This document shows positions 1 to 64,000 of a stretch of DNA of 64,000 nt, piece by piece. The DNA lies in contig JALHQT010000001.1 in the NCBI GenBank assembly GCA_022841825.1, forward strand, positions 806,001 to 870,000. The letters are read 5' to 3'. The translations under genes were made by a program, and so were the position numbers. Each line of letters begins with the position of its first letter. Position 1 is the first letter of the stretch. The notes below the pieces were generated by a model. That model was not told where the DNA came from. It made no database searches and saw nothing but the letters and a program-made list of their open reading frames with translations. This DNA is from Anaerolineae bacterium (GTDB lineage: Bacteria; Chloroflexota; Anaerolineae; Aggregatilineales; Phototrophicaceae).

Positions 1-1
1 G

Positions 2-733
2 CTCGACCCATCGCTCGAACATCCTTTCGGCACCGATGTCATCGGGCGCGACCTGCTGGCGCGCGTCATCTATGGTGGGCAGATCTCGCTCTTCATCGGC
101 ATCACGGCGGTGATCGTGCAGATGCTGGTCGGGACGATCATTGGCGTCGCAGCAGGCTATCTCGGCGGCTGGATCGACGCAGTGCTGATGCGGCTGACCG
201 AAGCGATGCTGAGTATTCCGAGCCTCTTCCTCTCGCTCATCGCCCTGCGTATCTTCTCTGACCCAACAGAGTTTCCCGATTTCCAGTTCATGGGTCGTGC
301 CTACAGCGCCACCATGATCGTCATCATCTTCGTGATCGGGCTGACAAGCTGGATGCGCGTCGCCCGCATCGTGCGCTCAGTCGTCCTATCAGTCAAAGAG
401 CAGGAGTACGTCACCGCTGCGCACGCGATTGGCGCAGGCAGCCTGCGAACAGTACTCGTGCATATCGTGCCCAACTGCTTCGCACCGATGATTGTGTCCG
501 CAACGCTCGGTGTTGCTGCCGCCATTCTGCTGGAAGCGTATCTCGGTTTCCTGGGATTGGGCGTGCGCGCGCCTACCCCCACCTGGGGCAACATCATGGG
601 GCAGGCAAACAGTTATCTGAACGAATGGTATTTTTGGTTCTTCCCGGCGCTCTTCATCATGCTCACCACCCTGGGGATCAACTTCCTGGGCGATGGGCTG
701 CGAGATGCGTTCGATCCGAAGTCGCTACGTTAA
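2..733 (+). CDS. Dipeptide/oligopeptide ABC transporter permease (DppC/OppC type), 5' truncated by window
   Basis: Inner-membrane permease of a peptide-type ABC importer. The reading frame is open from base 2, and the residues before the first in-frame GTG (HPFGTDVIGRDLLARVIYGG) are the conserved region that precedes TM2 in DppC/OppC proteins, so the true start lies upstream of the window. The EAA-type cytoplasmic loop that contacts the ATPase is visible (EYVTAAHAIGAGSLRTV), followed by membrane segments and a typical C-terminus (LGDGLRDAFDPKSLR). A peptidase gene follows after 11 nt, suggesting a peptide uptake and breakdown operon. The substrate cannot be told from the permease alone. Confidence 0.9.
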   Translation, partial: LDPSLEHPFGTDVIGRDLLARVIYGGQISLFIGITAVIVQMLVGTIIGVAAGYLGGWIDAVLMRLTEAMLSIPSLFLSLIALRIFSDPTEFPDFQFMGRAYSATMIVIIFVIGLTSWMRVARIVRSVVLSVKEQEYVTAAHAIGAGSLRTVLVHIVPNCFAPMIVSATLGVAAAILLEAYLGFLGLGVRAPTPTWGNIMGQANSYLNEWYFWFFPALFIMLTTLGINFLGDGLRDAFDPKSLR

Positions 734-744
734 GAAGGAACATC

Positions 745-1944
745 ATGGTTGATTTCTCGATCCAGCTCGAAAAGATCGCTCAGGCAGTCGGAATCCTCCA
801 GGAACAAAACGTTGACGCCTGGATGACCTTCGTCCGCGAAACCGAACACAATGCCGATCCTGCCCTTCCGTTGGTGTCGCCCTCCAACGTAACCTGGCAC
901 ACCGCGCTGATCATCACAAAGCAGGGCTACAAAGTCGCCATAGCCGGTCGCTATGAAGTCGTCAACTTTCAGCGCATGGGCATTTGGGATGAGGTCATCT
1001 CCTACGACCAAAGCATCCAACCCGCCCTGCTTGAAGTGCTCAACCGACTGAAGCCCAGGCAGATCGCCGTCAATTACTCTGAAAGCGACACTGCGGCAGA
1101 TGGTCTATCGCACGGCATGTATCTCACTTTGCAGCGCTACCTCGCCGGGACATCGTTCGAGATGATTTCCGCCGAGGACATCCTCAACCCGCTGCGTGGG
1201 CGCAAGACCCCTGGCGAAATCGCCCGCATCCGGGCTGCGGTCGCCCTCACCGACGACATCATCAACCGCATCACTGCGTATCTGAAGCCGGGTCAGACCG
1301 AGCTGGAAATCGCAAACTTCATCCATGCGGAGTACAAAAAAGAAGGCGTCATCCCCTCGTGGGACCCTGGTCACTGCCCATCCGTCACCTGCGGACCTGA
1401 CTCCCCCGTCGGGCATGTTTCACCCTCCAGCACATTCGTCGCCAAAGCAGGGCAGCTTGTTCGCATTGACCAGGGCGTTATCCTCAACGATTACATCTCC
1501 GATATTCAGCGCGTTTGGTACCTACAGCCGCCCGGCGAGAGCGACATTCCGCAGCCGATCCTCCATGCTTTCGACTCGGTTCGTGCCGCGATCATGGCAG
1601 CCGCCGCTGTGCTCAAGCCAGGAGTCGAGGGCTGGGTCGTCGATGACGCCGCCCGCAAGACCATCGTCGCGGCAGGCTATCCGGAATACCAGCACGCCGT
1701 CGGGCACATGATTGGGCGCACCGTTCACGATGGCGCGACATTACTCGGTCCACGTTGGGAGCGCTACGGGCGAACACCATACGGTATCGTCGAAGCGGGC
1801 AACTGTTTCACACTCGAACTCGGCGTGCAGATTCCCGTTTACGGTCTCGTCAGCCTTGAGGAAGACGTCCTGGTGACCGAAACAGGCGTCGAGTGGCTGG
1901 GTCATGTTCAAACTGAAGTGATTGTCGTGCCCACTGCGTCATGA
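745..1944 (+). CDS. M24 family Xaa-Pro aminopeptidase/dipeptidase
   Basis: Cytosolic metallopeptidase of the pita-bread fold, 399 aa. The N-terminal creatinase-like domain covers about residues 1-150 and the catalytic domain the rest. The five metal ligands of the family can be matched: Asp in RIDQG, Asp in ISDIQR, His in VGHMIGR, Glu in TLELG and Glu in SLEED. The start is the ATG preceded by AAGGAA, 11 nt after the permease stop; a longer frame runs upstream but overlaps the permease. Its place behind a peptide permease fits trimming of imported Pro-containing peptides. Exact specificity (aminopeptidase P or prolidase) is not resolved. Confidence 0.88.
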   Translation: MVDFSIQLEKIAQAVGILQEQNVDAWMTFVRETEHNADPALPLVSPSNVTWHTALIITKQGYKVAIAGRYEVVNFQRMGIWDEVISYDQSIQPALLEVLNRLKPRQIAVNYSESDTAADGLSHGMYLTLQRYLAGTSFEMISAEDILNPLRGRKTPGEIARIRAAVALTDDIINRITAYLKPGQTELEIANFIHAEYKKEGVIPSWDPGHCPSVTCGPDSPVGHVSPSSTFVAKAGQLVRIDQGVILNDYISDIQRVWYLQPPGESDIPQPILHAFDSVRAAIMAAAAVLKPGVEGWVVDDAARKTIVAAGYPEYQHAVGHMIGRTVHDGATLLGPRWERYGRTPYGIVEAGNCFTLELGVQIPVYGLVSLEEDVLVTETGVEWLGHVQTEVIVVPTAS

Positions 1945-2999
1945 ATCGGATCGCGGCAATTGTATTCCTGGTCGTCTTCGGGCTGCTCGTCGCTACTCCT
2001 GCTCACGCGCAACCAGAATTTCGAAGAATTGCTGTCAAGCCGCTAGTTCCATTCGTTGTTTACCATGACGATGGCACATACAGCGGCTTCAGCATCGACC
2101 TGATCGAGGCGATTGCACTGCGCAATAACTGGCGCATCGAGTGGTATCCGCTGGAGACCGTCGCGGAGGTACTCGATGCAGTGCGCACAGGACGAGCCGA
2201 TATTGGTATCGCGGGGATTAGCATCACTGCCGAGCGCGAACAGACCCTGGATTTTTCCCAACCTATGTTTAATGCCGGGTTGCAGATCATGACCCGTGCC
2301 AGCGGCGAAAATCCCGGTATCAGCCTGCTCCGCTCGCTTGCCCAACCGCAGCTCCTCATCATCCCGCTGGTCATGGCGGTTGCCATTGTCGCAATTGGTC
2401 ACATCGTCTGGTTGGTCGAACGTAGGAATCCCGAATTTCCTAATGAGTACTTGCCCGGCATTGGCGAGGGCATGTGGTGGGCAGCCTCCAGTCTGATCGG
2501 GGCGGGCGACAAAATGCCCAAGAGTACCGTCGGACGCGCTGGCGCGCTTGTCTGGGTCATGACGGGCATCATCCTGGTATCCCTCCTCACAGCCAACCTA
2601 ACCGCAGAAAACACGATTGCGCAGCTCCAAGCCAGTATCAGTGGTATAGACGACCTGCCCGGCAAATCAATCGTCACGGTGAGTGACACCACCTCTGTCA
2701 ACTGGCTGCGAGAAAATAACCTGCGTCATCGCACCGTAGAGCGGATCGAGGAAGCCTACAACCTTCTCGAAAGCGGCGAAGTCGATGCAATTGTCTTTGA
2801 TTCGCCCGTACTGCTTCATTACGCGAATGCTGAAGGTAGAGGGACGGTGACACTGGCGGGCAACGTGTTCGCCCGCCAGGATTACGGCATCGCACTGCCC
2901 ACCGGGAGCGCAGACCGTGAGGCAATCGACCGCGTGCTGCTCGCCATGCTGGAAGACGGCACATATGACAGTCTGTATGATCGCTGGTTCGGAGGATAG
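1941..2999 (+). CDS. Prokaryotic ionotropic glutamate receptor-like channel (GluR0 type)
   Basis: Exported/membrane protein of 352 aa. A signal peptide ends near residue 23 (PAHAQ). Residues 25-120 form the first lobe of a family-3 solute-binding domain, including the ITAEREQTLDFS ligand motif. Two hydrophobic helices (about 137-158 and 199-221) flank a re-entrant pore-type segment (about 172-195, SLIGAGDKMPKS), and residues 230-350 form the second lobe. This S1-TM1-P-TM2-S2 order is that of bacterial GluR0-like receptors, not of an ordinary binding protein. The usual potassium filter TVGYG appears altered to LIGAG. Its ATG overlaps the M24 stop by 4 nt, so translation is probably coupled. 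Ligand (amino acid?) and ion selectivity are unknown. Confidence 0.8.
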   Translation: MNRIAAIVFLVVFGLLVATPAHAQPEFRRIAVKPLVPFVVYHDDGTYSGFSIDLIEAIALRNNWRIEWYPLETVAEVLDAVRTGRADIGIAGISITAEREQTLDFSQPMFNAGLQIMTRASGENPGISLLRSLAQPQLLIIPLVMAVAIVAIGHIVWLVERRNPEFPNEYLPGIGEGMWWAASSLIGAGDKMPKSTVGRAGALVWVMTGIILVSLLTANLTAENTIAQLQASISGIDDLPGKSIVTVSDTTSVNWLRENNLRHRTVERIEEAYNLLESGEVDAIVFDSPVLLHYANAEGRGTVTLAGNVFARQDYGIALPTGSADREAIDRVLLAMLEDGTYDSLYDRWFGG

Positions 3000-3091
3000 A
3001 GCACTTCTCCGCCATAAGTCTGATTTTCCATAGGTGCTCATCAGGCAACATAGGAAGCAACGCGCTACTTCAGACCAGGAGAAGGATAACT

Positions 3092-3730
3092 ATGCCTATC
3101 AGACTCGTGATCGTTGACGATCATGCTGTGGTTCGCCAGGGCTTACGCATGTATCTTGGCATGGATGACGATTTCGAGATTATTGGCGAGGGCAGCAATG
3201 GCGAGCAGGCTATCCAGCTTGTAGAGGAGCTGCAACCGGACGTCGTGCTGATGGACTTGCTCATGCCCGCGATGGATGGGGTCACAGCCATCGGAATCAT
3301 CAAGAAGAAACATCCGGAGATTGAAATCATTGCGCTGACCAGTGTGCTGGAAGACAACGCAGTCGTCGGTGCCATTCGTGCGGGCGCGATCGGCTATCTG
3401 CTCAAAGACACCGACATGCCGGAACTCGTCACTGCCATCAAAGCCGCCGCCGAAGGTCAAGTGCAGCTTTCTCCAAAAGCTGCCGCGCGGCTCATGCGCG
3501 AAATCCGCGCCCCAGAGTCCCCGGAGAAGCTGACCGAGCGCGAAGTCGATGTGCTCAGACTGCTGGCGCAGGGAAAGGCGAACAAGGAAATCGCCTACAT
3601 GCTTGGCATCGGTGCAAAGACCGTCAAGTCACACGTCAGCAGCATTCTTGCAAAGCTGGGGGTTGCCAGCCGCACCCAGGCGGCACTCTACGCAGCCAGC
3701 ATCGGCTTGGTCGAACTGGGGGGCGAATAG
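3092..3730 (+). CDS. NarL/LuxR-family response regulator
   Basis: Two-component regulator, 212 aa. Receiver domain at about residues 1-120, with acidic pocket DD at 9-10, phospho-acceptor Asp55 (LMDLLMP), and the Thr (ALTS) and Lys (LLKDT) switch residues. LuxR-type helix-turn-helix at about 148-205 (LTEREVDVLRLLAQG, KTVKSHVSSILAKL). A strong AGGAGAAGGA precedes the ATG. The probable partner is the HisKA_3 kinase encoded convergently at 4408-8790, because NarL-type regulators pair with that kinase class; this pairing is inferred from proximity and family. Confidence 0.92.
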   Translation: MPIRLVIVDDHAVVRQGLRMYLGMDDDFEIIGEGSNGEQAIQLVEELQPDVVLMDLLMPAMDGVTAIGIIKKKHPEIEIIALTSVLEDNAVVGAIRAGAIGYLLKDTDMPELVTAIKAAAEGQVQLSPKAAARLMREIRAPESPEKLTEREVDVLRLLAQGKANKEIAYMLGIGAKTVKSHVSSILAKLGVASRTQAALYAASIGLVELGGE

Positions 3731-3735
3731 CCATC

Positions 3736-3765
3736 AGCAGAACGAACCTGCAACCTCGTTCTGCT
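3736..3765. terminator. Convergent hairpin terminator candidate
   Basis: Perfect 10-bp inverted repeat (AGCAGAACGA / TCGTTCTGCT) with a 10-nt loop. It lies between the stops of the response regulator (+) and the OsmC gene (-) and just touches the OsmC stop codon. There is no clear T-run on either side. Confidence 0.55.
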
Positions 3766-4292
3766 CAATCGCCCTCGATCACGATCTCGACAGTCGTTGC
3801 GCAGCTTAACAGGCGGCAGACGCTGCTCTGGACGCGGACAGCCTCCGCCAAACGGCGCGCCTGCTCCGCGTTTGGACCGGCAAACGCAAGGGTCAAACGA
3901 ACTGCAGCGCCCAACGAACTCTTGAGGAGAATCCGAGGCATCGGTCGTGTTGCATCCGGATCGTCGCCCTTGTAGATGGCAGGAATCGGAATGCCCGCTG
4001 TTGGTGTCGGCGCAGCGAACCCCCCTTCCGCTGCTTCAATCCAACCAAGACTGGCTGTCAGGGCGTACAGGGGTATCTGCGCAGCCTCGGCTTCTGCCTG
4101 GCAGATGAACGTCGCGTCTGTGCCAAGCGCCGCCAACAGCAAATCGGCTGGGCGCGTGCGCTCACCCGTTGTGCTGTTGATCGAATCTGCGCCCACGATC
4201 AGATGCTGGTCACGATAGCTGACGATTGCCTGCGCCTTGTGCCCAAACGGGCGCGCAATGACGAGTTTCTCCTGATTGACGGTTGTCATCAT
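3765..4292 (-). CDS. OsmC family protein
   Basis: Predicted cytosolic OsmC/Ohr-fold protein of about 175 aa, a family of thiol-dependent hydroperoxide reductases and related proteins. The frame holds the family core: a short beta-rich N-terminus, the central helix after PADLLLAALGTDATFICQ, and a C-terminal SSVCRLLSCATTVEIVI strand. Cysteines occur in the central helix and in SVCRLLSC, but the spacing differs from the canonical pair, so peroxidase activity is not assured. The frame can extend to a TTG at 4310; I chose the first ATG (MMTTV). It sits convergently between a regulator and its likely kinase. Confidence 0.75.
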   Translation of the reverse strand: MMTTVNQEKLVIARPFGHKAQAIVSYRDQHLIVGADSINSTTGERTRPADLLLAALGTDATFICQAEAEAAQIPLYALTASLGWIEAAEGGFAAPTPTAGIPIPAIYKGDDPDATRPMPRILLKSSLGAAVRLTLAFAGPNAEQARRLAEAVRVQSSVCRLLSCATTVEIVIEGD

Positions 4293-4407
4293 GATCCAGT
4301 CCCACTGCAAGCTTTAGTTCCATGAGTCCATTGTCGCACAATAAATTCGCGCAATCTTCACCCCGACGGGCGAACGCGGCATTAGTCCTTTGGCGGAGAC
4401 GTGCAGG

Positions 4408-7400
4408 TCAATGTACTGGCAGGCGCGCGCTGATGCGCGCACCCGAACCCGGCGTGCTGTAAATCTCCAGGCTCCCGCCAAGATTAATGACCCGTTCGCG
4501 CATACTTTGCAGTCCGAGATGACCCGGAAAGTCGCGCCCTGTGTCGAACCCACGTCCGTTGTCGATGACCTCCAAAGCAAGCATATCGCCGTCTTGTGCC
4601 ATGCGAAGAACCACCCGCGTCGCCTGTGCATGCTTGATCACGTTATGGAGTGCCTCGCGCGCTATCCGGTACAGGCTCTCCTTATCAGGCAGCGACAGAC
4701 TCGGCTCATCACACAGTTCGAGCTGAACCTGGATGTTATGCCGCGCCTGAAGTGAAGCGCCCTGCTTCGCCAGTGCCGTGATCAGCCCCTCATTTTCCAG
4801 CGTTTCAGGGCGCAGCTCAAAGATCAGCGCGCGCATTTCGGTCAACCCCGCCTGTGCAAGAGACAGCACATAGTCCAGCGGCTGGCGTACCAGCGCAGGG
4901 TCTTTGTCGAGCATCGCACGCGCCGTCTGCGCCCCTAACCCGATCCCGTAAAGTGCCTGTGAGACGCTGTCGTGCAGCTCGCGTGCCAGGCGCGTCCGTT
5001 CCTCCAGCGCTGCCAGCTCCTGCGCCTGGCGATACGACCGCACGTTCTGAACAGCAACCGCGATCAAGTCCGCAAGCGTGGACATCACCCGCAGATGCGA
5101 CTCACCGAGCTGGACGCCTGTTGGCGCCTGAACATTGAGGACGCCGATCAAGCGCTCGCGTACCACCATTGGCACCGCGAGTTCACTCGATAGGGCAGCG
5201 ACTGACACCTTACCGTCATGCACCGTCGATACCAGGTGTTCATCGCGTGTTTGCGTATGGATAATGCCTTTGCGTTCTCGTGCTGCCGAAGCCACCAGAG
5301 TATCTGCGAACAACGAGATTGCTTCCTCCTGAGAAGCATCATCCAACGCCGTTCGATGCAGCGTGTCGCGTTCATCCAGCAGATAAAGCCGCACGCCGTT
5401 GGGTGCGAATCGTTCGGTGGTAAGGCGAGCGAATTCGTTGAGCAGGCGGCTTTCGTCAAACAGGCTCACCGCTGCGGCGCTCACCTGCGCCACTGTGGTC
5501 AAATCATTCACGCGCTGTTCCGTCTCCAGGCGCGCCTGTTCCTCCGCAAGATAAGAACGGCGCGCACTCACGACCGAGGTCAGTACCGGCATGAGTGCCT
5601 GAAGAAGCGCGCGAAGCTCCTCGGAAAAGGTATTTGGCTCACGCCAGCCAAATTGGATATTGCCATGCCATCGTCCACTGCTCCAAAGCGGTATCGCAAT
5701 GACCGAGAGCCATCCATAAGAATGCGCATGTTCAAGCGTTTCCTGATACTCGTTGCGTGAATCCGTCAGGTAATTCTCCAAATAGATGATATCCGACGGC
5801 TCTTTTGCGAGGATTCGCAGCGTGGGAAAATCCTCGACGCGGAAGACAACGTCCATCCACGCATCGCGCGGAGCGTAGCTGCCATCAGGAAGATTTGTTG
5901 CCTGCATCTGAAACCCAGCAAGCTGCCCATCTTTCCCAAACACCGCATAGTGAACGGATGAGTAGGACCCCTTCGGCAGGCAGGGCAGGATCGCCAACGC
6001 ATCCAGGATCTCGTTTTCATCGCGTGCCTGCGCCAATGCAACCGTAACACTCGCCATGATTTCCGCACGCTTCCTTGCGGCTTCCGTCTCAAGCTGCGAC
6101 CGGATGCGCTCAACCGCTGCCTGCACCAGTTCGCCGATTCCCAGCGCGACCCGCTTGGCACGCGCGTCAAACTTGCGCGGTTTCGAGTACCGGAAGCTCA
6201 GGGACCCAAGCCATCGACTGCCTTGCTGCAGGGTGACCACCATGGTCGCGCGCACACGAATGCGCTTATAGGTTTCACGGACTGCCCCATCGGCGCGCGG
6301 ATCATGATTGATGTCTTCAATGCACCACGGGCGAGGTTGTTGTTTGACCTGATCGTAATATGACTTCAACGCCGCCTTTGAAATCGGCGCAGCGTCGTCA
6401 GCATCTGTTGTCAGGACTGCCCCGCGTACCGCACCTGCAACAATCTGATACTGGTTGGCACGGTCATAGTCCAGGTAATCCCACAACGTGATATAGACGC
6501 CTTCGACATCCTGAGCAATACGCACAACGGCATCCGCGATCTCCTGGTAGCTGGTCGCAGCATTGATCTCCTGTGCCAGTCGATAGAGCAGCGACGCCTC
6601 CTCACGATCTCGCTCTGAACGTTGGCGCGCGTCCTCGGATTCATCGAGCGAGTGAATACGTTGTACTGCCGCCTGCACCAAATCGCCTATCCCCGCCATC
6701 CGGCGTCTTTCCGCGTCGCTGAAGGTGCGCGACTGTGCATAACGAAAGCCAAAACCGCCCAGATAATCGTTGCTATCTTCTGGATTGAACGACACCCCTA
6801 GGAACGCCCGCATATCGAGCAGATCGGTAAAGCTGCTGCGCGAGATGGCGTCGACGCTCGGATCGGTCTCAACATCTTCGATTGCCCACAGCCGCCGTCC
6901 GCGAAGGGCATCCACGATTGGGAAAGCACTTAGCGGCATAGTGTGCGACGAAAGGTAGTACTCGCCGCTCCCTTCGGATGAAAGCTGTGTCATGTATAAC
7001 TCGCTGGCATAGGCGTCAAACGAGTCCGGGACAGCAAGGAAGACACTGTCGAAGTCCTTCTGAAGCTCGGCGACGAGCACGACCACTTGTTCATAGCTCA
7101 TGGCAGAGTTAAACGACTCCGCCAGCCGATAAAGAAACTCCGCCTCCTCACGATTCTCCTCGGTGGTGCGCCGGGCAGCCTCCGATTCGATCTGCGCCTG
7201 AATACGCTCGACCGCAGCCAGCATCATTTCGACGAACCCTGTCAACAGCCTGCGATCGCGGGCACTGAACGGACGCGGGGCTGAATAATAGAACGAAATC
7301 GAACCGACGATGCGGTCACTGCGACGCAGCATGGCGGACATGAACGCGCCCAGATTGATCGACTTGTAAACCTCGTGCAATTCGTCAGACAGCCGCTCGT

Positions 7401-8790
7401 CCGTGTGAGCGTTTTCAATAATGATTTGATCGTCTATCAAGACATGCTCTAGCAGCCGCACATACTCTTTGGGAAAGCGCGACTCATTCATTGCAGGAAT
7501 AGACGGTCGATTGACGGTCGCCGCCGCGACATCCATGTAAGTCGCCGTAACATAGTCGAAGTTTTCCCAGAGCTGTATCTGGATCACGTCACAGTCCTGA
7601 TAGATCGCAGCGACAGCATCCGTGATCTCCTGATAGGTCGTCGCGGCGTTGATGGACTTTGCGAGTTGGTACAGCAGCGCCGACTCCTGGCTCGCTTCCT
7701 GCGTAGCAGCGTATGCACGCCGAGAAGCCAGGATCGAAGACAGGGTTGGCAGAATCCGGTGGTAGACCTCGGCTTCCTCATCGCTGAAGGAGTGTTGTTC
7801 GGTCCAATTGACGCCGATCAACGCCTGCCACTGCCCCGCGCTCCGCAAAGGGAGCATGACCCCTGTCTTGAACCCCCATGACCGAACGATCTCTCGCGCA
7901 CGGTCTTCCAGCCGATGATCCGAGGTGAAATCTTCAAAGAATGTCGGCGCATCAAAGCCGGTCGTGGGATCAATCGTCGCTTTCAGAAAGCTCTGAAATG
8001 CCCCGCTGATTGGGAATCGCTGACCCATCAAGTCTCGCACACGGCTTTCGCCAACCAGGCTGGTGAAATGCGCACTCGCGGGATTCGACTGGGCATCGAC
8101 ATCGATCCACAGGATCATCAGCGCATCCGCCTGATGGCGGTTCGAGAAGCGTTGAAGCGCCTCAAGGAGTTCGCGGTCCGATTGTGCCTGCGACAATGCC
8201 GCATTGATTACGCCGATCAACTCCTCACGCTGGGCGCGTTTCCGGTTCTCCTGGAGCAGGCGAACAGCATTGATCACGGGCGCTGCGTGCTTCATGATCA
8301 GCTCGAACACCTTGCGATCTTGCGGGCTGAATTCATGCGCTTCTGCCCAGCGGAACATCAAAGCACTGACCCAGCGTCCCCCGCTGCGCAGCGGCAAGAA
8401 GGCGAGCGCGTGAATGCCTGCTGCCAGATAAAAGTCGTTGCGCGTACACTCATCGATCAACTGCGATGTCGCCATCTCTTCGATCACCGTGGGATGCGTT
8501 GGGTTTTCGAACCACGCTCCAGACGCCTCCCAGAAATGGTCAAGCGGGACACGTTTGCCAATATCGGGATACTTTGGTGCTGGCTGCCCTTCGTCTAACC
8601 AGCGCGCTGCCACCTCCTGCCAGGTCGGCGTATCCCCTGATGCATTGTCAATCCAAACCAGCGTTCCGCCACATGCGCCCTGCGCGCGGGCGTACTGGCT
8701 GACGATATCCAGGTACTCGGCGGGTGAAGTCACACCAGACAGATCATTCAGTAGCCGATAGACGAATTCCTGCTCCTGCTGCTGATTCAT
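4408..8790 (-). CDS. Seven-GAF sensor histidine kinase (HisKA_3/NarX class)
   Basis: Very large soluble kinase, 1460 aa, with no membrane segment or signal peptide. Seven GAF-like units follow one another (about 7-185, 190-370, 373-545, 555-735, 740-915, 920-1095, 1100-1262). Units 3-5 start with near-identical linkers (LYQLAKSINAATTYQEI, LYRLAESFNSAMSYEQV, LYRLAQEINAATSYQEI), pointing to internal duplication. The dimerisation helix carries phospho-acceptor His1273 (ARELHDSVSQ), and the ATPase domain shows an N box (NVIKHAQ) and G boxes (DNGRGFD, HLGLQSM). The cognate regulator is probably the LuxR-type gene at 3092-3730. Signals are unknown; arrays of this kind may sense several small molecules or redox states. 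Confidence 0.9.
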   Translation of the reverse strand: MNQQQEQEFVYRLLNDLSGVTSPAEYLDIVSQYARAQGACGGTLVWIDNASGDTPTWQEVAARWLDEGQPAPKYPDIGKRVPLDHFWEASGAWFENPTHPTVIEEMATSQLIDECTRNDFYLAAGIHALAFLPLRSGGRWVSALMFRWAEAHEFSPQDRKVFELIMKHAAPVINAVRLLQENRKRAQREELIGVINAALSQAQSDRELLEALQRFSNRHQADALMILWIDVDAQSNPASAHFTSLVGESRVRDLMGQRFPISGAFQSFLKATIDPTTGFDAPTFFEDFTSDHRLEDRAREIVRSWGFKTGVMLPLRSAGQWQALIGVNWTEQHSFSDEEAEVYHRILPTLSSILASRRAYAATQEASQESALLYQLAKSINAATTYQEITDAVAAIYQDCDVIQIQLWENFDYVTATYMDVAAATVNRPSIPAMNESRFPKEYVRLLEHVLIDDQIIIENAHTDERLSDELHEVYKSINLGAFMSAMLRRSDRIVGSISFYYSAPRPFSARDRRLLTGFVEMMLAAVERIQAQIESEAARRTTEENREEAEFLYRLAESFNSAMSYEQVVVLVAELQKDFDSVFLAVPDSFDAYASELYMTQLSSEGSGEYYLSSHTMPLSAFPIVDALRGRRLWAIEDVETDPSVDAISRSSFTDLLDMRAFLGVSFNPEDSNDYLGGFGFRYAQSRTFSDAERRRMAGIGDLVQAAVQRIHSLDESEDARQRSERDREEASLLYRLAQEINAATSYQEIADAVVRIAQDVEGVYITLWDYLDYDRANQYQIVAGAVRGAVLTTDADDAAPISKAALKSYYDQVKQQPRPWCIEDINHDPRADGAVRETYKRIRVRATMVVTLQQGSRWLGSLSFRYSKPRKFDARAKRVALGIGELVQAAVERIRSQLETEAARKRAEIMASVTVALAQARDENEILDALAILPCLPKGSYSSVHYAVFGKDGQLAGFQMQATNLPDGSYAPRDAWMDVVFRVEDFPTLRILAKEPSDIIYLENYLTDSRNEYQETLEHAHSYGWLSVIAIPLWSSGRWHGNIQFGWREPNTFSEELRALLQALMPVLTSVVSARRSYLAEEQARLETEQRVNDLTTVAQVSAAAVSLFDESRLLNEFARLTTERFAPNGVRLYLLDERDTLHRTALDDASQEEAISLFADTLVASAARERKGIIHTQTRDEHLVSTVHDGKVSVAALSSELAVPMVVRERLIGVLNVQAPTGVQLGESHLRVMSTLADLIAVAVQNVRSYRQAQELAALEERTRLARELHDSVSQALYGIGLGAQTARAMLDKDPALVRQPLDYVLSLAQAGLTEMRALIFELRPETLENEGLITALAKQGASLQARHNIQVQLELCDEPSLSLPDKESLYRIAREALHNVIKHAQATRVVLRMAQDGDMLALEVIDNGRGFDTGRDFPGHLGLQSMRERVINLGGSLEIYSTPGSGARISARLPVH

Positions 8791-8998
8791 AGCCTGCGAT
8801 CCTCAGAACATTGTGACGGCTGACGAGCAAAACGCTCCCGGACGCGCTGCAAAGAATATACCGGATCGACGCCAATTCTGGACTGTTCAATCTATTCACT
8901 ACCCCGGTATTAAAGCGAAACACCCATCCACGGACGCCGTGCGATGGGGGGAGAACGTATCAGTCTTTTGGCGGATAGACACGAACTGTCGCTCAGCC

Positions 8999-9475
8999 CT
9001 ATACCCCTGGCGGCAGCACCGTCGAGGTCGGAGTTGCAGTGACGATAATGACCTGCGGTGTCCATGTCGGCGGTGCGACCGTTCGCGTCGCCGTCGGCGG
9101 CAGCGTGGGAACACGCAGCACCTGCCCCACTTGAATCAGATCTGCATTCGTCAGACAGTTCGCCAGCGCCAATGCTGTCGCGGTAGTCCCCGCTCGCTGT
9201 GCAATCACATTGAGCGTATCGCCCGACTGCACGAGATAGGACTGCCAATCGGAGCGCGGATAGCACGTCGTCCCACCGCTAACTCGCGGGGTCGCAGTCG
9301 GGATTGCGGTGTTGGTCGCCGCCGGAGTGCTTGACGCTGGCAAGATATAGGTCGGTGACGACACCTGTAGCGTCGGCGGAAACGTTGGCGCTAATGTAGG
9401 CGCGCTCGCCGAAAGCTGGCAGGCGGCTGTGGCTGCTGCGAGCAGAAGCCCGGCAGCAATTGTTCTCATCTTCAT
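8999..9475 (-). CDS. LysM-domain lipoprotein with Thr/Pro stalk
   Basis: Small exported protein of 158 aa. The N-terminus (MKMRTIAAGLLLAAATAAC) is a lipoprotein signal with the lipobox Cys at residue 19. A Ser/Thr/Pro-rich spacer leads to one LysM module at about 78-123 (SYLVQSGDTLNVIAQRAG, LIQVGQVLRVP), and a second Thr/Pro-rich tail follows. LysM binds N-acetylglucosamine-containing glycans, usually peptidoglycan. GAGGG precedes the ATG. It is followed by the large GAF kinase after about 200 nt on the same strand. Confidence 0.85.
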   Translation of the reverse strand: MKMRTIAAGLLLAAATAACQLSASAPTLAPTFPPTLQVSSPTYILPASSTPAATNTAIPTATPRVSGGTTCYPRSDWQSYLVQSGDTLNVIAQRAGTTATALALANCLTNADLIQVGQVLRVPTLPPTATRTVAPPTWTPQVIIVTATPTSTVLPPGV

Positions 9476-9515
9476 GTTCGTACCCTCGCTGCTTCGCAGC
9501 CGATCCTTTCGTCAC

Positions 9516-9956
9516 CTACTGCGCTGCACGGCGGAAAGACTTCACAACCGTGTTCAGGCTGGCATAAGGCTCGACAAGTGCTGCGAACCCCGATGTGACC
9601 ATCGTTTCAATGGCGGCGGGGCTTGGGCGCAGCACTTTGAGACCCAAGGACTTGCCGCGCGTCAGGTCGTGTTCCAGTGCGTGAAACGAACCCCAACCAA
9701 AGTCATGATGAGCCTGCGGTTCACCACGCAGCAGCCTTGCCGCCTGGTGCAGAGCGACCAGCCCTCCACTGCCCAACACCGAAAGCTCTTGTAGATCAAA
9801 GATGACATTGTGTTCCCCGCGTTCCACAAGTTCACCCACAGTATTCAGCAAGCTGGCGCTGGTCGCGCCGTTGAGATGACCACTCAGTTTGACGATGGTG
9901 ATCACGACTTCGTCGATGTAACGTTCGGTCTCGATTGCTAAGATTGTGCTGCGCAT
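9516..9956 (-). CDS. STAS-domain protein (anti-sigma-factor antagonist-like)
   Basis: STAS-fold protein of about 146 aa, related to SpoIIAA/RsbV. The core motif reads NVIFDLQELSVLGSGGLVALH, with a Ser in the position phosphorylated in anti-anti-sigma factors. The C-terminal part (about 80-146) is longer than a bare STAS domain and not recognised. A frame extends to an ATG at 9980, but the ATG at 9956 has a GGGGGA stretch just upstream, so I use it. No anti-sigma kinase or phosphatase gene is adjacent, so its partner is unknown. Confidence 0.78.
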   Translation of the reverse strand: MRSTILAIETERYIDEVVITIVKLSGHLNGATSASLLNTVGELVERGEHNVIFDLQELSVLGSGGLVALHQAARLLRGEPQAHHDFGWGSFHALEHDLTRGKSLGLKVLRPSPAAIETMVTSGFAALVEPYASLNTVVKSFRRAAQ

Positions 9957-10105
9957 CGTATCCCCCAGCAGTGAGTTCATGCTGTTTCTTGAACGGAGTG
10001 CGAACGAGAATTGTTCCCGTCACCTATACGTTCTTAGAATACGATTGGTCACGCCGGGGATCATCCGCCGTGCGGTCGCATAGATGGTCAGAGGAGAGGA
10101 GGAGG

Positions 10106-10129
10106 GTCCGCCTCGGTCTAAAGGCGGAC
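10106..10129. terminator. Hairpin in the gap between the ThrE genes and the STAS gene
   Basis: Perfect 8-bp stem (GTCCGCCT / AGGCGGAC) with an 8-nt loop in the 240-nt gap after the ThrE pair on the minus strand. It is a likely terminator, although no T-run follows. Confidence 0.45.
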
Positions 10130-10196
10130 ATGACCTGCGAATTGCCAGCGCGAGCGATCCGAACAGCCGGAGCAAAAGCCCGCCGTGGACGCAGCG

Positions 10197-10679
10197 TCAG
10201 ACAACGGGCGGCTCGCGGTCGAACAGCAAGCGCGGAATGGCGATGCCTATGGCGATTGCTGCAACCATGATGCCGACGCGAATCACATTGACGCTGAAGT
10301 CCGCCAATAGCGTTTGCTGCGCGGTCAGCGATGTCGCAGTGGTAACCTGTAGCAGTCCGATCATCGCTTCGTAAGCGACACGCCCCGGAACAAGCGGAAT
10401 AATGCCGGGGATGTGAAAAATGGCGGTCGGGACGCGGAGCCGCCGCCCCGATCCATAGCCGAGAAAACCGACGACCAACGCACCGAGCAAGGTGCCAATC
10501 TCGATGCTGGTTCCGCCCTGCATCAGCAACCAGCGTGTTCCGTGTCCGAAGGCACCCATCAGGGCGCAGTAAGCCAACCAGCGACGCGGGACATTAAACA
10601 GCATCGCAAATCCAACCGCCGCCACTGCCGACCATAACAAATCAAGCAGCAGTGCGCCCAACAGGCTGCCGCTCATCAT
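10197..10679 (-). CDS. Threonine/serine exporter family protein, small subunit (DUF3815/ThrE_2)
   Basis: Integral membrane protein of 160 aa made almost wholly of hydrophobic helices (about five), matching the C-terminal half of ThrE-type exporters, which in many bacteria is encoded separately. Glycine-rich segments such as GTLLGALVVGFLGYGSGRR are typical of the family. Its ATG overlaps the stop of the upstream DUF1212 gene by 4 nt, so the two subunits are probably made together. The exported substrate is inferred from family only. Confidence 0.82.
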   Translation of the reverse strand: MMSGSLLGALLLDLLWSAVAAVGFAMLFNVPRRWLAYCALMGAFGHGTRWLLMQGGTSIEIGTLLGALVVGFLGYGSGRRLRVPTAIFHIPGIIPLVPGRVAYEAMIGLLQVTTATSLTAQQTLLADFSVNVIRVGIMVAAIAIGIAIPRLLFDREPPVV

Positions 10680-11479
10680 AACCCCTGTCCGCCAAAGACC
10701 GTAATTGCGGTCAACAGACCGATAGCGATTGCCAGAGAAATCAACCCGCCCTGCACAGCCCGTGCCAAACCTGTGACGACATAACCTTTGATCAGGTCTT
10801 CCGCGCCATTGATCAATGCAACGCCTGGGACAAGCAGGAGCACAGACGAGGCAAGGGCTGCACGCGACGTCGCGGTGATGCCGGACAACGCCAGCACGCT
10901 GGCGATGCTGCCCGCAACAAACGCGGTAACAATCGTCACCAGGATGGGGTTGAAATACATCCGCGTGAGCTGCTGCCGCATCAGCATCGCGCCGCTGGCA
11001 GCAATCCAGGCGATCAGGAGTGCGGCACCATCGCCGCCAAATAACTGGCTAAATGCGCCACACGCCAACCCAATGGCACCCACAATCACCCAGCGATTGT
11101 AGACAGGTGCCTGCGCGCTGACCCGCTGAAGTTCAGCGCGGATCTCTTCTCGACTCAGGCGCAATCGCTTGGTTCGGCGGCTGAGGGCGGCAATCTCCGC
11201 CAAAGTCGTCAGATTGACAGGTGCAGCGACGATGCGGCGTGTGCGCGTGCGAAACTCATTACCACTGCTGATGCTAATCGTCACGGCGTTGGGTGACAAA
11301 AACACGTCGAGCCAATCGCCGCCCATCCCGGTGCCCAGCCGATGCACGACCCGTTCGACAACCGAAGCTTCCGCCCCACTCTGCGCCAGGAGCTGCGCCG
11401 CCCACAACGTGAGTTCCATCGTCTCACGCAGTTCGTCATACGTAAGCGACATGGACGTTGATACCTCATGAATAGCCAT
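10676..11479 (-). CDS. Threonine/serine exporter family protein, large subunit (DUF1212/ThrE)
   Basis: 267 aa. The N-terminal cytosolic domain (about 1-115) carries the DUF1212 pattern, including AQLLAQSGAEASVVERVVHRLG and VFLSPNAVTIS, followed by five hydrophobic helices (about 128-262). This is the N-terminal half of ThrE-type amino acid exporters. It forms a 4-nt overlapping pair with the small subunit downstream. The flavodoxin gene lies 9 nt upstream on the same strand, so co-transcription is possible. Confidence 0.85.
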   Translation of the reverse strand: MAIHEVSTSMSLTYDELRETMELTLWAAQLLAQSGAEASVVERVVHRLGTGMGGDWLDVFLSPNAVTISISSGNEFRTRTRRIVAAPVNLTTLAEIAALSRRTKRLRLSREEIRAELQRVSAQAPVYNRWVIVGAIGLACGAFSQLFGGDGAALLIAWIAASGAMLMRQQLTRMYFNPILVTIVTAFVAGSIASVLALSGITATSRAALASSVLLLVPGVALINGAEDLIKGYVVTGLARAVQGGLISLAIAIGLLTAITVFGGQGL

Positions 11480-11488
11480 CGCCGTTTT

Positions 11489-12028
11489 CTACGCGAACAG
11501 GGGTTGTAACCCAAGTGTAGCCGCGACCTGGTGTGCCCAGGCACCTATCGCCGCCCAATCGCGGTAATCATGGTTGATAAGTTTGCTCCCGGCAGATCCA
11601 TCGTAATTCGACGCAAGCAGCCATCGTTCGTCCCAACTGATCGCCCCAATCTCGATTTTCCCTGCAAAGATGCCAAGAGTATCGAGCGCGATGCCAACCT
11701 TTTCGAGCATTGGATGATACACATACTCTTCCAGCGCATGCTCGCGCCCGCCCGGTTCCATGACACGAATACAGGTGATGAACATGATTGTTCGTTTGGT
11801 CTTGAGTGCTTCGGCGTGTCGTTCCAGGAACTGCGAACAGGATTGAAGCCACATATTGCCATGAATGGCAGATCCCACCACGACCGCATCGTAAGACTCG
11901 ACCGACTGCACCTCACTCGCCGATGCAATCGTAACGTGTGAATCATACGCTTGAAGCACACGACCGATAAAATGCGCAATTTCCGCGGTCGAACCATGTG
12001 CACTTGCGTAAGAAATAAGGATGTTCAT
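11489..12028 (-). CDS. Flavodoxin-domain protein (HemG-like)
   Basis: About 179 aa. It starts directly with the flavodoxin FMN-phosphate loop (MNILISYASAHGSTAEIA), and the second FMN loop follows (YDAVVVGSAIHGNMW). This layout is that of the flavodoxin-like HemG/menaquinone-dependent protoporphyrinogen oxidase group and of related stand-alone flavodoxins. A longer frame begins at 12097, but the ATG that opens the flavodoxin strand is the natural start. With menaquinone genes elsewhere in the window a quinone-linked role is possible, but heme genes are not nearby, so oxidase function stays open. Confidence 0.78.
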   Translation of the reverse strand: MNILISYASAHGSTAEIAHFIGRVLQAYDSHVTIASASEVQSVESYDAVVVGSAIHGNMWLQSCSQFLERHAEALKTKRTIMFITCIRVMEPGGREHALEEYVYHPMLEKVGIALDTLGIFAGKIEIGAISWDERWLLASNYDGSAGSKLINHDYRDWAAIGAWAHQVAATLGLQPLFA

Positions 12029-12093
12029 CGTCGTTGCCGCCTTCAAGCATGTGCGAAGTACTGTGCTAGTTGTACCGTTATTGATGCCGAAGA

Positions 12094-12128
12094 TCAAAGA
12101 GAGGTAGGACTAGCCTACCCCTCTTTGA
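12094..12128. terminator. Strong hairpin downstream of pckG
   Basis: 15-bp inverted repeat with one mismatch and a 5-nt loop (left arm TCAAAGAGAGGTAGG, right arm CCTACCCCTCTTTGA). It sits 12 nt past the pckG stop and 65 nt before the flavodoxin start. The position and stability fit a terminator; no T-run follows. Confidence 0.65.
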
Positions 12129-12140
12129 ATGATGGGAGGG

Positions 12141-14006
12141 TTACTGGTTCTGTGCGTAATCCGGCAGTTCCCAGTGATCCGGCGAGCGCCAGAAGTTCGA
12201 GAGCAGCAGTTCGCGGATCGCCATGAACTCCTTCGGGAGGCGGTCATACAAGCGGACGAACAGCTCCTCATGAGAGAGGATTTCGCGCTCCCAGTCCGAG
12301 CGTTCCACATCCATTAGCGCGTGGAACTGTTCACGACTGAAATCAAGCCCCTTCCAGTCAAGGTCGTCGTAGGTCGGCATGTAACCAATCGGTGATTCGA
12401 TGGCGCGTGCCTGACCATTCGCCCGTTCGACGATCCACTTGAGGACGCGCATGTTCTGACCAAAGCCTGGCCACAGGAAATTGCCGTCGCTGTCCTTCCG
12501 GAACCAGTTGACATTGAAGATGCGTGGTGGCTGCGACACCCGCCGCCCCATGCTCAACCAATGATTGAAGTAGCTCGCCATGTGATAACCGATGAACGGA
12601 AGCATCGCCATCGGGTCACGACGCACCTCGCCAATCTTGCCGAACGCGGCGGCGGTCATCTCGGACCCCATCGTCGCGCCGGCATATACGCCGAATGCCC
12701 AGCTCAGAGGCTGGTAGACAAGTGGCACGACAGTGCTGCGGCGTCCGCCGAAGATCATGGCGCTAATGGGGACACCTGCTGGGTCTTCCCACGCAGGATC
12801 AATCACCGGGTTGCGGCTGGCATGGACTGTGAAGCGCGCATTCGGATGGGCAGCCTTGCGCCCGCTGTCCGGCGTCCAGTCATTGCCCTGCCAGTCAATG
12901 GCGTGCGCAGGTGGCGCTCCGTCCATGCCTTCCCACCACACGTCGCCATCGTCGGTCAGCGCAACATTGGTAAAGATCGTATCGCTTTCGACACAGCGCA
13001 TGGCGTTTGGATTGGACTTGTACGACGTACCCGGTGCCACGCCGAAATAGCCCGCCTCCGGATTGATGGCATACATACGACCACCCTCGCCTGGTTTGAT
13101 CCAGGCGATGTCATCGCCGATGGTCGTCACCTTCCAATCACCCATTTCTTCCGGCGGAATGAGCATGGCGAAGTTGGTCTTGCCGCAAGCGCTGGGGAAC
13201 GCCGCCGCAACATAGGTCTTCCTGCCAGTCGGGTCTTCGACGCCCAGGATGAGCATGTGTTCCGCCATCCATCCTTCGTCACGTCCCAGTACCGAGGCAA
13301 TGCGCAGCGCGAGGCATTTCTTACCGAGCAGCGCATTGCCACCATACCCGCTGCCATACGACCAGATGGAGCGTTCTTCCGGGAAATGGACGATGTATTT
13401 CACGCTTGGGTTGCAGGGCCAGGAAACATCCTCCTGCCCAGGTTCGAGCGGCGCGCCAACAGTATGCGCGCAGGGAACCCAGTTGTCGCTTTCGCCCAGT
13501 GCGTCGATGACAGCCTTACCCATCCGTGTCATCAGACGCATATTGACTGCCACATATGCCGAGTCGGTGATTTCGACACCAATGTAAGAGATGCTCGACC
13601 CAAGCGGACCCATCGAGAAGGGGATCACATACATGGTGCGTCCCCGCATACTGCCGTCAAACAACTTGGCGAGCGTTGCCTTCATTTCTTTCGGGTTCAC
13701 CCAGTTGTTGGTGGGACCCGCATCGTCACGATTGATGCTGCAAATGTAGGTGCGGTCTTCGACGCGGGCGACATCGCTTGGATCAGACCAAGCCAGGAAG
13801 CTGTTCGGGCGCTTCTCCGGGTTGAGCCGTTTGAAAGTTCCGTTGGCAACCAGCACGTCGCAGAGCTGATCATATTCTTCCTGAGATCCATCGCACCAAT
13901 GGACGAAGTCAGGCTTCGTGAGCGCAGTCATCTCGCTCACCCAATCAATTAACCCTTGATTCTTGACGTACTCTGGCACGGCAAAAGAGGTTGTCGGAGC
14001 AGTCAT
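12141..14006 (-). CDS. pckG: Phosphoenolpyruvate carboxykinase (GTP)
   Basis: Gluconeogenic enzyme converting oxaloacetate and GTP to PEP, GDP and CO2. The 621-aa length is usual for the GTP-dependent family. The kinase-1a/P-loop with the reactive cysteine is present ([13 protein letters not shown]), as are the metal/kinase-2 region ([12 protein letters not shown]), the arginine motif FGGRRS and the guanine-pocket segment near the C-terminus ([17 protein letters not shown]). GAGGG lies 6 nt before the ATG. It is transcribed divergently from the DUF1800 gene, and the shared intergenic region holds several palindromes, one matching the CRP consensus. A strong hairpin follows. Confidence 0.97.
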
Positions 14007-14044
14007 TGTTTTCCCTCACCAGTAGAGAATGAACGGACGCCATC

Positions 14045-14053
14045 ACTATAGCA
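14045..14053 (-). promoter_or_regulatory. Extended -10 element, pckG promoter candidate
   Basis: Read on the minus strand as TGCTATAGT, an extended -10 (TGn plus a 5/6 match to TATAAT), about 40 nt before the pckG ATG. No good -35 is seen, as is common for extended -10 promoters or those needing an activator. Confidence 0.4.
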
Positions 14054-14111
14054 TGTCAGCCTCAGAAAACGCGCTGATGATCGTCAGCACTATCTACGCC
14101 ACCTGTCATAT

Positions 14112-14127
14112 TGTGAAAAAGTTCACA
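14112..14127. promoter_or_regulatory. CRP/FNR-type operator palindrome
   Basis: TGTGAAAAAGTTCACA, which matches the CRP consensus half-sites TGTGA-N6-TCACA exactly. It lies 106 nt upstream of pckG and 113 nt upstream of the DUF1800 gene. It is about 60 nt upstream of the pckG -10 candidate, near a class I activator position. A second palindrome (TGACG-N4-CGTCA, 14138-14151) and an imperfect one (14073-14088) lie on either side. The binding protein is not known. Confidence 0.5.
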
Positions 14128-14239
14128 TTGGCATTATTGACGAAATCGTCACAACTCAGCCTTCCAGCGTAATACACATGCACAGGATGTTCGCTACAGT
14201 AGATTTCGTACAGCGCAAAGCAGTGGAGGGGAGAGACCT

Positions 14240-15742
14240 ATGACACTCAATCGCCGAGACTTCATGAAGATGTCCGGGCTGACCGCCCTCAGTATTGGAC
14301 TAGCGAGCCGCATACAATGGTCCGGAACGCGCACCGTACAGGCAGCGCAGTCACTCACGAGCGACCACTTACACATCCTGCACCGCACCACCTGGGGTGC
14401 CAGCGCACAGGACATCCAGCGCATCCAGGAGATGGGCATCGAAGGCTATATTGACTGGCAGTTGAATCCGGAGATGATCCCCGATCCGCGCATTGATGCC
14501 TTTGTTGCCGACGAGTACCCGCGCCTGAACTACGGCTTTCGCGAACTGGCAGCGGTCACCCAAGAGGATTACGGCGCAACCTATTTCGCCGCCATCTATG
14601 GGCGCTTCTATCGGGCTGCCTACAGTGAACGACAGCTTTACGAGATGGTTGTCGAATTCTGGAACGACCACTTCAACGTACCGAATCACGACCTGGTTGT
14701 GGAGAAGATGATCGACGACCGCGAGGTCATCCGCAGGCACGCGCTCGGCAAATTCCGCAATATGCTCTTCGCCAGCGCCCAGAGCCGTGCCATGCTCTAC
14801 TACCTCGATCAGGCATGGAGCTATGCTGAACATCCCAACGAAAACTACGCCCGCGAAGTCATGGAGCTTCATACGCTGGGTGTCTCCGGTGGGTATACCG
14901 AGGACGATGTCAAAGCGCTTGCACGTATCCTGACCGGCTGGACTGTCCGCAATGACTGGAACGACTCCGAAAGCGGCTTCTACTTCGATGGAGAGGTTCA
15001 CGACTGGGATGAGAAGGTCTTTCTCGGACGCAGCTTTCCTGCTGGGCGCGGAATTGAAGAAGGCTTAGAGGCGCTCGACATGCTGGCGACTCACCCTTCG
15101 ACGGCAGCGTACATTGCGCGCAAACTGGTGCGCCGTTTCGTCGCCGACGACCCACCTCAGGCGCTCATTGACCGTGTTGCGCAGAACTTCCAGGACACGG
15201 GGGGCGACATTCGCAGCATGATGCGGATGATCCTGCTGTCCGACGAGTTCATGGCAGCCCGCATGCAGCGCTTCAAGCGACCGATCCACTTCATGGTCAG
15301 CATCCTGCGCGCGTTCGGCGATAAGTTCGTCACCTATGACCCAAACTGGTGGGTATGGTCGACCGAAGCGCTCGGGCAGATGCCCTACGCATGGGGTCCA
15401 CCGAACGGCTACCCTGACGTCAGCGCCGCATGGATCAGCACCAGCACCCTATTGGAACGCTGGAACCTCGGCTTTGCCATGCCGATGGCGGTCGAAGACT
15501 GGTGGGAAGGCGGGCACCTCGACATGGATACGCTCGTCCCTCATGCGCAAACCGCAGGCGAGCTGGTCGATAACGTCTCCAAAGTCGTGCTCGGCGGCGA
15601 CCTGCCGCAGGATGACCGCGCGCAGCTCATTGGCTTCGTTACAGGCGGCGACGACCGCGTGCTCGAAGACTGGGAGCGCGCCGACAAGATCCAGGCAGTG
15701 ATGGGACTGCTCTTCAACTCGCCCTATTTCCAGTGGTATTAA
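14240..15742 (+). CDS. DUF1800 family protein, Tat-exported
   Basis: 500 aa. The twin-arginine signal (NRRDFMKMSGLTALSIGLA) ends near residue 35. The body carries DUF1800 features: LHRTTWGAS near the start, the ENYAREVMELHTLGV motif, ILTGWTVRN, and the C-terminal PPNGYPD region. These proteins almost always sit next to DUF1501 genes, as here (9 nt). Biochemical role is not established for the family; Tat export suggests a folded or cofactor-bearing extracytoplasmic protein. GGAGGGGAGA precedes the ATG. Confidence 0.92.
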   Translation: MTLNRRDFMKMSGLTALSIGLASRIQWSGTRTVQAAQSLTSDHLHILHRTTWGASAQDIQRIQEMGIEGYIDWQLNPEMIPDPRIDAFVADEYPRLNYGFRELAAVTQEDYGATYFAAIYGRFYRAAYSERQLYEMVVEFWNDHFNVPNHDLVVEKMIDDREVIRRHALGKFRNMLFASAQSRAMLYYLDQAWSYAEHPNENYAREVMELHTLGVSGGYTEDDVKALARILTGWTVRNDWNDSESGFYFDGEVHDWDEKVFLGRSFPAGRGIEEGLEALDMLATHPSTAAYIARKLVRRFVADDPPQALIDRVAQNFQDTGGDIRSMMRMILLSDEFMAARMQRFKRPIHFMVSILRAFGDKFVTYDPNWWVWSTEALGQMPYAWGPPNGYPDVSAAWISTSTLLERWNLGFAMPMAVEDWWEGGHLDMDTLVPHAQTAGELVDNVSKVVLGGDLPQDDRAQLIGFVTGGDDRVLEDWERADKIQAVMGLLFNSPYFQWY

Positions 15743-15751
15743 GGAGACATC

Positions 15752-17017
15752 ATGAACATCTCACGACGAGGACTTCTCAAAACGGCGGGTGCAGCAGCAA
15801 TTGTCGGCGTCAGCCAATCACTGTTCCCCGCCTGGATGCCCAAACTGGTCTTCTCGCCAAAGGCGCACGCCCAGACGAGCCATGATGTCCTAGTCGCCAT
15901 CTTTCAACGCGGCGGCATGGACGGATTGAACACGGTTGTCCCCTATGCCGAGGGCGCGAATTATTACGACCGCCGCCCAACGATTGCTATCCCGGAGCCG
16001 GATGGCAGCGAGCGCGCTGCGATCGATTTGAATGGCTTCTTCGGGCTGCACCCCTCACTGCTGCCTCTCAAAGAGGTGTACGATGCAGGCGCGCTGACCG
16101 TCATCCATGCGGCTGGCTCGCCGGACCCAACCCGCTCACATTTCGACGCAATGGAGTTCATGGAAAAGGGTATCCCGGGCGACAAGGTGACTTCGACAGG
16201 CTGGATTAATCGTCACCTGCAAACAACGGCTTTCCAGAACGAATCACCTTTTCGCGCGGTCGGCATGGGGACCATGATGCCCAGCGCGCTGCGCGGACCT
16301 GTCAGTGCGATGACTCTCAAGTCGATCAGCGATTTCCATCTGGGCGGGCGAGATGACCAGCTCGCCAGCATTCAGGCGACGATTGCGCGCATGTACCGCA
16401 TCGACGTGCCAACCAACCTCCTGGAGAGTCAGGCAGGCAAAGTCTTCCAAACGGTAGACATCCTCCGGGCGCTCAGCGCTGTCGAATACGTCCCGGCAAA
16501 CGGCGCAGTCTATCCGGACAGCGATTTCGGCATGGCGCTACGCCAGGTCGCCCAACTCATCAAGGCAGGCGTAGGTCTCGAAGTCGCCTGCATCGACATT
16601 GGCGGATGGGACACACACGAATACCAGGGCGGCGTCGAAGGTGAAATGGCGGGGCTGTTGAGTAACCTTGGTCAAGGCATGGCTGCCTTCTACACCGATC
16701 TGCGCGACTTCATGGGCAATGTGACTGTCGTGTCGATGAGCGAATTCGGGCGGCGCGTGGATGAAAATGCCAGCCAGGGCACCGATCACGGTCACGGCAA
16801 TGTCATGTTCGTCATGGGCGGTGGCTCAACCGGGCAGATCTATGCCGACTGGCCCACCCTCGCGCCTGAAGCCCTCGACGACGGCGACTTGGAGATCACC
16901 ACAGACTACCGCGATGTCCTGAGCGAAATCCTGATCAAGCGCCTGGGCAATCCCGCAGTGGATCAGATATTTCCACGTTACACCCCAAATCTGCACGGCA
17001 TCATCGCCGACCGCTGA
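15752..17017 (+). CDS. DUF1501 family protein, Tat-exported (sulfatase-like fold)
   Basis: 421 aa with a Tat signal (ISRRGLLKTAGAAAIVGVSQ, cleavage after AKAHA-type residues near 40). DUF1501 is related to the alkaline phosphatase/sulfatase superfamily. Visible family motifs are FQRGGMDGLNTVVP near the mature N-terminus, DIGGWDTHEYQGG in the middle and MSEFGRRVDENASQGTDHGH toward the C-terminus, the last holding likely metal ligands. It is paired with the DUF1800 gene, with GGAGACATC before the ATG. Substrate and activity are unknown. Confidence 0.92.
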   Translation: MNISRRGLLKTAGAAAIVGVSQSLFPAWMPKLVFSPKAHAQTSHDVLVAIFQRGGMDGLNTVVPYAEGANYYDRRPTIAIPEPDGSERAAIDLNGFFGLHPSLLPLKEVYDAGALTVIHAAGSPDPTRSHFDAMEFMEKGIPGDKVTSTGWINRHLQTTAFQNESPFRAVGMGTMMPSALRGPVSAMTLKSISDFHLGGRDDQLASIQATIARMYRIDVPTNLLESQAGKVFQTVDILRALSAVEYVPANGAVYPDSDFGMALRQVAQLIKAGVGLEVACIDIGGWDTHEYQGGVEGEMAGLLSNLGQGMAAFYTDLRDFMGNVTVVSMSEFGRRVDENASQGTDHGHGNVMFVMGGGSTGQIYADWPTLAPEALDDGDLEITTDYRDVLSEILIKRLGNPAVDQIFPRYTPNLHGIIADR

Positions 17018-17040
17018 ACCTTACGAAAGGATCTGGTGAC

Positions 17041-17847
17041 ATGATCACATTACGTATCGGAAAACTGATCGCACTCCTCGTTCTGGCGGGGGCGCTGGCA
17101 GCCGCCCCATCCCAGCGGTCGTTCGCTCAGGATACCTACCGACCGGAAGATGCCATCGCCTTCGTGGCGTCGCTTCCCGATTTCGCGCAGGGATTGGAAG
17201 CGACTGAGGGATGGACGGCACAGGCTTACAACACGCGCAATGGCTATGGCATCTGGCGTGTGACCTTCTGGAACGCCGACGGCGAAGAGGTCGGCATCGC
17301 GGATGTCAGCCTTGAACGAAATCGCGTTTACAGCGCGGAGACCTACTTCTATCCGTCGGAGAGCATTATGCAGGGCGCACAAGACACCATCGTCGAATTC
17401 GTCCGCAATCAGCCGGAAGTCCAGGAACTGCTCGACAACCCATGGGACCATGACATGTACCTGGACTTCAATCCCTGGGTCTTTGATGGCGCGTGGTCGG
17501 TCTGGATCGATAACGGCAGCGACCCGCTCTACGCCCTGGTGCGCCCCGACAACAGTTCTACCTTCAGCACCGACAACCTTCAACTCATCAGGGTCGGCTT
17601 CGGGAATATCATGAGCTGGGAGGATTGGCGCAGCGCCAACACATCCAGCGCCGCCAGCATCGCCTTCAGTCAGGAAGAGATCGCCAGCAGGATGCGGGAT
17701 CTTCCAGGTTGGACAAGCCATGCCGAGCCTATCGACGGCGGCGTAGATGGGGTGTGGTGGGTCGGCTTCTACAGTGGCGACTTTCTAGCCGCCGATGCGA
17801 TGATCAACCTTGTGACGGGCGAACTCCTCAGCTACACAACCTATTGA
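17041..17847 (+). CDS. Secreted protein of unknown function with a possible internal duplication
   Basis: 268 aa with a Sec signal peptide (cleavage near SFAQD, residue 30). I do not recognise a named family. Two segments resemble each other weakly: about 47-100 (GWTAQAYNTR, IWRVTFWNADGEEV, ADVSLERNRVYS) and about 215-268 (GWTSHAEPIDG, VWWVGFYSGD, AMINLVTGELLS). Both show the tryptophan, beta-strand and turn pattern of PepSY-like modules. It follows the DUF1501 gene by 23 nt with AAGGA before the ATG, so it is probably the third gene of that operon and acts outside the membrane. Confidence 0.7.
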   Translation: MITLRIGKLIALLVLAGALAAAPSQRSFAQDTYRPEDAIAFVASLPDFAQGLEATEGWTAQAYNTRNGYGIWRVTFWNADGEEVGIADVSLERNRVYSAETYFYPSESIMQGAQDTIVEFVRNQPEVQELLDNPWDHDMYLDFNPWVFDGAWSVWIDNGSDPLYALVRPDNSSTFSTDNLQLIRVGFGNIMSWEDWRSANTSSAASIAFSQEEIASRMRDLPGWTSHAEPIDGGVDGVWWVGFYSGDFLAADAMINLVTGELLSYTTY

Positions 17848-17855
17848 GCCAGACT

Positions 17856-17875
17856 GGAGGGCTTGCAAGTCCTCC
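17856..17875. terminator. 20-nt palindrome after the Tat operon
   Basis: GGAGGGCTTGCAAGTCCTCC, self-complementary with a single G-T pair, 9 nt after the stop of the secreted protein and 45 nt before the response regulator. It could be a short terminator or an operator for the downstream regulator; no T-run follows. Confidence 0.45.
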
Positions 17876-17889
17876 ATCTCGTCTATAAT
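17863..17889 (+). promoter_or_regulatory. Possible sigma-70 promoter of the regulator/kinase pair
   Basis: A perfect TATAAT at 17884-17889 lies 31 nt before the regulator ATG. The best -35 is TTGCAA (17863-17868) with a short 15-nt spacer. It overlaps the palindrome at 17856-17875, which would suit autoregulation. Confidence 0.35.
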
Positions 17890-17920
17890 CCCTGTCAATG
17901 AACCTACACAACGAGACTCT

Positions 17921-18646
17921 ATGGACGAACGCGCATTCATCCTGGTCGTCGATGACCAGGAGAATATCCGTGATGCCCTGACCACCCTTCTCGGTCGAGG
18001 TGGCTTTCGCGTCGATACCGCACACAACGCCCACACCGCGATCGCGCGCGCGCGCGACAGCAGCCCAGACCTGGTGCTGCTCGACGTCGTTCTGGACGAG
18101 AGCACCCCCAGCGCCCTGAGCGGTCTGGATGTCCTGCGCGCCATCCGCACACTGCCGCGCTTTATCCCGGTCATCATGCTCACATCGTATACCGAGTGGC
18201 AGGTCGAAAGCCTGGGACAAGGTGCCATCGCCTTTTGCACCAAACCCTGGGATGCGAACGCCCTCCTCAGCCAGATCCGCTCCACGCTCAATGCCGTCGC
18301 GCAGATCCGCCAGGATGCGATCAGGGTCAGCACGGACGCCCCGCAGGGCGACATCATGATTCAGGTGGCGGATGTCGAGATCAACATGACACAGTACCGT
18401 GTGACGCGGCAGGGCATTGAAACTGACCTCACGCCCATCGAGTTCGCACTGCTGGCGTTCCTCGCCCGAAGCCCGAACCGCGAGTGGACGCGCGAGCAGC
18501 TTCTGAATAAAGTCTGGGGCTATGAATGGGTTGGCTACGAACGCACGGTGGATCGCCATATCGCCGCTATCCGCCGCAAGCTCCGCCTGGAACGTGATGA
18601 GTTGATTGAAACCATTCACGGACACGGTTATCGTCTGGTCATCTGA
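17921..18646 (+). CDS. OmpR/PhoB-family response regulator
   Basis: 241 aa. Receiver domain at about 1-125 with DD (11-12), phospho-acceptor Asp55 (LVLLDVVL), switch Thr (MLTSYTE) and Lys (FCTKPWD). Winged-helix DNA-binding domain at about 140-241 (LTPIEFALLAFLARSPN, VDRHIAAIRRKL, HGHGYRLVI). The insertion after Asp55 (DESTPSALSGLDV) is longer than usual. It is followed 36 nt later by its probable kinase. Confidence 0.93.
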   Translation: MDERAFILVVDDQENIRDALTTLLGRGGFRVDTAHNAHTAIARARDSSPDLVLLDVVLDESTPSALSGLDVLRAIRTLPRFIPVIMLTSYTEWQVESLGQGAIAFCTKPWDANALLSQIRSTLNAVAQIRQDAIRVSTDAPQGDIMIQVADVEINMTQYRVTRQGIETDLTPIEFALLAFLARSPNREWTREQLLNKVWGYEWVGYERTVDRHIAAIRRKLRLERDELIETIHGHGYRLVI

Positions 18647-18682
18647 ACGCAGACTTCGCCCATATCAGGGATGCCATCCGCT

Positions 18683-20098
18683 ATGCGCCGAATCATTCTT
18701 CTCATTGCTGCGACAGTACTCGCGTTGTGGGTCGCTTCTCCGCTGGCAATGGAGCGCGTCTTGGTCACGCCCAGCCTCGTGACCGTGCAGGCTGAATCCG
18801 CTGCTGCTGTGTTCTGGTTTGCCGCAGCGCTCGCCGCAACAGGTGCGTCAGCGCTTGCGGTGGGCTGGGAATTCGGGCGTGCAAGCATCGGGCAATCGGC
18901 TCGTCCAAGGACGATTTTGACGATGCTCGGACTGTTGTTCTTCATGTGGGTGTTGATCCCTGGCTTCCATCAGGGGGATGACCTTTACAAACCGCCGCTG
19001 GTTACGATCGCGGGTGTCCACGATGTGGCGCTCCTGTGGTTTGTCAGCAGCATCCTGCTTACCTTTCTGCTTTTCCATGTGCTAGGGTGGCGCATCTATC
19101 GACACCTCAGCACACGCCAGCGCGAGCAGCGCCTTCAGGCGATTGTCCGTGAACAAATCGAAGAAGGTGTCGCGCTCATCGACCGCAGGATGCGCCTGCA
19201 ATGGTACAACGACGTCGCAGAACGCCAGTTCGTCAAGGGCGACAGCGTGGAAGCCGCCGTTGCCCAACTCGCTCGCCGCGCGCGCGACATGGGTAAAGTC
19301 GCGGCGCAGAGCATGACCGTCGACGAAACCCGCGTGGTCGTCCAGGCGACGCCGATGCCAAACGGCGATGTCGGACTCATCACCCGTGCCCAAGCCTCCG
19401 AAAACGGTGCGAATAACGACTTCTATGAGCGATTCATGCGCCGTATCGTTCACGACATGCGTAATCCTCTTGCCGCCATCATCGCTCACGCCAGCAATCT
19501 GCAAACCGCACCGGACTTTGAGCGCGCCAATGCCACGCGCACGGCTCAGACCATCGAAACAGAAGCGCAGCGGTTAACGCGCCTCGTGGACAGCATCCTG
19601 TTCGATGCACGCCTCTCCCACATGCCGCTGGTGCTTCAGCGTCTGGATATGCGCGATGTTCTGGAAGAGGTTTACTACCAGCACGATGAACGTGCCGAAC
19701 GCGAGGGGAAGTCGCTGGAATTTGAGACACCGCCGCACTCCATGCCGATCAATGGTGACCGCGACCTGCTGGTACGAGCCATCGGAAATCTGGTCGATAA
19801 CGCACTCAAGTACTCGGCAAGGGGTGCCATCGTTCGGATTGACGGGGAGATGTCGCCAGGGCACATCGTCGTCAAGGTCATCGACAATGGCGAAGGCATT
19901 CCGCCTGAATTCCTGCCCGACCGCATTTTCGAAGCACTCGTCCGGGTGCGCCATCGTGATGGGGCGAGCGGCAGTGGGCTAGGATTGAACATCGTCAGAA
20001 AGATCGCGGAAATGCACGGCGGGACGATCATGGCGGAGAGCAGGCTGGGGCATGGCACGACCATGACGCTGGTAATGCCGCGCGAAGATGAGGGCTGA
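18683..20098 (+). CDS. Membrane sensor histidine kinase
   Basis: About 471 aa. Four hydrophobic helices lie in the first 140 residues, then a PAS-like region with an [15 protein letters not shown] pattern (about 155-225). The HisKA domain has phospho-acceptor His257 ([14 protein letters not shown]), and a full HATPase_c domain follows with an N box (LVDNALKYS), G1 (VIDNGEGIP) and G2 ([10 protein letters not shown]). The short periplasmic loops suggest intramembrane or cytosolic sensing. An alternative ATG is at 18671. It pairs with the regulator 36 nt upstream. Confidence 0.9.
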
Positions 20099-20171
20099 AT
20101 CAACACCGTGTTTCGTGCCTACCCCGAAATGTTGTGTCATAATGCGCTCACTTAAAATGAGGTCAACCCTG

Positions 20172-21392
20172 GTGTCCCAGCCGCGTTCGAGCAACCGCGC
20201 AGCCCAAGCTTCAATCACATTCAGCATTCTGGCACTGCTGCTTTTGCTGCTGATGGGGTGTGGCGTCCGCGTCGAAATCGCGCAAATCCCGCAGCCAACC
20301 CCGACAGACCGACCATGGTGGCGACTGTATTACAACGGAAACGGCGCGGTACGCCTCCTAGCAAGCCCGATGATCACCTTCGGGAGTGGAATTCAACCGT
20401 TGGCGGAAATGTTCATGGCGAGTGAGGTCAACCCGATTACGCTGGTTCAGTATCGCCAGTTCTGGACTCCGGTCGAATACACCATTGCATGGTATGAAGC
20501 ACAGGCAAGTGAAGTCACCATCCGGCTGAACCTGTCTTATAGGAATAGCGGCGAGAGCAACTGGCAGCCCTATGACAGCGTCGAGCATGTCCTGAATGCC
20601 ACGCGCATCCCAGACCAGCGACGCGACACGCTGGGGTTATCGTTCTACAGCGAAACCCCTGGCTACATGGACGTGAGAGCGGAAATCATCCTGAATGTGG
20701 AGCAGGCAAATGGCGAGACCATTCGCCAGATTGATGCACGCGAATTCCAGGTGCATACCATGAGCGACCCAGGCGAACTCGGGTTGGACTCGGATGGCAT
20801 GGTGCCGCAGTTGGACACCCCTGATGATACCGTCCTCCTGCTGGATTGGCGCGCGTGGCGCGGGGGACCCTGTGGCTTGGCAGAGCGCGCGGAAGGAACT
20901 GAATGGGTTGAATTAATCAACCGCGCCTGTAACGCTTACAACAATGGCGACATCTGGGGCGCACTGGAGCCATTTGGGCAGCTCGGCGAAATGGACGATG
21001 CATGGTTGGCAGCGGATGCGCTGGGAATAGCGGGCGTCATGCTGATGCAAGTAGGCGATTACAACAACGCGGACAGCGCATTCCGGGTTGCCTGTGACCT
21101 GAGCAAGCAGATCGATGATGTGTTCTCAATGCTCATCCACATGAATAACCGCGTGGCAGCGCTGGCAGCACAGGGCGACCTGGACAGCGCCTTTGAAAAG
21201 CTGCAAGAAGTCGGCGAGCTGCGCAATCAATTCTGGGACGAAGGGGGCAACTACATTTTGCAAGCCAACATTGCTTACGTTTCGCTTGACCTGGGACGTC
21301 TCGCCGAGGCACGAGATTGGTTCAGCGGGCAGGGACTTCCCCAGGCAGAGCTGCTCGACACCTGGGTGTTTCGCGTCGAAAACGGCATGTAG
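20172..21392 (+). CDS. Lipoprotein with C-terminal TPR-like repeats
   Basis: About 406 aa and not assigned to a named family. The N-terminus is a lipoprotein signal (hydrophobic run ending LLLLLLMGCG). Residues 40-230 look beta-rich. The C-terminal third has helical TPR-like pairs (LAADALGIAGVMLMQVGDYN, DLDSAFEKLQEVGEL, VSLDLGRLAEARDW). The frame is open further upstream, with ATGs at 20142 and 20157, but the GTG at 20172 has TGAGGT nine nt ahead and gives a compact signal peptide. It follows the kinase gene by about 70 nt and may share its transcript. Confidence 0.72.
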   Translation: MSQPRSSNRAAQASITFSILALLLLLLMGCGVRVEIAQIPQPTPTDRPWWRLYYNGNGAVRLLASPMITFGSGIQPLAEMFMASEVNPITLVQYRQFWTPVEYTIAWYEAQASEVTIRLNLSYRNSGESNWQPYDSVEHVLNATRIPDQRRDTLGLSFYSETPGYMDVRAEIILNVEQANGETIRQIDAREFQVHTMSDPGELGLDSDGMVPQLDTPDDTVLLLDWRAWRGGPCGLAERAEGTEWVELINRACNAYNNGDIWGALEPFGQLGEMDDAWLAADALGIAGVMLMQVGDYNNADSAFRVACDLSKQIDDVFSMLIHMNNRVAALAAQGDLDSAFEKLQEVGELRNQFWDEGGNYILQANIAYVSLDLGRLAEARDWFSGQGLPQAELLDTWVFRVENGM

Positions 21393-21418
21393 ACGTGCGC
21401 CGCACATTAGGGGGCTTG

Positions 21419-22693
21419 ATGAGTGACGAGATGATGATGCGGTTGATGGGCGACCTTTTCCCGATCTGCCGCAGCATCACGGGCGAAGGCGTTCGTAAAA
21501 CCCTTCGCATTCTCCAGGCACATATCCCACTCATCATTCACGAGGTCCCAAGCGGCACTTCCGTGTTCGATTGGACGGTGCCGAACGAATGGAACATTCG
21601 TGACGCTTTCGTTTCCAATTCAAAGGGCGAGCGCGTCATCGATTTTCACAAACACAATCTGCACATTCTCAATTACAGCACCCCTGTTCATACGAGGCTG
21701 AATCTGGCGGAGCTGAAACCCCATCTGTACACTTCAACAGAGCACCCCGATTGGATTCCCTACCGCACCAGCTATTACAGCCCCAACTGGGGTTTCTGTC
21801 TGGCGCATAACGACCTCTTGAAACTACCGGAGGACACCTACGAAGTCGTCATCGACAGCACGCTGGAACCCGGCTTCCTGACTTACGGCGAACTCAGTCT
21901 ACCGGGCGAGACTGAAGATGAGGTCATCATTTCGACGCATGTTTGCCACCCGTCAATGTGCAATGACAACCTTTCGGGAATCGTTGTTGCGACCGCACTT
22001 GCGCGAATGCTCCTCGACAAGCCGCGCCGCCACAGCTATCGGTTCATCTTTGTCCCCGGCACCATTGGCTCGATCACCTGGCTGGCACGCAATCAGGACA
22101 GCCTTTACAAGATCAGGCACGGACTGGTGATCAGCAACCTGGGCGACGCAGCAGGCTTCACCTATAAGCGCACACGCGCGGGCAATGCCGTCATCGACCG
22201 ACTGGTCGAACAGGCACTCGCCGAAACTGGCACGGAATACCGCGTCCTTGATTTTGTCCCCTACGGCTACGATGAGCGGCAGTTCAACTCACCCGGCATT
22301 CAGCTTCCTGTCGGTGCGTTCTGGCGGTCGCAGCATGGCACTTACAATCAGTATCACACCAGCGCCGATGACCTCACCTTCGTGCAGCCTCATCAGCTTC
22401 AGGAGTCGCTGCAGATGCTGGCGACCATCACCGATATACTGGAAACGAACCGCACATACCTCAATTTGAAGCCGATGGGAGAGCCTCAATTGGGCAAACG
22501 CGGGTTGTATCAGTCCATTGCGGGCGATAGCAATCATGCCACCCTGCAATCGGCGTTGTTATGGGTGTTGAACTTCAGCGATGGAACGCACGATCTGCTT
22601 GCCATAGCCAGCAAGAGCAAGCTGCCGTTCCGAACCATAGCACAAGCCGCGCAACTGCTGGCGAAAACAGATCTTCTGAAGATACACTCGTGA
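21419..22693 (+). CDS. DUF4910 aminopeptidase-like protein
   Basis: About 424 aa. Zinc-peptidase-like domain (M28-related, DUF4910): HVCHPSMCNDNLSG holds His and Asp positions typical of metal ligands, and HTSADDL near residue 335 supplies a further His. The C-terminal about 90 residues (TLQSALLWVLNFSDGTHDLL onward) form a winged-helix-like extension seen in this family. Such proteins are mostly found in surface polysaccharide loci, where their substrate is unknown; that agrees with the methyltransferase and sugar genes that follow. The start is the ATG after GGGGG. A longer frame from 21317 overlaps the lipoprotein and is less likely. Confidence 0.8.
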   Translation: MSDEMMMRLMGDLFPICRSITGEGVRKTLRILQAHIPLIIHEVPSGTSVFDWTVPNEWNIRDAFVSNSKGERVIDFHKHNLHILNYSTPVHTRLNLAELKPHLYTSTEHPDWIPYRTSYYSPNWGFCLAHNDLLKLPEDTYEVVIDSTLEPGFLTYGELSLPGETEDEVIISTHVCHPSMCNDNLSGIVVATALARMLLDKPRRHSYRFIFVPGTIGSITWLARNQDSLYKIRHGLVISNLGDAAGFTYKRTRAGNAVIDRLVEQALAETGTEYRVLDFVPYGYDERQFNSPGIQLPVGAFWRSQHGTYNQYHTSADDLTFVQPHQLQESLQMLATITDILETNRTYLNLKPMGEPQLGKRGLYQSIAGDSNHATLQSALLWVLNFSDGTHDLLAIASKSKLPFRTIAQAAQLLAKTDLLKIHS

Positions 22694-22720
22694 GCGCGTC
22701 GTGTGCAGCGGAGTCAGAAT

Positions 22721-24028
22721 ATGAGTGTAGTGAGGGCGTCGGTACTCACAACGCCTCGCGCGAGCGAAAGTCCCTGGGACGCCATGCGCTACAGCGGTGG
22801 CAAATGCCGTTTCTGTGGCAGTCCTCTGTATGAAACGTTCGTCGACCTTGGCATGTCGCCACCCTGTAATCGGATGGTCAAACCAAGCCAGCGCAACGAT
22901 ATGGAGATGTTCTACCCGCTGCATACATTCGTCTGTTCCGAATGCTTTCTCGTGCAGGTCCAGGAATATGTCAGCCCGGCATACATTTTTGATGATTACA
23001 CCTATTTTTCTTCGTATTCAACGTCGTGGCTGGAACACGCACGACGCTATTCGACGATGATGATCGACAGACTGGGGTTAACAAACCGGCATCATGTGGT
23101 GGAAATCGCCAGTAACGACGGTTACCTCTTGCAGAATTTCGTGGAGGCTGGCATCCCCTGTCTGGGGGTAGAACCAGCCGCAAACGTGGCAGAAGTTGCC
23201 ATCGCCAAAGGGATTCCCTCGGTCATCAAGTTCTTCGGCAAAGAAACCGCGACACAACTTCTGATCGACGGGAACACTGCTGACCTGATCATCGGCAATA
23301 ACGTGCTGGCGCATGTGCCCAACATCAATGATTTTGTCGGTGGGATACGAGTACTCCTCAAGCCGACGGGCGTGGTCACGATGGAGTTCCCACATTTGAT
23401 GCGTCTGATGCAGGAGCATCAATTTGACACGATCTATCATGAGCACTTCTCATACCTTTCGTTCATGACGGTGCAGCGTGTGTTCGCGGCACATGGGTTA
23501 ACCATCTTCGATGTCGAAGAACTCTCCACCCATGGCGGTTCGCTCCGCATCTACGCCCGTCATCACGAAGATGCGAGCAAGCCTGTGTCAAGCCGCGTAG
23601 AACATTTACTTGAGCAAGAGCGCGCGTACGGGCTGAACAAGGTCGAAACATACTCGAATTTCGCCGCGAAGTGCGAAACTGTGAAGTATGCATTGCTGGA
23701 ATTCCTGATCAAAGCCAGGCGTGAAGGCAAGCAGGTTGTGGGTTATGGCGCGCCGGGAAAAGGCAATACGCTGCTCAACTACTGTGGAATTCGGGAAGAT
23801 CTGTTGAATTACACGGTGGATCGCAGTCCTTATAAGCAGAACATGCTACTGCCGGGCACCCACATTCCCGTCTATGCGCCCGATAAGCTCCGCGACACAA
23901 AGCCGGATTACATCCTGATCCTGCCGTGGAATCTCAAGCATGAGATCATGCAGCAGGTCAGTTATGTGAGGGAATGGGGCGGAAAGTTCGTCGTCCCGAT
24001 TCCTGAAATCAAAGTCTACGAATCATGA
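22721..24028 (+). CDS. Sugar C-methyltransferase-type SAM enzyme (Methyltransf_13/11/14 architecture)
   Basis: About 435 aa with the three-part build of NDP-sugar C-methyltransferases such as TylC3. An N-terminal zinc-binding domain has Cys pairs (CRFCGSPL, CSECFLVQ). The central SAM-binding Rossmann domain shows VVEIASNDGYLLQ and ADLIIGNNVLAHVPN. A C-terminal domain has VVGYGAPGKGNTLLNYCGI. In this family the last Tyr/Glu/His region (YHEHFSYLS) lines the active site. The likely substrate is a nucleotide-bound keto sugar, perhaps the CDP-sugar implied by the cytidylyltransferase at 31.9-32.7 kb. GGAG lies 7 nt before the chosen ATG; a GTG at 22703 is the alternative. Confidence 0.85.
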   Translation: MSVVRASVLTTPRASESPWDAMRYSGGKCRFCGSPLYETFVDLGMSPPCNRMVKPSQRNDMEMFYPLHTFVCSECFLVQVQEYVSPAYIFDDYTYFSSYSTSWLEHARRYSTMMIDRLGLTNRHHVVEIASNDGYLLQNFVEAGIPCLGVEPAANVAEVAIAKGIPSVIKFFGKETATQLLIDGNTADLIIGNNVLAHVPNINDFVGGIRVLLKPTGVVTMEFPHLMRLMQEHQFDTIYHEHFSYLSFMTVQRVFAAHGLTIFDVEELSTHGGSLRIYARHHEDASKPVSSRVEHLLEQERAYGLNKVETYSNFAAKCETVKYALLEFLIKARREGKQVVGYGAPGKGNTLLNYCGIREDLLNYTVDRSPYKQNMLLPGTHIPVYAPDKLRDTKPDYILILPWNLKHEIMQQVSYVREWGGKFVVPIPEIKVYES

Positions 24029-24101
24029 CCAAAGGGGATGCTCCCCGGATTCCACGCTGGCACTGGCGTATGATTCCGTGTTGACGTAACGAGGCGAATT
24101 G

Positions 24102-25415
24102 ATGATCGAAGACTTCAGCAAGAGTGATGCACTGCGCACAAAGAGCCATATGCTCATTCCGGGCGGCGCTCACACATATGCCAAAGGGGACGATCAGTAC
24201 CCCTACCTGTCGCCGGGCTTCATCGTCAAGGGCAAGGGCTGCCATGTCTGGGATGTCGATGGAAACGAGTACATCGAGTACGGCATGGGCTTGAGATCAG
24301 TCGGGCTTGGTCATGCTTATCGTCCGGTCATCGCCGCAGCGGTTCGACAGATGATGAAAGGTCAGAACTTCACCCGCCCCAGCGCGCTCGAAATTGAAGC
24401 TGCCGAAGCCATGCTCGACTGCATCCCCACGGGAGAAATGATCAAGTTTAGCAAAAACGGCTCGGATGCCACCACAGCGGCGGTCAAACTCGCCCGCGCC
24501 GTTACCGGGCGAGATCTTGTTGCGATCTGCGGCGACCACCCTTTCTACAGCATTGATGACTGGTTCATCGGCGCGACGCCGATGCCAGACGGGATTCCTG
24601 CCTCCCAGCGCGCATTGACCATAAAGTTTCGCTACAACAACATCGCCAGCCTCCAAGAGCTGTTCGCCCTTTACCCCAACCAGATCGCCTGTGTCATGAT
24701 GGAAGGCGCAACCCAGGTTGAACCGCAGGGCAACTACCTCCAACAGGTCATCGACATCAGTCACGAACATGGTGCGCTCTTCGTCCTGGATGAGAATATC
24801 ACTGGATTTCGCTTCGACATCGGTGGCGCACAGGCAAAGTTCGGCATCACACCGGACTTATCGGCGTTCGGCAAAGCAATGGCGAATGGTTTTGCGCTGT
24901 CTGCCCTCGTCGGTAAACGAGAGTTCATGGAGCGTGGGGGCATCCAGCATGACAAGCAGCGTGTCTTCCTGCTTTCTACCACGCATGGCGCAGAGACGAG
25001 CGCGCTTGCCGCGTGCCTGGCGACGATTCAGACCTACAAAAAAGAAAACGTCATCGAGCACCTCTACCAGCAGGGCGAGAAGCTGATGTCGGGGATCGGC
25101 AAAGCAGTGCAGGCGGCGGGTGTTGAAGGGCATTTTGGCGTGCTCGGCTATCCCTGCAACCTGATCTATTACACACGCGATCAAGAACAGCAGCCCTCGC
25201 AAGCATTTCGAGCACTGTTCCTGCAAGAAACCATCAAGCGCGGTCTGCTCATGCCTTCGCTGGTAGACAGCTACGCGCACAAGGACGAAGATGTCGAGCG
25301 CACGCTTGACGCCATCGCCGATGTCCTGCACATCTACAAGAAAGCGCTCGATGAAGGTGTTGAAAAGTACCTTGTAGGGCAGCCTGTAAAACCCGTCTTC
25401 CGCCCTTTCAATTGA
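24102..25415 (+). CDS. Class III PLP aminotransferase, glutamate-1-semialdehyde aminomutase-like
   Basis: 437 aa. Fold type I PLP enzyme: the Schiff-base Lys258 lies in SAFGKAMANG, the Asp that contacts the pyridine nitrogen in LDENITGFR, and a phosphate-binding segment in NGSDATTAAVKLARA. The sequence resembles HemL, but the locus is for surface sugars and no tetrapyrrole genes are near, so a role in making an amino-modified sugar or side chain is more likely. The ATG follows GAGG by 7 nt. The TIM-barrel gene starts 14 nt downstream. Confidence 0.82.
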   Translation: MIEDFSKSDALRTKSHMLIPGGAHTYAKGDDQYPYLSPGFIVKGKGCHVWDVDGNEYIEYGMGLRSVGLGHAYRPVIAAAVRQMMKGQNFTRPSALEIEAAEAMLDCIPTGEMIKFSKNGSDATTAAVKLARAVTGRDLVAICGDHPFYSIDDWFIGATPMPDGIPASQRALTIKFRYNNIASLQELFALYPNQIACVMMEGATQVEPQGNYLQQVIDISHEHGALFVLDENITGFRFDIGGAQAKFGITPDLSAFGKAMANGFALSALVGKREFMERGGIQHDKQRVFLLSTTHGAETSALAACLATIQTYKKENVIEHLYQQGEKLMSGIGKAVQAAGVEGHFGVLGYPCNLIYYTRDQEQQPSQAFRALFLQETIKRGLLMPSLVDSYAHKDEDVERTLDAIADVLHIYKKALDEGVEKYLVGQPVKPVFRPFN

Positions 25416-25429
25416 TCGGCAGGCAACGC

Positions 25430-26464
25430 ATGACTGAATATCCACGCATTCATCTCGCCATCGACAACTGCTTTGCGTCCAAACGCTGGACGAAGCCCGC
25501 TGCCTGGATGCAGCACAGTATAGACATGGGCATTCCCCAGATCGAAGCCAGTGCGGATACTGAGTGTGATCCACTCTACACGCCCCCCGACGCCCTACAC
25601 GACTGGCTGGACAGCGTGCAAGAGGCGGCAGCAGAAACCGGGGCAAAGGTCGCCAACTTCTACAGCGGGCACGGCAGCTACGCAACGCTGGGATTGACAC
25701 ATACAGACCCGCGCGTACGCGATCACATGCAGCATCGATGGCTCGCGGGAATGATCGACCTTGCCGGTGCGCTGGGTGCAGGCTTCGGTTTCTTCTGTCA
25801 TGCGCTTGATCAATCGACCCTAGCGGATGCCACGCGCTATCATGAGACGATGGAAGATCTCTTTGACAGACTAGGACAGATCGCGGAACGCGCGGCGGAT
25901 GCCCACCTCCCCTATATCTCAATCGAGCAGATGTATTCGCCCCACCAACCCCCCTGGACGATTACCGGCAGCGTGAACCTGCTGACGCAAGTCTGGTCGC
26001 GTTCGGGCAAACCGCTCTATCTCACGCTGGATGTTGGACATGCCGTCGGGCAGCATAACTTCCGTCGCCCACCCCATGCCAGCGTGGACGATGGGCGCGA
26101 ACTGTACGCCGAGTTACGCGATGGCGACCCGTACGAGTGGATGCGCAGCCTGGGCGCTTACGCGCCGATCATCCATCTCCAACAGACGGACGGCACGGTC
26201 TCGGCACATCGCCCCTTCACGCGCAAATATAATGAAACCGGGATCATCTCACCGGAAAAGGTGCTTCGCGCGCTGAAAAACGCCTACGACGCACCAGAAG
26301 CCCCCGGTCTGCCGCCGCGCGTCCGTGATATCTGGCTCACGCTTGAAGTCTTTTCCGGTACCGCGCAGCCCTATGCCGACATCCTGGCAAACCTCCATGA
26401 GAGTGCTGCCTACTGGCGTGCATCGGTGCCGAGGGACGGCGAGTTACTCAACAGCCTCGTCTAG
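25430..26464 (+). CDS. Sugar phosphate isomerase/epimerase-like TIM barrel
   Basis: About 344 aa, AP-endonuclease-2/xylose-isomerase-like family. Conserved metal-ligand-type residues can be seen: Glu in QIEASADTE, Glu in YISIEQMY, Asp and His in LTLDVGHAVGQHN, His in IIHLQQTDGT and Glu in WLTLEVFSG. It probably isomerises or epimerises a sugar or a sugar-derived compound. It is translated just after the aminotransferase (AGG six nt before the ATG) and the two likely act together. Its 3' end overlaps the convergent M23 gene by 4 nt. Confidence 0.78.
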   Translation: MTEYPRIHLAIDNCFASKRWTKPAAWMQHSIDMGIPQIEASADTECDPLYTPPDALHDWLDSVQEAAAETGAKVANFYSGHGSYATLGLTHTDPRVRDHMQHRWLAGMIDLAGALGAGFGFFCHALDQSTLADATRYHETMEDLFDRLGQIAERAADAHLPYISIEQMYSPHQPPWTITGSVNLLTQVWSRSGKPLYLTLDVGHAVGQHNFRRPPHASVDDGRELYAELRDGDPYEWMRSLGAYAPIIHLQQTDGTVSAHRPFTRKYNETGIISPEKVLRALKNAYDAPEAPGLPPRVRDIWLTLEVFSGTAQPYADILANLHESAAYWRASVPRDGELLNSLV

Positions 26465-26479
26465 GATGCAGGCGAGGCT
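26453..26479. terminator. Convergent hairpin at overlapping gene ends
   Basis: 7-bp perfect stem (AGCCTCG / CGAGGCT) with a 13-nt loop, spanning the overlapping stop codons of the TIM-barrel gene (+) and the M23 gene (-). Confidence 0.4.
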
Positions 26480-28140
26480 TCCAGCAGCCAGGTGGTCAAA
26501 TCCGATGCTTCCCAGTAAGCGATGCGTGTACCATCCGGCGAAACAGACCAGTCTCCATTTGCAATCGTGAACGGCGTCGTGCTCGGATCAGTCAAACTTA
26601 CGCTCGCCTCTGATCGGATGTCGTAGCGCCAGAGTTGTTGAGGCTGCCCTGGCGATAGCGGAACGTAATACAGGCTGTCGCCGCCACCCCAGCGGAAAGC
26701 GCCAAACCAGGGCGCTCGCACAGGCACAGCACCGGGCTGCGTCGCCAGTGTGTAGATTCCATTCATCGCCGGATCGGGCTGAAACACGAGATAGAAAACC
26801 AGATATTGTCCGCCATGGGCAGCACTCAGACCACGAACAAAATCAAACGTCACCAATCCATCCGTACTCCCGGTGACGGTGTCATGCACGAACATACTGG
26901 TGGTCGCATCTGTCCGCTGCGTCAGCAGCAGCCGGGTGGCATCCAGCCACACTGCCGAGACACCAGGAGCATCGGCAAGTTGGCGAGTTTCGCTCGAATC
27001 TAACCGAGAAATCATGATTGTCGTGCGAGGTGAAGGCTCGCCAGGCAGTGCTGCCGTGCCTGTACGCGCGTACATCAGCCAGGCGTTATCAGTACTGAGC
27101 GCGGGCACCGCACCACCCGACTCGATGCGCCACTCCATGCCATCAGAGATACGCCGAACGATGGCAGTCGTATCCGACAGAGTGATCTCATGGCTGCCAT
27201 CTGGAGAACGCAATGGTGGCGGAGCAGACGTCACGATGCCAGTAGGTGCCACGTTCACCACATCCCACTCGGAGAGCTGCGCGCGCGCACCGCTCGCTCC
27301 ATCGATCATGTAGACGAGGTTCGGCTCTGTGGGGTTCCAGAAGGCATTGGCGCAGCAGCCTGTGAAAGCGAGCTGGCGCCGCGTCCAGGCGCTCGTGGAG
27401 GAAACGCCTGCGGGTTGCAACAATGCCGCGTTTGCCGGAGCGAAGATGCGTTCGAGCTGGGGAAACGTTGCCGCGTAACGATTGAGGGCTTCTCCGCCAA
27501 ACGCAACGGTCGGTTGCTCTTCGAGCGTCAGCCAGCGGCGAGCATTGTCCAGGTCCTGCTGGAACATGGGGTAGCGAAACTGCCCCACTAAGGCAAGCGC
27601 GTGCCAATCTGCTTCGATCAACGTCACCGGGTTATAGGCGGTTCGGAAGTCGAGCGAACGAATCTCCAAATGCAGATGTGGGCGCGAGACGCATGTCAGA
27701 TCCGGGTCGCCGCTCATCGCTACCGGCTGCCCGCGTGCCACACGCATGCCTGGGGAGAGCAGCGGGCGTTCGAGCAGATGCCCATAAAGGCTGATGTAAC
27801 CAGCGTCATGGCGAATCAGGAGATTGTGCGGCGCGCTGCCGAAGCTGAGGTCGCTGACGGCGACAACCTCTCCATCGCCGATTGCCACCAGCGGAGTCCC
27901 ACACGGCATCGAGAAATCCAGCCCAAAGTGCAGCCGCTGCCCGGCACGATACCATTCATCGCCACGCAAAAATGCGCCCGTCGTGTTGCCATACGGCTGC
28001 GCGAGCAGCCATGTACCTGGACCAGGCGCTTCTGACACCGGTAGAACAAATGGCTTTGCCTGGGCTGCCACCGCAGTCGCATCAAGTGTTCCCAGAACCA
28101 GTACCGCGGCGATGAAACCCACAAGTGCTGTCCACTTCAC
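26461..28140 (-). CDS. M23 metallopeptidase fused to a beta-propeller-like domain
   Basis: 559 aa, exported (signal peptide ending near VAAQAK, residue 29). Residues about 75-180 form an M23/LytM domain with all zinc ligands: HFGLD, YGHL and HLHLEIR. These enzymes cut peptide bridges in peptidoglycan. From about 260 onward there are WD40/PD40-type blades (LRSPDGSHEITLSD, DNAWLMYART, VSPDGTRIAYWEAS) in place of the usual SH3 or LysM modules. The GTG start is preceded by GGGAG. It is read against the sugar locus and appears unrelated to it. Confidence 0.85.
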   Translation of the reverse strand: MKWTALVGFIAAVLVLGTLDATAVAAQAKPFVLPVSEAPGPGTWLLAQPYGNTTGAFLRGDEWYRAGQRLHFGLDFSMPCGTPLVAIGDGEVVAVSDLSFGSAPHNLLIRHDAGYISLYGHLLERPLLSPGMRVARGQPVAMSGDPDLTCVSRPHLHLEIRSLDFRTAYNPVTLIEADWHALALVGQFRYPMFQQDLDNARRWLTLEEQPTVAFGGEALNRYAATFPQLERIFAPANAALLQPAGVSSTSAWTRRQLAFTGCCANAFWNPTEPNLVYMIDGASGARAQLSEWDVVNVAPTGIVTSAPPPLRSPDGSHEITLSDTTAIVRRISDGMEWRIESGGAVPALSTDNAWLMYARTGTAALPGEPSPRTTIMISRLDSSETRQLADAPGVSAVWLDATRLLLTQRTDATTSMFVHDTVTGSTDGLVTFDFVRGLSAAHGGQYLVFYLVFQPDPAMNGIYTLATQPGAVPVRAPWFGAFRWGGGDSLYYVPLSPGQPQQLWRYDIRSEASVSLTDPSTTPFTIANGDWSVSPDGTRIAYWEASDLTTWLLEASPAS

Positions 28141-28285
28141 AACCCGCTGCTCCCAAACTCAAAGGACGAAAATCTCCATCCAGCGACTGCTCAACAGATC
28201 TGGCGGAAGGTGATAAGATCGAACCGTACGTATGACACTATCCAGGGCAAGCACACACATCACCCGCACAAGGGAGTACCAGTCA

Positions 28286-29563
28286 ATGACGCCCGACGGC
28301 AATCATACCAGCGTTTTCGATGTTGCAGTGGTCGGTGGGGGTATCGTTGGGCTGGCGACGGCGCGCGAGTTTCTCAAGCGCCAGCCTGGGTTAAGACTCG
28401 CCATTCTCGAAAAAGAGACCCTCCTCGCCCAACACCAGACAGGCCACAACAGCGGCGTCATCCATGCGGGCATCTACTACGCGCCCGGTTCCCTGAAAGC
28501 ACGCGCTTGCGTCACCGGTCGCGCGGAGATCGTCGAATACTGCAAGGAAAAGGGCATCCGGTACGAACTGTGCGGCAAATTGATCGTCGCGCTGAATGAA
28601 GCCGAGGTCGAGCGGCTTATGAGCCTGTACGCGCGCGCACAGGCGAATGGCGTGCCGGGAGTCCAACTGATCAATCGTGATCGCATACAGGAGATCGAGC
28701 CAGCAGTCATCGGGCACAAAGCGATCTGGTCGCCAAATACTGGTATCGTCGATTGGGGTGAGGTGGCGCGCGCCTACGCGGCGGATGCCCTGAATGGCGG
28801 TGCCGTGATTACCACCGGGGCAAGGGTCGTCAGCATGGTCAATTCGGAAGACGAGACCAGGATCGGCTATGTACAGGAAGACGGCAGAGAGCGCGAAATC
28901 CGGGCGCGACTGGTCGTAACGTGTGCAGGGCTTTACAGCGATCACCTGGCAAGAATGACCGAAAGCGAAAGCACCACCAGGATCATTCCATTTCGGGGCA
29001 GCTACTATCAGATTGCACCCCAGAAGTCCGACATCTGTCGCGGCATGATTTATCCCGTTCCCGACCCCACCTTCCCCTTCCTCGGAATACACCTCACACG
29101 GCACATTGACGGGACTGTGTGGGCAGGACCAAACGCGGTGCTCGCGTTCCGCCGTGAGGGCTATCGCCGATGGGACATCTTCTTGCCAGAACTACTGGAG
29201 ACCCTCACGTATCCCGGTTTCTGGAAACTGGCAATCCGCTACTGGAAAACCGGTATCAAAGAGATGTACCGCGATTACCTCAAAGGCGCGTACGTCAACG
29301 AACTACGCAGGTACACGCCCGAAATCAAAGGCGAAGATCTGGTGGCGGAGAAAAGCGGTGTGCGTGCCCAGGCACTGGAAAGAGACGGGACAATGGTGGA
29401 CGATTTCATGATCCGGCACGGCAGCCGTGTCGTTCATGTCCTGAATGCGCCCTCGCCCGCAGCAACCAGTTCCCTTGTGATTGCGCGTATGATCGTCGAT
29501 TCCATTGAGCAGAATGGGTTGATTCCACAGGTGCGGCGTCTCAGTGTTAATTTCCCGAATTGA
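28286..29563 (+). CDS. lhgO: L-2-hydroxyglutarate oxidase
   Basis: 425 aa FAD enzyme of the DAO family that oxidises L-2-hydroxyglutarate to 2-oxoglutarate, usually feeding electrons to the membrane quinone pool. The dinucleotide-binding motif VAVVGGGIVGLATAREF is at the N-terminus. Family signatures follow: QTGHNSGVIHAGIYY, the PNTGIVDW region, FRGSYYQI and the C-terminal NAPSPAATSSL. AAGGGAG precedes the ATG chosen; an upstream ATG at 28232 adds an unlikely extension. It stands alone between unrelated genes. Confidence 0.92.
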   Translation: MTPDGNHTSVFDVAVVGGGIVGLATAREFLKRQPGLRLAILEKETLLAQHQTGHNSGVIHAGIYYAPGSLKARACVTGRAEIVEYCKEKGIRYELCGKLIVALNEAEVERLMSLYARAQANGVPGVQLINRDRIQEIEPAVIGHKAIWSPNTGIVDWGEVARAYAADALNGGAVITTGARVVSMVNSEDETRIGYVQEDGREREIRARLVVTCAGLYSDHLARMTESESTTRIIPFRGSYYQIAPQKSDICRGMIYPVPDPTFPFLGIHLTRHIDGTVWAGPNAVLAFRREGYRRWDIFLPELLETLTYPGFWKLAIRYWKTGIKEMYRDYLKGAYVNELRRYTPEIKGEDLVAEKSGVRAQALERDGTMVDDFMIRHGSRVVHVLNAPSPAATSSLVIARMIVDSIEQNGLIPQVRRLSVNFPN

Positions 29564-29616
29564 ACCAGGAAGACAGTTATCACCAGCTCGTAACCGCCGA
29601 ATTGCTAACCTTCTTC

Positions 29617-29640
29617 AGCCTGCCAGCATGGGGCAAGGCT
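29617..29640. terminator. Convergent hairpin after lhgO and SDR gene
   Basis: Stem AGCCTGCC / GGCAAGGCT with one bulge and a short loop, at the stop of the minus-strand SDR gene and 54 nt past the lhgO stop. It is only moderately stable. Confidence 0.35.
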
Positions 29641-30685
29641 AAGTTTCAGCCGCAGCCGCCTGCCGCGCTGACCAGCGCAGAGAACCATCCAGGCGATCAG
29701 TGGCAATGAGCTGCTTGACGAACGCGACCCGCTTGAAGCGGGCACCCTCGTATTCCTCGATCCGAATCCCACGCTCACGGTAGGCGTGATGAAGCTGCAT
29801 GATTCCCTCGTCAAGCGTCCAACGAGGCTGCCATCCTGTCAGCCCTGCAATCTTACTCCCCTCGACACGGTACGACCGCATATCCCGCTGTGCACCCTGA
29901 GCAAATTCGATGTGGGACTCTGGAATCAGACCTAGAATACGCTCTGCGAGCGAAAGAACCGTGTAGTTATCCTCTGTTCGGCAGACATTGAAGACCTGGT
30001 CGTGAACCACATGTGTACCGGCTGTCACCGCAGCCACGAAGGCGCGCGCGGCATCCTCCACGTGCATGACGGGTCGCCAGCTCGTGCCGTCGGTCTTGAG
30101 ATAGCAGATGCCCTTATCGGTCGCCCAGGCGACGAGGTTATTGATGACCGAGTCAGTCCGATGGTATGGTGAAAGTCCGTAAAGAGTCGGCTTACGGAGG
30201 AAGACGGGCGTGAAGGCATCACCGGCAAGGCGGCTGATGTCAATCTCGGCACGGCGCTTCGCCAAGGCAAACGTCGTCTGTGGCTGCGTAGGCGAAGACT
30301 CATTTAAGAAGCGTTTGATGGACGTACCATAGACCGCGACCGACGACGACATGATGAACCGGGGGACTTCCGCGTATTTTGCCAGGCTGGCAAGACGAAC
30401 CGCCGCCGTGTAATTGATCTCATAAGTCGCGCGCGGGTTCAGGTCACCGAGGGGATCGTTGGAAAGACTTGCCAGATGGATGACCGCATCGAAGCCATAC
30501 AGATCTTCCGGCTGGACATCACGGATGTCTCGCTTCAGCGATGGCACATCCACCTTCGGGGTCGAAAAGCTGCATCGCTTGAACAATTCGCTGTCGATAC
30601 CAAAAACGGAATGTCCGAGATCCAACAATATTGGCGTAAGTACGCTGCCCAAATATCCAAGATGTCCGGTCACAAGAATGCGCAT
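29639..30685 (-). CDS. NAD-dependent epimerase/dehydratase (extended SDR), copy 2
   Basis: 348 aa. N-terminal Rossmann motif TGHLGYLGSV, the DAVIHLASLSNDP strand and SSSVAVYG with an active-site Ser. In place of the classic YxxxK the sequence reads FALAKRRAE, so the catalytic Tyr seems replaced by Phe. It is a clear paralogue of the SDR encoded just upstream (shared pattern GYxGSV, LASLSNDPLGDLNxxxTYEINY, VFNVxxTxxNYTV). With the cytidylyltransferase it probably acts on a CDP-sugar. AAGGA sits 6 nt before the ATG. Confidence 0.83.
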   Translation of the reverse strand: MRILVTGHLGYLGSVLTPILLDLGHSVFGIDSELFKRCSFSTPKVDVPSLKRDIRDVQPEDLYGFDAVIHLASLSNDPLGDLNPRATYEINYTAAVRLASLAKYAEVPRFIMSSSVAVYGTSIKRFLNESSPTQPQTTFALAKRRAEIDISRLAGDAFTPVFLRKPTLYGLSPYHRTDSVINNLVAWATDKGICYLKTDGTSWRPVMHVEDAARAFVAAVTAGTHVVHDQVFNVCRTEDNYTVLSLAERILGLIPESHIEFAQGAQRDMRSYRVEGSKIAGLTGWQPRWTLDEGIMQLHHAYRERGIRIEEYEGARFKRVAFVKQLIATDRLDGSLRWSARQAAAAET

Positions 30686-30757
30686 GGAATATCCTTAATT
30701 GGGGGCATGAAACATTTGCCAGCCTCTCCGTCGCCAAAAACACCAAGCACCTTAAGA

Positions 30758-30785
30758 ATAATATCCTCATCATAGCATTGATCAA
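30758..30785 (-). promoter_or_regulatory. Sigma-70-type promoter for SDR copy 2
   Basis: On the minus strand TTGATC, a 16-nt spacer, then TATTAT (5/6 to the -10 consensus), about 73 nt before the SDR ATG at 30685. It lies in the 190-nt gap between the two SDR genes, which otherwise shows no coding sequence. Confidence 0.5.
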
Positions 30786-30875
30786 AAAGACCACATGCCC
30801 ATATTTCTCAAGGCATAGGTCTCATGACATGGAGAGTGAATATGCGCACCCACTTACATCGAGCCAGCCCACCTG

Positions 30876-31919
30876 TTATGAGGGTTCTGGTCTGCGCCAA
30901 CGCAGCTTGTCGTCCAGAATGCCGTCAATCTGCTGCGACCGGATTTGCGCAACCCGCTTGTAGCGAGTCCCCTCGAAGTCTTCCAGCGTTATCCCTATAT
31001 GGTTGTATGCTTCGTAAAGTTCCGCACAGCCACGCTCAACCGTCCACTGCGGTTTGAAGTCGAGCATGGTCGCAATTTTATGGAAATCGACCCGGTAATT
31101 GCGCGCATCGGCATTGGCACCCTCGCCAAAAGCAACCTCTGACCCCGGCACTGTCTTTCTGACCAGCTCAGCCACCTGCCGTACCGTGTAGTTCTCGGTC
31201 GTACTTCCGACGTTGAAGACCTGATTGTGCACCAATGCACTCGGTGCACGAAGCACTGTCAGGAAAGCCCGTGTCATATCGCTGACATGAATGAGCGGAC
31301 GCCAGGCTCTTCCGTCGCTCTTCATGAGGACCTGGCGAGTTGTAAACGCCCATGCCATTAGATTGTTGACGACGATATCGAAGCGCAGACGCGGAGAGTA
31401 GCCGTAAGCAGTGGCGAAGCGCAGGAAGGTCGGCGTGAAATCTCCCTCCGCCAACATCGATATTCCCTCTTCACTGGCAACCTTACTGCGCCCGTAAGCC
31501 GTGACCGGGTTGACGCTGGCGGTCTCCGTCAGAAAAGCTTCAGACGCCGCCGCGCCGTAGTTACTGCACGAGGACGCGAAGACGAAACGTGATACCCCCG
31601 CCTGCTTCGCCGCTTCCGCCAATCGGACGGATGCACGATAGTTTATTTCATACGTCAGGTCGGCGTTCAGATCACCAAGTGGATCGTTTGACAATGCTGC
31701 GAGATGGAATATCGCATCTATCCCCTCCAGATCTCGCACCTCGACATCTCGCACGTCCTTCATGATTTCTGGTATCGGCAGAATCTGCGCTTCATCGCCA
31801 AATGTCGAATGCCGATACAAATCAATATCGAGACCGACGACATCAAGTCCTTCTGCCAGCAGCATGGGCACCATCACGGAGCCAACATACCCCCTATGCC
31901 CCGTTACGAGAATACGCAT
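30876..31919 (-). CDS. NAD-dependent epimerase/dehydratase (extended SDR), copy 1
   Basis: 347 aa. Rossmann motif TGHRGYVGSV, DAIFHLAALSNDP, ASSCSNYG and the catalytic pair in YGRSKVASE (YxxxK). It resembles SDRs that follow glucose-1-phosphate cytidylyltransferase in other sugar loci and may be a CDP-sugar dehydratase, epimerase or reductase. Its start overlaps the end of the cytidylyltransferase by 26 nt, with GGAGGAG inside that gene just before the ATG, so translation is probably coupled. Unlike copy 2 it keeps the catalytic Tyr. Confidence 0.87.
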   Translation of the reverse strand: MRILVTGHRGYVGSVMVPMLLAEGLDVVGLDIDLYRHSTFGDEAQILPIPEIMKDVRDVEVRDLEGIDAIFHLAALSNDPLGDLNADLTYEINYRASVRLAEAAKQAGVSRFVFASSCSNYGAAASEAFLTETASVNPVTAYGRSKVASEEGISMLAEGDFTPTFLRFATAYGYSPRLRFDIVVNNLMAWAFTTRQVLMKSDGRAWRPLIHVSDMTRAFLTVLRAPSALVHNQVFNVGSTTENYTVRQVAELVRKTVPGSEVAFGEGANADARNYRVDFHKIATMLDFKPQWTVERGCAELYEAYNHIGITLEDFEGTRYKRVAQIRSQQIDGILDDKLRWRRPEPS

Positions 31920-32709
31920 GGTGCTCCTCCGTCTTGATCACCCAGGGGGCTTTGCCGCTGCTCCACAGTTCCTGCAGAAGTTCTTTGTCGCGAACAGTAT
32001 CCATACACTGCCAGAAGTTCTCATGAAAGTAAGCCATCAACTGCTTTTCGACCGCCAGACGCTCCAACGGCTCACGTTCCCACGGTGTGACGTAGGTATC
32101 CACATAACTGGCAACCTCAGGTTCGAGCACAAAGAAGCCGCCGTTGATCCACCCGACATCGACCTGCGCTTTTTCTGTGAAGCGGCTGACCTCATTGCCG
32201 TCGAAGATGATGTGACCAAAACGTGCGGGGGGGCGCACTGCCGTCATGGTGGCAAGTTTCCCGTGACTGCGGTGGAAATCGATCAGCTTATGAATGTTGA
32301 CGTCGGATACGCCGTCACCATACGTCATCATGAACGTGCTGCTGACACGCCCCTGTTCGATGATCTTGCGCAGGCGTCCGCCCGTTTGTGTCTCGATTCC
32401 GGTCTCGACCAGCTCAACATTCCAGTCCAGGGTGTCAGTCTCCTCAGAAATGACTCGCCCGGTTTTGAAGTCGATAGTCATGTTCCCGCTGAGGTTGACG
32501 TACTCTGTCATGTATCGCTTGATCACTTCGCCCTTATAGCCAAGTGCGATGATGAAGTTCTTAAATCCGTAAGCTGCATAGATGTTCATAATGTGCCAGA
32601 GCATCGGGCGACCGCCGACCTCAACCATTGGCTTTGGGCGAACATCGGTCTCCTCAGCAAGGCGCGTTCCCAACCCGCCTGCGAGAATAATGACCTTCAT
32701 ATCCTCCAT
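31894..32709 (-). CDS. rfbF: Glucose-1-phosphate cytidylyltransferase
   Basis: About 271 aa. Makes CDP-glucose from CTP and glucose 1-phosphate, the entry step to CDP-linked deoxy and branched sugars. The nucleotidyltransferase signature is complete: KVIILAGGLGTRLAEETD, RPKPMVEVGGRPMLWHIM, MTYGDGVSDVNI and the GWINGGFFV substrate loop. The length is normal. GGAG six nt ahead supports the start MEDMK. The usual partner rfbG (CDP-glucose 4,6-dehydratase) is not next to it; instead two SDR paralogues follow on the same strand. Confidence 0.93.
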   Translation of the reverse strand: MEDMKVIILAGGLGTRLAEETDVRPKPMVEVGGRPMLWHIMNIYAAYGFKNFIIALGYKGEVIKRYMTEYVNLSGNMTIDFKTGRVISEETDTLDWNVELVETGIETQTGGRLRKIIEQGRVSSTFMMTYGDGVSDVNIHKLIDFHRSHGKLATMTAVRPPARFGHIIFDGNEVSRFTEKAQVDVGWINGGFFVLEPEVASYVDTYVTPWEREPLERLAVEKQLMAYFHENFWQCMDTVRDKELLQELWSSGKAPWVIKTEEHHAYSRNGA

Positions 32710-32893
32710 GTAGTTCTCCAAAGTAACGACGACAGCTTCATCGTACGTCGAAATGATCAGGTTAAACGATATGAATTTTCCCTTTCCTCCACCTAACAAT
32801 CGGGACTTGACTCATTCGACCATTCATCGGTGCAGAAATGCGTGGTATGTTGCATAGACACAGTGGTGCGTCCTTGTTTGAAGGAGTGAGATC

Positions 32894-33937
32894 GTGGCAG
32901 CACGGAAAAAAGTTCTCGTCACGGGTGCAGGCGGCTTTATCGGTCATCACCTGGTGACATACCTGAAGCATCTGGACTACTGGGTTCGTGGCGTCGATAT
33001 AAAGGAACCCGAATACGGCAGCACGGACGCTGATGAGTTTGAACTGCTCGACCTGCGCCGCTGGGACAACTGCCTGCAGGCAACCCGCGAGATCGACGAC
33101 GTCTATGCGCTAGCCGCAGACATGGGCGGAATGGGCTTCATCTCCGCCAACAATGCTCTGATTCTTCGGAACAACCTGCTCATCAGTACGCATACCATAG
33201 AAGCTGCCCGCGTCAACAACGCAAAACGCTATCTGTACACGTCGTCTGCCTGTGTATACCCGGAATTCAAACAGACGGACACCCAGGTCGTCCCGCTTCG
33301 GGAAGAAGACGCCTACCCCGCACAGCCCCAGGATGCATATGGCTGGGAGAAGCTCATCACAGAACGTCTTGCGATGCACTACTTCCAGGACTTCGGGCTA
33401 GATACCCGCACCGTACGCTTCCACAACATTTTCGGTCCGCTGGGCACCTGGACTGGGGGTCGCGAGAAAGCGCCGGCAGCCATGTGCCGCAAGATAGCCA
33501 TGGCGAAGCTGACGGGCAATCACGAAATTGAAATCTGGGGCGATGGGGAACAAACCCGTTCCTTCTGCTACATTGATGATACCGTTATCGGGATTCACAA
33601 GCTGATGTGCTCAGACTTCCGCGATCCCCTCAACCTCGGGCAGGATCGCATGGTCACCATCAACCAGCTCGCGGACATGGTTGCGGATATCGCGGAAATC
33701 GAGATCGTCAAGAAACACATCCCCGGACCGATGGGGGTTCGCGGGCGCAACAGTGATAACACCCGCCTGCGCGAAATTCTGAAGTGGGAGCCGCAGATCA
33801 GCCTTGAAGAAGGATTGCGCCACACGTACATGTGGATCGAAGGGCAGGTGCGCGCCAAGATGGGGCTTCCGCAGCAGCCGACAACCACAGCAAACGGGGT
33901 CAAGCCGCTATCCGTCCAGGAGCAGATCTCCCGGTGA
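32894..33937 (+). CDS. GDP-mannose 3,5-epimerase-like SDR
   Basis: 347 aa. The sequence follows plant and bacterial GDP-mannose 3,5-epimerases closely: VTGAGGFIGHHL, ADMGGMGFI, SSACVYPEFKQ, EDAYPAQPQDAYGWEK (Tyr/Lys of the SDR site), RFHNIFGPLGTW, GGREKAPAAMCRK (catalytic Lys region), WGDGEQTRSFCYIDD and GPMGVRGRNSDN. The enzyme would turn GDP-mannose into GDP-L-galactose or GDP-L-gulose. GTG start with AAGGAG about 8 nt upstream. It is divergent from rfbF and followed after 18 nt by a glycosyltransferase. Confidence 0.87.
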   Translation: MAARKKVLVTGAGGFIGHHLVTYLKHLDYWVRGVDIKEPEYGSTDADEFELLDLRRWDNCLQATREIDDVYALAADMGGMGFISANNALILRNNLLISTHTIEAARVNNAKRYLYTSSACVYPEFKQTDTQVVPLREEDAYPAQPQDAYGWEKLITERLAMHYFQDFGLDTRTVRFHNIFGPLGTWTGGREKAPAAMCRKIAMAKLTGNHEIEIWGDGEQTRSFCYIDDTVIGIHKLMCSDFRDPLNLGQDRMVTINQLADMVADIAEIEIVKKHIPGPMGVRGRNSDNTRLREILKWEPQISLEEGLRHTYMWIEGQVRAKMGLPQQPTTTANGVKPLSVQEQISR

Positions 33938-33955
33938 ATTCATACAGGCAGCGAG

Positions 33956-34732
33956 ATGGCAGACGTGACGTTTGAGCGCGTGAATGTCCTGGGTGTGGGA
34001 GTCAGTGCCATCAATATCGCGATGGCAGTGGAACAGATTGATACATGGATCAAGGCGCGCAGCACCCGAACCTATGTAACGGTTAGCGGGGTTCACGGCG
34101 TCATGGAGTGCCAGCGAGATGAACTGGTGCGCCAAATCCATAACGACGCGGGCATGGTGACGCCCGACGGAATGCCGCTCGTGTGGCTCGGCAAGCGGGC
34201 GGGCTATCGGCACATGGATCGTGTCTATGGACCCGACCTGATTCACGCCGTGATGGAAAGGTCACAGAGCGCGGGGTATCGTCACTACCTTTATGGCGGC
34301 GCGACTGGGGTTCCCGAACTCCTCAAGAAGAAACTGCAAGAAGAATACAACAACATCACCGTCGTCGGTACCTACTCCCCTCCCTTTCGCCCGTTGACTG
34401 GCGAAGAAGATGCCGCCACCGTACAAATGATCAACGACACGCAGCCCGATATTGTCTGGGTTGGGCTTGGCACGCCGAAGCAGGAGAAATGGATGCACGC
34501 GCATTTGGGACGCATCAACGCATCGGTCATGATCGGCGTTGGCGCTGCCTTTGACTTCCATTCAGGGCTGAAGCCACAAGCGCCGCGCTTCATTCAACGA
34601 AGCGGATTTGAGTGGCTGTTTCGACTGGCAACCGAGCCTCGCCGGCTCTGGAAGCGTTACCTCATCAATAATCCGCTCTTTGTCCTTGGCGTCCTGCGAC
34701 AGGAATTAGGATTGCGAAAGTACACGCTCTGA
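33956..34732 (+). CDS. WecG/TagA/CpsF family glycosyltransferase
   Basis: 258 aa, GT26 family. Characteristic motifs are VNVLGVGVSAINI, YVTVSGVHGVME, the TPDGMPLVWLGK segment with the proposed catalytic Asp, YLYGGATGVPE, WVGLGTPKQEKWM and GVGAAFDFHSG. These enzymes move a sugar such as N-acetylmannosamine or its uronate onto a lipid-linked acceptor at the membrane face. The C-terminal basic stretch (EPRRLWKRYL) is the usual membrane-binding appendage. It is co-directional with the epimerase gene and ends the surface-sugar block. Confidence 0.9.
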   Translation: MADVTFERVNVLGVGVSAINIAMAVEQIDTWIKARSTRTYVTVSGVHGVMECQRDELVRQIHNDAGMVTPDGMPLVWLGKRAGYRHMDRVYGPDLIHAVMERSQSAGYRHYLYGGATGVPELLKKKLQEEYNNITVVGTYSPPFRPLTGEEDAATVQMINDTQPDIVWVGLGTPKQEKWMHAHLGRINASVMIGVGAAFDFHSGLKPQAPRFIQRSGFEWLFRLATEPRRLWKRYLINNPLFVLGVLRQELGLRKYTL

Positions 34733-34770
34733 GAATATAAGCCGCAAGCGAACATCACTCCCTATTCGGC

Positions 34771-34787
34771 AGGTGAGCTTCTCATCT
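34771..34787 (+). terminator. Small hairpin after the glycosyltransferase
   Basis: Stem AGGTGAG / CTCATCT with one G-T pair and a 3-nt loop, 39 nt past the stop and before a TATACT (34803-34808) that may be the -10 of the next gene. Confidence 0.3.
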
Positions 34788-34845
34788 CGCCGCCTTATTC
34801 GCTATACTCTGGCTCACTTGCACGATCACCGGAGGTAGCTGGAGC

Positions 34846-37356
34846 ATGGCGTTCATCGATGCACCGACGAACTTTTACATTGGGCGCAGATTCGACCCGC
34901 AAACGGGTGAGGTCAACAAAGACGAGGCGGTCTACTACGACTCGCGCGATCTGACGACGCACGGCTTGATCGTAGGCATGACAGGCAGCGGCAAAACAGG
35001 GATGGCGCTGGGATTACTTGAGGAAGCCATCCTCGATGGCATTCCGCTCCTGATGATCGACCCAAAGGGCGACCTCGGTAACCTCATGCTGACCTTTCCC
35101 AACTTCCAGCCGAATGATTTCCAGCCCTGGGTACAGGAAGATGAGGCGCGTCGAGAAAACACCGATGTCCCCACGCTTGCTGCCAAGAAAGCAGACCTGT
35201 GGAAGAACGGTCTCGCAGACTGGGAGATCACGCCAGAGCGAATGCAGAAATTACAGACGCTGGCGGATATCACGTTGTATACGCCGGGTTCCGAAAGTGG
35301 AGTGCCGATCAGCATCCTCGCGTCGCTTCGGGCACCAAAAGGCGATTTTGAAGCCAACGCGGAAGCGTATAGAGAACAGATCAGCAGCACTGTCACGGCT
35401 ATCCTTTCGCTCGCAGGCATCACAGCCGATCCGATGCAAGATCCCCGGCACGTCCTGGTCGCCAATATCTTTGAGCAGAGCTGGCGCAAGGGGCAGGACC
35501 TCTCCCTTGAGCAGCTCATCGCACAGGTGCAGAAGCCCCCATTTGACAAACTTGGCGTCATGTCGGTCGAGGATTTCTTCCCCAGCAAAGAGCGCTTCGG
35601 ACTGGCGATGGCGCTGAACGCCGTCATCGCTGCACCTTCATTTGCCGCCTGGCTGAATGGTGCGCCAATGGACATCCAGAGCCTGCTGTACACACCAGAA
35701 GGTAAGCCACGCGTCGCAATTTTCTACATCGCGCACCTGAACGACACCGAGCGCATGTTCGTCATGACCCTGATTTTGGAGACCATGCTGAACTGGACGC
35801 GCCAGCAGGCGGGCACCAGCAGCCTGCGCGCCATCCTATACATTGACGAGATCTTCGGTTTCTTCCCGCCAATCGCCAACCCACCCAGCAAGGAACCTAT
35901 GCTGCGAATGCTTAAGCAAGCGCGAGCATTCGGCGTTGGCGTGCTGATGGCGACGCAGAACCCAATTGACCTCGATTACAAAGGGCTGGGCAACATGGGT
36001 ACCTGGTTCATTGGGCGCTTGCAAAGCGACAATGATCGCGAGCGCGTTCTCGCCGGATTGCAGGAAGCTGCGGCAGCCGGCGACATGGACATGGCGCAGG
36101 TCAAACAGCTTATCTCGAACCTCAAATCGCGCGTCTTCCTGATGCGCAATATTCACAATAAGGGCGTACCAACCCTGTTCAGCGCGCGTTGGGCGATGAG
36201 TTACCTGGCAGGACCCTTCACCCGTCCGCAGATCAGCCTGCTGATGGCACAGAAGAAAGCCGCGACACCTCTAGGCGCAAGCACGACGACCGCAGTCCAA
36301 ACCACCTCAGACCCCTCGCCGGCAGCCGCCAGTCTGCCCGATGGTTACAGCGCTGCCGCGCCCGTCCTAAAGGACGAACAGCAGGTTTTCATGCCCGCGA
36401 AAGTTCCAGCAGGAGCGGCAATCGGCAGATGGGAGCAGTCACGCGGCGAAAAGGCAGACAGCGTGGATGCGGCGAAAGTCGTCTATATCCCGTCACTGCT
36501 TGCCCAGGTGCGCGCGTATTATGACGATACCAAAAGCAAGGTAAAGGTCGATAAAACGTATGCCTTCCGCGTAGAAGAGCTGCCCGAAAGCGGATACCTG
36601 CGCTGGACGGAATATTCTATCCCGCCGCTCGAAAAGACTGACCTGGAAAGCCGCCCGGCAGACGGCGCGCTGTTTGGTGAAGTCCCCAGTGCGATTGCTG
36701 ACACGAAACGCCTCAAAGCGCTCGCAAACGACCTGGAAGATACGATCTACAAAGACTTTGGCTTGACCGTTCAATACAGCGAGCTGTTCGATCTCTACAG
36801 CCTACCGGACGAAGACCCAGGCATCTTCGAATCACGTCTTCGGCAGGTCGCACGCGAGAAGCGTGACAGTACCACGGACGAGGTGACTGAGAAATACGAC
36901 GCGAAGGTCGAGAAGCTGGAAGAACGCCGCGAAAAAAAGATACGCGAACTTGAAAAAGATGAAGCACGGGTCGCACGCGAGAACCAGAACAGCATCGCCG
37001 ACATAGCTGGTGGCATTATCGGGATGATCCAGGGGCGGAGAAGCAGCAGTATCCTAACACGCATCGGCAAAGCAGCCGCGCGGTCCGTGGGTACGAGCGC
37101 AGCCGAAGTCAGCCGCGATGAGACTCAGACAGAGATCATTGAGATCGAGGCTGAAATCGCAGCCCTAAAGCAAGAAATGGAGACAGCACTGGCGAATGTA
37201 CAGACAGCCTTTGACGAAGCGGTGACCAAGACCGTGCCCTATCTCGTGAAGCTCAAGCGCACGGGGATCGAACTTGACCTGTTTACGCTCGCCTGGGCAC
37301 CCCATTATCTCTTTACCAGTGGGGGTCATCAGCGGTTGGCATCCGCCGACGAATAG
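34846..37356 (+). CDS. HerA/VirB4-like ATPase (DUF87 type) with coiled coil
   Basis: 836 aa. Walker A is GMTGSGKTGM (about residues 45-54), followed by LLMIDPKGDLGNL. Walker B is ILYIDEIFGFFPP near 325, and the later MATQNPIDLDYK and RVFLMRNIHNKG segments match HerA/FtsK-class motors. Residues about 675-715 (EKYDAKVEKLEERREKKIRE and onward) form a charged coiled coil, and another coiled coil lies near 760-795. These ATPases act as hexameric motors on DNA or as assembly platforms; no NurA nuclease is adjacent, so DNA-end processing cannot be claimed. GGAGG precedes the ATG. Confidence 0.83.
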   Translation: MAFIDAPTNFYIGRRFDPQTGEVNKDEAVYYDSRDLTTHGLIVGMTGSGKTGMALGLLEEAILDGIPLLMIDPKGDLGNLMLTFPNFQPNDFQPWVQEDEARRENTDVPTLAAKKADLWKNGLADWEITPERMQKLQTLADITLYTPGSESGVPISILASLRAPKGDFEANAEAYREQISSTVTAILSLAGITADPMQDPRHVLVANIFEQSWRKGQDLSLEQLIAQVQKPPFDKLGVMSVEDFFPSKERFGLAMALNAVIAAPSFAAWLNGAPMDIQSLLYTPEGKPRVAIFYIAHLNDTERMFVMTLILETMLNWTRQQAGTSSLRAILYIDEIFGFFPPIANPPSKEPMLRMLKQARAFGVGVLMATQNPIDLDYKGLGNMGTWFIGRLQSDNDRERVLAGLQEAAAAGDMDMAQVKQLISNLKSRVFLMRNIHNKGVPTLFSARWAMSYLAGPFTRPQISLLMAQKKAATPLGASTTTAVQTTSDPSPAAASLPDGYSAAAPVLKDEQQVFMPAKVPAGAAIGRWEQSRGEKADSVDAAKVVYIPSLLAQVRAYYDDTKSKVKVDKTYAFRVEELPESGYLRWTEYSIPPLEKTDLESRPADGALFGEVPSAIADTKRLKALANDLEDTIYKDFGLTVQYSELFDLYSLPDEDPGIFESRLRQVAREKRDSTTDEVTEKYDAKVEKLEERREKKIRELEKDEARVARENQNSIADIAGGIIGMIQGRRSSSILTRIGKAAARSVGTSAAEVSRDETQTEIIEIEAEIAALKQEMETALANVQTAFDEAVTKTVPYLVKLKRTGIELDLFTLAWAPHYLFTSGGHQRLASADE

Positions 37357-37365
37357 CCATCGCGC

Positions 37366-38265
37366 ATGTTCCTCCGGCTCCTGTCCCTTACCATGTTTCC
37401 GGTTGCCACACTGCTGCTGTGCGCAGTGCTCGCAGGGCGAATCGTGTCTGGTGAGGGACAGATCGCGTTTCACAGCACGCGCCGGATGACGCAGGACATT
37501 TACCTCTACGATGTGAGGAGCGCGAAACTGCATAACCTGACACGCACCTTCTTGCGCGACGAACGAACGCCAGCGTGGTCGCCGGATGGTGACTCGCTCC
37601 TGTTCGTCGCACGCGGCGCAGAAGATCGCAGTGACGAGTTATTCCTCTTCACGATTGGCGCTGGCGCTGCCCGGCAGATTACCCCGGACGGCAGCAACAG
37701 TTACATGCCAGATTGGGCACCTGATGGCACCCGCATCGCCTACGTCACGGCATTCAACCGCCTGACGGTCATGCCGCTCGATTCGCCCGAACGCGCCCAG
37801 ATTCTGACACGCGGCTACAATCCCCACTGGTCAGGTGACGGCTTACAGATCAGCTATACCGGAACCGACATCGCCGGCAGCGCGTTCGTCGGGACGATAC
37901 ACCCTGACGGCACGAACACGCGCTTCCTGTCCGTCGGTGGCTCGAATTTCATGGATGCCAGTTGGTCGCCCAATGGTCAGCAATTCGTCGCAGTCAGCTC
38001 AAGAAGTCGAGATCTCGACCTTTACCTCCTTGATGCGGATTGTCTGCCTGAATGCCAGGCGACTGCACGACGTCTTACGGATAACCTTAGCAATGACTAC
38101 GCGCCCGATTGGTCGACAGATGGGCGCAGCATCGCCTATACCTGTGCGAGCGCCATCAACCCGCTGACCAACATATGCCTGATCGACCTGCAAACCGGGC
38201 GCACAACGCTGCTCACCGCGGACATACCTGACGCGATCAATGACTCCCCGTCGTGGCGACCCTAA
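37366..38265 (+). CDS. TolB-like PD40 beta-propeller protein
   Basis: 299 aa. An N-terminal hydrophobic anchor (about 1-28) exports or tethers the protein. It is followed by about six propeller blades, each with the PD40 signature: WSPDGDSLLFVAR, WAPDGTRIAYVTA, WSGDGLQISYTG, WSPNGQQFVAVSS, WSTDGRSIAYTCA and a final PSWRP. Such domains are binding scaffolds. It follows the HerA-like gene by 9 nt and is probably co-transcribed, though no shared function is evident. Confidence 0.82.
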   Translation: MFLRLLSLTMFPVATLLLCAVLAGRIVSGEGQIAFHSTRRMTQDIYLYDVRSAKLHNLTRTFLRDERTPAWSPDGDSLLFVARGAEDRSDELFLFTIGAGAARQITPDGSNSYMPDWAPDGTRIAYVTAFNRLTVMPLDSPERAQILTRGYNPHWSGDGLQISYTGTDIAGSAFVGTIHPDGTNTRFLSVGGSNFMDASWSPNGQQFVAVSSRSRDLDLYLLDADCLPECQATARRLTDNLSNDYAPDWSTDGRSIAYTCASAINPLTNICLIDLQTGRTTLLTADIPDAINDSPSWRP

Positions 38266-38374
38266 GGATACTGTCCGAACGAATGATTGGGAATCCGTAC
38301 GTCTAGTGGGCGCTCTCGCCTGTGCGCCTCAATGATCATCTTAATTCTAATGAGGTGACTATCTTCCTAGTTGC

Positions 38375-38403
38375 TTGACGCCTTCGGTAGTGCGCAGTAA
38401 ATT
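38375..38403 (+). promoter_or_regulatory. Sigma-70-type promoter of the MoxR/VWA operon
   Basis: TTGACG, a 17-nt spacer and TAAATT (4/6), with the expected start about 40 nt before the MoxR ATG. It lies in the 186-nt gap after the PD40 gene. A short palindrome ATAAC-N4-GTTAT follows near 38430-38445 and may be an operator. Confidence 0.5.
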
Positions 38404-38451
38404 CCAAAGATTGTTTTTTCAACGTCACAATAACCCGAGTTATGATCCACG

Positions 38452-39909
38452 ATGAACCGCTTTCCAGATTCCGAGTACGTAGGGATAACGAGTGCACTGG
38501 GCATTCAGGGTTGGGAACATCTTGATCCTGTCCTATTGGCAGCACTGGCGACAGACGCGCCGCTCCTCCTCGTAGGACCGCATGGCACCGCCAAGTCGCA
38601 ACTGGTCGAGAAGATCGCAGAAGCCCTCAATCTGGAGATGCGTCACTACAACGCATCCCTGATCAACTATGATGACCTCGTCGGCATTCCGATGCCTGAC
38701 GAAACCGCCACCATCCTGAACTTCATATCGACGCCCGGCGCGATATGGGAAGCACAGTTCGTGTTCTTCGACGAAATCTCACGCTGCCGCCCCGACCTCC
38801 AGAACAAGATGTTTCCCATTGTCCACGAACGCAAGGTCGCGGGCATCCAGCTTGAACATCTCAAGCATCGCTGGGCAGCCATGAACCCGCCGGCTCCGGA
38901 AGACCCGGAAGTCAATCCTGGGATGGAAGCCTACCTGGGGTCGGAGGCGCTTGACCCCGCGCTGGCGGATCGTTTCTGGTTCATCGTCCGCGTACCCAAT
39001 TGGAAAGACCTTTCGCGCGACGCGCGCGGCGGGGTACTGCAATCCGCGGTGATGGAGCTTACCGGCGACAATCAGGACGTGACGGACTATGAGCTGGTCG
39101 CCAGCTATGTCCAGCAATGCCAGCGCCTCATCCCACTGTTTGGGCGCGAGATGATGGACTGGGTCATCGACTACGTCACCAATGCGATGGACTTGCTGGA
39201 TAAGGCGCAGATCTGGCAGAGCACGCGCCGTGCTGCGAATCTGGCAAAGGCACTGATCGCCATTCATGCCGCTCGCCGTGTCCTGTTGGGCGAAGACGCC
39301 GACCTTGAGGGCAGCGCCCAAACCATGCTTCAGTACTGCCTCCCGCAGAACTGCGCAGAAGTCCCCCCCTCCGCCATGACCGTCATCACCGTGCATCAAC
39401 AGGCATGGGCGATCAGCGGGCTTCCGCCAGACGATCCGCGCCGTCGCGTCCTGGAGGAGTTCGACCCCGCCCGCCGTGTCCTGATGGCACATCAGTATGG
39501 GCTGGAGGACGATTACGTAGCGCATCTCATCACGGGAGCGCTGCGCGACTGCCCGACTGACCCGCGCCGTGTCGGTCTGGCGACGGTTCTGTTCTTGTTC
39601 TTCCGCGATAAGCGGATGCTCGCGCCTGCCGCATGGGAACCCCTCAGCAAACTTTCGAGTGGCGTACTCGAAGCCCGTGCGCTTTCCGCGACGCTGCGCG
39701 CAGGAGCGATGACCGACATCTGGAATGAGATCGTCAACTGGCAGATGCCAGTCGAGGATATCTGGTCGCTGCGCCGCTGCCTGGAGCGAAACTTCGTCTT
39801 TAACGGTTTTCCAGATCTGTGGCAGCGCTTTCAGTGGCGCGAGGAACTGGAACATTTCCGTGAATACTGCACCATGTTCGGCATCACCGAGGACGAGAAC
39901 GCATCATGA
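38452..39909 (+). CDS. MoxR-type AAA+ ATPase
   Basis: 485 aa. Walker A GPHGTAKS (residues 42-49), Walker B with FVFFDEISRC, sensor-1 type segment HRWAAMNPPAP and the arginine-bearing LADRFWFIVRVP region place it in the MoxR/RavA branch of AAA+ ATPases. The C-terminal half is longer than the MoxR core and helical. MoxR ATPases work with VWA proteins as chaperones that insert cofactors or remodel complexes, and this operon ends with such a protein. The next gene overlaps it by 4 nt. Confidence 0.88.
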   Translation: MNRFPDSEYVGITSALGIQGWEHLDPVLLAALATDAPLLLVGPHGTAKSQLVEKIAEALNLEMRHYNASLINYDDLVGIPMPDETATILNFISTPGAIWEAQFVFFDEISRCRPDLQNKMFPIVHERKVAGIQLEHLKHRWAAMNPPAPEDPEVNPGMEAYLGSEALDPALADRFWFIVRVPNWKDLSRDARGGVLQSAVMELTGDNQDVTDYELVASYVQQCQRLIPLFGREMMDWVIDYVTNAMDLLDKAQIWQSTRRAANLAKALIAIHAARRVLLGEDADLEGSAQTMLQYCLPQNCAEVPPSAMTVITVHQQAWAISGLPPDDPRRRVLEEFDPARRVLMAHQYGLEDDYVAHLITGALRDCPTDPRRVGLATVLFLFFRDKRMLAPAAWEPLSKLSSGVLEARALSATLRAGAMTDIWNEIVNWQMPVEDIWSLRRCLERNFVFNGFPDLWQRFQWREELEHFREYCTMFGITEDENAS

Positions 39910-40826
39910 GCGAACCAAAGAAACGCAGTACTGCCAAAAAGCCTGCCGAGCAGCCAGTCGATCCGCAACCCGTTCAGCCCAAGTCTCCTAAGGGCGGCGC
40001 AAAAGGAACCCGACAACAGGCGAAATCACAGCCAGATACAGCAAAACCGCCGCTGCCAACCCTCCAGCCCGTCGGAAAGCCTTCGCCAGCACCAAAGCTT
40101 CCCTTCGGCAATCCCCAACAGGCGGGGCAGGCAGTGCAGCCGTCCCCCAAAGTCCCGCTGCCTGCCAGCCAGCCACCGACCCCACCCGCGTTTCCACCAC
40201 GCCCTCCGTCGGGTCTGTTCGGTTCGGCACGCCCGAACGCGCGTGTGATGTGGGAAATCCTGCCAACTCACGATACTGTGGTCAAAATAGACACCAGCGC
40301 TATCCAGATCGACCTCTTCAAGCTCGTAGGCGTGCAGCCGCCGGCTCTCGAAACATTGGAGAAAGACCCATCCCAGGCAGCCTACTGGGGAAATGCGATA
40401 GCCGGGGTTCCCAGCGCAGTCGCGCAGGTGATCTCGGATTTCCTGGATCTCAATCCTGGCGCCGAAACCGCGCTAAAAGAAAAACTCGACAGCGCCTGGT
40501 CAGCACTGGAATTGAAGGGGGCGGTTCTCATCTACAACTGGCGCGAAGAAGCGAAAGTTTCGTTTACCACGCGCCTGCAGGCAATTGGGCAGCCCCCAAT
40601 CGCGCTGCGCGCAAGCGATCCACTGCTCGTACTGAACATCCTCAGCCGCGCGCGCAGCAACACCCTCATCGGCAACATGCCGTCTGCGTTGGAAAAGCCT
40701 TTCCTCGAACGGCAAATCTTCACAGACGATGCGCGGGTCGTGGCATGGGTGAAAGCGAGCGGCTTCACCGAAGAGACGCTGGTTGAGCCGCCTTTGGACG
40801 ACAGTGACCTGAAGGCAGAGGATTAA
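39906..40826 (+). CDS. Pro-rich linker protein of the MoxR/VWA operon, unknown
   Basis: 306 aa, no recognised family. Residues 1-105 are a basic, Pro/Gln/Lys-rich disordered tail (KKRSTAKKPAEQPVDPQPVQ and similar). Residues about 110-300 look like a folded alpha/beta domain (VMWEILPTHDTVVKIDTSA, VAQVISDFLDLNPGAE, DPLLVLNILSRARSNTLIGN). The 4-nt overlap with the MoxR gene and 5-nt gap to the HExxH-VWA gene imply that the three are made in fixed ratio, so it may bridge the ATPase and the VWA protein. That role is inference from context only. Confidence 0.72.
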   Translation: MSEPKKRSTAKKPAEQPVDPQPVQPKSPKGGAKGTRQQAKSQPDTAKPPLPTLQPVGKPSPAPKLPFGNPQQAGQAVQPSPKVPLPASQPPTPPAFPPRPPSGLFGSARPNARVMWEILPTHDTVVKIDTSAIQIDLFKLVGVQPPALETLEKDPSQAAYWGNAIAGVPSAVAQVISDFLDLNPGAETALKEKLDSAWSALELKGAVLIYNWREEAKVSFTTRLQAIGQPPIALRASDPLLVLNILSRARSNTLIGNMPSALEKPFLERQIFTDDARVVAWVKASGFTEETLVEPPLDDSDLKAED

Positions 40827-40831
40827 TCTGA

Positions 40832-42295
40832 ATGATGCATCCTCGACCTCCAGTGAAGCGCGTGACGGCACAGGAAAGCGCGCATCTGATGCGCCGGCTG
40901 CTCAACTGTTTGCCCGCTGCCACCTTTGAGATGGAAACGTTTGTACGGCTGGCGGGAATACGCGCCAGTCGTCAGGTTCCGACCGCGGCAGTCGAAACCG
41001 GCTATCGTTCTAACCTGTTGGTGAACCCCGACTTCGTTGAAAAACACTGCAAGCGCGATGAGCATCTCTTTCTGCTTGTCATGCACGAACTATGGCACAT
41101 CATCCTCGCGCACACGCGCCTCTATCCGCGCGCGACGATGGCACACAACATCGCATTCGATGCCATCATCAACGCAGGGCTGGCACGCCAGTTCAGCGGT
41201 GCCGAATATCGCGGCTTCTTCGAGTCGCTGAACCCCGCAAACACGTTTCCGGGCTGCCTGCTTCGCCCACCGCAGGGATGGCCAGAAGACCCGATCTATG
41301 TCGATTGCGATCCGCCCGGCGCGCGCAGGCTGGTCGAGCGCTTGTATCCGCGCAACAAGAATTCGCGGGTCGCCGCGCCATTATATGACGAAATCCTGGC
41401 GCTGATTAAGGAAGACATCAAGAAGAAAATCGAACGTGGCGAAGTCATCGTGGAGCCGGTTCTGATTGGCGATCACGATTCCTCCGACGGCGAGTCGACA
41501 ATCCTCGACGACCCATTCATGGGAGAGGTCATGCGGCGCGTGGCGGGGTCATGGCCACCCCCCCCATTCGCCACGCGTAAACGCGGCGACAGCGCCGTCT
41601 ACACCGATTGGTTTAGTGCGATAGGTCCCGCGACCGAAGAAGCGCGCCGTGCCTTCTCACGCATCCTTCAACGCACCCTGAGTGGTCGCAGTGGCAGGAT
41701 GCGGCGTCGCGCAAAAGTCATGATCCCCGGCATGAGCGGGATGAACGTCATGCCCAACGCCCGCGACCGGCTCACCAATGCCCGCCGACTATTAGGCGTG
41801 CAGGGGGTTCTTTATGGGCAACCAGGCATGGTACGGGCACGCGCGCAGGAGCAGCCATCGCGCAGCCATGTCTATCTCGATGTCTCCGGCTCGATGGCGG
41901 GTTTGCTGCCCCACCTGCTGGGTCTGCTCATCCCTTACAGTGCCAAAGGGTACGCCCTCGTCTACCAGTTTTCCAACAAGGTTGAGCCGATGCCGACAGA
42001 AGACTTGAAGCGCGGGAAAATCCGCTCGACGATGGGCACTGACATCAACGCTGTGCTGAAGCACATGATCGAGACCAAGCCATTCCTGCGCAAGGCATTG
42101 ATCGTGACCGACGGGTACACGGGCAAACCCAATCCAAACTACGTCCGAGAACTGCGTCAGAGAGGCGCACGGATTTATGTCGTCCTGCCGGAGGAAAGCG
42201 CACACCGCGACGATCTCCAGGAAATTGCCAGGAGCTTTACCGTTCTTCCGCGCTATACTGCAAAATCCAGCCCCTGGCGCGTGGGGCACAAGTAA
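40832..42295 (+). CDS. DUF2201-type protein: HExxH metallopeptidase-like domain plus VWA domain
   Basis: 487 aa. The N-terminal domain has a zincin motif HELWH at residues 85-89 within a helix (LVMHELWHIILAH), followed by AFDAIINAG. The C-terminal domain is von Willebrand A-like, with a MIDAS DVSGS at 350-354, a TMGTDINAVL segment and VTDGYTG. A basic region (SGRMRRRAKVMIPG) joins the two. This matches the DUF2201 putative metallopeptidase/VWA family found beside MoxR ATPases. GAGG precedes the ATG pair. Proteolytic activity is possible but not shown; the MIDAS probably binds a partner through a metal. Confidence 0.87.
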   Translation: MMHPRPPVKRVTAQESAHLMRRLLNCLPAATFEMETFVRLAGIRASRQVPTAAVETGYRSNLLVNPDFVEKHCKRDEHLFLLVMHELWHIILAHTRLYPRATMAHNIAFDAIINAGLARQFSGAEYRGFFESLNPANTFPGCLLRPPQGWPEDPIYVDCDPPGARRLVERLYPRNKNSRVAAPLYDEILALIKEDIKKKIERGEVIVEPVLIGDHDSSDGESTILDDPFMGEVMRRVAGSWPPPPFATRKRGDSAVYTDWFSAIGPATEEARRAFSRILQRTLSGRSGRMRRRAKVMIPGMSGMNVMPNARDRLTNARRLLGVQGVLYGQPGMVRARAQEQPSRSHVYLDVSGSMAGLLPHLLGLLIPYSAKGYALVYQFSNKVEPMPTEDLKRGKIRSTMGTDINAVLKHMIETKPFLRKALIVTDGYTGKPNPNYVRELRQRGARIYVVLPEESAHRDDLQEIARSFTVLPRYTAKSSPWRVGHK

Positions 42296-42310
42296 CCCGA
42301 GGTCAACATC

Positions 42311-43027
42311 GTGCGAAACCGTCTCATACCCTCGTTCGTCCTTGCAGCCAGTTTCACAACAATAATGCTGCTTGCAAGACCCTTGCCGCACGCTGCCCTG
42401 GCGCAGTCCAGCGCGACCCCAAGCGCCCTGGACGCCGCAAGCGCAACCATACAACCGACCGCAACCGCAACAGCAACCCTCCTGGCACCCCTGCCCACTG
42501 AGGGCAGCATACTGCGCGAATACTGGCTCAATATCCCTGGCAACGGACCCGACGATTTGCGACTTGATTCCGATTTCCCCTCACGCCCGGACTTCTGCGA
42601 CTACGGTACAGAGATTTCGACAACGCCGAACCTCGGTGGAAACTTCGGCGCACGCCTGCGCGGTTACCTGACACCGCCAAGCAGCGGGGAATACATCTTC
42701 TGGATCGGGAGTGATAACGCCAGTGAGTTTTGGTTGAGCACGACGGGAAGCCCCGACCACTTGCGAAAGCTGCTGGATTTCGACTCCTTTGCAGACTACC
42801 TCGACTTTGACAGCTCTTTGCAGCAGGAATCGTATCCTGTGATCCTTCAGGCAAGGCAGCGACGTTACTTCGAGGTCATCTTCAAAGAAGATGAGTCCAG
42901 CTATAACTGGGTCGCCGTCGCTTGGCTGGGTCCCGGTATCGAGCAGCGCCAGGTAGTCGGCGCGCAGTACCTGTCGTCGGCAGGTCTGCGCTGCGACATT
43001 GACGCCGTGCCGACCGCAGCCCCCTGA
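42311..43027 (+). CDS. Secreted PA14-domain protein
   Basis: 238 aa. Signal peptide to about residue 32 (ALAQS), then a Thr/Ala/Pro-rich spacer (about 33-58). A PA14 domain spans about 62-225: LREYWLNIPG, LRGYLTPPSSGEYIFWIGSD, ASEFWLS, QRRYFEVIFKE and VAVAWLGPG are typical strands. PA14 modules bind carbohydrates in many secreted enzymes and adhesins. No catalytic domain is attached. GTG start with GAGG upstream, 15 nt after the VWA gene, so read-through from that operon is likely. Confidence 0.82.
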   Translation: MRNRLIPSFVLAASFTTIMLLARPLPHAALAQSSATPSALDAASATIQPTATATATLLAPLPTEGSILREYWLNIPGNGPDDLRLDSDFPSRPDFCDYGTEISTTPNLGGNFGARLRGYLTPPSSGEYIFWIGSDNASEFWLSTTGSPDHLRKLLDFDSFADYLDFDSSLQQESYPVILQARQRRYFEVIFKEDESSYNWVAVAWLGPGIEQRQVVGAQYLSSAGLRCDIDAVPTAAP

Positions 43028-43182
43028 CCCAGCAGCGTGCATCCTCGCATTTGCACCCATACGCACGCGCACGGATGCCAAGCGCATGAGGCAAAACGCA
43101 ATTCTGTGGCGGAAGGGTTCTTCGTGCCATAGTTGTGGTAAAGTTGGGCGTTAACGGGTAAAGATCGTAAAGGGCGGGCGTC

Positions 43183-43626
43183 ATGCGTCCATCGATACAG
43201 CTCCGCCCAATCACGGCGGAAAACTGGGAGGAAGTCGTCGCGCTCAGGCTTTCTCCAGGGCAGAAACACCTTTTTGCACCCAATTGGTACTCGCTGCTTC
43301 AGGCACACTATGAAGGCGGCGAGGCACGCGCCATTTATGCAGGCGGCACCATCGTTGGGTTCGTCCATTATGCCTTCTTCCCGCAGGCTCAGGGCTGCCA
43401 GATCCTGCGCTTCATGATCGACCAGGAGTTCCAGGGCTTTGGCTACGGGCGCGCTGCATTGATGGTACTCATCGAGCACCTTGCGGCTGCCCCGTCGGTC
43501 AACGCTATATGGCTCACTGTCGCGCCGGGGAACGCGGGGGCGGTGGCACTCTTCGAGAGCGCGGGTTTCGTGGCGACCGGGCAGGTGGACTTTGACGAAG
43601 CGGTCTATCAGCTTGCGGTCAGATGA
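43183..43626 (+). CDS. GNAT family N-acetyltransferase
   Basis: 147 aa, the usual size for a stand-alone GNAT. N-terminal strand IQLRPITAENWEEVVAL, acetyl-CoA pyrophosphate loop QEFQGFGYGRAALMVLI (Q/RxxGxG/A type), and late motif NAGAVALFESAGFVATG. The acceptor substrate cannot be predicted; the form resembles spermidine/ribosomal-peptide-type acetyltransferases. Preceded by a 155-nt gap with no other feature seen. Confidence 0.9.
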   Translation: MRPSIQLRPITAENWEEVVALRLSPGQKHLFAPNWYSLLQAHYEGGEARAIYAGGTIVGFVHYAFFPQAQGCQILRFMIDQEFQGFGYGRAALMVLIEHLAAAPSVNAIWLTVAPGNAGAVALFESAGFVATGQVDFDEAVYQLAVR

Positions 43627-43674
43627 GCGGACAACATAACCTTTGACAAGACATGGTTCGCCGCAATAAGGGGG

Positions 43675-43690
43675 ACGCGAAGCATCGCGT
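43675..43690. terminator. Convergent hairpin between GNAT and ABC permease genes
   Basis: ACGCGA-AGCA-TCGCGT, a 6-bp perfect stem with a tetraloop followed on the plus strand by TTTGCTATTT. It sits between the stops of two convergent genes. Confidence 0.5.
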
Positions 43691-43693
43691 TTG

Positions 43694-44575
43694 CTATTTG
43701 TCGCGCGTGATGGCGAAGCCGCTCATGAACTGCTTCTGCATCGCCACAAACAGAATCAGCGGAGGCAGCGACGCAATGATTCCCGCCGCCATCAGCAGCC
43801 CAAAGTCAGTGTTTGTCCCCTGCGCCGCCGCGCTGCGCACCCCTACCTGGATCACCTGCTGCCCCATGTCCTGAACAATCAGCACGGGCCACAAATATTG
43901 ATTCCAACTGGCGATGAACTGGATCAGCGCGTGCGCTGCGATGACATTCCAGGACATGGGGATCAGCACGCTAAAGAGGAAACGCACAGGCGACGCGCCG
44001 TCGATCTGCGCCGCCTCGGCTAACTCACGCGGAATATTGCTGAAGTGCTGGCGAAACAAAAAAGCTCCCGTCGCCGTCGCCAAAAACGGTATCGTCAGGG
44101 CAAGGCGCGGCGCACTTTCACCCCAGCCGATTTCGGACATCATGCGAAACAACGGCAGGAGGATGATCTCGGTGGGCAGGAGCAGGGTCAGCAGCACGAA
44201 GAAGAACAAGAGTGTCTTGCCAGGAAATCTGAAGTAGACAAACGCCAAGCCCGCAAGTAGCGCCAGCGCGGTCTTTCCAACCACGACTACAAGCGAAACA
44301 ACAATCGTGTTGCCAATCAACACGCCGAACTCGCTCCGAGCAAACAGCGACTCGATGTTATTGCCCAGGTCGCCACCAGGTGGGAAAAGCTGGGGTGGCG
44401 CAGCGAACGCCTGGACGATGTCGAGCGTCGCAACCTGGAGTGCATAGAGAGCGGGGATACACATGACGAAGCAGACGACGATCAATGCGAGGTGAACGCC
44501 CCAGCGAATGCGACCTTTCCCTGGTGCAGCCATCTCAGTCGAAGCATGTGAGGATGTAAGATCTGCGATCTGCAT
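43694..44575 (-). CDS. Carbohydrate ABC transporter permease (MalG/UgpE type)
   Basis: About 293 aa, six predicted membrane helices. The binding-protein-dependent transport loop EAA is visible (ELAEAAQIDGASPVRFLFSVLIP), and the C-terminus ends with the QKQFMSGFAITRDK pattern typical of MalG-class subunits. The ATG at 44575 has AAGGG 7 nt ahead; a TTG at 44599 would overlap the upstream permease. It is the last gene of the importer operon. The substrate is probably a sugar or glycerol-phosphate-type compound. Confidence 0.92.
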   Translation of the reverse strand: MQIADLTSSHASTEMAAPGKGRIRWGVHLALIVVCFVMCIPALYALQVATLDIVQAFAAPPQLFPPGGDLGNNIESLFARSEFGVLIGNTIVVSLVVVVGKTALALLAGLAFVYFRFPGKTLLFFFVLLTLLLPTEIILLPLFRMMSEIGWGESAPRLALTIPFLATATGAFLFRQHFSNIPRELAEAAQIDGASPVRFLFSVLIPMSWNVIAAHALIQFIASWNQYLWPVLIVQDMGQQVIQVGVRSAAAQGTNTDFGLLMAAGIIASLPPLILFVAMQKQFMSGFAITRDK

Positions 44576-44595
44576 TGGAATGCCCTTTATGCGTG

Positions 44596-45993
44596 TCAAC
44601 CGTTGTACGTGATCCGTCGTTCGACGTAACGGAACTGCAACACCGTTAATCCCGCCACCATCACGAACAGAAACACCGCCTGTGCAGCCGCCAACCCTGC
44701 CGGGCTTCCAGGATTAAACGCATCCTCGTACAACTTGTAGATGAGCAAGTCAGTCGCCCCGCCGAACTGCCCGGCGGGACCCAGTGGGGGACCGCCCTGC
44801 GTAAGCGTATCCACCGCGCCATAAACACCATAGAACCCATAGGTCACATTGGTGACGAGGAGAAAGAACGTGAATGGCGCAAGCATCGGAAACGTGATTT
44901 GCACAAAACGCTGCCAGCGATTCGCGCCGTCGATTGCCGCTGCTTCCAAGAGATCTTTGGGCACGTTTTGCAAGCCAGCAATGTAAAACAGGATGTTGAA
45001 ACCGAGGACATTCCAGACCGACGCCAGCACGACCACCCAGCGCGCCAGTATCGGATCACGCAGCCAGCTTGGTTCGATGCCCAGCAGCGTCCCCGCCACG
45101 TAGTTGATCAAGCCGCCCCCGCCTTCCCGGAACATCGCCAGGAAGACAACCCCCGCCACGACGGGAGAAAGCGCAAAGGGCCATATCAGCAGTGTGCGAT
45201 AGATCGATGCGCCTCGGATTTTCTGAGACGCAAGCACCGCAATAGAGAGCGACAGGGCGAGACTCAGCAAGACAATCACAGCGGTGATCAAGAGTGTTGT
45301 GATGAAGCTGTTCTGGTATACCGCGTCCCCGACCAGCGTCGCATAATTGCTCAGGCAGACGAAACGCTCCTGCGGCAGCGGAAAGCGGCGAGCGCTTAAC
45401 GACAGCGTCAACGTTTGGATGCTCGGATAGTAGAGGAAGATCAACAGGCTGACCAGTGTGGGCGCAAGTAGCAGAAACGCGATCCAACCACCCTTGAAGT
45501 ACCCTGCCAGCGTATCCACTGCGCGCACATGCACCAGAGTCCAGGTCAGTGCAGGCAGCACCAGCGCCACAATCACAGTCAGGATGTATCCCGCCAGTGC
45601 CTGCGCACCATCCACATCTGGCGCATAGGTGCAGTGGCGCGTCGTATAGGCGTAGAGCTGTGCGCTGATGACGCCCAGCCCTGCCCCAAACGCGATCCAG
45701 GCAAATCCAACACGAACGGACGACGCAGCGGATTGGCGCCGAAACCGCCAGATGACGCCTGCGCCCACCAGCGCGCCAATGACGACCGAAGGCAAGAGCT
45801 GACCAAGGGGTGTTGCAGCGTAGTAGCTAACCAGGGTCTGTAATGACGCAGGCAGCATACCAAGGCTGGTCGCCAACCACCCAGCAAAGGCACTCAGCCC
45901 TGCCCACTCGCTCACGCCAAACCAGATTGCGAAAGCGAGCACGGTGAACAGGACTACCCTGCCGATCCAGCGCTCCAGGTCTGCCTGCATCAT
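44596..45993 (-). CDS. Carbohydrate ABC transporter permease (MalF/UgpA type) with N-terminal extension
   Basis: About 465 aa, longer than the usual 290-320 aa. The extra N-terminal 165 residues contain about four more hydrophobic helices, as in MalF-like subunits with added transmembrane segments. The core has the EAA loop (DLLEAAAIDGANRWQRFVQITFP) and a C-terminal membrane segment ending RYVERRITYNG. AGGG lies 7 nt before the ATG. It lies between the binding protein gene (16 nt) and the second permease (20 nt). Confidence 0.92.
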   Translation of the reverse strand: MMQADLERWIGRVVLFTVLAFAIWFGVSEWAGLSAFAGWLATSLGMLPASLQTLVSYYAATPLGQLLPSVVIGALVGAGVIWRFRRQSAASSVRVGFAWIAFGAGLGVISAQLYAYTTRHCTYAPDVDGAQALAGYILTVIVALVLPALTWTLVHVRAVDTLAGYFKGGWIAFLLLAPTLVSLLIFLYYPSIQTLTLSLSARRFPLPQERFVCLSNYATLVGDAVYQNSFITTLLITAVIVLLSLALSLSIAVLASQKIRGASIYRTLLIWPFALSPVVAGVVFLAMFREGGGGLINYVAGTLLGIEPSWLRDPILARWVVVLASVWNVLGFNILFYIAGLQNVPKDLLEAAAIDGANRWQRFVQITFPMLAPFTFFLLVTNVTYGFYGVYGAVDTLTQGGPPLGPAGQFGGATDLLIYKLYEDAFNPGSPAGLAAAQAVFLFVMVAGLTVLQFRYVERRITYNG

Positions 45994-46009
45994 CAATACG
46001 CCCTACCCT

Positions 46010-47362
46010 TTAGCCGCCGATGGTCGCGTTGTAATCGGCAAGTGCCGCGTCCGCCGCCGCCTTTGCCGCCTCCAGCGACGCTGTAACATCCTGCCCACCA
46101 TCGACGATCGATTGCAGCGCCTGAATCAACGCTCCACGCACCTCCGGCGCAGGACCGATGACCGCGCCCGCATTCGCGACGTTTCCACCCTGTGCCTGGA
46201 GCTGATCGATGGCGATGCGATACGCCGGATTTTCATCGAACCATCCGCTTTCGGACAGCGCATCGAGAGAAGTCTGCCGCACAGGGAAATAGCCGGTACC
46301 TTGATGCCACTGCATATCGTAATCAGTGGTCGTCAGAAAGAAGATGAAATCGATGGCAGCGCGCGTCTCCTCGTCCGTGTGCCCCGCTGTCACCCACAGA
46401 CTGCCGCCCCCGATGGTACCGCCGTTGGTCGCATCTGCGTTTGGCGCTGGCAGCGGCGCGATGCCAAGGTCGATACCAAAAACCCCGGAGAAGCGCTGAA
46501 ACAATCCAATGCCAGCGGTGCTGTTAATGGTCATCGCCGTATTTTTACCCAGGAACGCCTGACCTTCACCGTTGTAGTCATCAGGTGTGCCGCTGTAAAC
46601 GTAGTAGCCTGCGTCGCCAAGCTGCTTGAACCAGTTTACGACCGTCAGCATCTCCGGGCTTGTAAACAGCGCCTCGCTGGCGCGCGCAGCACGCCCGTTG
46701 TCATTGTTGACGAACAAGCCGCCCTGCATCGCCACCCACTGCTCCGCAAACCAGGTAGACATCGGCCAGTTGATGCACCCGCCCGTCGGGCGCGTGTCTT
46801 CCGGCAGCGACATGATTGCTTCGCAGGCGGCGAGGATTTCGTCAAACGTCGTGGGCGGTGCATCCGGATCAAGACCTGCCGCCTCGAACATGCCGCGATT
46901 GTAGTACAGCAGCGGATTGCTGGCGTTCCAGGGCATCGACCATAGCGCGCCTTCGATGCGGTAGAAGTTCAGAAGCTGCGGGATAACATCCTCGAGACTC
47001 GCTAACTGCTCCGCGCTGGCGATACCTTCGACAGGCACAAACAACTGCGAGTCATAGGCGAGTTGTGTCAGCCCTTCTTCGACCAGCACGATCTCTGGGG
47101 CACTGCCTTGCTGCGCGCTGAGAAGCGCCGTATTGAACAGCTCGGTGTAGTCGGTGCTGGGCGACGATACCGTCACCTGTACATCGGTACGCTCTGCCAT
47201 GAAAGCATCCGCGACCGCCTGGATAAGCTCCCCGCGATCATCATTTTCGCCGCCAAAGATATGGACGAATTCGATCTGAATGGCTCGATCCTGCGCGCTT
47301 AAAGGCATGACGCCAACGATCAGTGCCAACAGCAGGCAAAACAACAGTGAACTTCGTTTCAC
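46010..47362 (-). CDS. Extracellular solute-binding protein, family 1
   Basis: 450 aa, exported (signal peptide MKRSSLLFCLLLALIVGVMP, cleavage near SAQ). It shows the family-1 pattern of sugar-binding proteins: IEFVHIFGGENDDRGELIQ, LWSMPWNASNPLLYYNRGMF, PPTTFDEILAACEAI and GTIGGGSLWVTAGHTDEETRAA. The overall pattern resembles UgpB-like proteins. The GTG start is preceded by GGAGG; a TTG at 47383 extends the frame but adds no signal. It is the first gene of the importer operon, with its own promoter candidate. No ATPase gene is present, so a shared MsmK/UgpC-type ATPase is expected elsewhere. Confidence 0.92.
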   Translation of the reverse strand: MKRSSLLFCLLLALIVGVMPLSAQDRAIQIEFVHIFGGENDDRGELIQAVADAFMAERTDVQVTVSSPSTDYTELFNTALLSAQQGSAPEIVLVEEGLTQLAYDSQLFVPVEGIASAEQLASLEDVIPQLLNFYRIEGALWSMPWNASNPLLYYNRGMFEAAGLDPDAPPTTFDEILAACEAIMSLPEDTRPTGGCINWPMSTWFAEQWVAMQGGLFVNNDNGRAARASEALFTSPEMLTVVNWFKQLGDAGYYVYSGTPDDYNGEGQAFLGKNTAMTINSTAGIGLFQRFSGVFGIDLGIAPLPAPNADATNGGTIGGGSLWVTAGHTDEETRAAIDFIFFLTTTDYDMQWHQGTGYFPVRQTSLDALSESGWFDENPAYRIAIDQLQAQGGNVANAGAVIGPAPEVRGALIQALQSIVDGGQDVTASLEAAKAAADAALADYNATIGG

Positions 47363-47409
47363 AGCACACCCCTCCGCTTCCAATCATGAGGCGGAAAGCA
47401 TAACGCGAA

Positions 47410-47438
47410 ATGTTAAAGTGTGCGCATAGGAATGTTAA
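47410..47438 (-). promoter_or_regulatory. Sigma-70-type promoter of the sugar ABC operon
   Basis: On the minus strand TTAACA (5/6), a 17-nt spacer and TAACAT (4/6), about 48 nt before the GTG of the binding protein. Confidence 0.5.
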
Positions 47439-47492
47439 GAGCGTTACACGCAAGGGTCCTCCAAAGGGCGGATGTCCTGCTGAAAAGCGCCG

Positions 47493-47501
47493 TGCTATAC
47501 T
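47493..47501 (+). promoter_or_regulatory. Extended -10 element upstream of the ABC-F leader
   Basis: TGCTATACT, an extended -10 with a 5/6 hexamer, about 65 nt before the candidate leader peptide and 230 nt before the ABC-F gene. The -35 region is weak. The gap 47363-47730 between the sugar importer and the ABC-F gene holds this element, the divergent promoter, the leader peptide and a long-range stem. Confidence 0.45.
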
Positions 47502-47567
47502 TTGCGTGTTGGGACTGCATCACCCGATGCCCTCCCAGCTTCTACCGCTCCTAGCGAAAGGTCGCAC

Positions 47568-47594
47568 ATGCGTCAGGACAGCAGCACCCGTTAA
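47568..47594 (+). CDS. Candidate leader peptide of the ABC-F gene
   Basis: Eight codons (MRQDSSTR) and a TAA stop, with GAAAGG placed 6 nt before the ATG, a good ribosome binding site in an otherwise non-coding leader. The stop codon directly abuts the left arm of the inverted repeat that precedes the ABC-F gene. Antibiotic-resistance ABC-F genes are known to be controlled by ribosome stalling on short upstream ORFs, so this arrangement fits that mechanism. No conservation data are available here. Confidence 0.45.
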   Translation: MRQDSSTR

Positions 47595-47690
47595 CCCGAT
47601 ACGGAATGCCTCCGCTGCTGCTCGATTCGTGTGCCGTGCGCGTATCACTCTGCGCCTGCCAGTTGCATAAGCATGTTATTCCGTAACGGG
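47595..47690 (+). promoter_or_regulatory. Long-range stem in the ABC-F leader (attenuator candidate)
   Basis: Left arm CCCGATACGGAA (47595-47606) pairs with right arm TTCCGTAACGGG (47679-47690) with one mismatch in 12. The stem starts right after the leader peptide stop and closes 40 nt before the ABC-F ATG. The right arm is followed by a pyrimidine-rich tract (TCTTCGCTTCGTTC). A ribosome paused on the leader would cover the left arm. Confidence 0.4.
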
Positions 47691-47730
47691 TCTTCGCTTC
47701 GTTCAAGCAGACGCCGAAAGGAACATCCCT

Positions 47731-49353
47731 ATGCAAACGCTCTCTGTAACAGACCTGACAAAATATTACGGCGCGCAGCGCGTCCTGAACGACATCCGTT
47801 TTCACCTCAACGAAGGCGAACGACTTGGCATCGTCGGCGCGAATGGCGTCGGCAAATCGACCCTGATCAGGATTATCGCGGGCGAAGTCACCGCCGATCA
47901 GGGTCGAGTCAGCATCCGCAAAGATGCTGACCGGGGTTACCTGGCACAGGTGCAAACGCAGGATCAGCGGGCGACACTGCGCGACTGGCTCTACCAGGCG
48001 CTCACCCACATCCACGACCTTGAGCGGCAGATGCGCGCATTGGAAGTCGCTATGGCAGCAGGCGACGCTGGCGCACTCGACCAATACGGCGATGTTGCCC
48101 ATCGCTACGAGCTGCTCGGCGGCTACGACCTGGACGCGCGGATCGACATCGTCTTTTCCGGACTCGGCATCGCCCATCTGGATCGTGAGCGAAGGGTCAG
48201 CAGCTTCAGCGGCGGCGAGACGACACGCATCGCGCTCGCATTGCTCCTGCTGCGGTCGCCCGACCTGCTGCTGCTGGACGAGCCAACCAATCACCTGGAT
48301 GCCGCCGCCTTGGAATGGTTGGAAGGCTACCTGCGACGCCATCATGGGAGCGCCCTGGTCGTTTCGCACGACCGCGAGTTTCTCAACCGCACCGTCAATG
48401 CCATCCTGGAGATCGACGAGCACACGCGCAGCGCGCGCCGCTTCCCCGGCGATTATGACGCGTACCGCGCTCAGAAGGCAGTAGAACGTCAGCGATGGGA
48501 GCAGGACTACGCCGCGCAGCAGGATGAGATCAAGACGCTTCAAATCGAAATCAAGCAGGGTGCGCGTCGCAACGACAATTATCGCGCGCATACCGATGGC
48601 GATAAGCTCCTGCGCAACGCCAAGATCGCCAACCACGAATCGACCGTCTCCAAGCGCGTGCGTGATGCAGAAACACGACTGGCGCATTTGCTGCGCGACC
48701 CGATCCCCAAGCCTCCCAAGCCGCTCCAGTTCGACGCCGATTTTGACCCGGCGCTGATGGCGAGCCACTTCGCCTTGCGCGCGCAGGGCATCACGAAGTC
48801 CTACAGCGGGCGCACGATCCTGAGCGACGTGAGCTTCGATATTCCGAACAGCGCGCGGATCGCGATCACTGGAGAAAATGGCGTGGGCAAATCGACGCTG
48901 CTGCGCATCCTGGCGGGCGTCGAAGCGGCGGACGCCGGGAGCGTGCAGCGCGCGCCGACGGTACAAATCGGCTACATGCCACAAGATGAACCGCCGCAGC
49001 GGGGTACGGTCTACGACGTGTTCGCCAGCACCGCCAGTGGAGCGCCGAAAGAGATCATGAATCAGTTGATCTGGACGGGCTTGTTCCGCTTCGACGAGGT
49101 TGAGACGGAGGTGATGAATCTGAGCGCCGGGCAGCGCCGCAAGCTGACGCTGGCGCGGCTGATGGCGAGCCGCGCTAACCTGCTGCTGCTCGACGAGCCG
49201 ACCAATCATCTAAGCCCCGACGTGCTGGAGGAGCTTGAAGACGCGCTGCGCAGCTTCCCCGGCACGATCATCGCCATCTCGCATGATCGCCGATTCCTGG
49301 AGGGTTTTAGGGGCGAGCAATGGGAAGTGCGCGATAATCAGATTTGGAGGTAA
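47731..49353 (+). CDS. ABC-F family ATPase (ribosome-associated)
   Basis: 540 aa, two ABC domains, no membrane part. Walker A motifs GANGVGKST and GENGVGKST; signatures FSGGETTRIAL and LSAGQRRKLTLARL (the second departs from LSGGQ); both Walker B motifs read LLLLDEPTNHL. The domains are joined by the charged helical P-site linker typical of ABC-F (AAQQDEIKTLQIEIKQGARR and following). ABC-F proteins act at the ribosomal E site in translation control or antibiotic protection. Here the linker is of ordinary length, so the class (Uup/YdiF-like or resistance type) is open. AAGGA precedes the ATG. Confidence 0.93.
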   Translation: MQTLSVTDLTKYYGAQRVLNDIRFHLNEGERLGIVGANGVGKSTLIRIIAGEVTADQGRVSIRKDADRGYLAQVQTQDQRATLRDWLYQALTHIHDLERQMRALEVAMAAGDAGALDQYGDVAHRYELLGGYDLDARIDIVFSGLGIAHLDRERRVSSFSGGETTRIALALLLLRSPDLLLLDEPTNHLDAAALEWLEGYLRRHHGSALVVSHDREFLNRTVNAILEIDEHTRSARRFPGDYDAYRAQKAVERQRWEQDYAAQQDEIKTLQIEIKQGARRNDNYRAHTDGDKLLRNAKIANHESTVSKRVRDAETRLAHLLRDPIPKPPKPLQFDADFDPALMASHFALRAQGITKSYSGRTILSDVSFDIPNSARIAITGENGVGKSTLLRILAGVEAADAGSVQRAPTVQIGYMPQDEPPQRGTVYDVFASTASGAPKEIMNQLIWTGLFRFDEVETEVMNLSAGQRRKLTLARLMASRANLLLLDEPTNHLSPDVLEELEDALRSFPGTIIAISHDRRFLEGFRGEQWEVRDNQIWR

Positions 49354-49382
49354 TGCGAGGCAGCACACGAAGGTAAACGCGC

Positions 49383-50630
49383 ATGGCATCGATCGATGAT
49401 CTCACCGGAACCATGAAACAACCAGACGATGCCTTCGATACCGAGTTAGGCAGGCAGATCGCCGAAGACATCGTCTGCAATCGCGAGGGGCGGCTCTCAG
49501 AGCGGCAGAAAAGCTCTCTGCGCAAACGCGTGCGGGCAGCGCAGGAGAACAAATTACCCGACGAAGCCATTCGAGAGTCTGCAACTCCTGCACTTGCTAT
49601 AGGGGCAATCATTGGGCTTGTATCCTTCTTGGTGATGGGTATGCTGCTGGTTCCATTGCTCCTTAACCTGACACTATCAGCCATGTTCGCCTCTATGGGT
49701 ATCCCGGCTACTGCTCATATGCTGCGGCGTATTTCAAACGTTGACCCTGAACTTGGGATTGCCGATCCTGGTCAGCAATCGAACTGGTGGCGCACACTCG
49801 CACCAGGAATCACACGTATTGAAGGAAGAATCGTATTTGAAGAACAGGACCGAATTAAGGTAGGTGGCGTTCGGCACATTATCGAACCACAAATTGCGGA
49901 ATGGCTCAAACGGTATGGCCACACTTATGGGGCTGTGTACAGCTTGGTAGACCTTAAGCCGTTCCGCGTGCTGAGTTTCGAGCCGCTCCCGCCACCGAGT
50001 GAGCTGCCTCCTGTAGTGGAGCAACCAAGACAAATGGAGACCATTCCCTGGATGCCAGAGGATGATTTGGCACTGGGAAAGGCCCTGCGCACACAGGTGG
50101 TTATCGAACCTTTTGAGATTACCCCTGAAGTCAACACGATTGAGACATTTCGAAAGAACGTGGAAGGAATGCTGAGTGTTGAGCAAGAGACATTGCTCTC
50201 GTCAGCAGAAACCGTCTATACGCGCAAACCCAATTCCAGCGAAATTCGTCAGCTGCACCTACAAGGACGTGCAAGCGCTCCTACACTACGAGACGACATC
50301 CAATATATCGAAGGCAGCTCACGCTTCGGTTATCGCTATGATGGGTGGAGGAAACTCCCGACGATAACTATCGGCGGACAACACTTCCGCGTGACGCAGG
50401 AACTGTGGGACGAAATGAAGGCGATTGGCGGGCGCATGGGCATCCACTACCTCAAGCCGATGAGCATCCCTATCCTGCTGTCGATCCAGCCGCTGCCGCT
50501 GCGCGATCTGCCGACCGAGGAAGACCTCAGGCGCGTCGTCGGCATCGGCAGCGATGGTGAATTCGTGTATGCAGATGAGATAAGCGCAAGCAGCGACGAA
50601 AAACCGAAACGCACGATCAATCGGGACTGA
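49383..50630 (+). CDS. Membrane protein of unknown function
   Basis: 415 aa, not recognised. Residues 1-65 are charged and helical (LSERQKSSLRKRVRAAQENK). Two hydrophobic segments at about 68-112 (ALAIGAIIGLVSFLVMGMLL, LTLSAMFASMGIP) form a hairpin in the membrane. The rest is soluble with beta-strands (PGITRIEGRIVFEEQDRIKV, RVTQELWDEMKAIGGRMGIH). The middle (about 49,600-50,350) is visibly richer in A and T than the gene's ends and its neighbours. It follows the ABC-F gene by 29 nt and overlaps the convergent menE end by 14 nt. Confidence 0.7.
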   Translation: MASIDDLTGTMKQPDDAFDTELGRQIAEDIVCNREGRLSERQKSSLRKRVRAAQENKLPDEAIRESATPALAIGAIIGLVSFLVMGMLLVPLLLNLTLSAMFASMGIPATAHMLRRISNVDPELGIADPGQQSNWWRTLAPGITRIEGRIVFEEQDRIKVGGVRHIIEPQIAEWLKRYGHTYGAVYSLVDLKPFRVLSFEPLPPPSELPPVVEQPRQMETIPWMPEDDLALGKALRTQVVIEPFEITPEVNTIETFRKNVEGMLSVEQETLLSSAETVYTRKPNSSEIRQLHLQGRASAPTLRDDIQYIEGSSRFGYRYDGWRKLPTITIGGQHFRVTQELWDEMKAIGGRMGIHYLKPMSIPILLSIQPLPLRDLPTEEDLRRVVGIGSDGEFVYADEISASSDEKPKRTINRD

Positions 50631-52179
50631 GCAGCGAGCGTACCGCCGCGCGATCCACCTTGCCCGATGCGGTCAGCGGCAGCGCATCGATGAAGTGCCA
50701 GACGCGCGGCACCTTGTAGCCCGCCAGATGCTGACGAGCATAGGCGTCAAGGGCAGCGATTGTAGCGTCATGAGCAGCGGCGGACGCCATGAATGGCGTC
50801 CTGACGGCGTCCGATAGAGCGATCACCGCCGCGACCTGCTGACCCCACTCCGCGCTGGGGATGCCGACGACCGCCACCTCGCGCACATCGGGATGCGCCG
50901 CCAACACCCGCTCAATTTCGGCGGGATAGACATTCTCTCCCCCCGTCACGATCAAGTCGCTGCGCCGCTGCACGATGAACAAATCGCCATCCGCATCGCG
51001 ATACCCCAGGTCGCCCGTGCGGTAGCCCTCCTGATATGGCAGATAGGCAGGTGTGCCCCACTGCGTCAGCGGGATGTCCGGCGGCGTCTCGCCAACGTAG
51101 CCGAACATCACATTCGGTCCCTGCACAATGATCTCACCAATCTCGCCCGCTTGCATGTCGTGTCCCTGCGCATCTACCACACGCACACGCATGAAGGGCA
51201 GCGGCTTGCCGACCGTACCTGGCTTAGCGCGCGCTTCGTCCGGCAGCGCGGTACACACCTGCGATCCCGCCTCGGTCAGCCCATAGGTCGGCGCAATCGG
51301 GATGCCGCGATCGAGCGCCTCTATCGCCATTACAGGGTCGAGCGCCGCCCCGCCAATCAGCACCAGCCGCACGCTCTCTGGAAACGGATTGCCCGCCGTC
51401 TCGCGCAGAAGCCGATGCAGCATCGTCGGCACCAGTGAAATCAGCGTCGCCCGATGCTGCGCAGCCGCCTCAACGACCGCCAGCGCATCGAAGCGATCCA
51501 TGACGATGAGCGGGGCACGGCACAGACACACGCGCACGATCATCGCCAGCCCACCGACATGATAGAGCGGTAGCGAGAGTAGCCAACGGTCGTTCGGTTC
51601 GTTGCCCAGACGCAGCGTGGACGCCATCGACGCGTAATAGAGGTTGTTGAAGGTGAGCTGCGCGCCTTTCGGTCGCCCGCTCGTGCCGCTGGTGAAGACG
51701 ACCAATGCGAACGCCTGCCGTGTGAATTCGCCCTGCCCCCAGCGGTCGAATTCATGCGGCATCGGATGGGCGAAACCGGCGATACCCTCGTGCGGTTCCA
51801 GCGGATGCGCCGGGACACCCAGTTGCGTGAAATACTCCGCGGGTCGGCTCGCCTCGACGATGACCGCCGTGCAGCCCGCTGTCGTCACGCCATAGCGCAG
51901 TTCGTCCAGAGTCAGCCGCGTGTTCAGCGGTACTGCCGTCGCGCCCAGCCGCCAGATTGCCCAGGCAAGCACGACATATTCGGCGCAGTTCGGCAGCAGG
52001 ATGCCAACGCGCGCGCCCGCCCCGATGCCCAAGTTGTCCAATCCTGCCGCCATGAAGCCGACGTAGATGTTGAGCGTCTCATAATCCCACGCCAGATCGC
52101 CCTGAATGAGCGCCAGCGCATCCGGCTTTTCCTGTGCTGCCTGCATCAGCCAATCCGGCTGCGTGAAGCCTTTGGGCAT
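50617..52179 (-). CDS. menE: o-Succinylbenzoate-CoA ligase (MenE-like)
   Basis: 520 aa acyl-adenylate enzyme that would activate o-succinylbenzoate to its CoA ester in menaquinone synthesis. ANL-superfamily motifs are present: P-loop LVVFTSGTSGRPKG, the A5 motif APTYGLTEAGSQV, A7/A8 region YRTGDLGYRDADGDL and VQRRSDLIVTGGENVYP, and the catalytic Lys near the end (PLTASGKVDR). It starts 3 nt after menB, and both are translated from the same transcript. The assignment as MenE rather than a general acyl-CoA ligase rests on the men context. Confidence 0.88.
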   Translation of the reverse strand: MPKGFTQPDWLMQAAQEKPDALALIQGDLAWDYETLNIYVGFMAAGLDNLGIGAGARVGILLPNCAEYVVLAWAIWRLGATAVPLNTRLTLDELRYGVTTAGCTAVIVEASRPAEYFTQLGVPAHPLEPHEGIAGFAHPMPHEFDRWGQGEFTRQAFALVVFTSGTSGRPKGAQLTFNNLYYASMASTLRLGNEPNDRWLLSLPLYHVGGLAMIVRVCLCRAPLIVMDRFDALAVVEAAAQHRATLISLVPTMLHRLLRETAGNPFPESVRLVLIGGAALDPVMAIEALDRGIPIAPTYGLTEAGSQVCTALPDEARAKPGTVGKPLPFMRVRVVDAQGHDMQAGEIGEIIVQGPNVMFGYVGETPPDIPLTQWGTPAYLPYQEGYRTGDLGYRDADGDLFIVQRRSDLIVTGGENVYPAEIERVLAAHPDVREVAVVGIPSAEWGQQVAAVIALSDAVRTPFMASAAAHDATIAALDAYARQHLAGYKVPRVWHFIDALPLTASGKVDRAAVRSLLSPD

Positions 52180-52182
52180 ATT

Positions 52183-53058
52183 CTATGGTCGCCAGGGGTA
52201 CTTGCGATACTGCGGCTTGCGCTTCTGGACGTAGGCGTTGCGCCCCTCCTGCCCCTCTTCCGTCATGTAGAAGAGCAACGTCGCATCGCCCGCCAACTGC
52301 TGAATGCCCGTCTGACCGTCGACATCCGCGTTCATCGACGCCTTGAGCAAGCGGATCGCCAGCGGCGAGTGCTGCAAGATCTCGTTCGCCCACCCCACGC
52401 CTTCGACTTCCAACTGTTCCAGCGGCACGACCGTGTTGACCAGCCCCATCTCAAGCGCCTGCTGTGCATCGTACTGGCGGCACAGATACCAGATTTCGCG
52501 CGCCTTCTTCTGCCCGACGATGCGCGCCAGATAGCTGCTGCCGTAGCCGCCGTCGAAGCTGCCGACGCGCGGACCCGTCTGCCCAAAGATAGCGTTATCC
52601 GCCGCGATGCTCAGATCGCAGATGACATGCAGCACATGCCCACCGCCAATGGCATAGCCGGAGATCAGCGCGATCACGACCTTGGGGATCGTACGGATAA
52701 TGCGTTGCAGCGGCAGCACATTCAGGCGCGCCACATTGTCCGTACCGACATAACCCGCATCGCCGCGCTTCTTCTGGTCGCCGCCGCTGCAAAACGCCCA
52801 CTTGCCATCCTTGGCGGGACCATTCCCGGTCAGCAGGATGACGCCGACATCCGAGTCTTCCCAGACATGCATAAAGGCGTCCGTCATCTCGCGGATTGTG
52901 TCGGGCGTGAAGGCGTTGCGCACATCCGGGCGGTTGAAGGCGATGCGCGCAATGCCGTCCGTCTTCTCGTACGTGATCTCCGTGTATTCGTTGACCGTCT
53001 CCCACTCCGCCGCCTTGATCATCTGGCGCGGCTCCGTAGTCGTTCCGTGATCGCTCAT
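52183..53058 (-). CDS. menB: 1,4-Dihydroxy-2-naphthoyl-CoA synthase
   Basis: About 291 aa crotonase-fold enzyme that closes the second ring of the naphthoquinone. Highly characteristic MenB segments: [68 protein letters not shown] (oxyanion/active-site Asp region), [18 protein letters not shown] and [16 protein letters not shown] 5 nt ahead supports the start MSDHG. It is separated from menD by a 146-nt spacer with a large inverted repeat, and is followed immediately by menE. Confidence 0.95.
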
Positions 53059-53102
53059 CTCTACCTTACACTCCATGTGTATACGTAAATACTACGTTTT
53101 CG

Positions 53103-53222
53103 AGCAAATTAGCGAATGAGCAGATTAGCTTTTGAGCTTGATAATCGGCTAGCTTGATAGCTTTTTCTTCGGCTATCGAGCTACTCAGCTATCAAGCTAA
53201 TGGGCTAATTCGCTATCTTGCT
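53103..53222. repeat. Nested inverted repeat between menD and menB
   Basis: About 120 nt of AT-richer sequence built from AGCTA/TAGCT words. Outer arms 53103-53130 and 53195-53222 pair imperfectly (blocks AGCTAAT, ATTCGCTA and TTGCT). A competing perfect 13-bp stem is formed by 53150-53162 (TAGCTTGATAGCT) and 53187-53199. The right outer arm covers the last codons of menD. It could be a transcript-processing or attenuation element, or a small mobile repeat. Confidence 0.6.
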
Positions 53223-55085
53223 GATTGCCTCCGCCACCCTATCCATCAGCGCTTTGCGACGCTTCGCATCTTCCTCCGCATCCGTGACCACCTCGACGAT
53301 GCTCGGCTCACCGCTCGCCAGTGCTGCCGCAACCGCTGCACGGAAAGTGTCGCGGTCGTCGGCGCGGGCGTAGGCAAAGCCGAACTGTGCGGCGGTATGC
53401 TCGAAGGTCATGCCATGCGGGGTGATGAACAGCTCGGTGAATTCCGGCTCGAACTCCGGCTGGTTGATCGGCAGGCGGCGGAAGATCTGCCCGCCGTTGT
53501 TGTTCAGCAGCACGATGACGAAGTTCTTGATCCCGTTGCGCTTCGCCGCCAGCAGCGCGTTCATATCGTGGTAGAACGCCAGGTCGCCGATGATCAGGAC
53601 AGTGGGCTTTTCCGGCTCGGCAGCCGCCACGCCAAGCGCGCTGCTGATCGTTCCGTCAATGCCCGACGCGCCGCGATTGCAGAAAACCCGCATTTTGGGC
53701 GAATCACTGATGGGATTGAATTGGTCCCACTGCCTGACTGCAAGGCTGCTGGCAACGAAGACGTTTGAATCACTTGAAAGAAGATGTACAACCTCGGACA
53801 CTGCGGCAGCGTCAAAAAATGCACGGGTGGAGATGTCGGACAGATAGAGACTGTCATCCTTAATGACCACAGACTCGGCGTCAACAAACCGCTGCCACCA
53901 ATCTTCGTCGGTGCCATCCAGGTCTGCCGACGCAGCGAGTTTAGCGCACACTGCCGCAGGATCGGCATGTAGAAACCAGTCAGCACTATGGTTGAAGTCC
54001 GTCCAAACGCTATCTTCGCTGATTACGATACGATGTTTTGGCTGTACCTTGTTGAGATAATCATCAAGCGCTTGCGAAACGGGCATCGCCCCAAAGTGAA
54101 GCACAACATCGGGATCGCCCCACTCCGCCGCCTTGCGTATGTACCACTCGTACGAACCAAAGGCGAGCAGATGCTGCCGAATGTTAGAAAGTCCGTCAGC
54201 AAGTAACACCGCAGCGGACATTTCTCCCAGTGCAACCACCTTCTCTGGAAAATCCCCACCGGGGGTTCGAGGACCGCACACAATTAATCGTCGCTTCGCC
54301 TTACGCAATATGTCTGCAAGACGTTCCATCTGCGCATCCGTCGGCATCAGCACACCCCGGTCAATGCGCGGCGCAGCGCGATACCCATCGACGGACGCCA
54401 TCAATAGCGTCAGTTCAGTTTCACCTCCGTGTACCTCTGTCCCCTTCGCACCTTCGTGTTGAGAGTTCCCCTTCGCGCCTTCGCGGTTCCCACCCAAGCC
54501 CCATAGTAGCTCGCGCCCCTCGCCAGCGACCTCGGTCGGTTCGAGCGGCTTGCGGAAGGGGAAATTCAGATGCACCGCGCCTTTCGGCATCCCGTCCGCC
54601 AGCGCGTAAGCGCGCGCCGCAAGTGAACGCAGGTTGCGCAGCGCCACATCTGGCGGGTTCGCCTCCGGCAGCGCGACATCCACCGACCAAAGGACGTGAT
54701 CGCCATACATTTTGACCTGATCGACCGTCTGGTTCGCGCCGCTCTCGCGCAGCTCATGCGGGCGATCCGCGGTTAGCACCAGCAGCGGCACATGGGCATA
54801 ATGCGCCTCGACAATCGCCGGGTAGAAGTTCGCCGCTGCCGTCCCTGACGAGCAGACAACCGCCGAGGGCGCGTCCTGCGCCAGCGCCAACCCCAGCGCC
54901 ATGAATGCCGCCCCGCGCTCGTCGATATGCGAATAGACGCGGATATCGAGGTGGCGCGCGAACGCCATCGTCAGCGGCGTGCTGCGGCTGCCCGGCGCGA
55001 TCACGACATTGCGCAGTCCCGCCTCCGCCAGCGCCTGCACGAAGGTGTACGTCCAAACGTAATTTCGATTCGGGGCATGGATCAC
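53205..55085 (-). CDS. menD: 2-Succinyl-5-enolpyruvyl-6-hydroxy-3-cyclohexene-1-carboxylate synthase
   Basis: 626 aa ThDP-dependent enzyme that joins isochorismate and 2-oxoglutarate. The N-terminal Pyr domain has VIAPGSRSTPLTMAF, ERGAAFMALGLA, CSSGTAAANFYPA, the proposed substrate contacts and TADRPHELRESGANQT. The C-terminal PP domain has CNRGASGIDGTISSALG, IGDLAFYHDMNALL and LLNNNGGQIFRRLP (ThDP/Mg binding). It is slightly longer than usual because of a repeat-derived stretch (GGNREGAKGNSQHEGAKG) in the linker after the Pyr domain. The central part differs in base composition from the ends. Overlaps menF by 4 nt. Confidence 0.95.
   Translation of the reverse strand: MIHAPNRNYVWTYTFVQALAEAGLRNVVIAPGSRSTPLTMAFARHLDIRVYSHIDERGAAFMALGLALAQDAPSAVVCSSGTAAANFYPAIVEAHYAHVPLLVLTADRPHELRESGANQTVDQVKMYGDHVLWSVDVALPEANPPDVALRNLRSLAARAYALADGMPKGAVHLNFPFRKPLEPTEVAGEGRELLWGLGGNREGAKGNSQHEGAKGTEVHGGETELTLLMASVDGYRAAPRIDRGVLMPTDAQMERLADILRKAKRRLIVCGPRTPGGDFPEKVVALGEMSAAVLLADGLSNIRQHLLAFGSYEWYIRKAAEWGDPDVVLHFGAMPVSQALDDYLNKVQPKHRIVISEDSVWTDFNHSADWFLHADPAAVCAKLAASADLDGTDEDWWQRFVDAESVVIKDDSLYLSDISTRAFFDAAAVSEVVHLLSSDSNVFVASSLAVRQWDQFNPISDSPKMRVFCNRGASGIDGTISSALGVAAAEPEKPTVLIIGDLAFYHDMNALLAAKRNGIKNFVIVLLNNNGGQIFRRLPINQPEFEPEFTELFITPHGMTFEHTAAQFGFAYARADDRDTFRAAVAAALASGEPSIVEVVTDAEEDAKRRKALMDRVAEAISKIAN
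54441..54488. repeat. Tandem CCCCTTCGCRCCTTCGYG units inside menD
   Basis: Two direct copies (54441-54460 and 54468-54488), identical in 15 of the first 16 positions and separated by 7 nt. Read in menD frame they encode REGAKG and HEGAKG. The stretch lies between the Pyr domain and the central domain, where an in-frame insertion would be tolerated. Confidence 0.6.
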
Positions 55086-56479
55086 GGCAGGACTCCTTCA
55101 AGCTGCGGCAGCACTCGTTCCTGTGCGTCCACCTGAACGTCATATTCAACGCCAAGCGCCGCAAGCATTGGCTTAAACTTGATCTTTGTCTCTTCCCACT
55201 CCCGGTCAGGGTCGCTATCCGCGACGATGCCTGCCCCTGCGAAAAAGCGTACGTGACTCTCACATGCAAGTGCGCTCCGTATGGCGACCGCGAACTCGCC
55301 GTCGCCATGTGCGTCAATCCAGCCCACCGGTGCCCCGTACCAGCCACGCGGCATCGGCTCGATCTCACGGATCGCGGCACGCGACTCGTGCTGAGGATCG
55401 CCGCCTAAGGCGGGTGTAGGATGCAAGCGCTCGATCACATCCAGCAGGTGTGTCTTGTCCCGAAGCTGCGCCTGTACAGGCGTGAAGAGGTGCTGGATAT
55501 TCCTGAGTTTGGTGACGACGGGCTGATGGGGAATATCAAGCGTTCGACTGATCGGCGTGAGTATCGCCCGCAGCCAATCGACCACCAGTGCATGTTCATG
55601 CCGGTCTTTGCTGCTGGCGAGCAGCTCAGCAGCGATGCGGTCGTCGTCGGATGGCATTTCGCCGCGCGGCGCGCTCCCTGCAAGCGCATGGGTATAAAGT
55701 GTTCCGTCCTCCAACCGCGCCAGCAGCTCCGGCGAAGCGCCAAAAAAGACCTGCCCCGCTTCCGGCTCGATCATAAAACGAAATGCGGTGGGATATGACT
55801 TTTCCAATGCGACAAGCGCTGCAACGGCGTTTATGGGGTGATTCATCTCCGCTTCCAGTGCGCGCGACAAGACGATCTTTCGCAGTTCGCCTGCGCGTAT
55901 CTTCCCCACGCCTTCCGCGACCATGTCGCGCCACGCGACGTGGTCGGTAAGCTCGTGCAGCTTCAATGGTGTCGAGATCGGGCTTTCGTCACACTCCTGC
56001 TGGATACGTTCGACCACCGCGGCGAATTCCGCGTCCAGGTGCGCCGTGTCAACACGATTTTCGCTGACGGACATGTCGCAGATTGTCAGCCAAGAGTAGC
56101 CACCGGAGCGCGTCAGGAGGTAACGCGGGAGGATCATCTGGGCGCTGCCAAATCCCCCCCACAGTCGATTGTCTGCGCCATCCGCCTCGAACGCAGCACC
56201 GCCGAAAAAGCGGGGGCGAACGTCCGCAGGCGCGCTGCTGTCATGCTGATGACCGGAGAATACTTCCCCGACCTGCGCGCGAAGCCTGGCAAAACGGTCG
56301 CTGCCCTGCGCCCGCAACGTGACAGCAGAGCCTACGCCCGCATATGCGCTCGCGTACTGACCCCGCTGCCAGAATGTACGAGCTTCCCCGCCATAGTGCG
56401 CCAGGAAGCTCTGGGGTGTCACATCCGGAAGCGCGCGAGTATAGGCAATGAGATGCTTGGAAGAGGGTGATATTGTCAT
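55082..56479 (-). CDS. menF: Isochorismate synthase
   Basis: About 465 aa chorismate-binding enzyme that turns chorismate into isochorismate for menaquinone. The conserved C-terminal core shows LRKIVLSRALE, FGASPELLARL, LAGSAPRGEMPSDDD, RHEHALVVDWL, HLFTPVQAQL, LHPTPALGGDP and GWYGAPVGWIDAHGDGEFAVAI, which fit isochorismate synthases. The ATG at 56479 is used; a GTG at 56488 directly abuts the TetR stop. It is the first enzyme gene after the regulator and overlaps menD by 4 nt. Confidence 0.92.
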   Translation of the reverse strand: MTISPSSKHLIAYTRALPDVTPQSFLAHYGGEARTFWQRGQYASAYAGVGSAVTLRAQGSDRFARLRAQVGEVFSGHQHDSSAPADVRPRFFGGAAFEADGADNRLWGGFGSAQMILPRYLLTRSGGYSWLTICDMSVSENRVDTAHLDAEFAAVVERIQQECDESPISTPLKLHELTDHVAWRDMVAEGVGKIRAGELRKIVLSRALEAEMNHPINAVAALVALEKSYPTAFRFMIEPEAGQVFFGASPELLARLEDGTLYTHALAGSAPRGEMPSDDDRIAAELLASSKDRHEHALVVDWLRAILTPISRTLDIPHQPVVTKLRNIQHLFTPVQAQLRDKTHLLDVIERLHPTPALGGDPQHESRAAIREIEPMPRGWYGAPVGWIDAHGDGEFAVAIRSALACESHVRFFAGAGIVADSDPDREWEETKIKFKPMLAALGVEYDVQVDAQERVLPQLEGVLP

Positions 56480-56488
56480 CGTCTTCAC

Positions 56489-57094
56489 TCACGACGGCTC
56501 TTCAAATCGAACGCTGTGCAGCAGGATAGGCAGCAAGGTACTGAAAATTCGATCTGGCTTTGGCTCGCCGGTGTAGACCCAGCGGATGACCAACTCGTTG
56601 ATCGCGCCCATCCAGGCATAGGCGACAAGCTCCGTATCGACCGGAGCAATGTCGCCGACCTCAACCGCCTGGTCAAGGTAATGCTGGATCAGCAGCGCAA
56701 AACGCTGGTGCACTTCCAGACGTTTTTCCTCAAAAGCACTGCCCAGCCCCACCGCCTGCACAAGCAGGATTTTTGCAAGCGAGCGATACTTGCTGAACGT
56801 ATTCAGCACAGCTTCCAGCGCCGCGCGCACCCGCCGCATCCCCGCTTGCTCGTGGGCGATCGATTCCTTCACATGGCGTTCAAGCACGTCGGCGAACTTG
56901 TCCACCAGCGCCAGGAACAGCCGCTGCTTATTGGGAAAATGAAAATAGATCGACCCTTTGGAGGTGTGCGATTGATCGACGATTTCATCGACGCTCGCTT
57001 CGTGATACCCTTTGCGCGCAAACACGTCCAAAGCTGCATCGAGGATGCGTCCGCGTGTCTGTTCTGGATCGCGTGAAGTCGTTTGATCGTCCAT
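56489..57094 (-). CDS. TetR family transcriptional regulator
   Basis: About 201 aa. N-terminal TetR helix-turn-helix at about 12-58 (RGRILDAALDVFARKGYHEA, HTSKGSIYFHFPNKQRLF). The C-terminal ligand domain is all helical. The start MDDQT is supported by AAGG 5 nt ahead; the frame continues 29 codons upstream without support. It is the first gene of the men operon and has a 12-nt palindromic operator just upstream, so it probably represses itself, the men genes and perhaps divergent menH. The ligand could be an acyl-CoA or a quinone-like compound, but this is unproven. Confidence 0.9.
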   Translation of the reverse strand: MDDQTTSRDPEQTRGRILDAALDVFARKGYHEASVDEIVDQSHTSKGSIYFHFPNKQRLFLALVDKFADVLERHVKESIAHEQAGMRRVRAALEAVLNTFSKYRSLAKILLVQAVGLGSAFEEKRLEVHQRFALLIQHYLDQAVEVGDIAPVDTELVAYAWMGAINELVIRWVYTGEPKPDRIFSTLLPILLHSVRFEEPS

Positions 57095-57108
57095 GGCACC
57101 TTCAAACC

Positions 57109-57120
57109 GACTGGTCAGTC
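57109..57120. promoter_or_regulatory. TetR-type operator
   Basis: GACTGGTCAGTC: perfect 5-bp arms around GT, 14 nt upstream of the TetR ATG and just downstream of its -10 candidate, so a bound repressor would block transcription start. A second palindrome TTCATCATGAA lies at 57152-57162 on the menH side. Confidence 0.6.
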
Positions 57121-57130
57121 TATTGCAATC

Positions 57131-57139
57131 AGCATAGCA
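57131..57139 (-). promoter_or_regulatory. Extended -10 of the TetR-men operon
   Basis: Reads TGCTATGCT on the minus strand (extended -10, hexamer 4/6), 37 nt before the TetR start codon and next to the operator. Confidence 0.35.
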
Positions 57140-57223
57140 CATTCCCAGACGTTCATCATGAATATTTGCTAAATTCATCACAAACTAAATCATCTGAACA
57201 ACAACAGCAGAAACCCCGACACA

Positions 57224-57997
57224 ATGATACAACAAGCCCTCATCACCCTTTCAAGTCCGCCATCCGACCGCCCGAACCTGATCCTGCTGCATGGCTTTAC
57301 GGGTAGCCCATACTCCTGGGATGCGCTTGTGCCAGAACTGGAAACGCGCTACCGCGTGACCCGCCCCTACCTGCCAGGGCATCACCCGGACGACGAGGGA
57401 TGCTGCGGTTTCACAGACGCAGGATCGCAGATTGCCGCGCTCCTGGAGGCGCTCAAGCCTCCACGTACGCTTCTCGGCTATTCGCTCGGAGGGCGACTGG
57501 CGCTCTATACGACCATCCACTATCCTCATCTGGTCGAAAAGCTGATTCTCGAAAGCGCAACGCCAGGGTTAGAAGATGAAAGCGAGCGCATCGCGCGCAA
57601 GCAGGTGGACGACGAACTCGCGCAGTCCATTCGGATCAAGGGTCTCGCCTGGTTTGCAGACTACTGGGCGAACATCCCGCTCTTCCAATCCCATCAGAAA
57701 CTACCCGCCGAGCTTCGCGCCGCCCAACGCAGCGAGCGCGTCAGGCACTCGGTCGAAGGTTTAGCGCAGAGTCTTGAACACATGGGAACAGGCGTTATGC
57801 CGTCCATGTGGTCACAGCTCCAGTCGATACACCGCCCTGTTCACCTGATCACGGGAGCGCTGGACTCCCGCTATGAGGCTATCGCAAATGAAATGCGAGA
57901 TATGGTGAGGCGCGCTGAACACTCGGTGATCCCACACTCAGGGCATACGCCACATCTTGAGGCACCCCGCCTCTTTCTCGAAGCCGTATTCCATTAA
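57224..57997 (+). CDS. menH: 2-Succinyl-6-hydroxy-2,4-cyclohexadiene-1-carboxylate synthase (alpha/beta hydrolase)
   Basis: 257 aa alpha/beta hydrolase. Oxyanion region LILLHGFTGSPYSWDAL, nucleophile Ser in LLGYSLGGRLAL, Asp in LITGALDSRYE and His in IPHSGHTPHLE form the triad. The pattern PYLPGHH and the short lid match MenH, which removes pyruvate from the MenD product. It is divergent from the TetR-menF-menD operon and shares its control region, which supports the assignment. No clear ribosome binding site is seen before the ATG. Confidence 0.88.
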   Translation: MIQQALITLSSPPSDRPNLILLHGFTGSPYSWDALVPELETRYRVTRPYLPGHHPDDEGCCGFTDAGSQIAALLEALKPPRTLLGYSLGGRLALYTTIHYPHLVEKLILESATPGLEDESERIARKQVDDELAQSIRIKGLAWFADYWANIPLFQSHQKLPAELRAAQRSERVRHSVEGLAQSLEHMGTGVMPSMWSQLQSIHRPVHLITGALDSRYEAIANEMRDMVRRAEHSVIPHSGHTPHLEAPRLFLEAVFH

Positions 57998-58099
57998 CAA
58001 AATGCGAAGGCATGTAAAGAAGTGTGCGAAGATGTTCCGAATTCATAAAAATCGTGTATGATGTCTTTGAGGTGGATTGGGAACAGGGTTATTGGTATC

Positions 58100-59530
58100 A
58101 TGCGGCATTTACGCTTAGCGTTCTGGTTTCCCGTTGTTCTGCTGGTCACAGCGTTTCAAACGGTGCCAGCAGAGCTTTGCCAACAAGTCATTCAGACGGC
58201 GATGGCAGCAACCCATTCTGTCTGTGACGGCTTGGGCAGGAATGAAGCCTGCTATGGCAATCATCTTCTTGAAGCAAGCCCTCAGCCTGGGTTACCCCAT
58301 TTCAGATTCGCCGAAGTCGGCGACGTCATCGACATCACCGGACTGGAAAGCCTTCGCCTGAGCGCAATGGACAGAGATGCAGGCTTATGGGGAATCGCGC
58401 TCATGCGGATGCAGGCGAACATTCCCAATCGTCTGGAAAGCAGAAATGTCACGATGGTGCTCTTTGGAGATGTGGAAGTCCGCAATAATGTCCGGAATCC
58501 ACACTACACGGCAGTCCGCACGCGTGCCGACAGCAATATCAACGTCCGCCGCTATCCAGATCCGCAAGCCTATGTAATGACCACCCTTCAGCCGCATGAG
58601 CTTGCGATTGCAGATGGACGCAGTGAAGATGCCAACTGGCTGCACGTCCGGATTCCAGAAACCAGCGAAACCGGGTGGGTCAGCGCGGGCACCGTGCAGG
58701 TGCTTGGCGATGGTAGCCGCCTGCGGGTGGTTGACGCGCTGACCGCCGATTTTGGACCCATGCAGGCATTCTATCTTAACACCGCGGAAAACGATACGGG
58801 TTGCCAGGAAGCGCCAGAAAACGGAGTGCTCATCCAGACTCCGGAAGGCGTCGCGACAGTCGATCTCTGGATCAACGAAGTGAAAATCCGACTCGGTTCC
58901 ACCGCCTACATCCAGGCACGACCAAACGAGGATATGACGATCACGATGATTGAAGGCGAGACCGAGGTCGAGGCGCTCGGCGTAGACCAGGTTGCTGTCG
59001 CGGGCACGCAGATCACCGTCGCCATGAACTCCTCGCTTCAACCAAGCGCGCCCCCCAGCCTCCCATATGCGTATTCTGCGCAGGATGTACAGAATATTCC
59101 CCTGGATGCGCTCGAACGCCAGATCGAGATCGCGCCGCCCCTGGATACGACAAATCTGGATGTCCTGGTAGATGCCAACCTTGCAGACAGCGAAACGCAG
59201 CTCGTCGCCCCCACGTCTCTGCCGCCAAGCAGCACGCCAACCGAGACTGCCACCAGCACCGCAACCTTCCTACCCACAGTACCGCCGACCGAGACTGCAA
59301 CATCCGTGCCGACCATGCTACCGACCGATACAGAGTCCCCCACGACGACACCGACCGTGAGCGAGACGCCTCAATCCTCCCCCACGCCAACGCCCGAAGA
59401 GACGTTGATTGGAAGCACCTTCGGTAATCCTACGACGGATCCCGGCGCAGGAAGTCACCCGCCTCTCGGAACAACGCCTACTGCCTCGCCCACCGGAAGC
59501 GTCCAGGGCACCGTAACTCCGTCGGCATAA
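58100..59530 (+). CDS. Exported SH3b / FecR-like protein with long Thr/Pro stalk
   Basis: About 476 aa. Signal peptide MRHLRLAFWFPVVLLVTAFQ. After a Cys-containing N-terminal domain come a bacterial SH3 module at about 130-210 (TRADSNINVRRYPDPQAYVM, WLHVRIPETSETGWVSAG) and a FecR-like beta domain at about 240-320 (GVLIQTPEGVATVDLWINE, YIQARPNEDMTITMIEGETE). The last 110 residues are a Thr/Pro/Ser stalk (TPTETATSTATFLPTVPPTE type). It is likely a cell-surface or wall-associated protein. The frame also allows ATGs at 58058 and 58061; the chosen start gives the best signal peptide. Confidence 0.8.
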   Translation: MRHLRLAFWFPVVLLVTAFQTVPAELCQQVIQTAMAATHSVCDGLGRNEACYGNHLLEASPQPGLPHFRFAEVGDVIDITGLESLRLSAMDRDAGLWGIALMRMQANIPNRLESRNVTMVLFGDVEVRNNVRNPHYTAVRTRADSNINVRRYPDPQAYVMTTLQPHELAIADGRSEDANWLHVRIPETSETGWVSAGTVQVLGDGSRLRVVDALTADFGPMQAFYLNTAENDTGCQEAPENGVLIQTPEGVATVDLWINEVKIRLGSTAYIQARPNEDMTITMIEGETEVEALGVDQVAVAGTQITVAMNSSLQPSAPPSLPYAYSAQDVQNIPLDALERQIEIAPPLDTTNLDVLVDANLADSETQLVAPTSLPPSSTPTETATSTATFLPTVPPTETATSVPTMLPTDTESPTTTPTVSETPQSSPTPTPEETLIGSTFGNPTTDPGAGSHPPLGTTPTASPTGSVQGTVTPSA

Positions 59531-59541
59531 CCGACCTCAAT

Positions 59542-59564
59542 TGAGCCGTGTCAATCACGGCTCA
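59542..59564. terminator. Convergent terminator hairpin
   Basis: Perfect 9-bp stem TGAGCCGTG / CACGGCTCA with a 5-nt loop between two convergent genes, overlapping the last codons of the minus-strand sensor gene. No T-run. Confidence 0.6.
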
Positions 59565-62500
59565 CTGAACATATAGCCAATGCCCAACTGATTCTGAATG
59601 TATCGAGGGCTATCATTCGCCGGCTCTAATTTCTTGCGCAGCCGGCTGATGTTCACCCACAAGTACTGAGTTTCGTTCTCGTACTCAGGACCCCAGACTT
59701 TTTCAAGCAACTGCTTATGCGTGAGTACTTGCCCGCGGTTTGTCACCAGGATGTGAAGCAGGTCGTACTCGATGCGCGTCAGTTCTATCGACTTCCCAGT
59801 CAGGAAGACCTCGCGTCGTGCAAAATCGACATAAAGATCGCCGATCTGAACTGGCTCACGAGTACGTTCCTGTAGATAAAGTCGCTTAAAGATTGTGTTC
59901 AGGCGCGCCATCATCTCTTCCGAGCTGATGGGGCGCGCCAGGTAGTCGTCCGCCCCAACGTTTAATCCCCGCACCTTCTCGGTTTCAGACGCTTTATCGG
60001 TTACCAGTATGATGGGCCACTCACTGCGCGCGCGCATCTTGGCGCAGCAATCGACACCGTTCATGTCACGCAGCGATACATCGACAATCACAAGATCAAG
60101 CCGCGTCGAGTTGACATCACGAATCGCTTCATCTGCCGAGTTATAGACCAGGATTTCATATTCCTGTTCTTCAAGACGCTGGCGCAGCTCTCTGACCAAC
60201 GTGGATCGTCCTTCAACCACCATGATGGCGTTCATGGCGCGGGTGGGGGCGCGACTTCCGGCAAGCCCCACTGACTGCGTCCCAGGGATCATTTGACGGA
60301 TCCCAGAACCTGAGGGAACGGCATTCTTCGCTATTTGCGAGCTGCCATTTTCCCCATGATCTTGGGCAACTTCTGCAGTGGCGGGCTTCATGGCGGTGGC
60401 AGGTATCCCGATGGTTGCGCCCGTGATCGGGAGTGCGAACACGACCGAAAAGCGCTCCTCAGCACCTTGCTGCACGTAAAGATGCCCTCCGTAACGCTGG
60501 ATAAGCTCGCGGCTGACGTACAATGCCAGCGCATCTGGGTTGAGCTGACCATCCGTTGCACGCGGTCCCATCATGAGGCGTTGTATCTCGGATGCAGTGG
60601 TCTCCGGCAGTTCGCCCAGAATGACCGCTACTTCCTTGTCGCGCCGCTCTACGCTCACCAACAACGTGTTGTCCTGCGGCAGAATATTGAGTACGACCAG
60701 CAGCACATTTGAGATCGCGCGCTCCAGGCGCAGCTCATCTGCCTTGACCTGTGGGATCTGCGCGCGCAGTTCAGCCCGTATCATGCGGTTATAGGGATAG
60801 AGCGCACGGCTGTTCAACAGCCGCTGCACGACCCCGCCGACATCAACCGGTTCGCGGGCGGGCAGCATTCCACCCGATTGCATCGTATACAGATCGATGA
60901 AGTTCGACCAGAGCTGGCCGAAACGGTCGAAATTGCCCTCTAACTCATGCAGTAACTTGTCGCGATCACGATGACTGAAGTGTCCATGCTGCTCTGTCAG
61001 CATCCCGATCTGAGTCCTGACATGCGCGTACGGCATACGCAGATGCTCAGTGACCACCTCGTTCATGAGTTCCTGCAGCGCTTCATTTGCCGTACTGCGC
61101 TCTCCGTCACGGATGAGGCACGCCCAGTTCAGGCGAACCGAGTCCAGCCCTTCAATCTTCACAAACTCAATGTGCAGAATGCGTTCCATGTCCGTTAACG
61201 TGACGTTGACTATCGGATACACATCTGAATGCACATTGGGTTTAGACACGACATCCTGTGCCGCGCGAAATTGGCTGAGGACCACCTGCGGAGCATCTGA
61301 CTTGCCTGCCAGCAGCCGAAGGAGGGTATCGGCGGGCTGATTGAGCACTTCACTCGGCGCTATCCCAGTGAGTTCGCTGAACTGCGGATTGAGATAGCCA
61401 ATATTGTCATTCTCATCGACGAAAAACGTCCCCTCAGAAATCGTGCGCAGGATTGCTTCGAGGCGTCCCGATTTTTCCCAGATCGTGTTGTTCAGCGTAA
61501 TTCTCTCAAACATCTGCCCGGCGGTGCGCACCAGATTGTCGATGAGGTTAATGTCCTCTTCGGTAAAGTTCTGCCCTGATCGCGTGCCGATAAACAATCC
61601 GCCGATTAGGCGTGTCGAGTCGATGATTGGGATGAACAACACCTGTAGCGCAAGGAGCGTGTGAAAGAGTGGCAAGAACGGTCCTGTTTCCAGGTCTCGC
61701 CCATCAAAGACCCGCGGTGTGCCCTGGGCATCAAGGCTGTTGATGAGCATATCGATGATTCCAGCCCGCGCAAGCTGAAGGAATGCCAGGCGCGCCTCGT
61801 CGTTCGCACTGTCGACCAGCGCGCTTTCGAGCCGTCCATCCAAAGTGTCATACAGGAAGACCACACCCTGCCCTGCATGAGGAACTTCTTCCACCAGTTC
61901 GCGCAGCGCCGTTGCAATTTCATGTGGCGCATTCAGGTTTGCGAATCGCCCCCATGCCCGCAGGAGATGCTGACTGCTCATCACATTGACATACTGCGCC
62001 TGGAACTGAGCAACTTTTTGCAGCGCCACGACAAACTGTGCGGCAAAAGGCTCAAAGACGATTAAATCTTCATGCGCGAGTTTGATGGACGGCATTGAGT
62101 AAATGCCCAGGGCACCGAGGATCGTGTCCTGATAGACCAGCGGGAGGATCAGAACGGACTCGGCATCAGGCAGAACTGGTATCGCGCCATAGTGCGGATT
62201 GTCTCGAATGTTCTGGTAAACCTGAGTAATGCCGTTGTCAATCGTCCAGCAATACGGATCGTTCTGGTCAAATCGCATCACGCTCTCGTAGAGCTTGCGA
62301 TTTCCTGATTGCTCGCCTCCGGCATACAGGCGCAGGACATCGCCTTCGCGCATCACAATCGCCACGCCGTACAGGCGATAGGTGTTGACCAGCAGGTAGA
62401 TGGCTTCCTGAAGCAGGACACCCTGTTCCTGCGCGTTGAAGAGAAGCCTCGACAAGGACGCCATCGCGTGCAGATTCTGGTTCCGCCGTGCGAGACGCCG

Positions 62501-62884
62501 ATTCTGCGCCTGCTGATGCAGCATCATGCGCACATGATGGTTCATTTCATCACTCGACATCGTATGCGTGATGAAATCGTCCGCGCCGGCACGCAGCAGC
62601 TGGGATTGACGGTCTTCGTTGCTTTCTTCCGCCACAATGATGACTGGGATCGTTGGGTTGCGGCGCTTTATCTCACTGACCACCTTGACCGCATCGCGAT
62701 TGAAGGCGACATCATCCACCATGATGAGGTCGTAGCGAACATTCTGCAAAGCGCTGACTGCCTCAGGAAGGCTTGTTATCGGAAAAAAGTCACACTGTGC
62801 TGAAGCAAGTGCTGTCACCCAATGATCATGCTTGGGGGTCACAAGCATCACCAGGGCGGGCTTTTGGGTTAGCGAGTCAGCCAT
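59555..62884 (-). CDS. Giant fused sensor: REC-GAF-GAF-PAS-degenerate kinase-REC-OmpR DNA-binding
   Basis: About 1109 aa, cytosolic. Order: receiver-like domain (about 5-125, YDLIMVDDVAF), GAF (about 145-290), GAF (about 300-470), PAS (about 480-590), kinase-like helices (about 598-665) and ATPase-like domain (about 690-825), second receiver (884-1003), winged helix (about 1010-1108, LTRIEYDLLHILVTNRGQ, VNISRLRKKL). The H box reads TEHLRMP: relative to HELRTP, the His position is Glu613 with His614 displaced. The ATPase N-box Asn is missing (LLVVLNILP) and G1 is GELPE, so autophosphorylation is unlikely. The second receiver keeps Asp935 but has VVEGRS for the acidic pocket and Arg984 for the switch Lys. 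It probably acts as a one-component, DNA-binding sensor. Confidence 0.85.
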   Translation of the reverse strand: MADSLTQKPALVMLVTPKHDHWVTALASAQCDFFPITSLPEAVSALQNVRYDLIMVDDVAFNRDAVKVVSEIKRRNPTIPVIIVAEESNEDRQSQLLRAGADDFITHTMSSDEMNHHVRMMLHQQAQNRRLARRNQNLHAMASLSRLLFNAQEQGVLLQEAIYLLVNTYRLYGVAIVMREGDVLRLYAGGEQSGNRKLYESVMRFDQNDPYCWTIDNGITQVYQNIRDNPHYGAIPVLPDAESVLILPLVYQDTILGALGIYSMPSIKLAHEDLIVFEPFAAQFVVALQKVAQFQAQYVNVMSSQHLLRAWGRFANLNAPHEIATALRELVEEVPHAGQGVVFLYDTLDGRLESALVDSANDEARLAFLQLARAGIIDMLINSLDAQGTPRVFDGRDLETGPFLPLFHTLLALQVLFIPIIDSTRLIGGLFIGTRSGQNFTEEDINLIDNLVRTAGQMFERITLNNTIWEKSGRLEAILRTISEGTFFVDENDNIGYLNPQFSELTGIAPSEVLNQPADTLLRLLAGKSDAPQVVLSQFRAAQDVVSKPNVHSDVYPIVNVTLTDMERILHIEFVKIEGLDSVRLNWACLIRDGERSTANEALQELMNEVVTEHLRMPYAHVRTQIGMLTEQHGHFSHRDRDKLLHELEGNFDRFGQLWSNFIDLYTMQSGGMLPAREPVDVGGVVQRLLNSRALYPYNRMIRAELRAQIPQVKADELRLERAISNVLLVVLNILPQDNTLLVSVERRDKEVAVILGELPETTASEIQRLMMGPRATDGQLNPDALALYVSRELIQRYGGHLYVQQGAEERFSVVFALPITGATIGIPATAMKPATAEVAQDHGENGSSQIAKNAVPSGSGIRQMIPGTQSVGLAGSRAPTRAMNAIMVVEGRSTLVRELRQRLEEQEYEILVYNSADEAIRDVNSTRLDLVIVDVSLRDMNGVDCCAKMRARSEWPIILVTDKASETEKVRGLNVGADDYLARPISSEEMMARLNTIFKRLYLQERTREPVQIGDLYVDFARREVFLTGKSIELTRIEYDLLHILVTNRGQVLTHKQLLEKVWGPEYENETQYLWVNISRLRKKLEPANDSPRYIQNQLGIGYMFSEP

Positions 62885-63044
62885 TGTCAAAGAGTCCCGG
62901 ACATGTAAGCAAGATTGTCGTACGTTGATCTACGGTTAGTGTAATCGAGATTGCGTAAATAATGTTAGAGGGATTGTGTGCTATCATGAGTCCGAAAAGC
63001 CTCACCATTACGGTCTCTCTCCTAGTCTTGCTTGAGGAATCCGA

Positions 63045-63479
63045 ATGCTCAACAAAACGGGCAAGCTGAGTCAAATCACCCCACCCAAGACCGCCAAGCG
63101 TGACACCGACACAATGGATTTGGGGGCGATGCGTCCCTGGCGGATTGCGCTTTGGATACGTCCGGTCGAGGTACAACTCATCATTGACCTCCATGGGCAG
63201 GTCATGCTGGGTCGCCGGGACACAGAAAACAATCTGGTCGCCCATGTTGACCTCACCCCATTTCGGGCGGAGGAATTTGGCGTCTCACGTGGGCATCTCA
63301 CCATGAGCCTGGAAGGCAATCAGGTTATGGTCATCGACAACCATAGTCTCAACCTGACCCATCTCAACGGCAAAGCCATGACACCGGGGCAGCCCTATGT
63401 CCTGCGCAATGGGGATGAATTATTGCTGGGAATGATGAATATTCAGGTTGAACTACTCGTCAACCCGCTCGACCAGTAA
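63045..63479 (+). CDS. FHA-domain protein
   Basis: 144 aa, a single forkhead-associated domain at about 45-140 after a short basic tail. The phosphothreonine-binding residues are present: VMLGRRD (Gly-Arg), FGVSRGHLTM (Ser and His) and NLTHLNGK (Asn-Gly). FHA domains bind phosphothreonine, usually made by Hanks-type kinases, none of which is in the window. GAGGAAT precedes the ATG. It is divergent from the giant sensor across a 160-nt control region. Confidence 0.88.
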   Translation: MLNKTGKLSQITPPKTAKRDTDTMDLGAMRPWRIALWIRPVEVQLIIDLHGQVMLGRRDTENNLVAHVDLTPFRAEEFGVSRGHLTMSLEGNQVMVIDNHSLNLTHLNGKAMTPGQPYVLRNGDELLLGMMNIQVELLVNPLDQ

Positions 63480-63529
63480 TACAGCGAAGTCGTGTGGCGA
63501 TCCTGACCTAAACGCCGCACGACCGACGG

Positions 63530-64000
63530 TTATCCAGCCTTCTCAATGTGCACCTGCTGCCGCAGCTGCCGAAGCCCCAGGCTCTTTTCCTTGCGCACCA
63601 GCGCCTCTCGAATCCCAAGTTTGCCTGCAATTTCAGCGGTGGAATACCCGTCTTCGTAGAGCAGCATGATCCGAGAACGCCTGGGTGGCAGAGCGCCAAG
63701 TGCGGCGCGCAAGATTTCGACCTCTTTCCAATGTTCGATTCGTTCGTGGTTTGCGCTCTCATCCGCGATCAGTTCTTCGTGGAGAAGATCGAGAGAAACA
63801 TGTTGTCCATGTTTGCGCGAGGCTTCCATGATCTTATACCAGGCGATTTTCTTGAGAAATGCGCTGAACGGAAGGTTTCGATGCTCATACGCACCACACT
63901 CCACCTTCTTGTATGCCACGACGAGTGTCTCCTGTAGAATTTCGTCGTCCTCGACTTCGGTGCCATTTGCCCACCGAATGAATTTCTCCACCGCGGCGGC
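63530..64000 (-). CDS. Sigma-70 family RNA polymerase sigma factor, start beyond window
   Basis: At least 157 aa, open to the window edge. Region 2 is seen as DDEILQETLVVAYKKVE with PFSAFLKKIAWYKIMEASRK, and region 4 as LRAALGALPPRRSRIMLLYE followed by the helix-turn-helix YSTAEIAGKLGIREALVRKE. This is the compact two-domain form of ECF-like sigma factors. A GTG lies at 63991, but region 2 would then lack its first helix, so the true start is probably upstream of the window. No anti-sigma gene is visible on this side. Confidence 0.85.
   Translation of the reverse strand, partial: AAAVEKFIRWANGTEVEDDEILQETLVVAYKKVECGAYEHRNLPFSAFLKKIAWYKIMEASRKHGQHVSLDLLHEELIADESANHERIEHWKEVEILRAALGALPPRRSRIMLLYEDGYSTAEIAGKLGIREALVRKEKSLGLRQLRQQVHIEKAG

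Follow-up and report, generated by a model that had tools for sequence, protein, structure and literature searches.

A predicted ribosome-responsive leader RNA ahead of an ABC-F gene in an Anaerolineae bacterium recurs in its order

We analyzed the leader of an ABC-F gene within a window of 64,000 nucleotides from an Anaerolineae bacterium (contig JALHQT010000001.1). This leader, at positions 47508–47731 of the window, probably acts as a ribosome-mediated attenuator that would keep the ABC-F gene silent unless ribosomes stall as translation begins. The RNA switch itself is probably real, because the same switch recurs in related bacteria. The computation shows a conserved upstream open reading frame (uORF), pairs that covary among relatives, and three folded states of the RNA. 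A preliminary description of this DNA had suggested induction by translation stress through attenuation, in a phylum where this is hardly described. Attenuation is supported by uORF conservation, covarying arms and a held-out covariance model, but the switch is predicted only for a ribosome stalled at about codons 1–4; and the case is not an isolated one, as the leader appears to be one of a leader-RNA group in this order.

The elements of the leader are listed in Table 1. Both the eight-codon ORF with its well-spaced GAAAGG and the extended −10 upstream of it, as previously described, are present in the sequence, though the −35 is poor. Transcription would be expected to start near 47508, and the uORF is probably translated. 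The distance from the −10 to the uORF is 66 nt, compared with a median of 74 across 51 leaders. The intergenic space between the divergent genes measures about 347 nt, not the 370 nt given before. It is common to the ABC-F leader and a neighbor on the − strand (46010–47383), which encodes a UgpB-like substrate-binding protein that scores below that model's cut-off. The ABC-F product matches NF000355 (NCBIfam, ribosomal protection-like ABC-F) with 438.1 bits, passing the cut-off of 380, and may function in ribosome protection. Its best subfamily likeness is to the TlrC/CarA/OleB/SrmB group, below cut-off, as it is for all the named resistance subfamily models shown. The closest full-length homologs belong to its own genus, family and order and share about 47–54% identity (a few 40–43%); the nearest of them is 54% identical, and one fragment at a contig edge 57%. 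Further homologs are present in the class and phylum, and a protein scan of genome contigs with a single ABC-F query returned five distant loci.

Table 1. Predicted elements of the ABC-F leader (positions in the window)
Feature	Position	Strand	Remark
Extended −10 of predicted promoter, TGCTATACT	47493–47501	+	good −35 absent
P0 hairpin: lower stem GTTGGGA/TCCCAGC, 2x2 CU/CC internal loop, upper stem GCATC/GATGC	47508–47539	+	z −4.1
Shine-Dalgarno of uORF, GAAAGG	47556–47561	+	6-nt spacer to ATG
Leader uORF MRQDSSTR (segment 1)	47568–47594	+	ATG 47568, TAA 47592–47594
Segment 2a, left arm of long-range stem (anti-sequester strand)	47594–47607	+	sits in loop of uORF hairpin
Segment 2b, predicted OFF-state partner of uORF region 47564–47585	47614–47634	+	from folding and relatives' covariation
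Start-site hairpin, left arm	47663–47677	+	pairs with 47722–47736
Segment 3, right arm of long-range stem	47678–47691	+	with 2a (ON) or inside start-site hairpin (OFF)
Segment 4, ABC-F Shine-Dalgarno region (GAAAGGAAC) and start codon	47714–47737	+	predicted hidden in OFF state
ABC-F gene, 540 aa	47731–49353	+	NF000355 match

The inverted repeat that follows the uORF had been reported as 12 nt with 11 paired; it is present but longer, at 14 nt with 13 paired (segments 2a and 3). Its first base is the final A of the uORF stop codon, and it ends 39 nt, rather than 40 nt, before the ABC-F ATG. Segment 3 has a second potential partner: ACCCGTTA (47586–47593, the last uORF codons and stop) matches 47684–47691 at 8 of 8 positions. 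The left arm of the start-site hairpin and its partner, which contains the ABC-F start codon, are 87% paired. Folding of the RNA 47505–47760 beats all of 200 dinucleotide shuffles (z −3.0), and for the 28 nt that follow the uORF stop, 3 of 100 shuffles reach their duplex with the downstream region. The uORF:2b duplex of the window does not stand out: 46 of 100 shuffles reach it.

We propose the following mechanism for the window leader. In the OFF state, the uORF region would pair with 2b, and the ABC-F Shine-Dalgarno region and AUG would be folded into a hairpin with 47663–47677. A ribosome on uORF codons 1 to about 4 would break the uORF hairpin and free 2a, which would then pair with segment 3. 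This pairing and the start-site hairpin exclude each other, and the ABC-F gene would be translated. A ribosome that reaches the uORF stop codon would cover 2a, so normal uORF translation should leave the switch off. In this model, the control point in the window would be translation and not transcription. Drugs that stall ribosomes at initiation or shortly afterwards (pleuromutilin, lincosamide and streptogramin A types) are the likely inducers.

We folded the window leader with a ribosome footprint of +15 placed at codons 1–8. The long-range stem has a probability of 0.00 in the free RNA, 0.83–0.88 with the ribosome on codons 1–4, 0.54 at codon 5, and 0.00–0.07 at codons 6–8; comparison with and without a ribosome, which had been suggested as a check, therefore shows a stem that forms at codons 1–4 and not at 6–8. 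The start-site hairpin follows the opposite course (0.73 free, 0.02–0.06 at codons 1–4, 0.21 at codon 5, and 0.64–0.73 at codons 6–8). The unpaired fraction of the start site is 0.27 free, about 0.51 at codons 1–4, and 0.27–0.30 at codons 6–8; only about half of it opens, even with a ribosome on an early codon. The switching border moves by one or two codons under other footprints; at +11, codon 1 does not switch. The change at the start site was matched by 0 of 150 shuffled linkers. Computed folding and covariation point to mutually exclusive structures set by ribosome position, and folding predicts that the ABC-F Shine-Dalgarno and start are sequestered in the OFF state. In this folding, the stem ahead of the ABC-F gene depends on the ribosome and is the ON (anti-sequester) arm, not the repressing structure. 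We rejected this stem as the element that hides the start codon, as folding puts the start site in another hairpin. The leader of one further locus, L118, folds with the same translational layout as the window.

We defined an automatic rule for uORFs (an ATG ORF of 4–12 codons with an SD-like word at position −285 to −55), to which a promoter rule could be added (TTGACA-like/TAnnnT, with the −10 starting 61–92 nt upstream). As background, 400 kb of the organism's own genome supplied 283 genes, counting ORFs with 150 codons or more. An SD-bearing uORF was found in 37 of 43 same-order orthologs, including one (L119) that we rejected by eye, versus 27 of the 283 background genes; a uORF together with a sigma-70-like promoter was found in 34 of 43 versus 0 of 283, and strict SD words alone gave 25 of 43 (one, L060, misplaced) versus 3 of 283. 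The uORF of the window satisfies the SD rules but, with its poor −35, not the promoter rule. Judged by eye, 40 of the 43 orthologs carry such a leader; the exceptions are L119 and L123, neither with an acceptable leader, and L026, which apparently carries a start-stop pair alone. Under an initial, looser SD rule 55 of 101 targets passed, as did 19 of 28 control paralogs, and the rule was dropped for stricter ones; several of these paralogs turned out to carry the same kind of leader.

The uORF peptides vary widely among relatives (MRRGLYNR, MTTDSSL, MRSALTR, MEIASNNR and MSMR, for example) and are not conserved as such, though many end in R, S or K. The early-codon range of switching would explain this variability. 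We curated 48 uORFs by eye (37 from same-order orthologs, 8 from paralogs and 3 from MKLR orthologs). Loci L017, L021, L116 and L124 (no start in contig), L070 (118 nt upstream), and L122 (a duplicate of L026) were dropped. A DNA search with the leader in 15 genomes of the genus, its own included, found no close copy elsewhere (best E 0.008, short pieces), so the leader codons are not traceable in close relatives. The idea would have been undermined by a uORF and arms that were not conserved in relatives keeping the ABC-F gene; it survived on the ortholog enrichment with promoter, the covarying arms and the held-out model match.

Leaders of the same kind, with a uORF ending in R* or S* and mostly with a terminator, precede ABC-F paralogs (L139–L144, L029, L030 and L197), and the leader thus precedes several ABC-F groups. 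The compared paralogs (L139–L144, L029 and L030) are below 40% identity. Possible start-stop pairs follow SD-like words in L026, L095 and L100 (ATG TAA, TTG TAA and CTG TAA), and these could be peptide-free reporters of initiation arrest. Three leaders are compact (L005, L009 and L019), with just 66–69 nt separating the uORF from the gene; two of them, L005 and L009, have a T-run preceded by a weak hairpin (−9.6 kcal/mol) that starts within the uORF. Outside the class but within the phylum, L086, L087 and L101 have MKLR* uORFs after GGAGG, which we take to resemble the +x+ macrolide arrest motif. A homolog on a Streptomyces plasmid (L207) adjoins genes annotated as a CatB-related acetyltransferase and a macrolide glycosyltransferase.

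The preliminary description had proposed an alignment of relatives to look for compensatory changes in the stem, and both alternative pairings, the stem's counterpart 2a:3 and also 1:2b, do covary among relatives. No consensus structure emerged from MAFFT and RNAalifold for 30 leaders (energy 0.0), and we therefore used a coherent subset of 18 leaders with a hand-drawn structure; the alignment and structure for the 1:2b pair count are hence hand-chosen. With the window excluded, 24 cells of 1:2b changed on both sides versus 12.8 in shuffles (0 of 500), and 81% of cells were paired versus at most 52% when the arms were slid by 1–3 columns. Two of the five measures in this count lacked a clear excess over shuffles: pairs with two-sided change showed none (5 versus 4.9) and further pair types only a slight one (19 versus 16.1, 25 of 500). 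In duplex tests on the 48 leaders, 24 were in the best 5% of shuffles for 2a:3 (mean z −1.8) and 18 for 1:2b (mean z −1.2), with the other 24 and 30, respectively, outside it. When partners were swapped among leaders, the total energy was never as low as for the cognate arms in 20000 permutations (0/20000; n=36 for 2a:3 and n=48 for 1:2b). The window's 2a ranks 1 of 36 for its own partner, and its 1:2b ranks 8 of 48. The compact leaders L005, L009 and L019 were excluded from the duplex tests.

We built a held-out covariance model (A3, R2) of the uORF segment from 17 relatives, with the window excluded. It matches the window at 47551–47648 with 41.5 bits (E 6.8e-10 for a search within the window), and in the organism's own 5.9 Mb genome this leader is the sole match at E<=1 (E 6.3e-8). 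A wider search covered 56 sources, including 400 kb of the own genome and 36 non-training ABC-F loci (35 with an accepted leader). At E<=1 there were 12 matches, 10 of them on leaders (5 of these at E<0.05), and 25 of the 35 leaders outside the training set were missed. A model that includes the window (R1), run with stricter filters on 154 genomes, gave 19 matches at E<=1e-4: 18 training leaders and one new, G147:C40 (L197), which lies ahead of another ABC-F gene; its uORF reads MCTRIDIR, and it also has a T-run with a hairpin resembling a terminator. Six weaker matches had E 0.001–0.005. Rfam 15 gave no match at gathering scores in the window or in six related loci, and none at E<=5 within 47384–47760. 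By sequence comparison, then, the window leader is a putative member of a leader-RNA group of this order, common to ABC-F paralogs.

In relatives, 2b is often followed by an intrinsic terminator, a G+C hairpin and then a T-run, commonly TTTTTGAT. A terminator scan was positive in 50 of 101 target leaders versus 97 of 505 shuffled, and 34 of the 48 curated leaders have a terminator of −14 kcal/mol or better after the uORF. Segment 3 is the 5' arm of this terminator, and 2a:3 would therefore be an antiterminator in relatives. We folded cut transcripts ending before the 3' arm of the terminator, a test that was devised after the equilibrium folding result was known and for which 36 of the 48 leaders were usable. 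The number of 2a:3 pairs averaged 1.8 free, 12.0 with a ribosome on codon 1, 7.2 on the last codon, and 4.6 with a shuffled linker (n=36); a gain of 3 or more pairs at codon 1 was seen in 30 leaders and a renewed loss of 3 or more at the last codon in only 16, and for 16 no more than 1 of 20 shuffled linkers did as well. When whole leaders were folded to equilibrium, the terminator probability fell from a mean of 0.93 free to 0.79 at codon 1 (n=34), with a fall of more than 0.3 in 6 of 34; one listed terminator (L003) never forms. A switch that is decided while the RNA is being transcribed would leave the terminator in place at equilibrium; its persistence also counts against a simple switch. 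We also considered whether loss of the terminator is generally paired with sequestration of the RBS. This was unsupported, as the RBS opened by at least 0.15 at codon 1 in 3 of 14 leaders without a terminator (L001, L118 and L087) versus 7 of 34 with one.

These terminators bear on how the window copy works. Transcription attenuation is the common form, because a strong intrinsic terminator separates uORF and gene in 34 of 48 curated leaders, and the window copy might likewise work mainly in this way, through a weak or Rho-dependent terminator, with the RBS hairpin as a side effect. We consider this the less probable reading, though one with some weight: a scan of the window leader for a premature intrinsic terminator (hairpin and T-run) found none, and its RBS hairpin responds to ribosome position as expected, to a degree that no shuffled linker reaches. 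Alternatively, the uORF may encode a specific arrest peptide for macrolide-type sensing rather than report initiation arrest, as the MKLR* leaders of three more distant orthologs and the R, S or K endings of many others might suggest. We find this unlikely, since the sequences differ widely (MRQDSSTR, MTTDSSL, MSMR, MRRGLYNR), folding of the window predicts switching from early codons only, and the shared letters GACAGCAGC fall within the uORF:2b pairing.

Inverted repeats between divergent genes are often operators, and the −35 of the window is weak; the uORF and repeats might therefore be due to chance or have another role, such as a DNA operator. This is very improbable, given that pairing is kept among relatives while the sequence changes, and given the uORF enrichment and held-out homology. 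We therefore favor a ribosome-mediated attenuator that senses arrest at initiation.

The proposed mechanism is that of published ABC-F attenuators of the VmlR/CplR kind, and the leader is in no Rfam family. In ermC-type attenuators, too, a drug-stalled ribosome on the leader frees a hidden RBS, as proposed here; they differ in having a macrolide-specific arrest peptide and in controlling a methyltransferase. According to the excerpts of the papers available to us, from which the comparisons below are drawn, published ABC-F attenuators respond to ribosomes arrested on the start codon or close to it (PMC9226507, PMC12421871, PMC10201436). Bacillus subtilis vmlR has the uORF MIN, other short uORF sequences also work, and induction is by lincomycin, which stalls initiating ribosomes (PMC9226507). 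The early-codon range predicted for the window fits initiation-arresting drugs, as for vmlR and the Streptomyces ARE5 genes. Like this leader group, vmlR has a uORF in a 5' stem-loop, an alternative antiterminator, a terminator, and an SD-sequestering hairpin (PMC9226507). Unlike in the excerpted account of vmlR, the antiterminator strand here sits in the loop of the uORF hairpin, most leaders start with a 5'-terminal hairpin bearing a C.C mismatch, and the window copy is without an intrinsic terminator. No sequence relation to the vmlR leader was found in a comparison confined to Rfam.

For translational control, the closest system in these excerpts appears to be Clostridioides difficile cplR, which is described as translational attenuation (PMC10201436). 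It has the uORF MRI (14 of 48 curated uORFs here also begin MR) and, like the window, a uORF-sequestering hairpin and a second hairpin that hides the SD of the gene, followed in cplR by poly-U, which the window hairpin lacks (PMC10201436). Premature termination is reported as not essential for cplR induction (PMC10201436), and we therefore do not take a terminator as required of every member of the vmlR/cplR kind. Streptomyces tiaA and are5sc are, as excerpted, also ABC-F genes with short uORFs and are induced by start-codon arrest, but their leaders are actinomycete, unlike those of this order (PMC12421871); the held-out model gave no match (E<=5) in five actinomycete ABC-F loci, a set without tiaA and are5sc. 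Among the literature matches listed for Chloroflexi/Chloroflexota, none joined the phylum with a leader peptide, attenuator, uORF or stalling, and the three that pair Chloroflexota with ABC-F concern other subjects, judging from titles and abstract openings.

The leaders also share a hairpin, P0, at their 5' end. We tested 44 leaders, excluding 7 of 51 that lacked a promoter 60–82 nt upstream or were of another leader type. Cognate P0 arms beat permuted ones in 20,000 of 20,000 trials (z −12.6). Folding z averages −2.1, with 35 of 44 leaders at −1 or lower. A 1x1 C.C mismatch is present in 31 of 44 leaders, at one fixed place in 29. Among mononucleotide shuffles the count is 50 of 880, and among other promoter-like sites 1 of 22 (0 at that place); the P0 of the window has its 2x2 CU/CC loop where relatives have the mismatch. 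It is possible, and we suggest it tentatively, that the leaders form an undescribed RNA family in which P0, with its start at about +1 and its fixed C.C, is a second module that acts on RNA polymerase or binds a factor. If so, P0 could be, for example, a pause or processivity element, and the leader would integrate two signals before the ABC-F protein is made.

Ribosome sensing before ABC-F genes is reported, in the excerpts cited, from Bacillus, Clostridioides and Streptomyces (PMC9226507, PMC10201436, PMC12421871). Our analysis suggests that in an environmental bacterial order this gene is usually arranged in this way. One leader design, which also precedes several ABC-F paralogs there, would serve transcriptional outputs and possibly translational ones. 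The covariance model offers a means to find such genes.
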